Shown: positions 1 through 64,000 of the stretch, one piece after another
Numbering within the stretch: the stretch's first letter is position 1
Layout: every line of letters begins with the position of its first letter
Source of the DNA: Panorpa germanica
Lineage: Eukaryota; Arthropoda; Insecta; Mecoptera; Panorpidae
Assembly: GCA_963678705.1 (NCBI GenBank)
Contig: OY783216.1
Span: forward strand, 14,179,818-14,243,817
Direction: 5' to 3'
Length of the DNA: 64,000 bases
The notes under the pieces: model-generated
The model's database searches: none
Told to the model about the DNA's origin: nothing
What the model saw: the letters and a program-made list of their open reading frames with translations, nothing else
Translations under genes and position numbers: made by a program

Positions 1-2023
1 TAAATTTGTGTTAAACTCAAGACTCATTCTTCCATGTCAAATCAATAGAAACTCATCTAAAATGATTTTAGAGAATAATTATTTTGCGTAGAAGACAAAT
101 AAACCGTATTAGTACAAATTAAATTCGTGGTAAACTCAAGACTCATTCTTCCATGTCAAATTAATAGAAACTCATCTGAAATGATTCTAGAGAATAATTA
201 TTTTGCGTAGAAGACAAGTAAAATGTATTAGTACAAATTAAATTCGTGTTAAACTCAAGACTCATTCTTCCATGTCAAATCAATAGAAACTCATCTGAAA
301 TGATTCTAGGGAATAATTATTTTGCGCAGAGGACAAATAAACCGTATTAGTACAAATTAAATTCGTGTTAAACTCAAGACTCATTCTTCCATGTCAAATC
401 AATAGAAACTCAACTGAAATGATTCTAGAGAATAATTATTTTGCGTTGAAGACAAGTAAAATGTATTAGTACAAATTAAATTTGTGTTAAACTCAAGACT
501 CATTCTTCCATGTCAAATCAATAGAAACTCAACTGAAATGATTCTAGAGAATAATTATTTTGCGTAGAAGACAAGTAAAATGTATTAGTACAAATTAAAT
601 TTGTGTTAAACTCAAGACTCATTCTTCCATGTCAAATCAATAGAAACTCATCTGAAATGATTCTAGGGAATAATTATTTTGCGTAGAGGACAAATAAACC
701 GTATTAGTACAAATTAAATTTGTGTTAAACTCAAGACTCATTCTTCCATGTCAAATCAATAGAAACCCAACTGAAATGATTCTAGAGAATAATTATTTTG
801 CGTTGAAGACAAGTAAAATGTATTAGTACAAATTAAATTTGTGTTAAACTCAAGACTCATTTTTCCATGTCAAATCAATAGAAACTCATCTGAAATGATT
901 CTAGAGAATAATTATTTTGCGTAGAAGACAAGTAAAATGTATTAGTACAAATTAAATTTGTGTTAAACTCAAGACTCATTCTTCCATGTCAAATCAATAG
1001 AAACTCATCTGAAATGATTCTAGGGAATAATTATTTTGCGTAGAGGACAAATAAACCGTATTAGTACAAATTAAATTTGTGTTAAACTCAAAACTCATTC
1101 TTCCATGTCAAATCAATAGAAAGTCAACTGAAATGATTCTAGAGAATAATTATTTTGCGTTGAAGACAAGTAAAATGTATTAGTACAAAATAAATTTGTG
1201 TTAAACTCAAGACTCATTCTTCCATGTCAAATCAATAGAAACTCATCTGAAATGATTCTAGAGAATAATTATTTTGCGTAGAAGACAAGTAAAATGTATT
1301 AGTACAAATTAAATTTGTGTTAAACTCAAGACTCATTCTTCCATGTCAAATCAATAGAAACTCATCTGAAATGATTCTAGGGAATAATTATTTTGCGTAG
1401 AGGACAAATAAACCGTATTAGTACAAATTAAATTTGTGTTAAACTCAAGACTCATTCTTCCATGTCAAATCAATAGAAACTCAACTGAAATGATTCTAGA
1501 GAATAATTATTTTGCGTTGAAGACAAGTAAAATGTATTAGTACAAATTAAATTTGTGTTAAACTCAAGACTCATTCTTCCATGTCAAATCAATAGAAACT
1601 CATCTGAAATGATTCTAGAGAATAATTATTTTGCGTAGAAGACAAGTAAAATGTATTAGTACAAATTAAATTTGTGTTAAACTCAAGACTCATTCTTCCA
1701 TGTCAAATCAATAAAAACTCATCTGAAATGATTCTAGGGAATAATTATTTTGCGTTGAAGACAAATAAACCGTATTAGTACAAATTAAATTTGTGTTAAA
1801 CTCAAGACTCATTCTTCTATGTCAAATCAATAGAAACTCATCTGAAATGATTCTAGGGAATAATTATTTTGCGTAAAAGACAAATAAACCGTATTAGTAC
1901 AAATTAAATTTGTGTTAAACTCAAGACTCATTCTTCCATGTCAAATCAATAGAAACTCAACTGAAATAATTCTAGAGAATAATTATTTTGCGTAGAAGAC
2001 AAGTAAAATGTATTAGTACAAAT
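1..2023. repeat. Higher-order satellite block, copy A (17 monomers)
   Basis: Monomers 1-17 share private variants, in the same order, with monomers 32-48 exactly 3689 bp (31 monomers) downstream. Examples are CTAAAATGATTTTAG in the first, TTAATAG and CGTGG in the second, AAAACTC with GAAAGTCAAC in the tenth, AATAAAAACTC in the fifteenth and GTAAAAGAC in the sixteenth. A few later changes distinguish the copies, for instance GCGCAG at 325 against GCGTAG at 4014. This indicates amplification of a multi-monomer block. Confidence 0.85.
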
Positions 2024-3689
2024 TAAATTTGTGTTAAACTCAAGACTCATTCTTCCATGTCAAATCAATAGAAACTCATCTGAAATGATTCTAGAGAATA
2101 ATTATTTTGCGTAGAAGACAAGTAAAATGTATTAGTACAAATTAAATTTGTGTTAAACTCAAGACTCATTCTTCCATGTCAAATCAATAGAAACTCATCT
2201 GAAATGATTCTAGAGAATAATTATTTTGCGTAGAAGACAAGTAAAATGTATTAGTACAAATTAAATTTGTGTTAAACTCAAGACTCATTCTTCCATGTCA
2301 AATCAATAGAATATCATCTGAAATGATTCTAGGGAATAATTATTTTGCGTAGAGGACAAATAAACCGTATTAGTACAAATTAAATTTGTGTTAAACTCAA
2401 GTTTCATTCTCCCATGTCAAATCAATAGAAACTCAACTGAAATGATTCTAGAGAATAATTATTTTGCGTTGAAGACAAGTAAAATGTATTAGTACAAATT
2501 AAATTTGTGTTAAACTCAAGACTCATTCTTCCATGTCAAATCAATAGAAACTCATCTGAAATGATTCTAGAGAATAATTATTTTGCGTAGAAGACAAGTA
2601 AAATGTATTAGTACAAATTAAATTTCTGTTAAACTCAAGACTCATTCTTCCATGTCAAATCAATAGAAACTCATCTGAAATGATTCTAGGGAATAATTAT
2701 TTTGCGAAGAGGACAAATAAACCGTATTAGTACAAATTAAATTTGTGTTAAACTCAAGACTCATTCTTCCATGTCAAATCAATAGAAACTCATCTGAAAT
2801 GATTCTAGAGAATAATTATTTTGCGTTGAAGACAGGTAAAATGTATTAGTACAAATTAAATTCGTGTTAAACTTGAGACTCATTCTTCCATGTCAAATAA
2901 ATAGAAACTTATCTGAAATGATTCTAGAGAATACTTATTTTGCGTAGAGGACAAATAAACCGTATTAGTACAAATTAAATTCGTGTTAAACTCAAGACTC
3001 ATTCTTCCATGTCAAATCAATAGAAACTCATCTGAAATGATTCTAGGGAATAATTATTTTGCGTAGAGGACAAATAAACCGTATTAGTACAAATTAAATT
3101 CGTGTTAAACTCAAGACTCATTCTTCCATGTCAAATCAATAGAAACTCATCTGAAATGATTCTAAGGAATAATTATTTTGCGTTGAAGACAAGTAAAATG
3201 TATTAGTACAAATTAAATTCGTGTTAAACTTGAGACTCATTCTTCCATGTCAAATCAATAGAAACTTATCTGAAATGATTCTAGAGAATACTTATTTTGC
3301 GTTGAAGACAAATAAACCGTATTAGTACAAATTAAATTTGTGTTAAACTCAAGACTCATTCTTCCATGTCAAATCAATAGAAACTCAACTGAAATAATTT
3401 TAGAGAATAATTATTTTGCGTAGAAGACAAATAAACCGTATTAGTACAAATTAAATTTGTGTTAAACTCAAGACTCATTCTTCTATGTCAAATCAATAGA
3501 AACTCATCTGAAATAATTCTAGGGAATAATTATTTTGCGTAGAGGACAAATAAACAGTATTAGTACAAATTAAATTCGTGTTAAACTCAAGACTCATTCT
3601 TCCATGTCAAATCAATAGAAACTCATCTGAAATGATTCTAGGGAATACTTATTTTGCGTTGAAGACAAATAAACCGTATTAGTACAAAC

Positions 3690-5712
3690 TAAATTTGTGT
3701 TAAACTCAAGACTCATTCTTCCATGTCAAATCAATAGAAACTCATCTAAAATGATTTTAGAGAATAATTATTTTGCGTAGAAGACAAATAAACCGTATTA
3801 GTACAAATTAAATTCGTGGTAAACTCAAGACTCATTCTTCCATGTCAAATTAATAGAAACTCATCTGAAATGATTCTAGAGAATAATTATTTTGCGTAGA
3901 AGACAAGTAAAATGTATTAGTACAAATTAAATTCGTGTTAAACTCAAGACTCATTCTTCCATGTCAAATCAATAGAAACTCATCTGAAATGATTCTAGGG
4001 AATAATTATTTTGCGTAGAGGACAAATAAACCGTATTAGTACAAATTAAATTCGTGTTAAACTCAAGACTCATTCTTCCATGTCAAATCAATAGAAACTC
4101 AACTGAAATGATTCTAGAGAATAATTATTTTGCGTTGAAGACAAGTAAAATGTATTAGTACAAATTAAATTTGTGTTAAACTCAAGACTCATTCTTCCAT
4201 GTCAAATCAATAGAAACTCAACTGAAATGATTTTAGAGAATAATTATTTTGCGTAGAAGACAAGTAAAATGTATTAGTACAAATTAAATTTGTGTTAAAC
4301 TCAAGACTCATTCTTCCATGTCAAATCAATAGAAACTCATCTGAAATGATTCTAGGGAATAATTATTTTGCGTAGAGGACAAATAAACCGTATTAGTACA
4401 AATTAAATTTGTGTTAAACTCAAGACTCATTCTTCCATGTCAAATCAATAGAAACTCAACTGAAATGATTCTAGAGAATAATTATTTTGCGTTGAAGACA
4501 AGTAAAATGTATTAGTACAAATTAAATTTGTGTTAAACTCAAGACTCATTCTTCCATGTCAAATCAATAGAAACTTATCTGAAATGATTCTAGAGAATAA
4601 TTATTTTGCGTAGAAGACAAGTAAAATGTATTAGTACAAATTAAATTTGTGTTAAACTCAAGACTCATTCTTCCATGTCAAATCAATAGAAACTCATCTG
4701 AAATGATTCTAGGGAATAATTATTTTGCGTAGAGGACAAATAAACCGTATTAGTACAAATTAAATTTGTGTTAAACTCAAAACTCATTCTTCCATGTCAA
4801 ATCAATAGAAAGTCAACTGAAATGATTCTAGAGAATAATTATTTTGCGTTGAAGTCAAGTAAAATGTATTAGTACAAATTAAATTTGTGTTAAACTCAAG
4901 ACTCATTCTTCCATGTCAAATCAATAGAAACTCATCTGAAATGATTCTAGAGAATAATTATTTTGCGTAGAAGACAAGTAAAATGTATTAGTACAAATTA
5001 AATTTGTGTTAAACTCAAGACTCATTCTTCCATGTCAAATCAATAGAAACTCATCTGAAATGATTCTAGGGAATAATTATTTTGCGTAGAGGACAAATAA
5101 ACCGTATTAGTACAAATTAAATTTGTGTTAAACTCAAGACTCATTCTTCCATGTCAAATCAATAGAAACTCAACTGAAATGATTCTAGAGAATAATTATT
5201 TTGCGTTCAAGACAAGTAAAATGTATTAGTACAAATTAAATTTGTGTTAAACTCAAGACTCATTCTTCCATGTCAAATCAATAGAAACTCATCTGAAATG
5301 ATTCTAGAGAATAATTATTTTGCGTAGAAGACAAGTAAAATGTATTAGTACAAATTAAATTTGTGTTAAACTCAAGACTCATTCTTCCATGTCAAATCAA
5401 TAAAAACTCATCTGAAATGATTCTAGGGAATAATTATTTTGCGTTGAAGACAAATAAACCGTATTAGTACAAATTAAATTTGTGTTAAACTCAAGACTCA
5501 TTCTTCTATGTCAAATCAATAGAAACTCATCTGAAATGATTCTAGGGAATAATTATTTTGCGTAAAAGACAAATAAACCGTATTAGTACAAATTAAATTT
5601 GTGTTAAACTGAAGACTCATTCTTCCATGTCAAATCAATAGAAACTCAACTGAAATAATTCTAGAGAATAATTATTTTGCGTAGAAGACAAGTAAAATAT
5701 ATTAGTACAAAT
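3690..5712. repeat. Higher-order satellite block, copy B (31-monomer shift of copy A)
   Basis: This block repeats the diagnostic variant order of the first 17 monomers of the window at an offset of 31 x 119 bp. A further 11-monomer (1309-bp) duplication follows: the rare pair GAAAGTCAAC plus GAAGTCAAG occurs in the monomers starting at 4761 and 6070. The first two monomers, with the two before them, recur at a 64-monomer offset around 10830-11540, including AAACAGTATTAG (3545 and 11161) and CGTGGTAAAC. Confidence 0.85.
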
Positions 5713-8700
5713 TAAATTTGTGTTAAACTCAAGACTCATTCTTCCATGTCAAATCAATAGAAACTCATCTGAAATGATTCTAGGGAATAATTATTTTGCG
5801 TAAAAGACATATAAACCGTATTAGTACAAATTAAATTTGTGTTAAACTCAAGACTCATTCTTCCATGTCAAATCAATAGAAACTCATCTGAAATGATTCT
5901 AGAGAATAATTATTTTGCGTAGAAGACAAGTAAAATGTATTAGTACAAATTAAATTTGTGTTAAACTCAAGACTCATTCTTCCATGTCAAATCAATAGAA
6001 ACTCATCTGAAATGATTCTAGGGAATAATTATTTTGCGTAGAGGACAAATAAACCGTATTAGTACAAATTAAATTTGTGTTAAACTCAAAACTCATTCTT
6101 CCATGTCAAATCAATAGAAAGTCAACTGAAATGATTCTAGAGAATAATTATTTTGCGTTGAAGTCAAGTAAAATGTATTAGTACAAATTAAATTTGTGTT
6201 AAACTCAAGACTCATTCTTCCATGTCAAATCAATAGAAACTCATCTGAAATGATTCTAGAGAATAATTATTTTGCGTAGAAGACAAGTAAAATGTATTAG
6301 TACAAATTAAATTTGTGTTAAACTCAAGACTCATTCTTCCATGTCAAATCAATAGAAACTCATCTGAAATGATTCTAGGGAATAATTATTTTGCGTAGAG
6401 GACAAATAAACCGTATTAGTACAAATTAAATTTGTGTTAAACTCAAGACTCATTCTTCCATGTCAAATCAATAGAAACTCAACTGAAATGATTCTAGAGA
6501 ATAATTATTTTGCGTTGAAGACAAGTAAAATGTATTAGTACAAATTAAATTTGTGTTAAACTCAAGACTCATTCTTCCATGTCAAATCAATAGAAACTCA
6601 TCTGAAATGATTCTAGAGAATAATTATTTTGCGTAGAAGACAAGTAAAATGTATTAGTACAAATTAAATTTCTGTTAAACTCAAGACTCATTCTTCCATG
6701 TCAAATCAATAGAAACTCATCTGAAATGATTCTAGGGAATAATTATTTTGCGTAGAGGACAAATAAACCGTATTAGTACAAATTAAATTTGTGTTAAACT
6801 CAAGACTCATTCTTCCATGTCAAATCAATAGAAACTCATCTGAAATGATTCTAGAGAATAATTATTTTGCGTTGAAGACAAGTAAAATGTATTAGTACAA
6901 ATTAAATTTGTGTTAAACTCAAGACTCATTCTTCCATGTCAAATCAATAGAAACTCATCTGAAATGATTCTAGGGAATAATTATTTTGCGTAGAGGACAA
7001 ATAAACCGTATTAGTACAAATTAAATTCGTGTTAAACTCAAGACTCATTCTTCCATGTCAAATCAATAGAAACTCAACTGAAATTATTCTAGAGAATAAT
7101 TATTTTGCGTTGAAGACAAGTAAAATGTATTAGTACAAATTAAATTTGTGTTAAACTCAAGACTCATTCTTCCATGTCAAATCAATAGAAACTCATCTGA
7201 AATGATTCTAGAGAATAATTATTTTGCGTAGAAGACAAGTAAAATGTATTAGTACAAATTAAATTTGTGTTAAACTCAAGACTCATTCTTCCATGTCAAA
7301 TCAATAGAAACTTATCTGAAATGATTCTAGGGAATAATTATTTTGCGTAGAGGACAAATAAACCGTATTAGTACAAATTAAATTTGTGTTAAACTCAAGA
7401 CTCATTCTTCCATGTCAAATCAATAGAAACTCAACTGAAATGATTCTAGAGAATAATTATTTTGCGTTGAAGACAAGTAAAATGTATTAGTACAAATTAA
7501 ATTTGTGTTAAACTCAAGACTCATTCTTCCATGTCAAATCAATAGAAACTCATCTGAAATGATTCTAGAGAATAATTATTTTGCGTAGAAGACAAGTAAA
7601 ATGTATTAGTACAAATTAAATTTGTGTTAAACTCAAGACTCATTCTTCCATGTCAAATCAATAGAAACTTATCTGAAATGATTCTAGGAAATAATTATTT
7701 TGCGTTGAAGACAAATAAACCGTATTAGTACAAATTAAATTTGTGTTAAACTCAAGACTCATTCTTCTATGTCAAATCAATAGAAACTCATCTGAAATGA
7801 TTCTAGGGAATAATTATTTTGCGTAGAAGACAAATAAACCGTATTAGTACAAATTAAATTTGTGTTAAACTCAAGACTCATTCTTCCATGTCAAATCAAT
7901 AGAAACTCAACTGAAATAATTCTAGAGAATAATTATTTTGCGTAGAAGACAAGTAAAATGTATTAGTACAAATTAAATTTGTGTTAAACTCAAGACTCAT
8001 TCTTCCATGTCAAATCAATAGAAACTCATCTGAAATGATTCTAGAGAATAATTATTTTGCGTAGAAGACAAGTAAAATGTATTAGTACAAATTAAATTTG
8101 TGTTAAACTCAAGACTCATTCTTTCATGTCAAATCAATAGAAACTCATCTGAAATGATTCTAGGGAATAATTATTTTGCGTTGAAGACAAATAAACCGTA
8201 CTAGTACAAATTAAATTTGTGTTAAACTCAAGACTCATTCTTCTATGTCAAATCAATAGAAACTCATTTGAAATGATTCTAGGGAATAATTATTTTGCGT
8301 AGAAGACAAATAAACCGTATTAGTACAAATTAAATTTGTGTTAAACTCAAGACTCATTCTTCCATGTCAAATCAATAGAAACTCAACTGAAATAATTCTA
8401 GAGAATAATTATTTTGCGTAGAAGACAAGTAAAATGTATTAGTACAATTTAAATTTGTGTTAAACTCAAGACTCATTCTTCCATGTCAAATCAATAGAAA
8501 CTCATCTGAAATGATTCTAGGGAATAATTATTTTGCGTAGAGGACAAATAAACCGTATTAGTACAAATTAAATTCGTGTTAAACTCAAGACTCATTCTTC
8601 CATGTCAAATCAATAGAAACTCATCTGAAATGATTCTAGGGAATAATTATTTTGCGTTGAAGACAAATAAACCGTATTAGTACAAATTAAATTTGTGTTA

Positions 8701-11700
8701 ATCTCAAGACTCATTCTTTTATGTCAAATCAATAGAAACTCATTTGAAATGATTCTAGGGAATAATTATTTTGCGTAGAAGACAAATAAACCGTATTAGT
8801 ACAAATTAAATTTGTGTTAAACTCAAGACTCATTCTTCCATGTCAAATCAATAGAAACTCAACTGAAATAATTCTAGAGAATAATTATTTTGCGTAGAAG
8901 ACAAGTAAAATGTATTAGTACAAATTAAATTTGTGTTAAACTCAAGACTCATTCTTCCATGTCAAATCAATAGAAACTCATCTGAAATGATTCTAGGGAA
9001 TAATTATTTTGCGTAGAGGACAAATAAACCGTATTAGTACAAATTAAATTCGTGTTAAACTCAAGACTCATTCTTCCATGTCAAATCAATAGAAACTCAT
9101 CTGAAATGATTCTAAGGAATAATTATTTTGCGTAGAGCACAAATAAACCGTATTAGTACAAATTAAATTCGTGTTAAACTCAAGACTCATTCTTATATGT
9201 CAAATCGATAGAAACTCATCTGAAATGATTCTAGGGAATAATTATTTTGCGTAGAAGACAAATAAACCGTATTAGTACAAATTAAATTTGTGTTAAACTC
9301 AAGACTTATTCTTCCATGTCAAATCAATAGAAACTCATCTGAAATGATTCTAGAGAATAATTATTTTGCGTAGAAGACAAGTAAAATGTATTAGTACAAA
9401 TTAAATTTCTGTTAAACTCAAGACTCATTCTTCCATGTCAAATCAATAGAAACTCATCTGAAATGATTCTAGGGAATAATTATTTTGCGTAGAGGACAAA
9501 TAAACCGTATTAGTACAAATTAAATTTGTGTTAAACTCAAGACTCATTCTTCCATGTCAAATCAATAGAAACTCATCTGAAATGATTCTAGAGAGTAATT
9601 ATTTTGCGTTGAAGACAAGTAAAATGTATTAGTACAAATTAAATTTGTGTTAAACTCAAGACTCATTCTTCCATGTCAAATCAATAGAAACTCATCTGAA
9701 ATGATTCTAGGGAATAATTATTTTGCGTAGAGGACAAATAAACCGTATTAGTACAAATTAAATTCGTGTTAAACTCAAGACTCATTCTTCCATGTCAAAT
9801 CAATAGAAACTCAACTGAAATTATTCTAGAGAATAATTATTTTGCGTTGAAGACAAGTAAAATGTATTAGTACAAATTAAATTTGTGTTAAACTCAAGAC
9901 TCATTCTTCCATGTCAAATCAATAGAAACTCATCTGAAATGATTCTAGAGAATAATTATTTTGCGTAGAAGACAAGTAAAAGGTATTAGTACAAATTAAA
10001 TTTGTGTTAAACTCAAGACTCATTCTTCCATGTCAAATCAATAGAAACTCATCTGAAATGATTCTAGGGAATAATTATTTTGCGTAGAGGACAAATAAAC
10101 CGTATTAGTACAAATTAAATTCGTGTTAAACTCAAGACTCATTCTTCCATGTCAAATCAATAGAAACTTATCTGAAATGATTCTAGAGAATACTTATTTT
10201 GCGTAGAGGACAAATAAACCGTATTAGTACAAATTAAATTCGTGTTAAACTCAAGACTCATTCTTCCATGTCAAATCAATAGAAACTTATCTGAAATGAT
10301 TCTAAGGAATAATTATTTTGCGTTGAAGACAAGTAAAATGTATTAGTACAAATTAAATTCGTGTTAAACTTGAGACTCATTCTTCCATGTCAAATCAATA
10401 GAAACTTATCTGAAATGATTCTAGAGAATACTTATTTTGCGTAGAGGACAAATAAACCGTATTAGTACAAATTAAATTCGTGTTAAACTCAAGACTCATT
10501 CTTCCATGTCAAATCAATAGAAACTCATCTGAAATGATTCTAGGGAATAATTATTTTGCGTAGAGGACAAATAAACCGTATTAGTACAAATTAAATTCGT
10601 GTTAAACTCAAGACTTATTCTTCCATGTCAAATCAATAGAAACTTATCTGAAATGATTCTAAGGAATAATTATTTTGCGTTGAAGACAAGTAAAATGTAT
10701 TAGTACAAATTAAATTCGTGTTAAACTTGAGACTCATTCTTCCATGTCAAATCAATAGAAACTTATCTGAAATGATTCTAGAGAATACTTATTTTGCGTA
10801 GAGGACAAATAAACCGTATTAGTACAAATTAAATTCGTGTTAAACTCAAGACTCATTCTTCCATGTCAATTCAATAACAACTCATCTGAAATGATTCTAG
10901 GGAATACTTATTTTGCGTTGAAGACAAATAAACCGTATTAGTACAAATTAAATTTGTGTTAAACTCAAGACTCATTCTTTCATGTCAAATCAATAGAAAC
11001 TCAACTGAAATAATTTTAGAGAATAATTATTTTGCGTAGAAGACAAATAAACCGTATTAGTACAAATTAAATTTGTGTTAAACTCAAGACTCATTCTTCT
11101 ATGTCAAATCAATAGAAACTCATCTGAAATAATTCTAGGGAATAATTATTTTGCGTAGAGGACAAATAAACAGTATTAGTACAAATTAAATTCGTGTTAA
11201 ACTTAAGACTCATTCTTCCATGTCAAATCAATAGAAACTCATCTGAAATGATTCTAGGGAATACTTATTTTGCGTTGAAGACAAATAAACCGTATTAGTA
11301 CAAATTAAATTTGTGTTAAACTCAAGACTCATTCTTCCATGTCAAATCAATAGAAACTCATCTGAAATGATTTTAAAGAATAATTATTTTGCGTAGAAGA
11401 CAAATAAACCGTATTAGTACAAATTAAATTCGTGGTAAACTCAAGACTCATTCTTCCATGTCAAATCAATAGAAACTCATCTGAAATGATTCTAGAGAAT
11501 AATTATTTTGCGTAGAAGACAAGTAAAATGTATTAGTACAAATTAAATTCGTGTTAAACTCAAGACTCATTCTTCCATGTCAAATCAATAGAAACTCATC
11601 TGAAATGATTTTAGAGAATAATTATTTTGCGTAGAAGACAAATAAACCGTATTAGTACAAATTAAATTCGTGGTAAACTCAAGACTCATTCTTCCATGTC

Positions 11701-12689
11701 AAATCAATAAAAACTCATCTGAAATGATTCTAGGGAATAATTATTTTGCGTTGAAGACAAATAAACCGTATTAGTACAAATTAAATTTGTGTTAAACTCA
11801 AGACTCATTCTTCTATGTCAAATCAATAGAAACTCATCTGAAATGATTCTAGGGAATAATTATTTTGCGTAGAAGACAAATAAACCGTATTAGTACAAAT
11901 TAAATTTGTGTTAAACTCAAGACTCATTCTTCCATGTCAAATCAATAGAAACTCAACTGAAATAATTCTAGAGAATAATTATTTTGCGTAGAAGACAAGT
12001 AAAATGTATTAGTACAAATTAAATTCGTCTTAAACTCAAGACTCATTCTTCCATGTCAAATCAATAGAAACTTATCTGAAATGATTCTAGAGAATACTTA
12101 TTTTGCGTAGAGGACAAATAAACCGTATTAGTACAAATTAAATTCGTGTTAAACTCAAGACTCATTCTTCCATGTCAAATCAATAGAAACTCATCTGAAA
12201 TGATTTTAGGGAATAATTATTTTGCGTTGAAGACAAATAAACCGTATTAGTACAAATTAAATTTGTATTAAACTCAAGACTCATTTTTCTATGTCAAATC
12301 AATAGAAACTCATCTGAAATGATTCTAGGGAATAATTATTTTGCGTTGAAAACAAATAAACCGTATTAGTACAAATTAAATTTGTATTAAACTCAAGACT
12401 CATTCTTCCATGTCAAATCAATAGAAACTCATCTGAAATGATTCTAGAGAATAATTATTTTGCGTAGAAGACAAGTAAAATGTATTAGTACAAATTAAAT
12501 TTGTGTTAAACTCAAGACTCATTCTTCTATGTCAAATCAATAGAAACTTAACTGAAATGATTCTAGAGAATAATTATTTTGCGTAGAGGACAAGTAAACC
12601 ATATTAGTACAAACTAAATTCGTGTTAAACTCAAGACCCATTCTTCCATGTTCAATGACCCCTTAGATATTGTGTCTCGTTCCCTTACA

Positions 12690-12900
12690 CATACTACCTT
12701 AATTAACTACCGAGATTCTTTGTCATCCAACAGATCATGAAGCACTTTGGGGTACTGGAAGCGTGATTACGTGAACCAGCTGCAGCAGCGAAACAAGTAA
12801 ATAACTTCCGTTGGTAACAAATTAATTGTGGGTCACTTGGTGCTCATCAATGACAATTCAGACCCACAACTGGAATGTTTGATTAAAAGAATTACTCATC
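12690..12900 (+). pseudogene. BEL/Pao retrotransposon integrase C-terminal fragment
   Basis: The plus strand reads, with stops, as YWKRDYVNQLQQRNK followed by VGNKLIVGHLVLINDNSDPQ. This resembles the YW..W..EYL..LQQR.KW and VG.LVLI.D...PP.QW pattern at the C-terminal end of Pao/BEL integrases. No LTR, protease or reverse transcriptase of this element is seen, because the satellite array ends 40 bp upstream. It is an old fragment with an in-frame stop and a changed PPLQW motif. Assignment is by pattern memory, with no other domain to support it. Confidence 0.5.
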
Positions 12901-13059
12901 TGTCAACCGACTAAAACAACGATTACTCAAGTTAAGACCGCTTAAGTTGCTTTAATGGGTTCGGTCAGAAATTTAGCATTTTTTCTTAACAGTAAAGTAT
13001 TTTGTGCAAGCAGCAAATAAGCTCCTAATACTGTATTTCTCTTTAACATGCCAAACAGT

Positions 13060-13650
13060 GTTAATTGATTAGTTCTATTCCTAATTTTAAACCAATTTTT
13101 GTTTAGGTTGGCAAATAACATGCAATCGCTTAACCAACTGCTCAACGACGTCACTAAAAACGAATATGAAATCATAATCCCGCCAACGGAGTAAGACAAC
13201 ATTGAACCAAAAGCACTCATGCTTACACCACTACAATTAAGGAACTCCATGCACCTAGTCCAAGACATATAAATGAAAACAAAAAAGAAGTTTTAGAATG
13301 TGATTAAAAAACATGCAGCCCACAACAGATATTGAAGAATTAAAGACCGTAATTATGGAACTGGGACACCAGTTAGTCAATATCTGGTACATTAAGGATG
13401 GGTTAAAAAGAAACCCTGGCCATTATGTTTTACTGACCAAAGACAAAGCCTTGATAATTATCAAATATATAATATAAAGCACATCCTCAACTACCGTAAA
13501 TCCTTCGAAAACCCAAAGGCAAATTCCCCAGTGTGTTACAAACCAGATATATGGCCACACACGAGCCTTATGTTATAGAAAATCTAAATGTAATAAGTAT
13601 GCAACTGAGCCAATTACGGATTAATGTCCAAAGAGAACACGTTCCGAAGG
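13060..13650 (+). pseudogene. Decayed jockey-type ORF1 (gag) fragment
   Basis: Plus-strand pieces in shifting frames include MQPTTDIEELKTVIMELGH, KDGLKRNPGHYVLL and KTQRQIPQC followed by a YGHTRALC zinc-knuckle remnant, in the order expected for a jockey ORF1. The first cysteine pair of the knuckle is not intact. Several frameshifts and stops make it non-coding. It may belong with the jockey reverse-transcriptase fragment at 14990-15925 in the same orientation, with later material inserted between. A 108-codon minus-strand frame across 12942-13268 looks incidental. Confidence 0.4.
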
Positions 13651-13849
13651 TGTAAAATGTTTGGAATAATGGAAATCTTCCGGCCTATAGAGGGAGTAGG
13701 GTCACAAATTACACAAAAATAAATGCATAATTTAGAACAAAGTTCACACCCTAGTATTTTGTAGGTGAGGGGAATCGTGGGTTACTCATCTTATTTAACT
13801 TAAGAGTCTATCGACGAGTCTTGGATGTCTGCAAATTCTTTTAGGTTTT

Positions 13850-14500
13850 TGTTTAGCAGCAAGTTTAACGGAATCCTGCACTGATGGTGGTAGTGTTGCT
13901 GGATCTATGGAAACGTTTATTAACTTTCTTTTACATCACTGCTATGAATTCTACATACACAAATGGAAAAATAAACATATTGTTCTGCATCAAAAAATTT
14001 CTGCAACCTGGTGATGATTTTGGCAGCATTTCAATTACAATATTTTTTATTATTGGGATATTGCAAGTTTTGTTGTCCATTTAATTATCTTTCTACAATA
14101 AGTTTGTGTATTTCAACTGGACAATTTCCTGTAAGGGTCCTGTAGGTATTAGCAACAATTCCCACCAACACAAAGACATTTTCGTTAACAAAATATGCCA
14201 ATTGATACTGGCATACTTCAATTAATTCATTGGCAGACTCTTTAATATTTAAGGCAGAATAAACGAAATCCTTTTCTAAATGGCATTGACCAATTTCTGG
14301 AGTACAATATCCTTGATCCTACTTGATTAGGTTTTTCATACTGCTAACAAAACCTACAAAGTCATCTTCTTCACAATTTGTATTTATTCTATAAAAATTT
14401 TAAATAAATTTTGTTGACAATCAAGGTCTTAAAAGCATTAGCGAATTCGTTGGATGTTGGTCTTGTATGCTACTTCACATATGATCTGATGGCGGCAAAA
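13850..14500 (-). pseudogene. Decayed coding region, possibly P/THAP-type transposase
   Basis: A minus-strand frame from about 14480 to 14100 reads for more than 100 codons with only one or two stops. It includes PTSNEFANAFKTLIVNKI, FYRINTNCEEDDF and EIGQCHLEKDFVYSALN. The NCEEDD segment after a PTS.EF..AF.TLIV.K stretch is reminiscent of the C-terminal part of P-element/THAP9-like transposases, but no catalytic motif or THAP domain is visible. Further weak frames continue to about 13850. I would call it a broken protein-coding relic of uncertain family. Confidence 0.3.
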
Positions 14501-14990
14501 AAGTTCATTTCATTTCATCATTCAACTTCTATATCAGACAATTTATTAACACATTTATAATCTGTACTTGCCCTGTAATTAGCACTTGCCCTATTTACTA
14601 ATTAATTAATTTTGCAAAATATCCTCATGCTTAATCCAAAATGTAGAATAAAGTAAAACATATCGATATTTTATTTATAAAAATATATTTGAATTAAATA
14701 ACAGCACAGATCATAAAACAATAAACAAATAAATTAATATATTTGTAGGTTAATGTAAACAAACTAATGTTAAAAATTCAAGTTTTCGAACAGAGAGGTC
14801 ACTCGCAATGCTTTACAACTAATAGAATAAGATAGATTGCTTTCCCTTACCCCGGGTAATGGATTCATATCCCTTAAAATGGAAAAAATTATTTGTTCAC
14901 AGTGAATCGTCTATTTAATATGTAGTTTGTGGTGTAGGGTCTACAAAGAACTACAAAAAGTTATGAAAATATAAAAACAATAAACCTACA
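14500..14990. other. AT-rich spacer without recognisable features
   Basis: About 490 bp of low-GC sequence with short A/T runs. I see no ORF, repeat family or splice-like exon here. Confidence 0.5.
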
Positions 14991-15925
14991 CACCAGTTTG
15001 GTTTTAGACAACTACATGATACAATTAAACAAGTACATAGAGTAGCTTGCAAAATAATTTCTGTACTACAGGAAAAAAATACTGCTCTGCTGCATTCTTC
15101 GACATTAGTCAAATATTAGACAAAGAATGGCACCTAAGTCTATTGTTCGAATTTAAAAATGTACTGCCTGATGACATCTTCCAGATACTGAGGTCAGACA
15201 TCACAAATGGGAAAATCTACATAAAATTAGACGGAAAATCAATGGCACGTGACATAAAATCAGGTGTTCTTAAAAGAGGTGCCTAGGACCAGCCCTCTAT
15301 CTGTAATTTACTACTGACCTTCCTATAAAGTGAGAAACAACTGTAGCCACCTTTGCTACCGATCTTGATCGATTATACCGATGATATCGCGATCAAAGCA
15401 CTCCGTAGTGATCCGTGTATTGCCTCTAAAATACATCTGCAACACAGATTCAGAAATGGTTAAAAGAATAAGGGATAAAAGTTCATGAAACAGAATTCGT
15501 TTATATAATGTTCACATTAAAAAAAACACCTGCCCGCCAGTTACATTGTATAACCTACAACTTCCACAAGCAGAGATAGTAAAATATCTAGGTAAGCATT
15601 TGGACAAACGACTAACTTAGAGAACACACATCTAGAAAAAACGGGTACAGTTAGAAAGTAAACGTAAAGAAAAATTTGCTTCTCGGCTGGAAGTCGCAGC
15701 TATATACCTATAACAAACTAGTTTTATATAAGGCAATACTAAAACCCAAATGGACATATGGCATAGAGCTATGGGGTAGTGCAAGCACTTCCAACGCAGA
15801 AGTCCTTCAACGTTTCCAAAATAAACTATTCATTTTTAAGTCAAGATCAGCAAGAATTATCTATGAATATTACAAAATTGTCCGAATTAATCAGCTGAAC
15901 AAATCTACACATGTTATATAATATG
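14990..15925 (+). pseudogene. Jockey-clade LINE reverse transcriptase fragment
   Basis: Plus-strand pieces read FGFRQLHDTIKQVHRVA, then CSAAFFDISQILDKEWH, a broken GVLKRGA in place of GVPQGS, TDDIAIKA in place of FADD, and finally LYKAILKPKWTYGIELWGS with EVLQRFQNK. This is the order of conserved blocks in jockey-clade reverse transcriptases (finger/palm, YADD-like box, then the thumb TYG.QLWG motif). The catalytic box is corrupted (TDD) and there are many frameshifts, so it is dead. The fragment lacks the endonuclease and 5' half. It is more decayed than the minus-strand jockey copy that begins 360 bp downstream. Confidence 0.75.
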
Positions 15926-16029
15926 TTCTACGACAACGATAGGTATTACTTACTATATACGTATATTGTATTGGGAGGAGAGATTTAAACTAGATATTAA
16001 AAATATATACTGTGTTCTACGACAACGAT
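15925..16029. repeat. Direct repeat of GTTCTACGACAACGAT, 89 bp apart
   Basis: GTTCTACGACAACGAT occurs at 15925-15940 and again at 16014-16029, each followed by a similar RGGT-ACT tract. The pair lies just 3' of the jockey fragment, so it may be a duplicated piece of its 3' untranslated region. A short threefold repeat of GGTAATATTTG follows at about 16195-16240. Confidence 0.6.
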
Positions 16030-16439
16030 GGGTTCTACTAACTACATCTATGCTAAATTAGTTTGCTTAGACGAGGTTATATTGAATGTATTTAATACAC
16101 ATCTACGACTATGTTAATTGTTTAACTAATTCAAATTATCAAACGTAAACTATTATTTACTATAACGAAGTGTTTTGCTTTAGACCATTTGGTCGGTAAT
16201 ATTTGTCGGTAATATTTGTATAGGTAATATTTGAGATGGCAGAACGTCTTTTACTAAAAACAACAAGGTAGCGGGTTGGTTATATTATGTTTTTTTTTAA
16301 TTACTGGAATATTACAACTAAGCGTGGCTTATCTAGTAATTTATATATACAAAAGTTAAATATAATTGTTCAGTTCTAGTCCACTGACTAGTTCCAAAGT
16401 TTTAAACACGTGTGTGGTTTGTAGTAGCAGAATCACAGG

Positions 16440-19076
16440 GTCAAGTCTTCCGGCTTGGTCCTCTTCAATCTGCGCAGATTCTCTCTGTTATTAAGCAGCT
16501 GCAGACTTTCTACATTCTTGTGGTTCTGCAGTCGCAGTAGATGTTTGCTTGCTGCCTTTCTGACTTCTTCGTCTGCGGTGGGCATCTTTAGATCACCGCA
16601 TAAATTGTCATTCCGTATGTACCAGGGCGCATTTGTAATTCTCCGTAGTACTTTGTTTTGAAAAGTTTAGATTTTTGTTAAATTTGTTTTCTTAGTACAA
16701 CTTCAAAGTTTGTATACCATAAGTCCATATGGGTTTCAGTATTTGCTTATACAATAACAGTTTGTTGTGCACTGTAAGCTGAGAATGTTTTCCTATAAGC
16801 CAGTGCATTTTCCTGAATTTATTTTTAAGCTGCTCTCTTTTTATCTTAACATGCTCCTTCCACTTGAGTTTCGTGTCAAGCGTCATGCCAAGATATTTCG
16901 CTGTGTTGGAATAGGGTATTTTTTGGCTGTTGATAGTAACTGTGAGAGGAGTAGTAACTCGATATGTAAAGTTGATGTGCGTGGATTTGGCTTCGTTCAG
17001 CTTAATTCGCCATTTCTTTGTCCATTTGCAGACCTCGTCTAGTGAATGCTGTAGTTTTTTGGTAACCTCTTCCTCATTTTTCCCAACAACCATTATAGCT
17101 GTGTCGTCTGCGAATGTGGCTATGCGAATGTGGTAATAAGTACAGAACTGGACCAAGGACGCTGCCTTGCTGAACTCCTGCTTTTATCTGTTTCATATCT
17201 GAGTACTCATCGTCCACTTTCACTCTAAAGTGTCTACATTCGAGATAAGATTTAAGAATATGGTACCACTCACCAGGTAAATCTTTTTTTAGTTTGTAAA
17301 ATAATCCTTGATGCCATACCTTGTCAAATGCCTGTGCCACATCAAGAAACACGCTTGAACATAGTTGTTGTGTTTTCAGTGCTTTTTCAATAATATTTGT
17401 AATCCGATGGACTTGTGCAATGGTCGTGTATTTACTTCTAAATCCGTATTAATGGTCAGGGATTAGATTTCTTGCAGATATTATTGGCTTCAGTCTCTTC
17501 AGCAGTAGCTTCTCGAATATTTTTGATAATACAAGTGATAATGAAATTGGCCAATAACTTGTAATCTCATTCTTAGGTTTACCGGGTTTAGGTAACATTA
17601 TCACTTCAGCTACTTTCTATTGACTAGTAATATATAGTAGTTTGATAGCTGCATTAAAATGGTGTAGGAGCTTTCTCAATGCTATATCAGGTAGTTCCTT
17701 TATAACCTTTCCTGTTATAAGGTCAAATCCTGTGGCCTTTTTAGCGTTCAAGTCGCTCTTCTTTAGTTCTTTAGTTCCTTAAGAGTGACTGGAAGAATTT
17801 TTTGGATGTCCATTCTTCTGCTGCATCTGATTTCTTCCTCAGTAGTCTGTCGTGGATAAGGTTTAAATATCTTTTTTAAGAGATCAGCGAATAAGTCGGC
17901 TTTTTGTTTATTGTTGACCATCCAAGATCCGTCTCCTTTTTTGATAGGTGGGTTCTGATTCTTCGGTCTCTTTATGGCTTTTGCTGCTTTCCACAGTGTA
18001 TACTCTGTGTCTTTTTCTGAAGAGAGTCCGCTCAGGTACAAACTGAAGCTGTCATTCTTGAATTCTTTCAGCAGCTCTTTTAACTTGTTTACTAATGAAT
18101 TTAGTGTGGTTTTGTCCTGTGGTGCTCTAGTTATTTGATACGTTCTCCTAGCTCTCCGTTTTTTAATTACTAGTTCTCTTATCTCCTGTGGAAACTTCAC
18201 ATCAAGATTTCCGTTACTTTTCACTACCGGAGTATTTCTCCACGCTGCGTTTTAGATTTCTTTCAGTAACAAGTCGATATCGTCTTCTAGTTGTTTCGAT
18301 GTTTTTAGCAGTGTTTGTAGGTTTATTCTTAGCTCAAGATCTTTACGGAATCTTTCCCAGTCGGTTCTATTATTAGTAAGGCTTGGTACTGCACTTTTTA
18401 TTATAACTGAGCTGCTAATGGTGAGTATAATTGGAGTTTGATCCGACGATATTGTTTCATCACTAACAATGTGCATATAGTTCCTCGACAGTCCTTTGAT
18501 AATAAAGAAGTCAATCAGGTCTGGAATTTTATCACAATCTGTTGGCCAGTTCGTTTGCATTCCTGTGGATAAGAAGTCGCACTTTTGTTCGCATCCAGCC
18601 TGGTGGAGATTCTTTCCTTTGGCCGTGGTTAATTGAGAGCCCCAGAAAGTATATTTGGCGTTGAGCTCTCCACCAATAATAAATTTGTTGCCTAATCTTT
18701 TGGACAGGTTTGCGTAGTTTTCTTTTTTTAAGTTATATCTCGGTGGACAATATATGGCTGACATTTTGAACCTTTTATTTTGTATATGTTCTGACACTAT
18801 CGTCACTTGCATTTCATCTGTTTCGATGTTTACTTCAGCGTTATGTTTGATTCTTTCATTAATTATTATGGCGGTTCCTCCCCTCGCTTTATTTGCCAGA
18901 TGAATTGACTTGTATATGTTAAAGTTATTAAGTTTAATATACGACTCTCGTGTAAAATGTGTATCCGACACAAGGCATATATCAATTTTCTGTTAGCGCA
19001 TAAATAGCTCTAGTTCATGAATGCGTCCTTGTAATCCGTTTACATTCCAAGCAGCTATTGTTACCACGTTATTCAT
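16440..19076 (-). pseudogene. Jockey ORF2: AP endonuclease plus reverse transcriptase, broken
   Basis: The start ATG is at 19076 and the product opens with TIAAWNVNGLQGRIHELEL, the first AP-endonuclease motif. A stop follows about 28 codons in. Pieces then run SDTHFTRESY, FIIGGELNAKYTFWGS (GGDxNAK normally; Asp replaced by Glu), PDLIDFF and SSDQTP (SDH normally; His replaced by Gln). The reverse transcriptase follows: TGFDLITGKVIKELP, VFLDVAQAFDKVWHQG, GVQQGSVLGP and ATFADDTAIMV at about 17110, then YSNTAKYLGM and LYKQILKPIWTYGI. A C-terminal tail continues to about 16440. At least four frame breaks (near 18240, 17760, 17400 and 17150) and the two changed endonuclease residues make it a pseudogene. 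Confidence 0.85.
19069..19076 (-). other. ORF1 stop / ORF2 start overlap (ATGAATAA)
   Basis: On the minus strand the ORF1 stop TAA and the ORF2 ATG overlap within ATGAATAA. This fits ORF2 being translated by termination-reinitiation, as described for some other insect LINEs. That mechanism is inferred here; only the overlap is seen. Confidence 0.6.
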
Positions 19077-20433
19077 TTCTATTTCTTTGTCGCATTGTTT
19101 TCAATTCAGTTTCTAAACTCTGAATTTTTTCAAATATATGTTTGTTGACAATTTGTTGTACATTCATGCTGTTTAAAATCAAGTTAAGCATTTCTTCAAT
19201 TGTTGATATTTCTTCTCCTCCGCTGAAAATTTTGCTATATAGTTTTCTTGGCATTTCGTTGCTTATGCTAGGAACGGGATAATTGTCCTTTTCTTGCGTA
19301 TGTCTGGGTTGTGTATGTTGCTTCTGCTTTAAAGATTGTCTCTTCTATTTCGAAGTTCTATTGCCACTACACATCCTCTGGTGCTAGCTGGATGATCTCC
19401 TTTACAGTTGACGCCTATGGGCGTTGTATTTTTGGTAACTGTGCAGTTCAGGGTATAATGTTTGCCAGCGCACCTAACACATCTCGGATCTTTCTTGCAA
19501 TAGCTTTGTGTATGGTTATATTCCTGACATCTCTTGCATTGTGGAATTAACCGAGTATTTTTACGTATTGGCTCTATTTTAACAATAAAGTTAAGTATGG
19601 TTCTAATGGCGTAAATTTTTTCTATGCTTTCCTTGTTGTCAAAGGTAAGCATGAAAAGTGGTAGTCCTTGCTTTGTAGTAACTTTTTCATTATTTTCCTG
19701 GATCCTTGTATCTTTTTTAGTGATATTTACTGCATCCAACACGTTTAGTCCTTTAGCTTTGAGATTTTCAAGGATGTCATCTTTTTCACATGAAGGATGT
19801 AATCCTTTAGCCATAACCTTGATTGATCTATCATTCGTGTCTTTATATGTGTGCCACTGAATTTTTGCCTAATTCAATTTATGCGCTAACGCTCTGTACG
19901 CATTGGGATCAGGCGTATTAATTTTCCATGCGTTATTACTCAGTGCCGTTACCTTGCATTCTTGATCGGTTGTATTTTTAAGATTTCGTAGAGTATCTTA
20001 TATTCTTTTATACCCCCTACATTAATAGGTGGCAAACGAACACTTGTTTTAATTGGTTTCTCATTTCGTTGTTGATCAATTTCAGTATCGTTTTTAGCTT
20101 GTGCTTGGTGATGTATTTGGTTTGCGTTTTTTGGATTTTTCTCTTTTTTACGATCTAGTCGGTCTCCCTATTTAGATCTTCTTTATCTGTCACATATTTA
20201 TCAGTTTCAGTTTGACTACTTGTTTTGTAATCAGCCCGACTGCTTTCCCTTTATTCTAATTGGCGTATCCGCACTTCCAATTGTTCGACTTTTTCAAGTA
20301 GTTTTGTTTTTTCTGCTCTTTCCATTTTCAGTGCTGTATATAACTGTTTCTCTTTTTCGGTATTTAAACCATTGTTTTCTTCTTGATAGGTAATAGTTGT
20401 CATTAGATGTAATGACTGATTTTCTAATTCCAT
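19069..20433 (-). pseudogene. Jockey ORF1: gag-like protein with CCHC zinc knuckles, broken
   Basis: From 20433 the N-terminal part is a Lys/Glu/Leu-rich likely coiled coil (EKEKQLYTALKMERAEKTK). After frameshifts the central domain (19814-19329) contains LFMLTFDNKESIEKIY, then CKRCQEYNHTQSYC, CVRCAGKHYTLNC and NCKGDHPASTRGC. These are three CCHC-type knuckles, the third missing its first Cys. The C-terminal piece (19254-19069) is another helical stretch ending in RQRNRNE. Such proteins bind element RNA and form the retrotransposition particle. The final codons overlap the ORF2 start. Confidence 0.8.
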
Positions 20434-21740
20434 CTGTTCCTTTGTTCAAGCTTGGCATTGCTTGGGCGGAGTTCTCTGCATTTTGCTTGCCTTACTAAAG
20501 TGGTAAAATATGTCATTCGTATGACTAATCACCAAAGCGTAACTGGGGCTGTTAATAATCCGGCCCTTGAGAGGACGCTTGCTCACTCTCCACACATACT
20601 GATTTTTAATCCACAAATTAAATTAATTTAAAATTAAAGTCTTTACACTTCACTAGTTTCATGATTCCTATTACTAGTTAGCACAATTTCAATAATTACA
20701 ATAGAATTTATTGTTTCACAAAACAATGGATATTTTAGCAAAAAGAAGAAAACAATGGACAATATTGCAATTTTACTATCTCCACACTAATTGAACCGTA
20801 TCTCTTATGATTTACTTACTAAAGGTGAATAAGTACCATCAGTAGATGTAAAATTAATTCTTTCGTCTATTGATCCCACTTGTTATTAGCACTCTAGTAA
20901 AGTTGATTTTATAATATTACTTTCCTTTGGGGAAACTCAATAAAAACCTTTCTCTTCAAGATACAATAACGTATGGTTATATTAGGTATTTATATTAAGT
21001 ATAAAGTAATTTTTTCTTGGTACTTCTATTGACAATATTTTATACAACTCTGAGGAGTTTGTTAGCGAAAGCGTTTTGAACAGAATTTTATAATGATGGT
21101 TTGGTTCTCTTAACTACTTATATCTAGTATAAGTTTTTTGTTATATTTTATATTTATTATATTTTTACCATATGGTCTTTCATATGCGATAAAACACCGA
21201 ACAAAACAGTTTGTAAAGACTTGAGTAAAATACACTCTATATAAATTGAAGAAAATGCGTAGATTTTACCTAATATTTATTATATTTTTAAATGAATATT
21301 TTGCTTAGACATTAGCAGCATATGTTATTTTTATAGAATTTAAACTTATTTTTTTAAAATTTTTATTTAAAAGTAATTTGTAGATAACGGTAATTAGTAT
21401 GACATAGACTCACAGTAGACACTCTTATTCAGTAAATTAAACAAACGGACGACGGCGGCTGATACAATCAAACACGATCGTAAGTCTCTACTATAAGACT
21501 TCTAAAACTAATATCATAACTTACTTAACATCCGACATCAGTCAACTAACAACAACGAAATCGAAATGGTAAAATAAATAGAATTATTTATTTACAAAAA
21601 ATATTTGGAACACAGAAAACATATATATAAAATAAATTAGATTTTATATGTGACAGCTAATTTTAAAACATAAAATTGTATTGATTTTATTATTATTTAT
21701 ATTTTCGTTTATATTTTGAATTTTTTTAGGATTGTGTGCT
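20434..21740. other. Jockey leader then AT-rich spacer
   Basis: About 150 bp (20434-20580) upstream of the jockey ORF1 is richer in G+C and is probably its 5' leader, with an upstream ATG closed by an early stop. From about 20600 to 21740 the sequence is A/T-rich with short homopolymers; I recognise no gene or element there. Confidence 0.5.
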
Positions 21741-21746
21741 TAACGA

Positions 21747-21819
21747 ACCCAGATAGTTGTATTTATATTTAAAAATATCAGCTATCACTAAAAAGCCTCG
21801 GTTCCTTGTTTTAGTGATA
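21747..21819 (+). repeat. Conserved segment with 11-bp hairpin, shared with 39595-39640 (inverted)
   Basis: AACCCAGATAG, then GTATTTATATTTAAAA and CAGCTATC, are matched on the opposite strand near 39640-39595. This copy continues into a perfect hairpin: TATCACTAAAA at 21783-21793 pairs with TTTTAGTGATA at 21809-21819 around a 15-nt loop. Its place about 80 bp before the first ORF-like piece of the decayed LINE suggests it belongs to that element's 5' region. Confidence 0.6.
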
Positions 21820-21899
21820 AAAACGCAGATCCTACGTTTGCTGAATTAGCCAGTGGAACAATAAAACAGTAGCGGGTAGTCACATCTCCTAACCAAAAG

Positions 21900-24260
21900 T
21901 AATTATAATGCAAGATCTACACCTTAATCCAAACTCTCCTAGTCCCTACCAGTCCAGAAGTATCATTACAGATTTTAAAGAGACATATGACAAGCATCAC
22001 TAAAAAATAACTGAACTCCTGACAGGACTGGCTCAAAATTCAACATTTTAAAATTTGTCTCATGGACTGCTGTCACATTTTATTAAGGAATTAAAGATAT
22101 TCCTCAATACCTACAGTATTGACATAATGAGCACTCAAGCACTACAAAGCTACCCCACATTAAGAAAAACTGATCCAAGGCACCATTGTCAAAGAATTGT
22201 AAAAAAAACTGAACTGGTTCCATTATGATATTGGACGTGCAACGTACAACAAAACAAAATATTAAAAGAGATTATTATACAAACATCTTGAAATCTTTTG
22301 AAAATAAATTTATTGCATGACGCGACTACAACCCTAAGCACACGCACTAGTGCTCACGTATCACACTCTCTACAGGAAAAGAATTATTGCTAACTGCAGA
22401 AAAACTGTGACTGAAGGTTGTCAATTGGCCATCAAACATATAGAAATCCCCTGATCTCATTTACAAAAGGAATCTCTGAAAACTACATCGAATGAGAACA
22501 TTACTGCAAGATGTCCTCGTATCATATGCCAGTACTAATCTACTGGCAAATAAAATTAAAACGAAACCAAAGTAATGCAAACTTAACAAAAGCATGATAA
22601 ACTGGGATCATTTAAACAACTATCTGAATCCTGTGTTTACACGAATAACCCATTAAAGAATGAGAAGGACAAGCTATTGCTTTTAATATTACAATTAATA
22701 TTGGTGCGCATTCTCCTTTCCTCTATCGCAACAATGCCGTCCTTCTCGACATTGTCGACACATTCCTTTATTTGAAAGACTAAGAAAGAATTAACAAAAA
22801 TACAAATTCAAACTCATCATACTATACAATGGCGAAACAATCCCGAAAATTTCATAAAAGTATTAATAAGTCTTTTAACTACCAATAAAGACGTCCTTTC
22901 CATAAAACCAAATTAGGCTATACTCATCAGAAAGCAATATCCAAGCAATCGCAAATCTACTGCGCTTACAACTCATCAAGACAAATAAGTTCCCGATTTC
23001 ACTTATTTCTTATGAAACATACCACAAGTCAAATAATCTGTTCCACAATTTTAGGCTTCAAAAATAATAAATCCTCTGGCCGGACCTCATCACCATAGAA
23101 TACATTAAAATACATACAATACAATACATACAATACAAGTAGAATACATTTTAACAATAAACTTCTAACCCTCGCTATAAACCCAGTAAATAAATGTCTA
23201 TTCCAAAGCTACTTTTCTGAATAATGAAAATACGCCACCGTTGTGTCTATCAATAAGAAAGGGAAAGCCTTGAGATTATCCTCCAACTACCGTGTTATAT
23301 CACTTCAATCTTTTACACTAAAATACTCGAAAACATCGTCTATGATCACCTTGCAGTAGTCTTTAATAACAAAAACATTCTTTCTAACGACCAATTCGGT
23401 TTCACCTTCTTTTATAGCACCACCCACGCTACTCTTCAAGTCTCCGAAACTTATACAAAAAGCCACAAACTTTCACTTTATTCAAGCAGCTTTTGACTCT
23501 GTGCTGCATAAAGAATTGTAGTATAAGCTACAATACTCAAATTCCTTTTCAGCCTTATCCTCTGTAATTATTCTTACCGGTTCAGTTGCTCTTTCTCCGT
23601 CCGTATACAAAAAGATTTCTCCTCCCAATATTACATGCCCGCTGGAGTCATTCAGGGTAGTACACTCTCTTTCACCATTGACAGTATGTAATTGGACTAA
23701 GAACCTGCCGCTTCATATATGCTGATGATCAAGCATACATTTCTAAATCTAAAGAACAAGAACTAGCCGTGACCTACCCACAGACTGCACTCACTACAAT
23801 AACTTTTTATAACAACAAACGAAGAATATAAATTAACGCAGGTAAAACTGAGTGTATAATCTTCTCCAGCAGAAGAAAATGCGCACTACAAAAGATCATC
23901 CTCCTAGGACATCGATGCGACTAGATTAATACGGTTACCTACCTCGGAGCTACATTAACTCCAATTCTTAACATTAACGAAGAAATACAACTACAAATAA
24001 ACAAACCGAATGAATACATCGCTATTTTAAGACCTCTCCGACATCTCTAATCTTAACTCATCATCACCAATAAAATCCTCATATACAATATATACATCCG
24101 CCCTTTACCAATATTTTACTGCATCACTCTCCAAATTTTAATAAATAGAGCAAACCGAAAGCTAGTGAGATTTATCTCCAACACTGATTGGTACATCAGA
24201 AACGCAACAATAAAACTAGAAATAAATAATTTTTACTAAAATAAATCAACCACGCCAGAG
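21900..24260 (+). pseudogene. Heavily decayed LINE with reverse transcriptase
   Basis: Readable plus-strand pieces include a possible ORF1 start (MQDLHLNPNSPSPYQSRS at about 21908). The reverse transcriptase follows: SINKKGKALRLSSNYRVISL (about 23250), VFNNKNILSNDQFGF (23360), FIYADDQAYISKSKEQ (23715) with an intact YADD box, then NAGKTECIIF, TVTYLGATL and a C-terminal NRANRKLVRF. Block order and spacing fit a jockey/CR1-like LINE. No frame stays open for 100 codons, so this is one of the oldest relics here. The endonuclease part (about 22100-23100) is too eroded to read. Confidence 0.65.
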
Positions 24261-24299
24261 CCACGACATGCTATAACTCACTGATCTTAAGGGGATCCT

Positions 24300-24689
24300 C
24301 TGTGTGATTGTTTTGCTCAAGTTGAATCCTTAACATGTGTAAAATATGCTCGTAAAGTATGTTTTTATAATTCGTAAATGTTATAAAGATACAGCAGTTA
24401 AAAAAACAGATGTTCGGAGCGCTGAGTTGAGTGGTGGGAGGCCGGGCCTATTGTGACTTGTCGGCTTGATATCTAAGACCCTTCTATACAAATGTACACC
24501 AATAATAGTATAGACAAGATTAGATAAGTTTGTACAAGTATAGAAGGTCAAAGAAATCAAAGCGATCTTAGAAATTTAACAATTGTTTTGTCAAACTTAT
24601 TTTAGTCATAGTTTAGCCTCGAAGAACACAACAGCTACGATAAATGATCAGTTCATAATATGATCAGTTATAAGTTGTTTTATTTAGCA
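24300..24689. other. Spacer upstream of transposase relic
   Basis: TTAA followed by GGGGATCCTC lies at 24287-24300 and could be the edge of a TTAA-inserting element, but I found no matching inverted end. The rest, including a G-rich patch near 24430, holds nothing I recognise. Confidence 0.35.
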
Positions 24690-25225
24690 ATGAGTAGAAG
24701 TAAAGGAAACACTTCTGGTTCTGTTTATCCTCATAAACACCGAAGAACTACTGGAAACCGTTATACTACCCAAATAGATACGAAATATACATCAGCTTCT
24801 ATTACCAATTTTATTACGAGAAGCCACCTTTAATACCAAAAGTAAAGAAGTAATAAAACCTGTGAAGATTCGTCGAGAGATGAATTGTTGTCCCGTTGTT
24901 TAGGTGTGAAGACACATAACAACAACGAATTCCTAAATTCATTGTTTTGGATTTTCACTCCAAAACATCTTCAATCTAGCCCCATATATATATATATATA
25001 TATATATATGTCTGTCATTATATTCAACGAAGCTTTCCAAGGAATATTAAAAATAATTACTATCTGGGTATCATTGGCCGCAAAGCACATGCTTATTTAC
25101 ACAACCGTGATACCGTGCGCTCCGCACGCGCACTACAGATTTTGTAGAAAAATGCAAGATTTAAAGAAAGAGCTGAGCAATCCGCTTTGAAAAACTTAGA
25201 AATAAATAGGAAGAGGAAGGAGTTT
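24690..25225 (+). pseudogene. Internally deleted Mutator-like (PF20700-type) transposase relic
   Basis: The product starting at the ATG at 24690 opens MSRSKGNTSGSVYPHKHRR, then TGNRYTTQIDTKYTSASI. This looks like the basic N-terminus of large insect transposases of the 'Mutator-like domain' family. It passes within about 60 codons to DELLSRCLGVKTHNNNEF and LFWIFTPKHL, which resembles the C-terminal LL.RCL...TQN.NES.N...W..CPK block of the same family. A final basic tail in another frame (NRDTVRSARALQI, NLEINRKRKE) ends near 25225. The catalytic core between these blocks is missing. A (TA)n tract interrupts the coding piece at 24984-25009. The family call is from memory of typical proteins. 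Confidence 0.5.
24984..25009. repeat. (TA)13 microsatellite
   Basis: A pure AT dinucleotide run that interrupts the transposase relic. Similar tracts flank other element ends at about 51178, 52072, 62520 and 62556. Confidence 0.9.
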
Positions 25226-27080
25226 TTTTTTTTAACAGGCATCGCAGGTTGATGTTAAGTTTATATTTTCATAGTCTTAATCGTAGTTGAAACTTCAAAC
25301 GCGTTTTTCTGAAAACTGTTCTCAAACTTTCTTCCATCATATCTCGAGAAAGGTTTAACTCATTCTCTTGAAATTTATAAGATAGACGCACAGACTGACC
25401 TAGAATCATCTAAATATTTCAAATTTTTTCGTAACGCAATAATTTAAAAAAATCATAAAATATTAAACTTATTCTTCATAAGTCCGCAAAAAACGCAATT
25501 TTCAATATTTTCAAATGATTCAAGGTCATTCGATGCATGTAGGGAAGTGAGCACCCTTGCTTTTGAGGCGGGTATTTACAAAGTGGTGCAACTTACGTTC
25601 TAATAAAGATTTTTATTTGAAATTTGTTTCACATACTCGTAGTAATAAATAAATGATAAAAAACTAAAAGTTCTATTTTTTCGTACAATAATACGATCGT
25701 TTCTTTCCTCGATATAAGCAATACTTTATAAACTTAGTATTATAAACTTAACCCTAGGTAATTCATAGTAAGGTATACTTCGCACTATACTTTTATCAGT
25801 AAATAGTTTTATACCTCTGTCTTCATCAATTATAATCCTATCTTCGCTGTTTGTTATTTTGCGCAGTAGGTAGACTGTATCCATGCCCTAATTTAATTAC
25901 ACTCTTATCCTAATTAAATATTTTAAACTTTTCACCTCACCCCTACAATTCTAAATTTCGCTCTTCTTTATTTATCTAAAATACAAAATATATTCTAATT
26001 TTTAACCAGTTCCACGGCCCAAAAATTATATTCTAGTAAAAAAACATTTTCTTTCGTTTTTCAACCTTCACATTCGTTCGTAATACTTCGTACATTCAAT
26101 TTAACAGCTCTTTAGATCTTTTCATTAGTACATATGTTTTAACCCTGCGGGTTATGGAAAACGATTAACAAGTCAGAAAAGCCTATATTTTAAACAAATT
26201 TCGTCTCAGACGAGCAGTGGATGCCAATGTTATATATATATGGGCCCAGATTTCAGACGAACCGTCCGAGGGAGGTGGGTTTTTGATCACTTTACTGATC
26301 CATTTCCATAAAATTCGGTAAAATTGCATGTACTTATTATCTAAACCGAAACTTTGCCTTCATACGGGTACATATAAACTTGATTTTTAGTTCAGTTACC
26401 TTCTTTTAGGACCTATTGTAAAATTTATCTACTTCAGAACCACACATAATGTCATATCGGTAATTGTTGGTTCTCAATATAAATATGACTTGTTTTAACA
26501 CGATCGGTGTGTATTTGCCATGGGTAATTTATTTTAAGTCGTCTAGTGTAAAACTAATTAAAATCAATAATCCTACTTGAAGCATGATAGCGAGCATATG
26601 ACTTTTAGTATCAGCTAGTAGATAATCTTCCTACCTCAACGCTATGAACAAATCCAGATAAACAATCTATTCTCAAGTCAACAATTAAAATTCTATCCTC
26701 TACGTCGACTTTAAATTGAATCCAAGAACTTCATGAATTTGTACTCTACTTTGTCTGCCGCAATATCAATAATAATATAATTAACGTATTTAAACAGCAC
26801 CGATGGTGTATAATCCAAGTGCAACACATTTAAAAATATGGTTTAGGGCTTCTCCACATAAGTAACGAGTAAAAAACACAGACCCCCCCTCCCCCTTCTG
26901 GTATGTCCTTTTACTTCTCGCCTGTATTTATTGTCAATAAATTTGACAAATAATTAAAATAAATATAATCCAATTAGAAAAAGTTTTCCTTTGTAATATT
27001 GTGTGCTCCTTCACCTTCTTTTATTTCGATCTCAGAATTTTTACATACAAATCTGTGGGATTATTTGTGTATTATTTTTC
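25226..27080. other. AT-rich region, no gene recognised
   Basis: About 1.85 kb. The first 400 bp may be the 3' untranslated part of the preceding transposase relic. Short features seen are a (TA)5 tract near 26230 with a GC-richer patch after it (26240-26285), and a C-run at about 26883-26895. I find no convincing coding frame or repeat family. Confidence 0.45.
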
Positions 27081-28557
27081 AATAACGACAAGGAGGACCT
27101 AGGAGGTGGATAGGGGAATGCTTAAACTGTGTAGGACGGCGGTCAGGAGTGAAATAAAATACCTTCCGCGGGCCAACAGGATTACTAGACATGTGGAGAC
27201 GCAGGCAGACATCCCAACAGCAGGCCAAATGAGTCAAAAGTAGAAGAAATAATAGCGAAGTTCGACAAGGGGTGGACTGAGAACCTAAATGTGAACGAAC
27301 ATCTAAGATTGATTCAATGTGCATGGCCGGAAAGCACATTCAAAACTGCTAAGATGGCAAAAGGTGGAATTTTACAGATGTTTAAGAACAGGGATCTAAT
27401 ATTGGTTACTAACCCTAAGTTTAATGATAACAATCCTCTTATAAGGTGAGTAAGCACAAGGGCACTGCAGATAGAAAACACGATAAAGAGAAAATCGGCA
27501 CAGTCGGGTAAGGTTTGTGTATAATAAATAGCTGTGCTATAATAGAGGAGAATGGTGATACGAATGCATCCAAAACTTTTACATATCTCGCAGGACTGAC
27601 AACATAAGCGATATAATCACAGTGCCAGAAAAAGTAAAAACTATCTCGAAGAGAGAAGTGAGAAAGGAACTAGTTTCTATTTGTTTAAAAGATGAACTAA
27701 AGCTCTATCTCAGAAAAGTAGGAGAGCTGATGTTCAGGGCTGAAAGATATTATATAGCAATATATAGGAGAGTGGAGAAGTAGAAAGTACAAGAAGGAAA
27801 CCAACAAGAGAGGAAAAAGGAACAAGGGTAATATAGGCGTCGTAGGAAAACCCTGATTGTTAAATCTCGGTTAGTATAAAAAATGTATGTTGACATAGCA
27901 ATACAATTAATGAAAAACAAAGATATTAAAGAGTTGGATGTGGTAATAAAAAACATAAATAAAGCAAATGAAGGACATGTCCAACAGTGTATAACAGAAG
28001 GTAAAAGATGATGCGCAAAAATGGAAAACTCGGTGAAAGCAAAATTAATTCAGAAAAGCGATATATAATTGAAATTAATGTTGACTAATCAACTACTGAG
28101 GAGAAAGCAGTAAATTCCATAAAGATGTATCTGAGCGGCTCAAAAATTGAGAGGAAAGACATAAGGATCACAATTTGCACAAAAAGCAAAGAGTAGAGGA
28201 TTAAGATATGCAAACATAGCCCTATATGTTGAGTGTGCAATCAGACTGGATGACAAAAAACGTATTAGAATAAGATGGACGAGGTGCAGAATAGTAGAGA
28301 GATTAGCACTCACTAAATGTTTCGAATGCCAGAACTATGGGCACATTGTAAGTTCATTCAAAAATAAGGAGGATACGAGCAATAAATGCCTTAAGTGTTG
28401 CGAAGTAAAACACAAATCCAACGAATGCGCGAAAGAGGTATACTGTTGGACCTGCAAAATAAAGGGACAGAGCGTGAGGAAAACGATCTGTACTAGCTAC
28501 AGAAGCTTAGTAAACGAACTCCTGAGGAATAGGAGCATCCCAATAAATAAAAAATGG
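27080..28557 (+). pseudogene. LINE ORF1 with zinc knuckles (R1-like or Lys/Glu-rich LINE type)
   Basis: Plus-strand frames read EIIAKFDKGWTENLNVNEHL, CAWPESTFK, GGILQMFKNRDLILVTNPK and later RCRIVERLALTKCFECQNYGHI. A knuckle array follows: CFECQNYGHIVSS with the last Cys replaced by Phe, CLKCCEVKHKSNEC, and CWTCKIKGQ with a shifted final Cys. The end is SYRSLVNELLRNRSI and a stop near 28557. The three consecutive CCHC-like units followed by 'YR.LVN.L' are typical of ORF1 of a LINE group common in insects. Middle frames are broken. It may be the ORF1 half of the Lys/Glu-rich element whose ORF2 starts near 30260, but about 1.7 kb of other sequence separates them. Confidence 0.65.
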
Positions 28558-28814
28558 TGATGGCGTTTAATCTTGCACATAGAATATTCTTAATAGAAAT
28601 ATATGTGTCGCTATCGTTTCCGAATCAAAGAAGAAGCAAGCAAGCAGGGTATTTTGGTTTAAAGTCCCTAACATTGATTCAGCAATTAGAGTCAATAATA
28701 AAGAAGTTACCGTTCTCAAATGTCAAACACAGCATTAAGGTTTTGTATAATTAGAGCTAAAAGAACTAGTAATAGAGGGTGCGGCAGCATAACTTAGTCT
28801 TTTATAAAAAACCA

Positions 28815-29265
28815 TTAGGTTTTGTTCAGATACAGTAAAGAGAGTGCGTTGCCGCTACCCAGAGCGCCTTTTGGAATCGCTTTAATTAAGCCTCGTTGGA
28901 ACCGCTGTCCCAGACTGGAAATGAATTGTTACGTGGGTCAATACGTTTAGATAAACTGCAAGTGCGACAAAACGAAGAACTAAAGTCCCTCTTCCAATTA
29001 GGTCACCTAAGAGTATTGACCAAGTGAGAGATACAATGTTGTGATCACCACACGCAATTCTGCGTCTGATAAAGATATCTTTAACATGATCTTTATTTCC
29101 ATCCACACAAGATGGCGTTTGTGTAGAAACTTTCAGAACGTGACTTCAAAAAAGTGCGATTTGAAGTGCTTGGTTTGCTCTTCCGATTTGCCCTCTTGTG
29201 ATTTTTTTATATGGGGTTTTTTGAAATTCCGTGTTTATATTAACCGTTCATTTTTTTTTAATTTA
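28815..29265 (+). pseudogene. Internally deleted mariner-like transposase relic
   Basis: The first part reads, across frames, as a helix-turn-helix region (ALWNRFN, SLEPLSQTGNELLRGS, then SPKSIDQVRDTML). This resembles the '...RSPENI.RVR..ML.SPRRS' segment of an insect mariner/IS630-type transposase. It passes through LYFHPHKMAFV and ERDF directly to SSDLPSCDFFIWGFLKFRVY, which resembles 'SPDLTPCDFFLWGYLK', the region of the third catalytic Asp. The central catalytic domain with the first two Asp residues is missing. No terminal inverted repeats were found. Confidence 0.6.
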
Positions 29266-29394
29266 TCAAATTTGTTAGTCCACTTATTCTATTCCCCTAA
29301 TTTTTTTACATTGCAATAAAATTTTTATATATTCATATAATAACAAATAAAAGATGTACAAAAAAACTTATTACAACTAAATTTATATAATTTA

Positions 29395-29900
29395 TTGTTC
29401 AATCTCTTTCGCCGTAAAATTACCCAAATCTCTTGCTCTAATTCTTCTCCTTCACTTCCTTTTACTGTCTCTGCATCCTTTCTTCTTATTACTTCATCAT
29501 TCTTCGATAGTATTTTTTCTAGTTTCAAAAATCTCCTTCGCATACTCATTTTAATACCGATACCTAATCTCTTTATTTACAAGATGTTTCAGACTTCCAA
29601 ATTGTCTTACTTTTATTCTATCTTGAAATTTTATTCTCGCTTCATAGAAGTCTAGGCATTCTTTCAATATATCAGTGTTTCCCGTTCATTACATCTTTAA
29701 CACATTATTAAGAAAGATAAATACAGCCTAGGTTGAAACTACTTATTCTGCTTTACAAATTTAACATTCTTAATGTGGTCATAAGTTGTTCTCCATTTTT
29801 CCCTCATATCCCATCTGTTCCGCCATGTAGTTCTAAAGTAGTTCTGTAGTAAATTTTTTCTTCCATGGTTTACCCAATCCCCATTTATTTTTTCAAAAAT
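29395..29900 (-). pseudogene. Unclassified decayed coding region
   Basis: Minus-strand pieces read INGDWVNHGRKNLLQNYF, TTWRNRWDMREKWRTTY, then LVNKEIRYRY and RRRFLKLEKILSKNDEVIRR. The Trp-rich, basic composition looks protein-coding, but I do not recognise the family. It could be the tail of a Lys/Glu-rich LINE or another element protein. Frame breaks occur at about 29560 and 29720. No neighbouring motif settles it. Confidence 0.3.
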
Positions 29901-30259
29901 AATTAATTAATGACATTGGCAAGTTTTCTATGTGAACCGTTCAAGGACCCTACAAGATTTGAAGACCAACATCCATTAAGAAATTGCCAACATAACGCCC
30001 GTTATACTCGCACGAGTCATGATAAACGCCAATAATCGGTTTACTCAGTGTATGAAGAATGAGCGATCCCGATGACCCCGATGACCGATGAGGGACAAAA
30101 CTTTATGTATCTACCTACATTATAATAAACAAATAATTTTTCTCTGATTCATACAATGATTTGTTGATCAATTAAGTTTAAAAAAAAGAAAGTTAGAAAG
30201 TAAGAAGAAAGATAAAAATTTGTAAAAATACGATGAAAGCTGGAATGTGATTGGAATAA
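29900..30259. other. Spacer without recognised features
   Basis: About 360 bp between two element fragments. One short duplication (CGATGACC near 30069 and 30078) is seen, and no gene. Confidence 0.5.
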
Positions 30260-31402
30260 TTAAAGCGTTACTAGAAAGCAAGGAATAGTAGCAATGGGAG
30301 AGAAAGCTGTTGACATATTATAGATGAATATGTCAAGAAGCTGTGCAAAAGGATAAGAAAGGAAGAGCAGTGGGATATCATAAAGGGGTAAGAAGTGAGT
30401 TAAAAGAGAAAACAGTAGCAGAGAGAAGAGACACAACGGTAAGGAGAACGGTAACGTTGGAGTAAGAATTATGAAAGATAGGGACAGTATACAGTAAGGG
30501 AAATAAAAGTTAGTTGATGAAACAAATCAATGAAGTACTCAAGAATTAAAATCTGTTAATTTGGGAGACTTCAACGCCATAGTTAGATAGTTAGAAGAGA
30601 TGGACGAGGAATGGGTTTAAAAGAAAAATAAACGGAAGACAAAATGCAAAACAATAAACGTAGAGAGAAATGAGCTGATAGAAAGGGTAGAAGAAGAAGA
30701 AGGATAAATAGTGTTAAATGGGAACAGAGGCAGGAGATGAGCTTGTAGAATATACCTATGTGAGAATCAGAAAGGATACAGTAATCGAATACGTAATGAC
30801 AACGCTGCGAGGAGAAAGGAAAGTAACCATAATGAAAGTGGATGAGAAGATAACTTCGGATCACTTACCTTCGGTGGTGGAGTTAGAGGCGAGCAGAGAA
30901 GAAAGAACAGAAGGTGAATAGAGAAAAGGCAGCGACTCGATGAAAAAAGGTAGGACGAAGTTTAAAGAGAAGATGAAGTAAAGATACGACAAAAAAAAAC
31001 GGAAGAAATAGAGGAAATTGAAAAGAGAATTAAAAGGTGACGAGGGACTGAAGAAACTGGAAAAAGCAAGTGGTGGGATAGAGAATGGAATGAAATAGAG
31101 AATGAAAAAAAAGAAAAAAGTAAGAAGAAATCTAAAGAGCCTAATGAGAAAGAAATCAATAAACTAATTGAGGAAGGATTTGAGGAAAGAGAAAGAAGGA
31201 GACTTACCAGAAAGCTGAAGAGAGAGAATATAACTTTTAATACATAAAATGAGAAACAGACTCGAAAGAAAGAACTATACTGTAAATACACTATGGAACA
31301 CGGAATAGAAGAGTGATATTGACAAAAAGAAGAAAACGTAAAATATCAGAAATGCAAGAAGGGTTTAGAAAGGGGAGAGGTTCGTTGGATAACATTTATG
31401 CG
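30260..31402 (+). pseudogene. Lys/Glu-rich LINE ORF2, 5' half (endonuclease), split by a nested LINE
   Basis: A purine-rich plus-strand region reads LTVAERRDTTVRRTVTLE-like phrases, NLGDFNAIVR (the AP-endonuclease GDFNA motif, about 30560), VEYTYVRIRKDTVIEYVMT, then ITSDHLPSVVELEA (the SDH motif, about 30855). A basic linker (EKEINKLIEEGFEERERRR) jumps to MQEGFRKGRGSLDNIYA at 31345-31400, deep inside the reverse transcriptase, so the RT fingers are deleted. At 31403 the frame is interrupted by the younger LINE and resumes at 36853. The same family is at 52110-54960 (minus) and 42815-43190 (plus). Confidence 0.75.
31391..31402. repeat. Target-site duplication, 5' copy
   Basis: AACATTTATGCG immediately precedes the young LINE and is repeated exactly after its poly(A) at 36841-36852. 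The sequence belongs to the older host LINE: its frame reads LDNIYA before the insertion and continues LNFTVEIEL after it. Confidence 0.92.
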
Positions 31403-31440
31403 GAGTTCTATTGAGTTATTGAAGCAGTGCGGACGTGTTT
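31403..31440 (+). promoter_or_regulatory. Likely internal promoter: initiator plus downstream promoter element
   Basis: The element begins with one G at 31403, then AGTTC at 31404. GGACG, which matches the RGWYV downstream promoter element, occupies 31431-31435. That is exactly +28 to +32 if the A at 31404 is +1, and AGTT fits the downstream half of the insect initiator. TATA-less Inr/DPE internal promoters are known in jockey and I elements. The preceding G could be a cap-derived extra base. Function is inferred from spacing. Confidence 0.6.
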
Positions 31441-31563
31441 GTTCATTGATCAAATATTCAATAAAACGAAAAAAAACAAAAAACTATTGTGTATTTAAGT
31501 TGCAATAAATTTTACTCTCGAAATATTTTAAAATAAAGTGTTAAAAAGAATTTTGTGTGTGTA

Positions 31564-32948
31564 ATGGAAGGTGATGTGAACCCTGGAGGAGGGCACTATA
31601 GTGATCCTCCAAAAAACAATATGCCATCCGCCAAGGACGATAATAGTAAAACCGGTAATATGAATAAATATAACAGTAATAATAGATACAGCACATACAA
31701 AGTCATGATACAACCACAACAAGGACAACAAAATTTCTTTAGCTCACTTAAGCTAGCGGAAATAGTTTGCGCAATAACAAACAAAAATAATACAACAGAA
31801 ATCAAAAAAATTGGAAAAAATAGAGCTATAATACAATGTACAACAGCAGAAATAGCAAATAAGATTGTAAGTGATCCAATATTAAAACAAAATAAATTTG
31901 ATGCATACATACCATACTTCTGGACCACAAAACAGCCATTATTAAACAAGTTGATTTAGACTGCACTGAGGAAACATTCATAAATAACATCGAATCGAGC
32001 AATTTTAAAATTACAAAAGTCCAAAGACTTAACAGAAAAGTAGTCACGGATAATGGTATTAAATACGAACCATCGATGACTATAAAATTATATTTTGAAG
32101 GTATGTATTTACCAGAGTATGTTTATTTATGGAGAGTACGCAGAGCTGTTGAACCATATATACAACCAACTGTACAATGCTATAAATGTTTAAAATATGG
32201 ACATAACTCTGGTAAATGCCGTTCCCCAATATCTAAATGTCGAACATGTGGAAGTACCGAACATACAGTATCAACATGCACAGCTACAACTGCAAGGTGC
32301 ACAAATTGTACAGGCAACCACCAAGCAACAGACAAAGAATGCCCCGAAAGATTAATACAAAACAAAATCAAAAAAGTAATGGCAGATTATAATTTAAGTT
32401 ACTATGAGGCACGCGGCGAAGTAGATAGAAGAGAAAACACTGACCATCTGTTTTCAGTTCGCACTCAAAATAGGTTCGATCTACTTCAAAACTATAATGA
32501 GATCTTTCCACATATGACAAACTCAACAGAGAAAGATAATTCAATTCCTGTATACAAGCCACACCCATTAACAAGACATGGCAATAAAAAATCAAAAAAC
32601 ATTAATCCTCCAACATTCAAACCTCAAAATAAAATATCAAATCTTCCATCAACATCTAACATTCAACAAAACAAAAGAAAACGCATAACCAGCAAAGAGT
32701 CAGCAGAATTTTTAGGAGATGATGACTTTTTAACAAACATCTTAAATAATGAAAAGGAACTACAGGCTTTAACAGAAACTAAAAAAACAACAAATCTTAA
32801 AAATTCTAAAACAATTAAAACTAGTAACAACACAGAAATAAATAGTCAGCCTGAGCCCTCGTGCTCAAAAAATAATAAAGAAACAAATATAACAATAGAT
32901 GACAATGAAAATATTAAAAATAGATTACGCAAATTACCAAAAACATAA
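31564..32948 (+). CDS. LINE ORF1: gag-like RNA-binding protein (one frameshift)
   Basis: The ATG at 31564 (MEGDVNPGGGHYSDPP) is preferred over an upstream GTG. The N-terminal 130 residues are hydrophilic, then a fold-like domain (YKVMIQP, IKKIGKNRAIIQC). The frame shifts at about 31928-31931, where ACCACA is followed by four A residues, and continues with TAIIKQVDLDCTEE to the next domain. Three zinc knuckles follow: CYKCLKYGHNSGKC, CRTCGSTEHTVSTC and CTNCTGNHQATDKEC. The C-terminal tail of about 170 residues is Asn/Lys/Ser-rich and probably disordered, ending at 32948. The protein should coat element RNA. ORF2 starts 75 bp downstream. The single frameshift is the only defect. Confidence 0.85.
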
Positions 32949-33023
32949 AATAAACAAGTGCTAAAACAAACTATTCAAATAGATTACTCAGAAATAATAT
33001 AATATAAATTTATTAATAATTCA

Positions 33024-36000
33024 ATGCTCCCGTCAAAATTAAATTTAATTCAGTGGAATCTAAACGGCTTTTTTAGACGTTTAGAAAATTTCAAAAGACT
33101 TACAGTAGATTACAACCCTATTATAATCTGTTTGCAAGAAACAAATTTTAAGACTAAGCAAACACCGAACATTAAGAAATACAATATATTCCGAAAAGAT
33201 CGACTAACGGAACACGCCAGTGGTAGAGTGGCCACACTGGTTAGAGAGGATTTTTTTTCGGAATATATAAATATACAATCCAACTTGGAAGTAATCGTGG
33301 TCAGAGTACATGTAACACAAAAAATTACTATTTGCAACTTATACTTACCTAACAGTCAAAACATAATTTTATCAGATATTGAAAACATATTAACTCAATT
33401 ACCTCCACCCTTCATATTACTTGGAGATTTTAATGCACATAACAGACTATGGGGCAATGTCACGGACAATAGAATACGAATAATAGAAAGATTATTGGAC
33501 AATAACAATTTAATACTTTTAAATGACGGCCAACACACACACTTTAATTTTTCTTTTCAAAACACATCCGCAATTGATCTTACTTTATGTCAACCGCAAA
33601 TAGCATCAAAACTAGAATGGTCAGTCCTACCAGATTTATATGGAAGTGATCATTTTCCGATTCAACTCCAAATCTTAAACAATACAATAGAAATGAACTG
33701 GTCAGGACTAAAATGGAACATCTCTAAAGCGGATTGTAATCTATATGTTGAAGAAATAATCAATAATAACATAACAGTTAATAAAGATGACCACATAGAT
33801 GTGATAACACAATCTATTAACTCCAAGATATTAACAGCTGCAAATAACTCAATTCCAAAAAAGAAAATTGGCCCACACAAACCAGCTATACCTTGGTGGA
33901 ATGAAACATGTGCTAATGCGGTAAGAATGAAAAAAAAACAGCTTTTAACAGATATAAACGCCACAAAACTATAGAACTTTTTGTAGAATTCAAAAGATTA
34001 AGAGCACTAGCACAAAAAACCATGAAGCAAGCAAGGAAACAATCATGGGAACAGTTTATATACTCCATAAATTCACAAACAAGTATAAAAGAAGTATGGA
34101 ATAAAATAAAATCAATAAAAGGAAATCAGCGAAAACTCAATATTTCTGCTTTAAAAATGTCATCAAACATAATTACATCACAACAAGAAATAGTAGATTT
34201 ATTGGGTAAAAATTTCTATCTTAACTTCAGCACTTCAAAATATTCAACACAATTTCAACAACACATGGCAGGAAAAACATATACAGAAATAAACTTATCA
34301 TCTGACAATACTGAAACTTATAACACTCCAATTACTTTAGATGAACTAAAATCAGCACTCCATAATTGTAAACTATCTAGTCCAGGGCCAGACAACATCC
34401 ATAACTACTTTATAAAAAATCTACCTGATGAAACCAAAAAAACTATCCTAAAATTCTTTAATCATATCTGGTTAAACGACTTATTTCCATCAGAATGGCA
34501 AAACGCAATTATATTACCAATTTTAAAACCCGGAAAAGATGTAACTGATATCAATAGCTACAGACCTATATCTTTAACTAACACCTTGTGCAAATTACTA
34601 GAAAAAATCATTAATGAAAGACTCATTTATACCCTAGAAACACAAAATCTGTTAGAACCTAGACAAAGTGGCTTTCGTAAGCATCATTCTACACTAGATC
34701 AAATAGTTAATTTGGAAACAGAAATACTCAATAGCTTTGCCAATAACCGGAAAACTATAGCAATTTTCTTAGACATTGACAAAAGCTTACGATCGAACAT
34801 GGAGAAACAACATATTAAAAGCATTAGAAATATGGAACATAAAGGGTCATCTAGCCTACTTCGTTAAAAATTTAATGAAAACAAGAAAATTCAGTGTGAA
34901 TTTAAACAACAATAAATCACAAGAATTCGTACAAGAAAATAGTATTCCTCAAGGTTCAGTTCTTAGTGTAACACTATTTCTAATCTCAATAAACAATATA
35001 GTCAATAACATTAAAAACCCCGTAAAAGCAGGCATCTATGCTGATGACTTAGTTATTTACTGCAGCAACAAGAATATAGAAATAGTTCAAAAAAAACTTC
35101 AATCAGCCTTAAACTGCCTAGAAGACTGGTCTAATAAAACAGGATATACATTTTCTACCAACAAAACTAAATGTATTCTTTTTAAGAAATCACCAAGGCA
35201 TATTTCTCCTCCAAGACTGACAATATACAATGAAGAGCTTGCATATACACGCCAAATATCTTATTTGGGTATGATTTTTGATGAAAAATTATCCTGGGTT
35301 AATCATATAAAAAATTTAAAGACAAAATGTAGCACTGTCATAAACATAATGAAAGTCATATCATACAATAATTGGGGTAGTGACCAGAAAACACTAATGC
35401 ATATTTTTCAAACAATGATCCGATCTAAAATAGACTACGGTGGAATTATATATCAAACTGCAAATAAAAACATTTTAAAACTCATTGACAGCATTTATAA
35501 TGCAGGTTTAAGAATAGTCACTGGTGCATTTAGAACATCTCCTGTAAAGAGCCTGTATGCCATATGTGGAGAACCACCGCCTTCAATTAGACGAGACCAA
35601 CTATCTCTAAATTATTATGCATCAGTCATTTCGAATCCTACAAACATTAATTTCAGAATTACAATAGCTCCACAATATGTCTCACTATACCATAGAAACT
35701 CAAAACTGAAAAAACCACTTCTAATCAGACTAAAAAATCTCAAGGACAAACATTCTTTATCTGACATAAGAACAATTCCAATAATATTTAATAGCATTGC
35801 ACCATGGATCATAGGATTACCATCTATAAACTTAACACTGTTAAAAATGGCTAAAAGTAATACTAATTCAACCATTTACAGATCGGCACTAAATAGTATT
35901 TTGGAAAATTACCAAGATTTCATTAAAATTTATACAGATGGTACCAAATTACTGAATGAAACAGCTTGCGCCTATATAATTGAAGATACAATTGGAAAAA

Positions 36001-36698
36001 TTAAACTAAATACAATCAACAGTGTTTTTACGTCTGAATTATATGCTATAAAAGAAAGTTTACAAGAAATCACATCAACAAACAACCAAAGAAATGTATT
36101 AATTCTATCTGACTCTCTGAGTGCCCTATTGGCCATAGAAACACTATATACCAACCACCCAATAATTCAAACCATTCACCGTCTCATTCACAACCTCCAC
36201 ATCAAGCAAATTAAAACTCAATTTTTATGGATTCCATCTCACACCGGTATCACACGAAATGAACAAGTTGATAATTACGCTAAAGAAGCAATTTATTCAG
36301 GACGCATTCCAGAAGAAACAACAATTACATGTTCAGATCTAAAGAACAAAATAAAAAATATAATAAATTGTTCATGGCAAAAAGAATGGAGTGAAGAAAG
36401 TGATAACAAATTAAGAGAAGTAAAACCATCAATTTGCAAACAAGAATTACCAGACGGAATAAATAGAAGGCTGGAAGTAATAATATGTAGAATCATGATA
36501 GGACATACAAATTATACTCATACTTACTTATTCAAAAAAGAACCACAACCAATATGCGGACAATGCAACAACCCATTAACAGTAAAGCATATTATTTTCC
36601 ACTGCTCAAGGTACTCGTCGATAAGACAGGAATGTAATATGCCGCAAGATTATAAACTGATATATGAAAACAAAGAAAATTTGAAAAACCTTATTTAA
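33024..36698 (+). CDS. LINE ORF2: AP endonuclease, reverse transcriptase, RNase H (two frameshifts)
   Basis: The start is ATG 33024. The endonuclease domain shows IQWNLNGFF, CLQETNF, LLGDFNAHNRLWG and YGSDHFPI, so all key residues are present. The frame breaks once in an A-run at 33930-33938, then continues through a linker to the reverse transcriptase: SSPGPDNIHNYF, SYRPISLTN, QSGFRKHHST, FLDI-KAYDRTW (the second break, at about 34788, is here), IPQGSVLSVTLF and GIYADDLVIYC at about 35037. RNase H shows IYTDGTK, SELYAI, LSDSLSA and IPSHTGI with NEQVDNYA, so the D-E-D-D set is intact. A terminal CGQCNNPLTVKHIIFHC zinc motif precedes the stop at 36698. The protein nicks target DNA and primes reverse transcription there. 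Confidence 0.9.
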
Positions 36699-36840
36699 TT
36701 TATAAATAAAGCAAACCTAATTTCCTTATTTTAAATTATAAATTACAAATTATATATTATAAATTATTGTATATGTATATGTATGTGCTAATAACTTCTA
36801 AAAGTTGATGCACCAATAAAATAAAAAAAAAAAAAAAAAA

Positions 36841-36852
36841 AACATTTATGCG
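36841..36852. repeat. Target-site duplication, 3' copy
   Basis: AACATTTATGCG directly follows the poly(A) and matches 31391-31402. Up to two leading A bases could belong to the tail. Confidence 0.92.
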
Positions 36853-38120
36853 TTGAACTTTACAGTTGAAATAGAGCTAAGATCAGAAGGTTAAAAGATA
36901 TTTGCAATGTGCATTAATCTTAAAGCAACGTTTAATATGATGAACCGGAAGAAGCTTTGGGAATTAGGGGAAGAACAAAACTTTATGAGAATCTAATTGA
37001 AGTAATTAAAGAAATCTACAGAGAGACAAAAAAGATAGTATGAGTCAAGGGTGACGAGTAAAAGGAATTTGGGATGGTAAGGGTGTGAATCAAGGTTCCC
37101 CTTTGAGCCTCGCGCTATTTTTAATCTACATATCAGATATGGAGGTAGTGACGGCAAGTGATCAAAACGGAGGGATGGTGATCGTAAAAATCAGGAAAAA
37201 ATGAACCCTTGCTTTCGCAGTAGACATAGTTATATTGGGAAAAATAATAAAAAGATAGTGTAAATTTAAAGTAGATGAGATTAAGGAACTAGAGGAGTTT
37301 AGTTATCTAAGGTACACGTTTAAAAAAAATCGAAGTAGGCAGATTTTGCTTTGGGAAGGGTGTGGAGAGTAGTGATAAATGTGTTCAATATACAAAAGAG
37401 AATTTCGTTGGTAGATAGACTCATTAGGAGTATTATGCTGCATGAAGCAGAGATATGGAGTTGAAAAGAACAAATGAATTTGGAAATAACTCAGGAGAGA
37501 TACATCAAATGGGTACTAAGGCTGGACAAGTGCACACCGATATATATGATAATAAATGATTTGAAAAAAAAATCGCTGCAGAAAAGAGGATAATCAAATT
37601 CGAAAAAAAATGAGAAATGCTGAACGCGAAATCGTGTGGAAAATAAGGGAGGAAAGTAGAAACAAAGTTGGAAGAGGAATGAAAATGATAAAGGACTACT
37701 TTAAAAGCAATGGAATGGCGACATAGGAGGCAGAGAGAAAAAGGCACAAATGTGAAACAGGAGGTAAGGAGCAGAGACAGAAAGATACAGCAGCAAAAAA
37801 AATTGAACAAATTTATAGTAGCAAATGCAATGAAAGATACAAAAAGGATTTGGAAGAGACATATCGAAATACATACGAGAAAAGACACAGGCGACATTAG
37901 AAAAATTGCAAGATTTAGATTAAGAAACGAAGAGAAAGGTAGTAGATGCTGTGAAAATAAAGAGAAAAGTATGTGCGGGAGGAAGATAGAAACGCTAGAG
38001 CACAATAGATATTCATGTGAAAAAAGGGTAAAAAGTGAAAAGAAGATTGTTTATCTATGACGAAGGTGGATGGCATAGTTAGAGAGAAAGAGCGAGAAAA
38101 GAGAAGGAAAGGTAGAGTAG
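36853..38120 (+). pseudogene. Lys/Glu-rich LINE ORF2, 3' half
   Basis: This continues the reverse transcriptase interrupted at 31402. It reads LNFTVEIEL, then INLKATFNMMNRKKLWE, then GVNQGSPLSLALFLIYISDME (the PQG box, about 37090), and TLAFAVDIVILGK where YADD should be, so the catalytic box is degraded. Further on come ITQERYIKWVLRLDKCTP, DIRKIARFRLRNEEKGSRC (about 37895) and a C-terminal zinc-like CGRKIETLEHNRYSC. These last phrases match the 'ERYLRWVLG.D..TPGY' and 'IARFRCGNE' pattern I associate with a LINE family frequent in Hymenoptera and other insects. Multiple stops are present. Confidence 0.7.
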
Positions 38121-38137
38121 AAACAGGAAGGAAAGTA

Positions 38138-38708
38138 GTCTATAAAAATCCCATATACCAACCACCTCATAGTTCAAACCATCCACCGCCTAATACACAA
38201 CCTCCACAATAAGCAAATAGACACACAATTTTTATGGATTTTATCCCATACCGGTATTGCACAAAACGAATAAGTTGACAATCATTCAAAAGAAGCAATT
38301 TAACCAGAGTGCTTTTCAGAAGAAGTATAGCAGAACTATAACATGTTCAGACATAAATAATAAAATTAAAATATTAGTAAATAGTACATGCCACAACCAA
38401 TATGTGGATAATGTCACAGCACACTAACAGTAAAGAATATTATTCTCCGATGCTCAAGGTATTGGTCGCACAAACAAGGGTATAAATATGCCTAAGAAAT
38501 ATAGACGGATATTTGAAAGCATGGAAAATCTAGAAAACCTTATTGAATTTATCAATAAAACTAATTTAATCTATTTATTTTAAATATTTATACTCGTATC
38601 TATGAGTTGTGAATTACGTATCGTAAATGTTTAAAAAAGTATATATTCTTTTAAGTGCTAATAAATGTTGAAAGTTGATGCACTCAAATAAGTATTAAAA
38701 AAAAAAAA
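38138..38708 (+). mobile_element. 5'-truncated, diverged copy of the I-type LINE 3' end
   Basis: The sequence aligns with 36140-36840 of the young LINE, with many substitutions: the CCATATACCAACCACC start, the RNase H phrase around TTTTTATGGATT, CACAACCAATATGTGGA at the zinc motif, and the shared AAGTTGATGCAC before the tail. A stretch of about 170 bp between the RNase H and zinc motif is deleted. A poly(A) of 12 lies at about 38698-38708. It is older than the full-length copy and lies just past the end of the Lys/Glu-rich LINE. Confidence 0.85.
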
Positions 38709-38709
38709 T

Positions 38710-38951
38710 TTAAATAACATTATCTACAAAAAAAGGTATTTTCAATATTTTAGTGATAGTTATAAATTTCAAGATTCTCAAGCAATCATATCAATCTCTT
38801 ATTTTCAAGATGAATCTGAATAGGGAAGTCATCAGTTTGAAGGCTTCAATTGAAATCCAGGTTTAACCTACGTGTAGACCATGCAAATAATGTTAAATTT
38901 TGTTAGTGTATTAGGTTAATATACCACAATTTTAGTATTATGTTAATATAC
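38710..38951. other. Intron or intergenic sequence downstream of fibrinogen exon
   Basis: Low-GC sequence on the 3' side of the last visible fibrinogen-domain exon. I looked for the expected terminal exon and do not see one. Confidence 0.4.
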
Positions 38952-39069
38952 CTGTTTAAACAATCTTTGTACCACCATGCTCCCTCTAACCGAGTAGCAC
39001 AAGTATTGCTTTGAGGACCACGGTCTACTGTTGAAAACTGCTGCCCACTTAACGGTGTTAAAGAATCAC
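38952..39069 (-). CDS. Fibrinogen C-terminal domain protein, exon (third visible)
   Basis: This 118-bp exon reads GDSLTPLSGQQFSTVDRGPQ, then CATRLEGAWWYKDCLN. These are the fibrinogen-domain hallmarks: GDSL, FST.D, and C..(N).GAWWYK.C with the paired cysteines. The usual calcium-site DxDND is replaced by DRGPQSN, so calcium binding may be altered. The acceptor is TTACCTTTTTCAG and the donor is CAG|GTATAT. The entry phase (two bases of a codon) fits the exit phase of the exon at 45235. It leaves in phase 2, so at least one more exon must lie downstream, not found in this window. Such secreted proteins act in innate recognition or development; the subfamily is not resolvable. Confidence 0.82.
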
Positions 39070-39594
39070 CTGAAAAAGGTAATTAACATACATTGAAAAA
39101 TTGAATTAAATGTGTACTCTCCAGATGATTACAACTTGCACTTCTAAAGAGATGAACACAAAAACTTATTTAAAAATATTTGATAAATTTATTATACACG
39201 AAGAATTAAAAAAAAAGTTAGATTTTTTAATTAGAAGTATATTTAGGCAATTATAATATTCCGTAATGAATTAATAGTTAGGTCAACTAGGAATTATAAT
39301 ATTCCGTAATGAATTGATAGTTAGGTCAACTAGGAGTTCAAGCACATTCTAAACTTTTTCTTGATTCTCTGCAGGCATGACCTTTAGTTCACTGTTTTTA
39401 AATTCGCTGCATACTATGTTTATACCATTTCAATAAATCTATATGTCATAACAGAAACTGAGATTCCTTATATAACAGCCTACCTGGCGGCTTCATCCGC
39501 AGACTCGTTGGCCGATATTAAGCAATGGCCTAATATTCAAATATTATATGTATTAATTATTCATAACTACAGGGTTTATTTTTGAGTTTCTATT

Positions 39595-39640
39595 ATCAGC
39601 GATAGCTGTTACTTTTAAATATAAATACGACTATCTGGGT
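39595..39640 (-). repeat. Second copy of the 21747 conserved segment (inverted)
   Basis: On the minus strand this reads AACCCAGATAG, CGTATTTATATTTAAAA and CAGCTATCGCT, matching 21747-21790 at about 90%. The downstream hairpin is not conserved here. It is probably a 5' end of the same element family, with nothing else of that element visible nearby. Confidence 0.55.
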
Positions 39641-39800
39641 TTAAAATTTTTTTTTTATTACTATTTCCATTTATAATTTACAATCTGTCCTAAAAGACAT
39701 TCATCAAATTTTTTTGGCACACAAAAATGACATGTGAGCTTGCCATCCACCGTTGACGTACTCTTTAGCATAATATATTATATTAATACCAGTATAATGC

Positions 39801-39885
39801 TGTTAGAGTAGCTGCTTTTAAATTAGTAATTTAGTATTCTATAATGTATATTATTAGTTAGATAATAATTTAAGGGCTTATTTTG
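39801..39885 (+). repeat. LTR-like fragment matching the copia LTR at 43635
   Basis: TGTTAGAGTAG, then TTAGTAATTTAGTATTCTAT and AGTTAGATAATAAT align with the start of the 43635 LTR (TGTTAAAGTAG onward). Similarity fades after about 85 bp. It is likely the eroded 5' LTR of the copia element, or a solo fragment. Confidence 0.6.
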
Positions 39886-41700
39886 CAACTCCGTCGGGTA
39901 GAGATCTAGTGTCGTGTTCGAATTTGTATACGACGGGGTTGTTTCGTGACGGTCTGATGTCATGCCATAATTTTAGCCAGAAGTTAAATTGGATTGGTTG
40001 TAAACTTAGCTACAGTTATCAACAAAGATTTAAAATATTAACCAAAAAAAGATCTTTTTAAATTAAATCTTTTATAATTAGTAAATATACACTTGTATTA
40101 AACAGTATAAACGTTTGTATTAAAATTAATTTAATAATAAAATGCGAAATTACAATTAGACACCACAATGACTGGAAAATAAATACAACATATATTGCAA
40201 CTAATTTATTATACTATAACAATTCTGTACTTATAATGCATAACAAAATTGAAAATATATGATTCAAACATATAACATAATTATTAACAATATAACATAA
40301 TTCAACAACACTTTTCAGAGTAATACAAGTACATTTTGTTTCATTTACTTCTTCAACATTTATACTATAATAACTGCATCTATTCATATGTACGTATATT
40401 GGTAGAGTGGAGCGTATACAGGATCAGAAGAATTAATTTCACTATTCGTATATGTGTACAAAATGTAGCACCTATTACTCCCTGCATGTTGTATTTATTG
40501 TAAAACATGACAATGCAATGATTGCAATGACAGGTTTATACATAAAAATATATAAGATATAGATATCGGTGTTTTTATATAATACTACACTGCTTTGAAA
40601 TTATTTTTTTATTTATAGTTTGTGGGAATCTGATGTATTTATGCATCAAGTATTTCATTATCAAATCACAGACTGGATGTATACTTTTACTAAGGATCAT
40701 CTGTAAAAGTGATGCATTGTATTTTCCTCCCATAACTCGTTGATAACCCTCATGCAAAAAGCTGTAGAGCGGCATAAAACTAAAACAGAGTAACAATTAA
40801 AGACACAGAAACCTAATACATTCGTTTAATTCTATTATAAAAACATATCTTCTATCAATATCGCAGATCTTTTAATTTCTTTAAGCGCGTTCGATTTCAG
40901 TGTTGCGATTATCATCTTAACTATTTTCTTCGAAAATCTAAATTCTGCTCTAAATTTTCATTTAATATGGATCAATACAAAATCTCAATGGTAATAATCT
41001 CAGGTATTCTTGATGGTACGCAGCAATTACCTAAAGAAGCACATCATTGAAACTGTCGTAAAATACTTACATTCTACTACTACTACTACTACTACTACTT
41101 AAATAATCCAAATATAAGTAAATAGTCAAAGTATTAAATATGCAAAATTAAAAGTATTAAAACATAATTCGTATTTGCAAATATACTTCCCTAATATTAA
41201 AAAAAATTATAGGCAGTTATTTAATTAGCTAGACCACTTTTTTTTAAACTTTTTCAAAAATTACTGCATTTTCATATGTTTTATGTTCAATATCATTCAT
41301 TATTTAAAAAAAAATTAGATTTATATATAGAATAGTATAGCCAGAATCTAAAAAGGACGATGCCACATAAACTGAAATAAGGAAACATAATGTAATTTCC
41401 AACTTATATCGTAAAGCTGAAAGTTACGCTAAGTCGATGATGAAGTCTAAACAAGTTTTGTAACAGAAAGCATTTATGAGAAATTTATGGAACAGGAGAC
41501 TGCACATAAAGCATAGAAATCGATACCACAACAATTTAAAGCAACTTCTAAAGATCAACTGTTTAAATTATGTTTTGACTTTTTTGAATTTAGTTGGTTC
41601 GAAGAAAGTGATGTAACAACCCATATAGCAAAATGAAGAAGTTTGTGAAGTGAGCTAAATATTGGTCTAGAGATAAGAGGAGAAAACAACTTACCACAGT
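39886..41700. other. AT-rich sequence, no recognised gene
   Basis: This would be the leader and gag region of the copia relic, but I can read no gag or protease. A minus-strand frame at 40575-40796 (LYSFLHEGYQRVMGGKYNAS) is preceded by a splice-like TCTGTTTTAG, yet matches nothing I know. An (ACT)n tract lies at 41083-41099. Confidence 0.4.
41083..41099. repeat. (ACT)n microsatellite
   Basis: A short pure trinucleotide run in intronic sequence. Confidence 0.85.
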
Positions 41701-41705
41701 TAATA

Positions 41706-42305
41706 TTGCTTTTTAAAGTTTTTATTTATTTTACAATTTGCGTTTATATTGTTTTATATAGTATTGACCCATTCATAAAATGTTTAAGGAAGAGAATTAA
41801 TAAAAAATTATGCAAATTACGAGACATATTAGACAAAATTGAATTAAAAATCTTAGTAGAAAAATCTAAAGCTGTCTTTTTTACTAGACACAAAATTATA
41901 TTAACTCCGAGGATATTACATAATAACAAAAATATTATTATATCAAATAGATCAAAGTTTTTAGGTATTTGGTTTGACTGTAAATCTACTTAGAGCTTTG
42001 AAATTGATAAAATTATACTTAAATGCAATAGAAGAATAAATGTTTTAAGAAGTCTAGCAGGAAGTAAATGGGGAGCTCATCCTTTATCTTTACTGCAAAT
42101 TTATCAAGCTATTATAAGTTCCCAATTAGACTATTCAAGTATATTAATTAGTACAGCTTCAAAATCAAGAATATTAAAATTGGATAGAATACAACACAGA
42201 AATTTAAGAATCGCTTTAGGTTGCATGACTTCAACTCCAACTCATATACTTCAAGCTGAATCCAATATAGCTCCATGGTTTGTGCTACAAATGCAAAGGT
42301 AAGAG
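41706..42305 (+). pseudogene. LINE reverse transcriptase C-terminal fragment
   Basis: After LRDILDKIELKILVEKSKAV and ISNRSKFLGIWFD comes a stop (41991). The same frame then continues with CNRRINVLRSLAGSKWGAHP, LLQIYQAIISSQLDYSS, KLDRIQHRNLRIALGCMTS and TPTHILQAESNIAPW. These correspond to the thumb region after the YADD box of I/jockey-type LINEs: 'FLG.W.D', 'LR.L.GT.WG', 'LDYGS', 'LD.IQ...LR...G...STP'. The YADD box itself is not present. Only two or three disruptions are seen, so it is fairly recent, but it lacks both ends. It is embedded in the copia relic and antisense to the host gene. Confidence 0.75.
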
Positions 42306-42399
42306 TCACTAAAGCAGGAGTTGCGTTAAGAAGTTGGAGTTAAGTGGATATCTGATGAAAGACTCAGATAATAGTGAACAAACAAATAATGCAAATAGA

Positions 42400-42785
42400 C
42401 CCGATCCATTAGCAAGTGTGTTTAGTTTATCCATTTCAGATGAAGTACATACACCAGAGACCAACTCAATGGATTCACTAAAAGAAAATAAAACATAGAA
42501 GTTGACAAAACTTCAAGAAGGAGTCAAACCCATACCTTCATAATGGGTTTATAGTAAAGATGAACCCAGATGAAAGCATTAACACATTTAAGGCTGGTTG
42601 TAGAAGGTTTTAGTCAATGGCAAAGTATAGACTATAACATATAGCAGTGTTAACTGCAGCAGCTTAATAAAAAATGCAACACAATTTGATGTATCAACAG
42701 TTTTTCTTTATTGAGAACTAGACGAATCTAGATATATGATGCAAGCAGAAGGTTTCGAAGATTGTATGGTCTAAAACAATCTCCA
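42400..42785 (+). pseudogene. Ty1/copia reverse transcriptase N-terminal fragment
   Basis: It reads KLTKLQEGVKPIPS followed by WVYSKDEP, then NTFKAGC, ATQFDVSTVFLY and ELDESRYMMQAEGFEDCM. This is the order of the copia RT start (W.L..LP.G.KPI..RWV, then QFDV.TAFLYG.L.E..YM.QP.GFE). Several stops and frame slips are present and the conserved Ala of STAFLYG is Val. The RT then breaks off at about 42785, where a Lys/Glu-rich LINE fragment intrudes; copia sequence resumes at 43235 with RNase H. Confidence 0.8.
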
Positions 42786-42789
42786 GAAC

Positions 42790-43230
42790 ATGGAGAAGAG
42801 ATGAAAAATAGCTAAGCGCAAAAGGCGGTAAGATATATGCTATGTTTATTGATATTAGGGAGTTAATGAGATGGTAAAACCTTGATGAGATTCTAATTAA
42901 ACTAATAATTTATAGAAAGTAAGAGTTGGGGGCGACGACTCAGAAAAGTTCTGGACGGATAAGGGTGTGAGGCAGGGGTTGAGCTCCGAGTTATTTTTAT
43001 TTTACATATTAGATATGGAGGAAGTAATGAAAAGGACTTAAGACAAAGAGATGAAAATCGGAAAAAACATAAAAATATGGACCTTAGCTTACGCAGACGA
43101 CATTGTCATTTTTTCGGAAAGGGATGGAGAACTGCAGGAGATGAGAGTTTGACTGAGGGGATACTTAGACAGAAAAGCAATGAGCAATTAGCAATGAGAA
43201 AGGTATAGAGATTAGGAGAAAATGTGCTTA
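42790..43230 (+). pseudogene. Lys/Glu-rich LINE reverse transcriptase fragment inside copia
   Basis: It reads GGKIYAMFIDIRELMRW, DKGVRQG with a damaged PLSS, ELFLFYILDMEEVMKRT, KIWTLAYADDIVIFSERDGE with an intact YADD box (about 43095), then LRGYLDRKAMS. It is the same LINE family as 52110-54960 and 30260-38120. Both ends are abrupt and there is no tail. It separates the copia RT from its RNase H, and the intervening copia sequence is lost. Confidence 0.75.
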
Positions 43231-43234
43231 GTGC

Positions 43235-43580
43235 GGATGTGCAATTTCGACAACTAAGGCTGAAGTTGTAGCAGCGTCAGAAACAGCAATAGAAATAATA
43301 CGGCTTAAAAGACTATTTCAAGATATATCAATTCTAAAAGAAGTGCATGTCCTTTAGTTTGATATCAGAGAAGCTGTAAAGCTATCTTATAATCCTAAAT
43401 ATCACCAAAGGACTAAGCACATAGAAATGAAGCATTTCTTTAAAATAGAAAGTGTGCTGGTAGGAAAAATAAATGTGAAACAAGTTCCAACACAGAGGCA
43501 AGTCGCTGACATTATGACAAAACATCTAGCTAGGTCGCCACTAAAAATTCTATGTGATTTAATAGGATTGTCTACCTAAA
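43235..43580 (+). pseudogene. Ty1/copia RNase H C-terminal fragment
   Basis: It reads ISTTKAEVVAASETAIEI, RLKRLFQDISI, then FDIREAVKLSYNPKYHQRTK, HIEMKHFFKIESVLVG and QVPTQRQVADIMTKHLA, ending in a stop at 43578. This is the standard end of a copia polyprotein (STTEAEY.A, D.Q.A..L..NP..H.RTKHI, ADI.TK.L). The catalytic Glu of TEAEY is retained as KAEV in altered context. A purine-rich tract and an LTR follow. Confidence 0.85.
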
Positions 43581-43619
43581 TTATAACCAGTACGTTATAG
43601 AATGACTGGTAACCAATAT

Positions 43620-43634
43620 AAAGGCAAGGAATAG
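43620..43634 (+). promoter_or_regulatory. Polypurine tract before the copia 3' LTR
   Basis: AAAGGCAAGGAATAG, purine-rich and directly abutting the TG of the LTR, is where plus-strand priming would occur. Confidence 0.55.
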
Positions 43635-43789
43635 TGTTAAAGTAGGTATCGTTATATTAGTAATCTAGTATTCTATAACGGAAATTTTTAATTAGATAGT
43701 AATGTAAGTATGTAATATAAGTTGTACATCATATTTCAGTTGTTTAGAGACATGAATAAATGATAAAGATAATAAAAGATTTATTTTCA
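43635..43789 (+). repeat. Copia 3' LTR (about 155 bp)
   Basis: It starts TGTTAAAGTAGG and ends TTTTCA, matches the TG...CA rule and follows the RNase H fragment and polypurine tract. Its first part matches 39801-39885. AATAAA-like signals (ATGAATAAATG) lie near its end. Confidence 0.6.
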
Positions 43790-45234
43790 AATAAAAAAAG
43801 AAATACTCGTTCAATATTAAAATAACTTTTTATATAAATTGACAAAGAAAGTATATTATTTTCAACAAAATATAGAATATTTTCAATTTATTCGTTATTT
43901 GACCAACTTTATTGCAAAATAAGTTTTTTTTTTCGATTCGTAAATAAGTACTAAAGTTAGCGTATATATCAAATTTCAACTTTTAAGCCCAATGTTTTAC
44001 CTTCACAAAAACCGCCCCAATTCCCTTAAATAAAGTTTTTGAATTTTGAATTTTTTTTTGTAACGACATATTTTAATATTAAGTAATCCGAAATTTGACT
44101 TTCTCCAAAGTTTCCTACGGGTCATCTTAATTTTCTCAAGGCCCTTTTTTTAAGGGTTTCCAGGAAATTCTGAGAAAAATCCGAGGACGCCAATAGTCTT
44201 AAAATTTTTTTTCAGCGAAATGGACAATTTTCAAGAAAATGCGCGAAGCCGTTTTTGAGCCATCATATTATAATGGCGGTCGCAAATAAACAAACAAACA
44301 TATAAACATATAAACTTTCACTTTAATCATTATAATATAGGATATTCTATAATACTTTAAATGCTTTTATTTTCTCTTTAGGTTTATTTTGAATTAAGAT
44401 TATTGTAACAATTTTGGCGTTGGTTGCAGTTATCGTTTTTAACTTCTAACACCAAAAAATACAATTTTTTAAGTGCGTGAAGTGGAGTGAAAAGAGAGAA
44501 AAGAGGAGAGAAAGCTGTAGAGCCCTCTATGACGACTATGTACGTGTGAGTGAGGGAATAAAGGAAAGGGAGCTTGATTCTCGAACCTGCGATATAGGGT
44601 GCACCACATACACACACGGCTTGGGTTCTTTTAATTGCCGAGCTACAGTAATTATTTTCACTATACGGTTGCGTTAACTTAATTAATAAGGAATAGCTTC
44701 AGTTAAATTATAAGAGGATTTACACTTTTTAAAGACTTTATTTAACACACAAAATAGACAAAACAATTTACGTCTATTTACAATAACTATTTATAATTTC
44801 ATTTCATATATTCTGGTTGACCGTTTATCGCCGACTGACTGTGACACAGTGCACCTGTTCCTTTTATACTGTCCAGTGTAGTAGCAGAATACCACTTTTC
44901 TCAAAATTCGTGGAATTTCTAGAATAATTCTATGACGTGGCGCTTAGTGTAATTATTTACATAAATCGACGAGTTCATAACGCATATAATCCTTATGCGT
45001 TTTATTTATGTCTTGTTTATCTCTTATTTCTAAGCACTCTGTGCAGTAATATTATACAGTCTCAAATAAATAATGTTGTTGTAACATTTTAATGTTCGCC
45101 CACAAATTGGTAACAATATTTAAAACAAAGATTTTACACCAGTTAGTGCGATAGTCTAACAACTATAAAGCGCTTATATCTTACATATTTTAAAGAAAAA
45201 AAAATTATTATTAAATTATACTTATAAAAATTAC
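43790..45234. other. Intronic sequence, one possible non-autonomous element end
   Basis: AAACAAACAAACATA followed by TTATAATATAGGATA at 44293-44345 resembles the 3' end of a short non-autonomous element, but I cannot define its other end. The stretch 44460-44600 is purine-rich. No gene is recognised. Confidence 0.3.
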
Positions 45235-45379
45235 CTGCATCCCCAGAGTATCCTTTAACAAAGAGACGGTATCCGTCATCTGCAGATCCCAGCGAGAATA
45301 CAGAGTAATGAGCATGTTTAGTAACATCATCAAAGTCTTTCAACTGAATGTGCAGTTCGCAGTTGTATTTCGACGATAT
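45235..45379 (-). CDS. Fibrinogen C-terminal domain protein, exon (second visible)
   Basis: This 145-bp exon reads ISSKYNCELHIQLKDFDDV, then HAHYSVFSLGSADDGYRLFV and KGYSGDAG. It fits the fibrinogen-domain stretch 'L...L.DF....A.Y..F.VG....YRL.V.GYSG.AGDSL'. The acceptor is CTATTCACAG and the donor GCAG|GTAATT. It enters in phase 0 and leaves after one base of the Gly codon that the 38952 exon completes. All residues are open and plausible, and nothing suggests decay. Confidence 0.88.
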
Positions 45380-45840
45380 CTGTGAATAGTTTGTTTAATT
45401 ATTATTTTGTAATTGTGTTTTACTTAATATTAGCCCATTTCCGATACTAATTCTATTCTGATCTTCTACTTTTTTTACTTTGACCGTTTTTTGGTGTTGG
45501 TACCACGTAAATGTGTACTACACCTTTATCTAATAATGTATTGAATATTAAAACATATAATAAATTGAAATTTACATTAACCAAATCCAGAAAAGAATAG
45601 CGTTTGACCAGAAATTCTAACGGAAAATATCAACCACCGTGATGTGTACTCTAAGCAGATTGTATAACACATTTATTGAATATTAAATAGTGTTATTATT
45701 GAGAAGTTCCCAAACTAAGGTTCAACGTAATATCTGTTTGGGTATCTTATCACTAATATGGACAAAACACTTGTTTTCCTCATTTTGGAATTTGCATCTG
45801 TATAATTAGTTATTGTTCTTTATACACTAAAGTATTGTAC

Positions 45841-45957
45841 CTGGTGAACTTGCTCCAATCCTAGCCAATGCTCTCCATACAGATCTCCAAATCCTTGCAT
45901 GTAGTTCTTAAATTTTTTAAAAAAGCTGACATTACCATCAAATCTGTTTTGAATTAC
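45841..45957 (-). CDS. Fibrinogen C-terminal domain protein, exon (first visible)
   Basis: This 117-bp exon, exactly 39 codons, reads VIQNRFDGNVSFFKKFKNYM, then QGFGDLYGEHWLGLEQVHQ. It is the well-conserved 'W(T/V)VIQ.R.DGSV.F...W..Y..GFG...GE.WLGL..(I/L)H' block. The acceptor TTTTAAAG has a weak pyrimidine tract; the donor is CAG|GTACAA. It runs in phase 0 into the 45235 exon through a 461-bp intron. The preceding exon (expected to end GGGWT) was not found up to 64000, so the gene starts outside the window or its exon is unrecognised. Confidence 0.88.
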
Positions 45958-46609
45958 CTTTAAAATAATAGAAATATAAATTAATTAAAAGTTGTATTCA
46001 ATTTTATATTTCTTCTCTTTTTCTAAGTTAAAAAATTTAAGGTATGAAGATTTTGAAGGAACTGATATTTAATATAGTTAAGCCCTATGTACGTTGTATC
46101 ATATATTTTACGTAACGTTAACCGTGCATTGCGTTACGTTATTAAAGGTTATTTTAACAAAGCCTTTAAAAAACATGTATTGTATAATCACAATTGAGTC
46201 CACGAAAACCTGCTCTCTCATCTTTTACTATATTTTATCATTACATTTGGAAAATTAAATAGTATATTAATAGTATGTTAATCTTCATCTAACCAGTTCA
46301 TGTATAAACTGCATCGCGTAGTTAATAACTTGCTTAAGCAGTATTGCGTTATGATTATTGGATTAAATAAATATTGTTCTCTTGAAAATAAAAAAAAAGT
46401 ATTTTTATGAAAGTTTAAACTAATTAAACTTTTATTATCATCTTACTATTATTGAAAGTAGTCGATTCTGTAAATGTACTATAGAGAAACACAAAGAGAC
46501 TTTTACCGCTCATTATGATCACATTTGACAATTAAGAGGCCATTAAGGCAATTATGAACATTTTGGGGAAGACAATCAGAATGGAATCAATAAGAAAATC
46601 AATACTAGT
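45958..46609. other. Presumed intron upstream of the first visible fibrinogen exon
   Basis: AT-rich, no exon or element recognised. TTACGTTA-like words cluster near 46110-46140. Confidence 0.4.
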
Positions 46610-49600
46610 ACTTTAATGTAAAAGATGAAAAAGATTTGGACACACACATAAAATCTGCAACACACAAGCTGCATGTGTAAAATGTGCGGCTGCTCATTTG
46701 ACAGCAGAATGTAGAAAAGGGGAAAAAGAACTACCAAATTGCATTAACTGTTAAAACAATCATCCAGCAAGTTACAGAGAATGCATTGTGGCAGTATAAA
46801 TGATAAGCAAAAGAGGTGCAATAAACACTAATAGACGAAGGAACAACAAACCAGCTAAAAACAAAGACACAATTGTAAATATTCCAAACATAACAAAAAA
46901 TCATAATAGTTCACTTGTAATAGCTGAGAAATCGTTTGTTCAAGCAGCAACAATAAACGCAATCCATGAAATCGAAAAAACAAACCAACTGGATATAATT
47001 ACGCAGACATTGTAAAAAAATTTGAAAAAAATGACCCAACTCGAAAAGAAGGTGGAAACAATTTCTATTAGAGTAGATATTATAGAAACCAGCATTAAAA
47101 ATGCTGTAAACTTTTCAAATCAAAAAAGAAGGAAGTAATGCATTGAGAATAACAGCATGAAATGCGAATGGACTTAAAAATCATTTGTCTAAAAATATAT
47201 CTGGACGAGCAAAAAATTGATATATGTTTATTATCGAAAACCCACTTTACGAGAGAATCATTCGTAAAAATTAGGGGTTTCATCATATATCATACATAAC
47301 ATACAGAAAATAAAGCCAGAGATAGAACAGTAGTAATAATTCGTACCCAGATATCCCATTACGAAGAAAGCAAGTAGAAAAGTAAGAAAATTCAAGCTAC
47401 AAAATTACAATAGCTGCAATATAGTGCCCCTCAAGGCATAATATTAGGAATGCAGAATATCTTCAATTTCTACAAACACAAATTGAACGGTTTATAATTG
47501 GTGGAGATTGCAACGCCAAAAACATTTCATGGGGGTCAAGAATAACTACAACGAAAGACAAAGAATTGCTAGAAGCAATAAAAGATTATCATTGTGAAAC
47601 GGAATCTACTGGTAAATTAACATACTTGCCAAACGACAGAGAGAAAAGGCCTGACTTGATTGACTTCTTTATACTAAGAAAGGTCTTCACTAATTATATG
47701 AACATTGAAGATAATGCGGACCTGTCTTCTGATCATACACCTATTATGCTTACACTTATTAAATGAATCATCAAAAAGCAACAGTTTCCCATGTTAGCTA
47801 ACAAGTGGACAGACTGTGATAATTTTAGATCTAAAATAGAAAAAGTAATAACACTGAATGGCACTTTAAGTACAAAAGGAGAAAATAGATGACGGAACAG
47901 AAAAATTAGTGACAGATATTCATTAAACAGTATGAAATAATACACCCCAATCATAAAGAAAAACAAAGGGTAACTGCTATCCTAAGGAAACTAGGGCCTT
48001 ATTTAAAGAAAATTACAAAGCACGTAGAAAGTGTCAAAAATCAAGAAACACTCAAGGTAAAACGGAATTGAACAGATTAACAAACAAAATTAGAACAATT
48101 AACAAACGAAATTCAAGAAATCAAGATTGAGTCTATCAACCATTTTCTAAGAACTCACTGACGATAAGGATACAGATTATTGACTCTGGAAAGTTACAAA
48201 GAATATAAAAAAAACCAATGGTACACACGCCACTCATTCAAAGAGAAGATAGCAGCTGAGCAAAAGATATTGTGAAAAAAGCAGAGCTATTTGCGAAACA
48301 TCTGTTCACATCATCTGTAAACATCTGTAAACATCAGCTTAAAATATTAACGAAGAAGTTATTAAAAAGATAACTCCAAAGAAAATTGAAAAAGAAATTA
48401 AGATAAACATAAAAATAAATAAATCACCAGGTTTCGACCTGATTACTGGTAAAATACTAAAGGAACTACCAAGGAAAGGCATAATGAAACTAACACACTT
48501 ATTTAATGCTGTGCTACGCTTGAGATACGTACCTTATTACTGGAAAGTCGCAGAAGTATTTATGCTATCTAAAACAGGAAAGCTGTCAAACAAAAAAACA
48601 TCATACGGACCAATTTTGTCGATTCTAATTATCGGTAAACTATTAGAAAAGTTACTGCTAAAACCAACGATATAGAAAAAGTTCTTGAACAAAAGAAAAT
48701 ATGTCCTACTGTATTCCTAGATGTCTCTCAGGCGTGTATACACTATACACCAGTGACATTACACTATAATAGTTACTACACTATAATGGCAACGTTTGCA
48801 GATGATACGGCTATAATAGCGATAGCTAATAATATGCAAGAAAAGTGCAAGAAGCCATGAACAATATGAGTCTCCTTGAACGCATTCGCAGATTGCATTA
48901 AACGAAACGAAATCAGTGCATGTCAATCTCACTAACAAAAGGACTAATTACATTTTGATACTAATAAATGATCAAGCAATTCTTTATTCGAATACAGCAA
49001 AGTATCTAAGAATGACATAAGATGCTAAACTTCGTTGGAAGGCTCACGTAAAGAAAAGGAGAGTTGAACTGGGAATAAGGTATAGGAAAATGTACTGGCT
49101 AATGGAATGCAAATCTATAGTATTCATACATAATAAACTAATGCTGTATAAGCAAATATTGAAATTAGTTTCTACATATGGAATCTAGCTATAAGGCTGT
49201 ACTAAGAAGTGCAACATCATATGTATTTAGACTTTCCAAAATAAAGTTCTTGAGCCATGGTACGTCCGCAATAGCAATATACATAGGGATCTCAAAGTAA
49301 CTACAGTAGCTGAAGAAATTACGAAAATATCAAAAAAGCACAAGCAACATATCCAACACCATGTCAACGTAGAAGCGCCTCACCTGTTGCACACGGATGG
49401 ACTGACAAGAAAACAAAAGAGAACTGAGCCATTTGAGCTAGTATGATAACCGACAAAAAAAGAGTATGAATAATGTTTAATGCTCTGACTTCAAAAATAT
49501 TACCATTATTAAATTAAATAGAGTTTTTTTTAAAGATATTAACTAATTATAACTACATAATAGGTATAGTAAAAAAAAATATATTTTGTGCATTCTTAAA

Positions 49601-49640
49601 ACATGAATAAATAAATGGAGAATAGATAAATAGATTTTTT
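46610..49640 (+). mobile_element. Jockey-type LINE, degraded (related to 16288-20433)
   Basis: ORF1 knuckles (46620-46795) read FGHTHKICN, ACVKCAAAHLTAEC and NCINC with HPASYREC. The ORF2 endonuclease is at 47180-47766: GGDCNAKNISWGS, PDLIDFFILRKV and LSSDHTPIML, the SDH being intact. Reverse transcriptase pieces follow at 48420-49250: SPGFDLITGKILKELP, ATFADDTAIIAI, YSNTAKYLRM, HNKLMLYKQILK and STYGI. Block order equals the minus-strand jockey copy, and several phrases (PDLIDFFI, FDLITGK, YSNTAKYL) are shared. Many stops, frameshifts and deletions are present, including most of the RT fingers. The 3' end is followed by TAA-rich sequence and the 7-bp array. Confidence 0.8.
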
Positions 49641-49675
49641 TAAATTTCTATTTATTTATTTAATAATAATAATAA

Positions 49676-51012
49676 TAATTAATAGTTAATAATTAATAAT
49701 TAACATTTATTAATTAATAATAAGTAATTATTAATTAATAATTAATAATTAATAATTAATAATTAATAATTAATAATTAATAATTAATAATTAATAATTA
49801 ATAATTAATAATTAATAATTAATATTTAATAATTAATAATTAATAATTAATAATTAATAATTAATAATTAATAATTAATAATTAATAATTAATAATTAAT
49901 AATTAATAATTAATAATTAATAATTAATAATTAATAATTATTAATTAATAATTAATAATTAATAATTAATAATTAATAATTAATAATTAATAATTAATAA
50001 TTAATCATTAATAATTAATAATTAATAATTAATAATTAATAATTAATAATTAATAATTAATAATTAATAATTAATAATTAATAATTAATAATTAATAATT
50101 AATAATTAATAATTAATAATTAATAATTAATAATTAATAATTAATAATTAATAATTAATAATTAATAATTAATAATTAATAATTAATAATTAATAATTAA
50201 TAATTAATAATTAATAATTAATAATTAATAATTAATAATTAATAATTAATAATTAATAATTAATAATTAATAATTAATAATTAATAATTAATAATTAATA
50301 ATTAATAATTAATAATTAATAATTAATAATTAATAATTAATAATTAATAATTAATAATTAATAATTAATAATTAATAATTAATAAATAATAATTAATAAT
50401 TAATAGTTAATAATTAATAATTAATAATTAATAAATAATAATTAATAATTAATAATTAATAATTAATAATTAATAATTAATAATTAATAATTAATAATTA
50501 ATAATTATTAATTAATAATTAATAATTAATAATTAATAATTAATAATTAATAATTATTAATTAATAATTAATAATTAATAATAAATAATTAATAATTAAT
50601 AATTAATAATTAATAATTAATAATTAATAATTAATAATTAATAATTAATAATTAATAATTAATAATTAATAATTAATAATTAATAATTAATAATTAATAA
50701 TTAATAATTAATAATTATTAATTAATAATTAATAATTAATAATTAATAATTAATAATTAATAATTAATAATTAATAATTAATAATTAATAATTAATAATT
50801 AATAATTAATAATTAATAATTAATAATTAATAATTAATAATTAATAATTAATAATTAATAATTAATAATTAATAATTAATAATTAATAATTAATAATTAA
50901 TAATTAATAATTAATAATTAATAATTAATAATTAATAATTAATAATTAATAATTAATAATTAATAATTAATAATTAATAATTAATAATTAATAATTAATA
51001 ATTAATAATAAA
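49676..51012. repeat. 7-bp tandem repeat array (ATTAATA)n
   Basis: About 1.34 kb, near 190 copies of a 7-bp unit made only of A and T, with a few single-base variants (for example 50005, 50385, 50450) and several 3-bp phase shifts where TTATTAATTAAT appears (49937, 50505, 50550, 50715). It begins right after (TAA)n-like sequence at the end of the jockey relic and stops at AAATGATTTG. Confidence 0.95.
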
Positions 51013-51041
51013 TGATTTGTACATTGAATTCATGTTTTTAA

Positions 51042-51176
51042 ATGACATCGTTCGGATCAACAGAAATTGTACAAAATATTGCTAATTGTTCAATTATTGC
51101 TAACGGTCAACAACTTGTTTCCACGTTCCAAATTAAAGGCAAAGTTTATCACAAAGTGGGCTCATTGCTGCCATAA
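51042..51176 (+). pseudogene. Helitron Rep N-terminal domain scrap
   Basis: A 44-codon open stretch reads MTSFGSTEIVQNIANCSI and later TFQIKGKVYHKVGSLLP before a stop in the adjoining (TA)n tract. It resembles 'MTSFGA...F...F.(V/I).GQ.YH.IGSLLP' upstream of the HUH nuclease motif of Helitron Rep proteins in insects. No HUH motif or helicase is present. The 7-bp array lies 30 bp upstream and a (TA)n tract immediately downstream. Confidence 0.65.
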
Positions 51177-51177
51177 A

Positions 51178-51197
51178 TATATATATATATATATATG
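51178..51197. repeat. (TA)n microsatellite
   Basis: A dinucleotide run between the Helitron scrap and the LTR-retrotransposon leader. Confidence 0.9.
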
Positions 51198-51279
51198 TAG
51201 TGTAGAATCTAAAACCATCCCGGTTTAGACTCCAATTTGTAGTGTCATATCTACATTTGTAGTGTAATATTATAATTCA

Positions 51280-51297
51280 ATCCCGGACGAGCCTCCA
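51280..51297 (-). promoter_or_regulatory. Primer binding site, tRNA-Pro type
   Basis: The minus strand reads TGGAGGCTCGTCCGGGAT, which differs at one of 18 positions from the tRNA-Pro primer binding site known from murine leukaemia virus (TGGGGG at the start). It lies 3 nt from the end of the LTR. A degraded second version with TTGGAGTC and CCGGGATGG lies about 66 bp further in. Confidence 0.8.
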
Positions 51298-51300
51298 AGT

Positions 51301-52073
51301 TGTAGTTTTGCAAGTAACAATTAAGGTTGAATCCTCAAGTATGGTGCAAACATAACAATATATTTTATATTAAACGAGTAAACACATAACTTGAATAATA
51401 GTAGTTCATTTAATTATTCCACGCAGTTATACAATTACATTTGAATAAAGCGAATTAATCAAAATAAAGTTAACAAAGATAATAACACTTGATTAAAATA
51501 CAATACTTAGATTTAGAGTTCTTTTACAATGTTTTGCGTGTTACCGCGAGATACGTAGTTTCCATAGCATATAGTTATCAAACACAATGGTTTACAATGA
51601 TCAATACACCCTTGTAATTAATATTACATTTGTATGCATAACTCTACTATTTACGCTGACAACAATAACAACTATTACACACAGTAATAAAGTTAAACTA
51701 AATTTCAATTCACAAATAAAAATAACACTCGTTAATACATCTATTTTGTTGAATTAACTAAAAACGTCATACACTCTATGTATCTCTGTTGATCGCCATT
51801 TTTCAATCTAGAACCTCGCCCAAACATGTGTGTCATCATCTTCAACAGCTAGCGAACGGTCTTCTGCCCCGTTCCCTCAGGCGTTCCCTTTGGCGTTCAC
51901 TATGCATGTCCCAGCGAACGGCTTAGAGGGTCTACAAGTGGTTCTTTTCAAACATTCAAATATATCCCGATCTTAGCAAAGATTTTAACCTATTCTACAG
52001 TGTTCCTTAAAATTATTATTTCTTAAAACTAATTATATTTAAACTTAAAATAAATCTTAAAAAATATCCCACA
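51301..52073 (-). repeat. LTR of a gypsy-like retrotransposon, 5' LTR orientation
   Basis: On the minus strand it begins TGTGGGATATTT and ends CTACA, 773 bp, followed by ACT and the primer binding site. The TG...CA ends and the adjacent binding site define it as a 5' LTR. Only about 100 bp of internal sequence remains before a (TA)n tract, so gag and pol are gone. No partner LTR is seen. The (TA)n run at 52074-52087 flanks its outer end. Confidence 0.75.
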
Positions 52074-52109
52074 TATATATATATATACCGGAACCAAAAA
52101 TAAAAACCT

Positions 52110-54980
52110 TAATTCTCCTAATATTTACGAGAAAATAAATGGTTTTTTACATTTTCAAAAGGTTTACATAGCTTCAGCCATCTTACTTCTAGTTATTTCT
52201 GCCATCTATCTGTTCCCTTCCTTGCCCCATTTTAAGAGCTGCCCAATATTCATCTTACTCCCTATTTTTTCTTTACAAACAAACTTAATGTGCTTATCGT
52301 CCCCCATACATTCTTTCCTTTCTACATTCCCAGTATCTGTTTCCTTTTTCCTCATTTCCCAATATAAACCTTGCTGTCCTTCTTATGTTTTTTGTGTCTT
52401 TTTCTATCAAGTACTGAGGTATATTACTTTACTAAATCCTTTTATATTTTGTGTTGTAATTGCTTTTCTCGATCCCATTCTTTATTGTTGCTGTATCTCC
52501 TTATCAATTCTCCTTAGCTCCTCTGCCACACTTGCGCCTCCTTCTCTTCTTCTCTATGCCTTCTCGATCGCCATTCCATTCCTTTCAAAATACTCCTTTT
52601 TCTTTTTCGGGCCTCCTTTCCCCCTCCTTCTTTATACTTTTCTCCCTTATTTTCTAAAATATTTTGCTTTCATTTTATATTTTATTGCTCTTTCACCTGC
52701 TTTAATTCTTATCTTGTCCCTTTTTAGCTCCTGCATGACCATGTATCCTGGCGTGCACTTTTCCAACTTCTCTTGCTCCTTCCACCTCCATATCTCTGTT
52801 CCATACATCATCATACTGGTTTACAATCTGTCGAACATCGACAGTATCTTTTGTATGTCCCACCCCAAATACCTTGTCTCCTAATCCTCACACCCGTCGC
52901 ATTGCTAACTCCGCCTTCTTTGCTACCTCCCTTATCTGAAAAGTGTAACCAAGATAACTAAATTCTTTTACTTCCTCAATGGCCAACTGTTTTTGTATTT
53001 CCACATTTTATGTATTCTTATTCCTTCACCTTTTTTAAATACCATTACTTTTGTTTTTTCTGCATTTAGTTCTAGCCCTTTCTTGTCTATATATCTCCCT
53101 AGTTGATGTACTATCTCCTGTAGCTCTTCCTCCCTTTTTTCCAACAGGACATCAGCGTATCCATATGTCCATATCTTGTTGTTTCTTCCTATTACCACCC
53201 CCCCCTCATCTTGTCTTCTTTCCATTACCCCCTCTAAATCTGCTATATATATCGCAAATAAAATGTGACTCAGAGGACAACCTTGCCTCACCCCCTTGTC
53301 TGTCTAGAATTCTTCTGACTCTTCACCCCCAACTGTTATTAACATCTTTTTTTTTGTAGATTTCTTCAATTCTTTCAATTATGTTCTCATCTATTTTTAT
53401 CCGTCATATGTATTCCCACAACATCTCCCTGTTTATTATATCGAATGCTGCTTTCAGGTCATTAAACATCGCATAAATCTGTCCTCCTTCGTTCTCGTTC
53501 CATAATTCTCTTTCTACTATATAGTTCAGTACGTATATGTTGTCTAACGTTCCTGTCCCCTTTCTAAGCTCTGCTTGCGTTCCGGGTATTATTCCTTTTA
53601 GTTTTATCTCTTTTTCTAACCTTTCTCTCACTATTCCTGCATAGATTCTATTCCCTGTATTCAATAGGGTAATTGCCCTATGGTTCTTGGCTTCGTGTCT
53701 GTTTCCCTTTTTGTATATTGGAGTTAGAATCCCTTCTCTCCAGCTGTCTTGCAATTTTCCTAGTTTCCATATCATATACAACGCTGTCAGTAATCCTTTC
53801 TCTATCATTTCCCGCCAAACTTTCCACGCTTCGTTCTGTAGTCCATCTCTTCCTGGTGCTTTCTTTTCCTTGAGTTTTTGAATTTGTGTTTTTAGTTCAT
53901 ATAGTTCTATTTTGTTTATTTCCTCATTCACTTTAATCTTCTTCTTTGTTCTCTCGTTTCTTTTCTTTCCTCCTAGTATTCCCACAAAGTGTTTCGTCCA
54001 CTCTTCCATTTTTATTTCCTTACTTAGCTCTTTCCTTTGACTGTTCTCCCCATTTATGTAACCCCATGCTTGCTTTTCCGTTTTTATCTTTCTTGCTTCT
54101 ATTTCTATCTTTGTTTTGAACTCATTCTTTTTATCTTTTATCTTATCGTTATATTCCCTATTCTTCCTCTTGAAGTCTTGTTTACTTGACTCTCCTTTCT
54201 TCTATTTCTTTAGTTCTCTTTTTAATTCTTTTTTCCTTTCTTTACATTCTTTATCTCACCATTTGTTTTTTCTAGTTCTATCAGTCCTTCTCTACCTTCT
54301 ACCTTGGCTAACTTCCTTTATCCTTTCTTTAATTTCCTCTATCTCCTGCGTTGTTTGTTTTTCCTCGTATCTCAGTTCTAATTCCAATATTAACTTCTTC
54401 CTTCCTTCCTCCGTCTAATCGCTTCCTTCTCTCCATTCATCTTCATTTCTTTCTCCTCTCCTCACCTCCAAATCCACCACCAGAGGTAGGTGATCCGAGT
54501 CCACCCTCTCTTCCACTTTCATTCTTGCTACCTTCTTTTCTCCTCTAAGCCTTGTCACCACATAGGCGATCACTGTATCCCCTCTGCCTCACACATAGGT
54601 ATATTCTCCTCCTTTATCTCCTTCCTTTTTCCCATTTAGGATAATTCATCCTTGTTCTTCTAGCATTTCCATTAGTTCTTTTCCCTCGGCGTTTATTGTT
54701 TTGTCCTTTGTTATTCTCTTCTTTTTACTATTTTTCTATTTTTCGTCCAGCTCTTCCAATTCCTAAATTCTCACGTTGAAATTCCCTACAGGAAATAGGT
54801 TTTCCTGTTTCTAATCCTTAATTTTTTTTTTATTGCTTTCATCGTTTCTATTATATTACCTTTACTGTATATTGTTACTATTTCCCATGTCTCTTCTTCC
54901 AGTGTTACCGTCCTCTTTTCTGCTATTTCTCTTCTGTCTGGTACCTCTTTCTCTTTTAACTCCCTACGTACACCGTTTTG
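52110..54980 (-). mobile_element. Lys/Glu-rich LINE, minus strand copy
   Basis: The most complete copy of this family here. From 54960: TVTLEEETWEIVTIYSKGN, NFNVR in place of GDFNAR, YVVTRLRGEKKVARMKVEE, VDSDHLPLVVDLE (endonuclease). A linker rich in Lys and Glu follows, then the reverse transcriptase in the open stretch 54009-53404: LKEKKAPGRDGLQNEAWK, GILTPIYKKGNRHEAKNHR, RKGTGTLDNIYVLNY and MFNDLKAAFDIINREMLW. After a break, MRQGCPLSHILFAIYIADLE and TYGYADVLLEKRE (YADV rather than YADD) at 53291-52968. The thumb continues to about 52300. It is inactive: changed catalytic box and several frame breaks. ORF1 is not attached. Confidence 0.8.
53404..54009 (-). pseudogene. Reverse transcriptase fingers and palm of the Lys/Glu-rich LINE
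   Basis: A 201-codon open stretch, the longest in this copy. It starts MEEWTKHFVGILGG and runs through KKAPGRDGLQNEAWKVWREM, TPIYKKGNR, NHRAITLLNTGNRI and AELRKGTGTLDNIYVLNYIV to FNDLKAAFDIINREMLWEYI. The expected catalytic Asp phrase F.DLKAAFD is present as FNDLKAAFD. It stops before the PQG and YADD boxes, which lie in other frames at 53291-52968. It is part of one broken ORF2, not an independent gene. Confidence 0.8.
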
Positions 54981-55856
54981 AAAAAATTAATATCCCTTTA
55001 GAATGATATACGAATAATTTAGTAATTAGACGTAATGATGGTATATCTAGAGAAGATTGTAAATTTTCTCATGGTTTAAATCAATCAGAATCAGAATAAA
55101 TAGTTTTATTGGTTATAGTATATCTCAACAAATTGATAGTATTTATCAAATAAGTACATTTTTTTTAATTTTATATTATAAAAACATTTTTTCCTGAAGA
55201 AATTTCTGTAAGGTTCTATCATGTTCTGCTTGATTACTTCTACAAACAGGTCTAATTATTCATCAATTCAAATTGTTCTTCTTCCCCTTGTTCATTTTGT
55301 GAACTTGAGTAGGTGACTTAACTATCTGTTGTATTAAGCAACATTTCTTTTTCATTTTTCGGCCATTTTTTTTCTCTCTCTGCATTTTCATAAAGTAATT
55401 TCCCTAATTACGTCAGCAGCAACAACTTTACTATTTACAACAACAGGTTTTAGATCACCATCAATATGCTCGTATGCATCATTTTCTGCGTTTTCAACTT
55501 TCACTTTTTTTAAAAACACAATCTTAAGAGAAAATTAATTAAAATAAAACAGTAAAAGAATCACCAAAAGATTAATTGACAAAAACCGATCTAAGTAACA
55601 CTATAAACAAATACAATTAACTCTGCTCCCTAAAATACAGGCTGCAGGGAAGACAGATGACCGAAGGTAAGAGATGCCTGGTTCTTCAACGACCGGATTT
55701 TTTAATTTAACTTTTCTGTTATTTAACATTTGATTTTTCACTAGTAAACCACATAGATTTGTAGGAATTGACAAACTGAATCCACCGATACCAATAACTT
55801 GATTTTTCATTTTTTGTCAGATGTCGGGTTTTGCTATTGGGCTGTTCAGTTTAGAT
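54981..55856. other. Spacer with short unclassified minus-strand frames
   Basis: Minus-strand stretches such as NDAYEHIDGDLKPVVVNSKV and VVAADVIREITL (55540-55380) and GIGGFSLSIPTNLCGLLVKN (55790-55700) look faintly coding but match no family I know. They lie just downstream of the gypsy relic in its orientation and could be its remains. Confidence 0.3.
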
Positions 55857-56720
55857 TTTCTGTTTGTATTATCCTATCAATGGCTCTTTAAAAACTGGCA
55901 ACACCATTAGTATGCCCAAAAGGTATGCGAAAAAATGGAATAAGATTATTGCAAGCTTCGAATGCCGTATAGTTTGTTTCTTCTTTTGTTATAAAAACTT
56001 GATAGTAGGCGCTTTGCAAATCTGGAGTAGTGAATACCTTATGCTTAGCAAGCTTGTCAAAACTTTCGTCTATTTTGGATAGTGGGTGACTGTCAAATAA
56101 AGTAAATCGATTAATTGTTCTGCAACAATTAGCATACGTTTCTTATGATGTTCATTGAAAGTGACTAAAGCTTGTGCTCGCCATGAAAAATCACTAGTTT
56201 CTTTAATTCCTTTCTTAAATAATTTTTCTATTTCAGCTTTAGTAAATTTCTTATCAGCTTCACTATAGCGTCTTGATTTAGTAGCTATTGCTTTTGGAGC
56301 TTCCAGTATCTATTACTACGTCAGTGAGTATTCCATCCATTTTAATGGTTCTTATAACAGGAAATAGTTGTATTGCAACATATGTTATTGCTGATAAACG
56401 TTTAGAAAATGGAGTTCATTTAGATCGATAAACTTTTCAATAATGTCCCATCTCTCCATATTTTGGACAAATGGATTCCTTAGCAAAAATAACATTTTTA
56501 AGATACAGCAGCAAACATCACTTTCTAGATGGTGATATTTTCCAGTAATGGATTTGAGCAGCTTTCATAGCTTTTGCCTGATCATAGGTGGCTTGTAACG
56601 TTAGGGTTATATTTTCTAATAACCGTTGTCTAAATGTTGTAGAAATTAATGCGTTTATGAAGCTGTCTATAATATAATATAATAAATAAATATAATAATA
56701 TAATAAACTCATGTACATTG
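55857..56720 (-). pseudogene. Ty3/gypsy gag-pol relic (gag end, protease, reverse transcriptase)
   Basis: From 56680 it reads FINALISTTFRQRLLENITL and QATYDQAKAMKAAQIH (the end of a gag domain). Next come a zinc-knuckle remnant (about 56500-56430), DTGSS (aspartic protease motif, about 56310), TSDFSWRAQAL-like and RTINRFTLFDSHPLSKIDE, then KLAKHKVFTTPDLQSAYYQV (the RT 'F..LDL.SAYHQV' block) and an FRIPFGHTNGVA-type block near 55910. It stops before the YxDD box. Numerous frame breaks are present; integrase and LTRs are not seen. It is a degraded remnant of an endogenous LTR element and is not functional. Confidence 0.75.
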
Positions 56721-57084
56721 ATCTACAAAGTTGCAGCTTTAAAGTTACAAATCTATAAATGGGTTGTCTAAGTAATAATAAATATTTATTTAGTATTTCA
56801 TTCGCTTCTTGCAGTCAAGTAACTAGTTAGTATTTGGCATAAAGTTTATTGGTTATTTATGTATTATTTATTGGTTTTTAATATATTGCACGTAGGGCGT
56901 TAATGACATTCTCATATGTTCTGAAGTTAGCTATATGTTTATATACGCTAAAAAAATATGATTTACCAGGAATTTTAAAGAGTCAGGATTTTCTATGACA
57001 TCCAGAAATTCTCTTGTAGCAGTATTTAAGTTTGGATCTGTTAAAAAATTTTGTGACTTTAGATGTTTATTTAAAAATATTTGA
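56721..57084. other. Spacer without recognised features
   Basis: A/T-rich sequence between the gypsy relic and the TTAA-flanked transposon. I see no gene. Confidence 0.5.
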
Positions 57085-57088
57085 TTAA

Positions 57089-57102
57089 GGATGTATGAGC
57101 AA
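57089..57102 (+). repeat. Left terminal inverted repeat
   Basis: GGATGTATGAGCAA, the exact reverse complement of 58444-58457. Confidence 0.9.
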
Positions 57103-57289
57103 AGGTGTGGCCTAATACTGAATTTTGAAGGGTGGGGATAGGCATGAGCATTTGCGGGGAGAAGGAAAGAAAATTATCACGTGACGTGATTTTACATTTG
57201 GCAACATAGCTTAAATTTTGTTTACTTTTTTCCATGTGACATTTGAATAAATTTAAATTTTTGACATTTAAAAATGGATATACCTCAAA

Positions 57290-57870
57290 AGCTTGACAAG
57301 AAAGGATTATTTTGTAAATCATGACTACCGTGAAAATTTCAGTTGGAGTTCGAAGGCCATGGAGCCAGACATGGCTGTTGAGATGCTTGTACCCAGTTAT
57401 AAAGACAGTATAAAGACTTTACAGTTGAACGTGTAAAAATTGGGGTGTTAATTGGAGAAGATGATTCAAGTAGCATTGCTAGATTACGAAGAGAAGCTGA
57501 TCATCAAATTATAAAATGGTCTGATTTGAATCATGCTACATTTGATTACATTTTGTTATCAGTCGCAGAGTGGATTAGACGTTGGGATTGAAAAGTTCAA
57601 TTGCGATTAATAATGCAGCAGCAGTTGTGTTGTTTGATTTAGAAACCACCGGTTTTTAAAAAGCCAGTGAAACAATTCAGATTGCAGCAAAATACAAAAC
57701 TACTCAGAATATAATGTTTACATTTTACCGACAAGAGGAATACCACCGAGTGCGTCTGCTGTTAATGATCTTACAACTAATGGAGGAAAATAATTTTTAC
57801 AATCTGCTAAAGTTGACACTGTGTCTATTAACTTGGCTGCAGAAGGGTTTTTATCCTTCATAAAATTAAC
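57290..57870 (+). pseudogene. Transposase-exonuclease (DEDD type) relic
   Basis: Across frames it reads NHDYRENFSWSSKAMEPDMA, VEML, then GEDDSSSIARLRREADHQII and KWSDLNHATFDYI. This resembles the 'N...(S/G)SS.AME.D..(V)' and 'GDDDSST...L' catalytic part of Mutator-like (PF20700-type) transposases. After a deletion it continues IAINNAAAVVLFDLETTGF (FDLETTG is motif I of DnaQ/TREX-like 3'-5' exonucleases), then ASETIQIAAKYKTTQ, and in another frame NVYILPTRGIPPSASAVND. Stops occur in both parts. A transposase fused to a DEDD exonuclease is something I recall from such elements in invertebrates; the fusion order is seen here directly. Confidence 0.6.
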
Positions 57871-58443
57871 AAAAATAAATTTTTGTTGAAATGTGTTATG
57901 TTAATAAATTATTAAAATGTTAATAAATATTTTAATTCTATTTAATTTTTGTACTTAATTTTTACTGTTACTACCACGTAATATTTATTTTGACAGCTCT
58001 AAATGAGGTTATATTTAAATTTGTATATACCGTTTTTGCCGCTGCCGTGCTGTGACGCCTATTATAGCAGTGCGACGTTGCCAAGTGTCAAATATGGCGA
58101 AAAATATTTTTTTAAATATCATAATTTGAATTTCATTTCTAATTATCTTTCCAGGATGAACGGTTACATAGTATTTTTAAAATATTGACGTGTGACGCAA
58201 ATATTCACCTTTCTAATGCATAGTTTTTTTTTATACCACACAATACAGAACATACTCATATTTATTGATTTATGATCACTTGTACCCATTTCTCCATAAG
58301 ACCAATGTTAATTATGTCAATTTTCAACAATTAATTTCTTTAAAATATGAACGGTTACCTACCCTGAAATTTTACCAGTAAATTCATTGACCATGAATCT
58401 ACACGTACAAAAATTTTGAGCCCTTAAATCAAAAATTATTTTC

Positions 58444-58457
58444 TTGCTCATACATCC
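58444..58457 (-). repeat. Right terminal inverted repeat
   Basis: TTGCTCATACATCC, the exact reverse complement of the left end, followed by TTAA. Confidence 0.9.
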
Positions 58458-58461
58458 TTAA

Positions 58462-59824
58462 AATATAATAATTGTACAAAAGCAGAGCTTCTAAAAGATT
58501 TTATTAAATAGATTTGTATATTATTATAGCACAATAATTCACTAATTAATAGCTAGTATCATAACATAATAATAAATCTTAATTACCACTCTATATTTCA
58601 CTTAAATACAAATATACATTTTTTCAGTCTTAAAAATATACAATCAACAAAATTACTTTTAAGGTGATCTTAGTGCCACCATAGTGTAAATAATTTCCGT
58701 ATCAATATTATATTATTTATTACTTTTTTCATGAATATAAAAAATAATTTTAAAACTTATGGATAATATTTCACAATAAATTTAAACAAAATTTCATTAT
58801 TAAGAATGTATAAACATTCAATTGACTACAAAAAATAAGGTATTCTAAATCGTTTAGACACACTTTATACCTCCGCTGATGTTTATAACTTGAGAACTTA
58901 GATCTTTTGGCTTTCGAATATTTGCGGTTGCCCATGTGCCGGAGAAGTGCTCAAGCTACGTTGTCAAATTTTACATCATGTTTTGAACAGCGGAAGTGTC
59001 AATTTTATTTGCAATTTCTTCGGAAACAAACTATTTTTATTTTTTTTTTTTACAGCTGATGTTTTCTGAACCATATTTAATTAAAATAATAATTTTCTCA
59101 GTTAAATACTTACATGAAATTTTTAATAAAATGCACAAGGTAATTAATCCTCATATAATTGGAAGTGAAATTTACATTTTCTTAAACTCAATATTTCCTT
59201 AAAAGTGTTGGAAACCTACCCTTATTTAGTTGTTTTTATTAATTATTGCCTATCATAGAACAAATTTACAAAGTTTTAGCAAGTTCTCTGTTTTTCTTTA
59301 CTTCAAGAGGATCTCCTTGACACTTATGAATTATTTGACGATTTTTTTTTAAATTTAAAGTACTAGCACAATTTTTATCCCCGCCAAAAAGTAACATCTG
59401 CAAGCTAACATACGATTATGTAATACCTATATCTTTGTCACATTTACTTAAGGCGATCGTCTCCTGACAAAGAAACTTATTATAAAGAATACGTTTTAAG
59501 AAGTGAAGAAGTGGAAGATTGGTGCGTTGGCGTGGCTAAATAGTCTTATCTCAGGGATAAAAACATTAAAATAAGTGAACCATAAAATTGTACACTAAGA
59601 ATAAATAAAAACATAACAATTTAATTAAATTATATTATATTTTAATTTGAAAAAAACTAATAATATTTAATATAACAATTTTTAATAATTTTAATATTCT
59701 AAAATTAAGATATATACATAAACGTACAAGGAAAAAATATTTTTCTTAAAAAAAATATATGTACTTTTATAACCTATTAATTCGATAAAAATTAAACATA
59801 AAACTGTGTTTTCTTGATTATAAA
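58462..59824. other. AT-rich spacer, no gene recognised
   Basis: About 1.36 kb. One short minus-strand stretch (58965-58855) reads LEHFSGTWATANIRKPKDL and ends GGIKCV plus a stop, preceded by an AG; it could be an isolated last exon but has no partner. The rest is low complexity. Confidence 0.4.
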
Positions 59825-62495
59825 TTATCCATTACGATCTGGATTTTGAATTGGCATATTTCGAAGGTATCGAGAATCTACTATCTCGGGAAGTAAGCAT
59901 TCGTTATAAAAAAATAATAATTTGGATTTCATTTCTCCTTTGTAAAATCTTTCATTTCTTTCAATTCTCTCATAGAGATTATTGTTTGGTTTTTCAACAG
60001 GAGTCAAAAACACAAACAAACAATATTTGCGTTCTGTAACTTGTAGCTGCCCTTGTATTTGATAGTAAAAATCATGATTTTTTTTTAATTTAAACAAGCC
60101 ATTCTTTGATTCAATTGCCGCAATTGGTGTTAACATACTTGCGGAAGCTGGACATTTAATTTCTATTAAACCATCTTCTTCTATTAGTCCATTAGGACTA
60201 GCTGCAAGAAATGAATAGTTCTTGTAAATAAATAAACCTGCATCTGCTATTTCTAAATTTAGTAACTTCGATACATCACTTTTAGCAACAGGTTCTTTTT
60301 CTATACCATATCTTGTTGCTTTACTTCCAGAGAATGTGCTAAAGAAGGTTTTTTACTAAATTTGCACAAGATGTCTTCTTTCTCATTTTGCAAACTTTAC
60401 CAAATGAAAATGATGTTAGTCGTTTGTATCTTTCTTGCTTCCACAAAGGATTGCGACTTTGTTTTTTTGTATTTTTTTCAAGCCTAATTTTCTCCAATAA
60501 GGTTTAACAAAGTGTATTTTTAAATTGTTCTTGTTTGTTTTGATAATAAGCGGCCTCCATATTAGGTTGTTCCTGCAAGTTATAATCTTCATCAACATGA
60601 CTAACGTTTTTCTAAGGCCTTTTTTTTGCGAATATTAAGAGTCTTCGTTTTATATTTTTATTTTCTTTAAATGTTCTAGTTGAATATTCCTTCGCATACT
60701 TTCCTGGACTATTTCCATCAAGTAGTGCCTTATGCAATGACCTTCGTACCTCTTTCCTTCTGTTGTAAGATGAAACAACAGATCTGCGAAATGTATGATA
60801 TATTCTTTGTCCTCCTACGTATTTTGCAACAATAGAATTAAAATATTCGGCGACGTTATTATTTACAATATGAATTAGACTGTTTGCCTGATTAATAACA
60901 AAATTCAATATATAATTTATATCGGTCCATAGACCACACGTTTGCAATTTAGGAACAATATTTGTTTCCAATTCCACCGTTGCTTTTCTCTTGGTGCAGA
61001 AATAATCTTTACAATTCAAGCGTTCTCCACATACATGGTATAGACTATTTTTGAAATCAGCTTTCATGCCAGCTAACCGTTTACTTAAGGGTGCGTTTTG
61101 TTTATTTCGATATTTCACAGACCCTTGTACTGCAGATACAAGGCTTGCAATAGTTTGTTTTAGCTTCACTTTAAGTATACGTGGCACAACTACTGACCTT
61201 TTCGTTATTTGCTTGGAAATTTCACAAAGTCTTCGCCGATAATTCCTACAAATATGGTTGATGCAATTAACTTTTTCCACTAGTAGGTTGAGACCATAGC
61301 GCAAGGTTTTAATTATTCGGTCCATAACACTACTGTCGTTGTCACCAATTTACCTATTTTATTTTACTTCATGCATTTCTACACTACGACTAAAACTTTC
61401 TGCAATAATATCAGCCTCCATAGAGTTAGCAGATTTATCCCAATTTTTAAAACAAACGATGATTGATTTCAGATTGTCTATTTTCTGCTAAGTTTCTAAC
61501 ACAAATGCAGCAATACGAATTTCGTGCACTGATAAATAAAACTTTCTTGGTTCTGAATCCAATAATGCATGCTACACCTGAAAATTAATTGTTGCTCGTC
61601 TTATAAGATCTCTTCGCCCAAGCTCCATCAGCGACCACCGTTGTTAGAGGGTTGCCATCTGCGTCAACACTACCTTCAGATACTACTAGTTTAGCTTCTT
61701 CTTAACCAGCTTCCTTCATAGATTCTTAAGCTACGTCTTTAACTGCGGTTTGAATTTGCACTTGCAATTTCTGATACTTCTTTTTTACATACACCAGGTA
61801 TATTATTAATTGCACTTCGCTCCGCTTACTGCTCATATCCTTGATCTGTGCATATTGTACTGCGACCATGTCCAAATTTATGTTACAAGATTTGTTATTA
61901 TTTTCATTACATAATGCATCAGTTTTATTACAGTTTTTAGATTTGAAATAAACTCACTGTAATATCCACTTCTAACTTCTTTTACTAAGTTCATATGGGT
62001 AAAGTCACAAGCAAACGGTTTATGATCATTTATTTCTTATTGTTCAAATAAATAATTGATATTAAAAATACGTCTGCCTTCAACTAAATAATTATTTTGC
62101 GGTTCTTCACTGTTTGCACTATGCGATTAATATAAAAATTCCTCAGTGTCATCAATTTCGCTAAAATCTTCAGATTCTGCAATTTCTATTTCTGATTGAT
62201 CTTGCGGTTCTTCACAATCCACTGTAGGTAATGAATATAAATATTGATCAGTGCCGTCATAACCTACAGGTTCTTTAATATCCAAATCTGATTGATTTGG
62301 AATTGTTGAATTAGCAATGCAAAGGAGACTTTGACGAGAAGCATTATTTGCAGTTCGACTTGCATCTTCAGGATATATAATATCATTGGAACTATTTGAA
62401 ACTGTAAGATAACCGTTATCTTTGGTTTCAGCAATTGCTATTGAAAGAATTGAATCTGTGGCTTTTAAATCTGGCCTGGAACAAATTACAGACAT
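59825..62495 (-). pseudogene. Mutator-like transposase fused to a YqaJ-type nuclease, broken
   Basis: N-terminal acidic region (62495-62127), then GRRIFNINYLFEQ and NDHKPFACDF (about 62080-62000), VDADGNPLTTVVADGAW followed by KRSYKT (about 61680-61600), and WDKSANSMEADIIAESF. The open stretch 61325-60612 carries RIIKTLRYGLNLLVEKVNCI, KTL, and NNNVAEYFNSIVAKYVGG, the conserved Asn/Glu block of the transposase. GDNDSSV precedes it. The C-terminal part is a YqaJ-like nuclease (about 60310-59825): AGLFIYKNYSFLAASPNGLI, IEIKCPAS, HDFYYQIQGQLQVTERKYC. The nuclease's usual PDG is PNG, losing an expected catalytic Asp. At least six breaks show it is dead. No inverted ends found. Confidence 0.7.
60612..61325 (-). 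pseudogene. Longest open piece of the transposase-YqaJ pseudogene
   Basis: 237 codons, uninterrupted, starting MDRIIKTLRYGLN just after GDNDSSV. It contains VEKVNCINHICRNYRRRL, a basic middle, cysteine-rich YHVCGERLNCKDYFC (a possible zinc-binding site), then NIVPKLQTCGLW, IHIVNNNVAEYFNSIVAK and YVGGQRI, and a basic C-terminus (NIKRRLLIFAKKRP). It represents the transposase catalytic second half. It is not a complete gene: upstream and downstream domains continue in other frames. Confidence 0.7.
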
Positions 62496-62518
62496 CGTTA
62501 TGGTATATATTATAACCT

Positions 62519-62572
62519 GGTATATATATATATACGTACATGAATTATAAAAATTTATATATATATATATAT
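62519..62572. repeat. (TA)n tracts at a Helitron junction
   Basis: Two (TA)n runs (62519-62534 and 62556-62572), separated by about 20 bp, directly adjoin the 3' terminus of the Helitron. Insertion into a (TA)n target fits the A/T preference of Helitrons. Confidence 0.85.
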
Positions 62573-62871
62573 ACTAGCTGACCCGGCGAACTTCGTACCG
62601 CCTAACAGTCAATGAATGTCGTGTTACCTTTTAGCTGAACTAATTTAGGCTTTGATGAACGTAATACAATGATACAAAATAATATTTATTAATATAGATA
62701 GAAACATAAAAGTATTTTATTATGATGAATGATGATAAAAACATACAGAATGAGAATAAAAATTAAAAAAATAATAATAATTAAGTAATTCAAACTCATG
62801 TCAGAAAAAAATGATTGAAAACTATGTTGTGCAGATTGGAATACACTCGGAATAATTCATTAATGGGATTT

Positions 62872-63120
62872 TTATTTAAGCACCTTGTGGTAAACGACAT
62901 TCTTTGTTTTTTGGTCAGGCGCAAGAACAAATAAAGCGGATGGTTTGCCGACACGTGAGCATGCCACGTACAATTGACCATGAGAAAAACATGCATTTTC
63001 TAGATTGAGGCCACAAATAGTAAAGGATTGGCCCTGTGATTTGTTGATCGTCATGGCGAAGGCAAGACGACTCGGGAATTGAATTCGTTTAAACTCATAT
63101 GGCATATCCGTTGGGATCAT
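62872..63120 (-). pseudogene. Helitron helicase C-terminal fragment
   Basis: It reads MIPTDMPYEFKRIQFPSRLA, FAMTINKSQGQSF and LYVACSRVGKPSALFVLAP. These are the last PIF1/SF1 helicase motifs ('R.QFP..LAFAMTINKSQGQ', 'H GQLYVA.SRV...'). The upstream part of the same domain (LKLKVGSVVIMLRNL, LCNGTRLVIKNL) lies in another frame in the 63164-63781 ORF, so one frameshift separates them near 63140. Rejoining would still leave motifs I-IV of the helicase missing. Confidence 0.85.
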
Positions 63121-63163
63121 CGGATTCCTTGAAAGAAGAACTTCCTCATCTTTAAATTTTCCT

Positions 63164-63781
63164 TTATGTTATCCTTTTAAGTATCGACGCGTGAATCACA
63201 TTGCTCATCAGATTTTTTATCACCAAACGCGTTCCATTGCACAGTTTTGGTTGGTTTAAATTTCTAAGCATGATGACTACCGAGCCAACCTTAAGTTTTA
63301 AATTGTGCGGTGGTAAACCAGGCACATCCAAGGAGAAGCTGTAGTCGATGGTGCAATCATATAGAAACGCTGCTCGATTCAAATCAATACTTGAACCATT
63401 TCTTCTTGCACTTCGAAGATTATTCCTCTGTTCATCTGTACGATAAGCTCGACGATTTCTCGTTTCTAACCTAGCCGTTTCACGGGCTACCTCTCTTTGC
63501 TCTTGTGTGTGAGAAGCACGAATTAAGGCCCTTCTTTGCTTCATACTAACGCGGCGCTCTTCTCGTGCAATTTCTCGTTCTTCATCAGATAATTGACTCG
63601 CGATATTCCGTTGCCTAATTGCATTACGGCTCTGCTTTGAAAGATTAGATCTTCTAGGACGCGGCATTGTTATTAATATTAATACTAATTGTGCACTCGC
63701 ATAAAACCACAAAAAACCTCTTTCGAGACATAGACAATAGCTCAAAGAGTATATAACCACTACATATGAATAGCTTATCAA
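63164..63781 (-). pseudogene. Helitron N-terminus joined to helicase fragment by internal deletion
   Basis: A 205-codon ORF. The Helitron protein probably starts at the internal MPRPRRSNLSKQSRNAIRQ (about 63667). A very basic Arg/Glu/Gln repeat region with LSDEEREIAREERRVSMKQR and TQEQREVARETARLETRNR follows, then AAFLYDCTIDYS, the usual N-terminal end before the cysteine motif. Directly after that comes VPGLPPHNLKLKVGSVVIML and NQPKLCNGTRLVIKNL from the helicase. So roughly the whole HUH nuclease and the front of the helicase were removed in frame. The ORF stops at 63164, just before the helicase tail in another frame. Confidence 0.75.
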
Positions 63782-64000
63782 GAAAAATTATAGATAACCT
63801 ATAAAAAGGTATTATTATAAATAAAAGGTTTAAAGGTATAACCTATAAATCTTAGGTATTATTTTCTGAAATTAAAAATAAAATAATTAATAAATAATTT
63901 ACACAAATTAATGTCTAAAACAAACAAACATAACAGTACCTCAACTTTCGAGACATTTTACAAAAAATAAATTTCTGAACGCACACATGAATAGTTGTTA
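63782..64000. other. Window end, no gene recognised
   Basis: A/T-rich sequence that may be Helitron 5' leader or flank. CCTATAAAAAGG and AACCTATAAATC recur (63797 and 63841). I cannot place the Helitron 5' end. Confidence 0.35.

Follow-up and report, generated by a model that had tools for sequence, protein, structure and literature searches.

According to PMC9587614 (Mob DNA 2022), Kolobok DNA transposons duplicate a TTAA target, have RR...YY termini and encode a DDD/E transposase with a C/DxxH signature located between its second D and the last E. The same paper distinguishes KolobokD, the lineage with a DEDDh nuclease, which occurs in molluscs, arthropods and cnidarians, from KolobokE, the lineage with a lambda-exonuclease-like nuclease. 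A domain with related parts is known from vertebrates, namely the one encoded by exon 9 of PML-I (PXL), which PMC12934764 describes as EXO-like and SAM-like parts with the active site missing and no nuclease activity, and for which it gives Exuperantia (Exu) as the only structural homologue of an arrangement similar to that of the human domain. Since the fusion of a transposase with an exonuclease has already been published as KolobokD (PMC9587614), it is not new, and it was fair of the preliminary description to call it rarely discussed, the name KolobokD being scarce in the open-licence PMC literature. In this article, I will discuss a 1,377-bp feature at positions 57085-58461 of a 64,000-nucleotide stretch of Panorpa germanica DNA (the window), which I consider, with a probability of roughly 93%, to be a non-autonomous DNA transposon of the Kolobok superfamily, KolobokD lineage. 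As a non-autonomous KolobokD derivative the window copy is itself ordinary; it is its family that leads to a question about PML, the human tumour suppressor.

The forward strand reads TTAAGGATGTATGAGCAA at 57085-57102, and 58444-58461 holds the exact reverse complement of this sequence, giving inverted ends that are perfect over 18 bp, of which four are the TTAA target duplication (57085-57088 on the left and 58458-58461 on the right) and 14 the terminal inverted repeat (GGATGTATGAGCAA, opening with 5'-GG, at 57089-57102 on the forward strand and its counterpart, closing with CC-3', at 58444-58457 on the reverse strand), so that the termini read 5'-GG...CC-3', that is RR...YY. The perfect 14-bp ends and the two TTAA duplications claimed for this element are thus real, the ends being exact reverse complements and the flanks repeating over 4 bases, the one length among those from 4 to 12 that fits. 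With up to three mismatches allowed, the window holds two matches to the 18-bp end against a shuffle mean of 0.12 (n=100), with none of the 100 shuffles holding two, and the 464-Mb assembly used for all searches of the species' own genome holds 126 exact sites of TTAA plus inverted repeat (55 forward, 71 reverse) against no exact match for the reversed-pattern control; a chance origin of the paired ends is therefore excluded.

The TTAA duplication, the GG...CC ends and the DxxH signature agree in pointing to Kolobok and bear out the earlier reading of the TTAA as Kolobok-like rather than Mutator behaviour, while the KolobokD assignment comes through relatives in the same genome, in which a DEDDh exonuclease lies downstream of the transposase (the broken copy L086 and the open frames L069 and L082). 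The label "Mutator-like" is simply the Pfam name of the transposase domain PF20700 and would, taken at its word, suggest an ordinary Mutator-like element (MULE); however, such an element is very improbable here, the flanks sharing the 4 bases TTAA and no repeat of 5-12 bases, where Mutator duplicates 8-11 bp, the ends being short (14 bp) with GG...CC termini, and the nuclease-bearing relatives fitting the descriptions of KolobokD and KolobokE outlined above. Termini of piggyBac elements start with CCY. Least credible of all is a piggyBac-type element that acquired transposase and exonuclease fragments by chance, which would have the TTAA target and the short ends in its favour, but the ends start with RR (GG), a difference between Kolobok and piggyBac according to PMC9587614, and a nearly identical end stands upstream of the parent gene.

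The coding sequence inside this Kolobok element survives as forward-strand pieces in three frames. What is left of the first coding exon (MDIPQKLDKKGLFCK, 57274..57318), recognized by comparison with 2.4-kb copies of the same family, reaches the point of a 1,010-bp deletion (57317/57318) and is followed by a transposase fragment in the second frame (NFSWSSKAMEPDMAVEML..., 57335..57433), resembling a stretch in the parent copies L083 and L086, and by another in the first frame (IGVLIGEDDSS...WSDLNHAT, 57427..57588) that includes the second catalytic D and the DxxH and ends at a junction also present in the 2.4-kb copies. Comparison with the parent copies identifies a DEDDh exonuclease fragment with motif I and an in-frame stop in the third frame (VLFDLETTGF*KASETIQIAAKY, 57606..57695), and together with the frames it identifies the continuation in the second frame (YNVYILPTRGIPPSASAVNDLTTNGGK*FLQ..., 57710..57865), stops thus standing within and behind the exonuclease motif. 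The relic keeps the DxxH as WSDLNH and is missing the first catalytic D and the E, the remaining part of the exonuclease and PML_C. When three relic pieces were submitted to Pfam, the transposase piece (57427..57588) matched PF20700 at 20.5 bits (E 2.7e-4, below the 26.5-bit cut-off), one exonuclease piece matched RNase_H_2 below cut-off (E 0.014) and the second exonuclease piece had no Pfam match; against the PDB, the relic exonuclease piece gave chance-level matches (best E 0.43). With the pieces weak or below cut-off on their own, the identification rested on relatives, and it is through L086, L083 and L069 that the transposase-then-exonuclease relic proposed for the decayed body is secured, in the form of broken fragments.

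Twenty convergent pairs of exact ends, picked among the sites listed and not counting the window's own pair, were fetched from the genome; 14 of these span 2,381-2,428 bp and the others 429, 759, 776, 1,811, 5,156 and 5,810 bp. The 14 copies of this 2.4-kb family have a mean identity of 98.1% (97.0-99.9), and the window copy is 96.8-98.3% identical to them outside gaps; values of 91-93% from a MAFFT alignment were dropped, the window deletion being misplaced in that alignment. Relative to the copy L035, the window copy (1,377 bp) is short of 1,010 bp internally. A 12-bp microhomology at this deletion, taken from overlapping BLAST blocks, was also dropped, given that base-by-base comparison leaves at most 1 bp. 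The internal junction after DxxH, ending WD*, and the stop NGGK* were each found by search pattern in 11 of 15 sequences including the window copy (a pattern miss in the other four does not prove a difference), and no stop-free frame of 100 codons is present in any of the 14 family copies. Since the defects of the window copy are largely common to the 2.4-kb family, it probably spread in trans; on the most economical view, the family had already decayed before it began to multiply. Three of the copies (L037, L038 and L039, at C7:1653441-1675167) form an array that repeats every 9,157 bp and has common flanks; this is a segmental triplication that includes the transposon, so that there are at most 12 independent insertions among the 14 copies. 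The genome search pattern included TTAA, and its presence at the 20 fetched pairs is for this reason not independent evidence; L087, a parent copy retrieved by protein, has TTAA at its one visible end. Two of the longer pairs are composite, with several overlapping family copies nested in 5.2 kb at L046 (C5:11101690-11107845), which adjoins the parent copy L086, while L045, a copy of 5.8 kb between the same ends, has other ORFs on the opposite strand in its extra 3.4 kb. This extra stretch may be a nested insertion of hAT type, which it resembles.

Searching the genome with PF20700 gave at least 118 matches, and two broken parent copies were found by protein, L087/L083 (C1) and L086 (C5). L087 has TTAA and the left end with one mismatch, and in the stretches examined the right end was not seen in L087/L083 and neither end in L086. 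The end of L087 agrees with the 2.4-kb family at 92.8% over 166 aligned columns, the 3' side of L086 agrees with it at 93.5% over 260 columns, and L086 agrees with L083 at 98.3% over 1,317 columns. L087/L083 contains the N-terminal transposase and then a frame of 419 codons that extends as far as the exonuclease, which in L083 gives way to a retroelement frame bearing an integrase, and L086 has, in this order, the Kolobok transposase, pieces of the DEDDh exonuclease and a 194-codon piece with PML_C. In Pfam, PF20700 scores 120.9 bits in L086 and 119 bits in L083, the exonuclease pieces of L086 reach at best 24 bits (Exu_RNase_H_like, E 6.5e-5, below cut-off), and the C-terminal piece (L086:244-825) matches PML_C at 35.4 bits and, weakly and over overlapping residues, the Exuperantia SAM-like domain SAM_Exu (E 0.0097). 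By eye, L083 and L086 hold a candidate (CMRCERGHDKNDHDC) for the CCHC zinc finger that KolobokD has behind the first catalytic D. A hand sum over pieces of the two copies puts the parent at about 3.9 kb; in coding and intron sequence, the 2.4-kb family and the parent copies are only 82-87% alike, and a closer helper may consequently exist or be gone.

Open reading frames are found in relatives, with L069 possessing one open 741-aa frame (PF20700 172.4, RNase_T 53.9 and PML_C 31.6 bits) and L082 a 670-codon frame (PF20700 147.6 and RNase_T 35.3 bits) without PML_C. At up to three mismatches, the window's 18-bp end is absent from L069, L081 and L082 to L086, and the 6.2 kb of L069 examined showed no convincing TTAA inverted ends; as their stretches are without the window's ends, L069 and L082 are other families of the same genome. 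The expectation in the preliminary description that longer copies would encode both transposase and exonuclease is supported: the two broken parents carry the fusion, although among the 20 exact-end pairs there was no open fusion gene and no intact parent. In 45 relatives, with the catalytic-type positions assigned by the author, the exonuclease residues are D588 (42/45), E590 (44/45), D681 (45/45), H745 (44/45) and D750 (43/45), and those of the transposase are D328 (43/45) and H331 (42/45) of the DxxH and E446 (44/45). In the match list for a KolobokD gene of this genome, most of the best matches that carry a species name are from Hymenoptera, and no KolobokD stretch was conserved enough to serve as a probe for viral contigs.

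The parent DDE transposase would be expected to bind the 14-bp ends, excise the element and paste it into TTAA, and if intact ends are enough for movement, coding-dead copies could be spread in trans. The 3'-5' exonuclease fused to the transposase probably acts on 3' ends, trimming them either on the excised element or in the donor gap, and 3'-end degradation by the KolobokD exonuclease is likewise suggested in PMC9587614. The PML_C/SAM-like bundle, to judge from PXL and Exu, probably contributes to the grip on nucleic acid.

KolobokD proteins end in both domains of PML-I exon 9 and in the same order, exonuclease-like and then PML_C, an order that is seen in these proteins and not in the window relic. 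By my tally, 57 of the 120 proteins listed in the KolobokD search have the PML_C label, and proteins with transposase and PML_C labels jointly come from wasps, ants, sawflies, a beetle, a thrips, a damselfly and a mussel; sequence profiles place the KolobokD exonuclease much nearer to Plex9 than to TREX1. For human PML the query was a putative sequence of residues 608-882, which agrees with three checkpoints printed in PMC12934764. Pfam assigns residues 170-245 of this stretch to PML_C (96 bits) and none of it to an exonuclease family. Among 190 proteins gathered by KolobokD and module queries, and partly also by Plex9 stretches, the PML query matches 73 at E 0.001, where 20 shuffles match none, with the fish protein P0173 as the best match (E 4.4e-11) and P0097 as the best one with a transposase domain (E 3.4e-9); its main stretch scores 34.6 bits against a 17-protein profile, compared with 2.1 for the best of 500 shuffles. 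Counting against the PML link, the last 110 residues alone match 0 of the 190 proteins. The structural match lists are filled by the exonuclease part and not by the PML_C bundle, and no human PML structure is among the structural matches listed. No link between PML and transposons is made in the accessible parts of PMC9587614, PMC12934764, PMC11602975, PMC10309189 and PMC12206365, the words "PML" and "promyelocytic" being absent from the main text of the first and the word stem "transpos" from the second, and within the open-licence PMC papers searched there was neither a KolobokD-PML link nor any joint occurrence of promyelocytic leukemia and Kolobok.

It is about an even bet, in my estimation, that the PML-I tail (exon 9, exonuclease-like plus PML_C/SAM-like) and fish Plex9 arose by domestication of the C-terminal half of a KolobokD transposase-exonuclease, in which case Exuperantia may be a second, older domestication. 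One argument for this direction is the occurrence of proteins with both transposase and PML_C labels in the insects and the mussel named above. PML and Plex9 are not known outside jawed vertebrates. The alternative, a serious contender that I nevertheless lean slightly against, is that exonuclease plus PML_C belonged to an older animal host gene, which Kolobok captured and jawed vertebrates kept independently, PML then not being transposon-derived. On its side are a 73-row exonuclease tree, in which 63 non-vertebrate rows (proteins without a transposase domain included) stand on one side against Plex9 and the outgroup with a support of 44, a value that neither shows nor rejects the split, so that Plex9 may be their sister group, and the open base of the larger 84-row exonuclease tree. 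However, of 29 exonuclease-matching proteins that have no listed transposase domain and at least 40 residues upstream, 22 carry the KolobokD transposase-exonuclease linker (E<0.01) and hence look like transposon fragments, not host genes; PML_C proteins lacking this linker are P0135, P0176 and, weakly, P0167. The larger tree was made from 174 exonuclease domains thinned to 88, from which 4 short rows were dropped, and the smaller one by removing 15 of the 88 rows, and in the latter the 63 non-vertebrate rows together with Plex9 are separated from three outgroup rows with a support of 98. In the 84-row tree, the branches leading to PML-I and Exu are very long, the outgroup rows (for which "bacterial" is my own label, no organism being named) are not on one side of a branch, and some rows lacking organism names (e.g., P0150, P0152, P0155 and P0181) were counted as "arthropod". 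The exonuclease trees do not settle the direction, transposon to host versus host to transposon, and a transposon origin of the PML tail is plausible from the sequences compared.

If the PML-I tail does derive from KolobokD, a transposon nuclease would have become a host factor restraining transposons, the origin of PML exon 9 would be explained, and PML would gain catalytically intact relatives for comparison. It would also join the domestications of a different Kolobok protein (KolX to P2X7 and Nanor) put forward in PMC9587614.

The window has other residents as well, including long ORFs at 32076-36698 (+) and 16692-19814 (-), zinc-knuckle-, endonuclease- and reverse-transcriptase-like, which by eye appear to belong to non-LTR retrotransposons, and an ORF at 63164-63781 (-) near a repeat-like stretch at about 62590. 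The end of the latter ORF may represent the tail of a PIF1-type helicase from a Helitron, which it resembles. At 59562-62527 (-), 1.1 kb from the KolobokD relic, is a KolobokE-type relic that is 90.2% like L051 over 3,030 columns, and an open frame of 922 codons in L051 combines PF20700 at 295 bits with YqaJ at 62.1 bits, the KolobokE layout.

Compared with the described systems, then, the window copy has in common with KolobokD the Kolobok transposase with a DEDDh exonuclease, the TTAA and the RR...YY ends, but differs in being a repeatedly deleted, non-autonomous derivative. KolobokE likewise joins a Kolobok transposase to a nuclease, yet one of lambda-exonuclease-like type (YqaJ in L051 and L085) instead of DEDDh. 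Plex9 and PML-I exon 9 (PXL) share the DEDDh fold with KolobokD, whereas they are vertebrate host proteins without a transposase, and the four fish proteins taken for Plex9 (P0149, P0171, P0173 and P0174) have no PML_C label. Exuperantia of flies, although its profile score is much lower (64-66 bits versus 162-192), resembles KolobokD in combining EXO-like with SAM-like domains and is the next structural match after Plex9.1.
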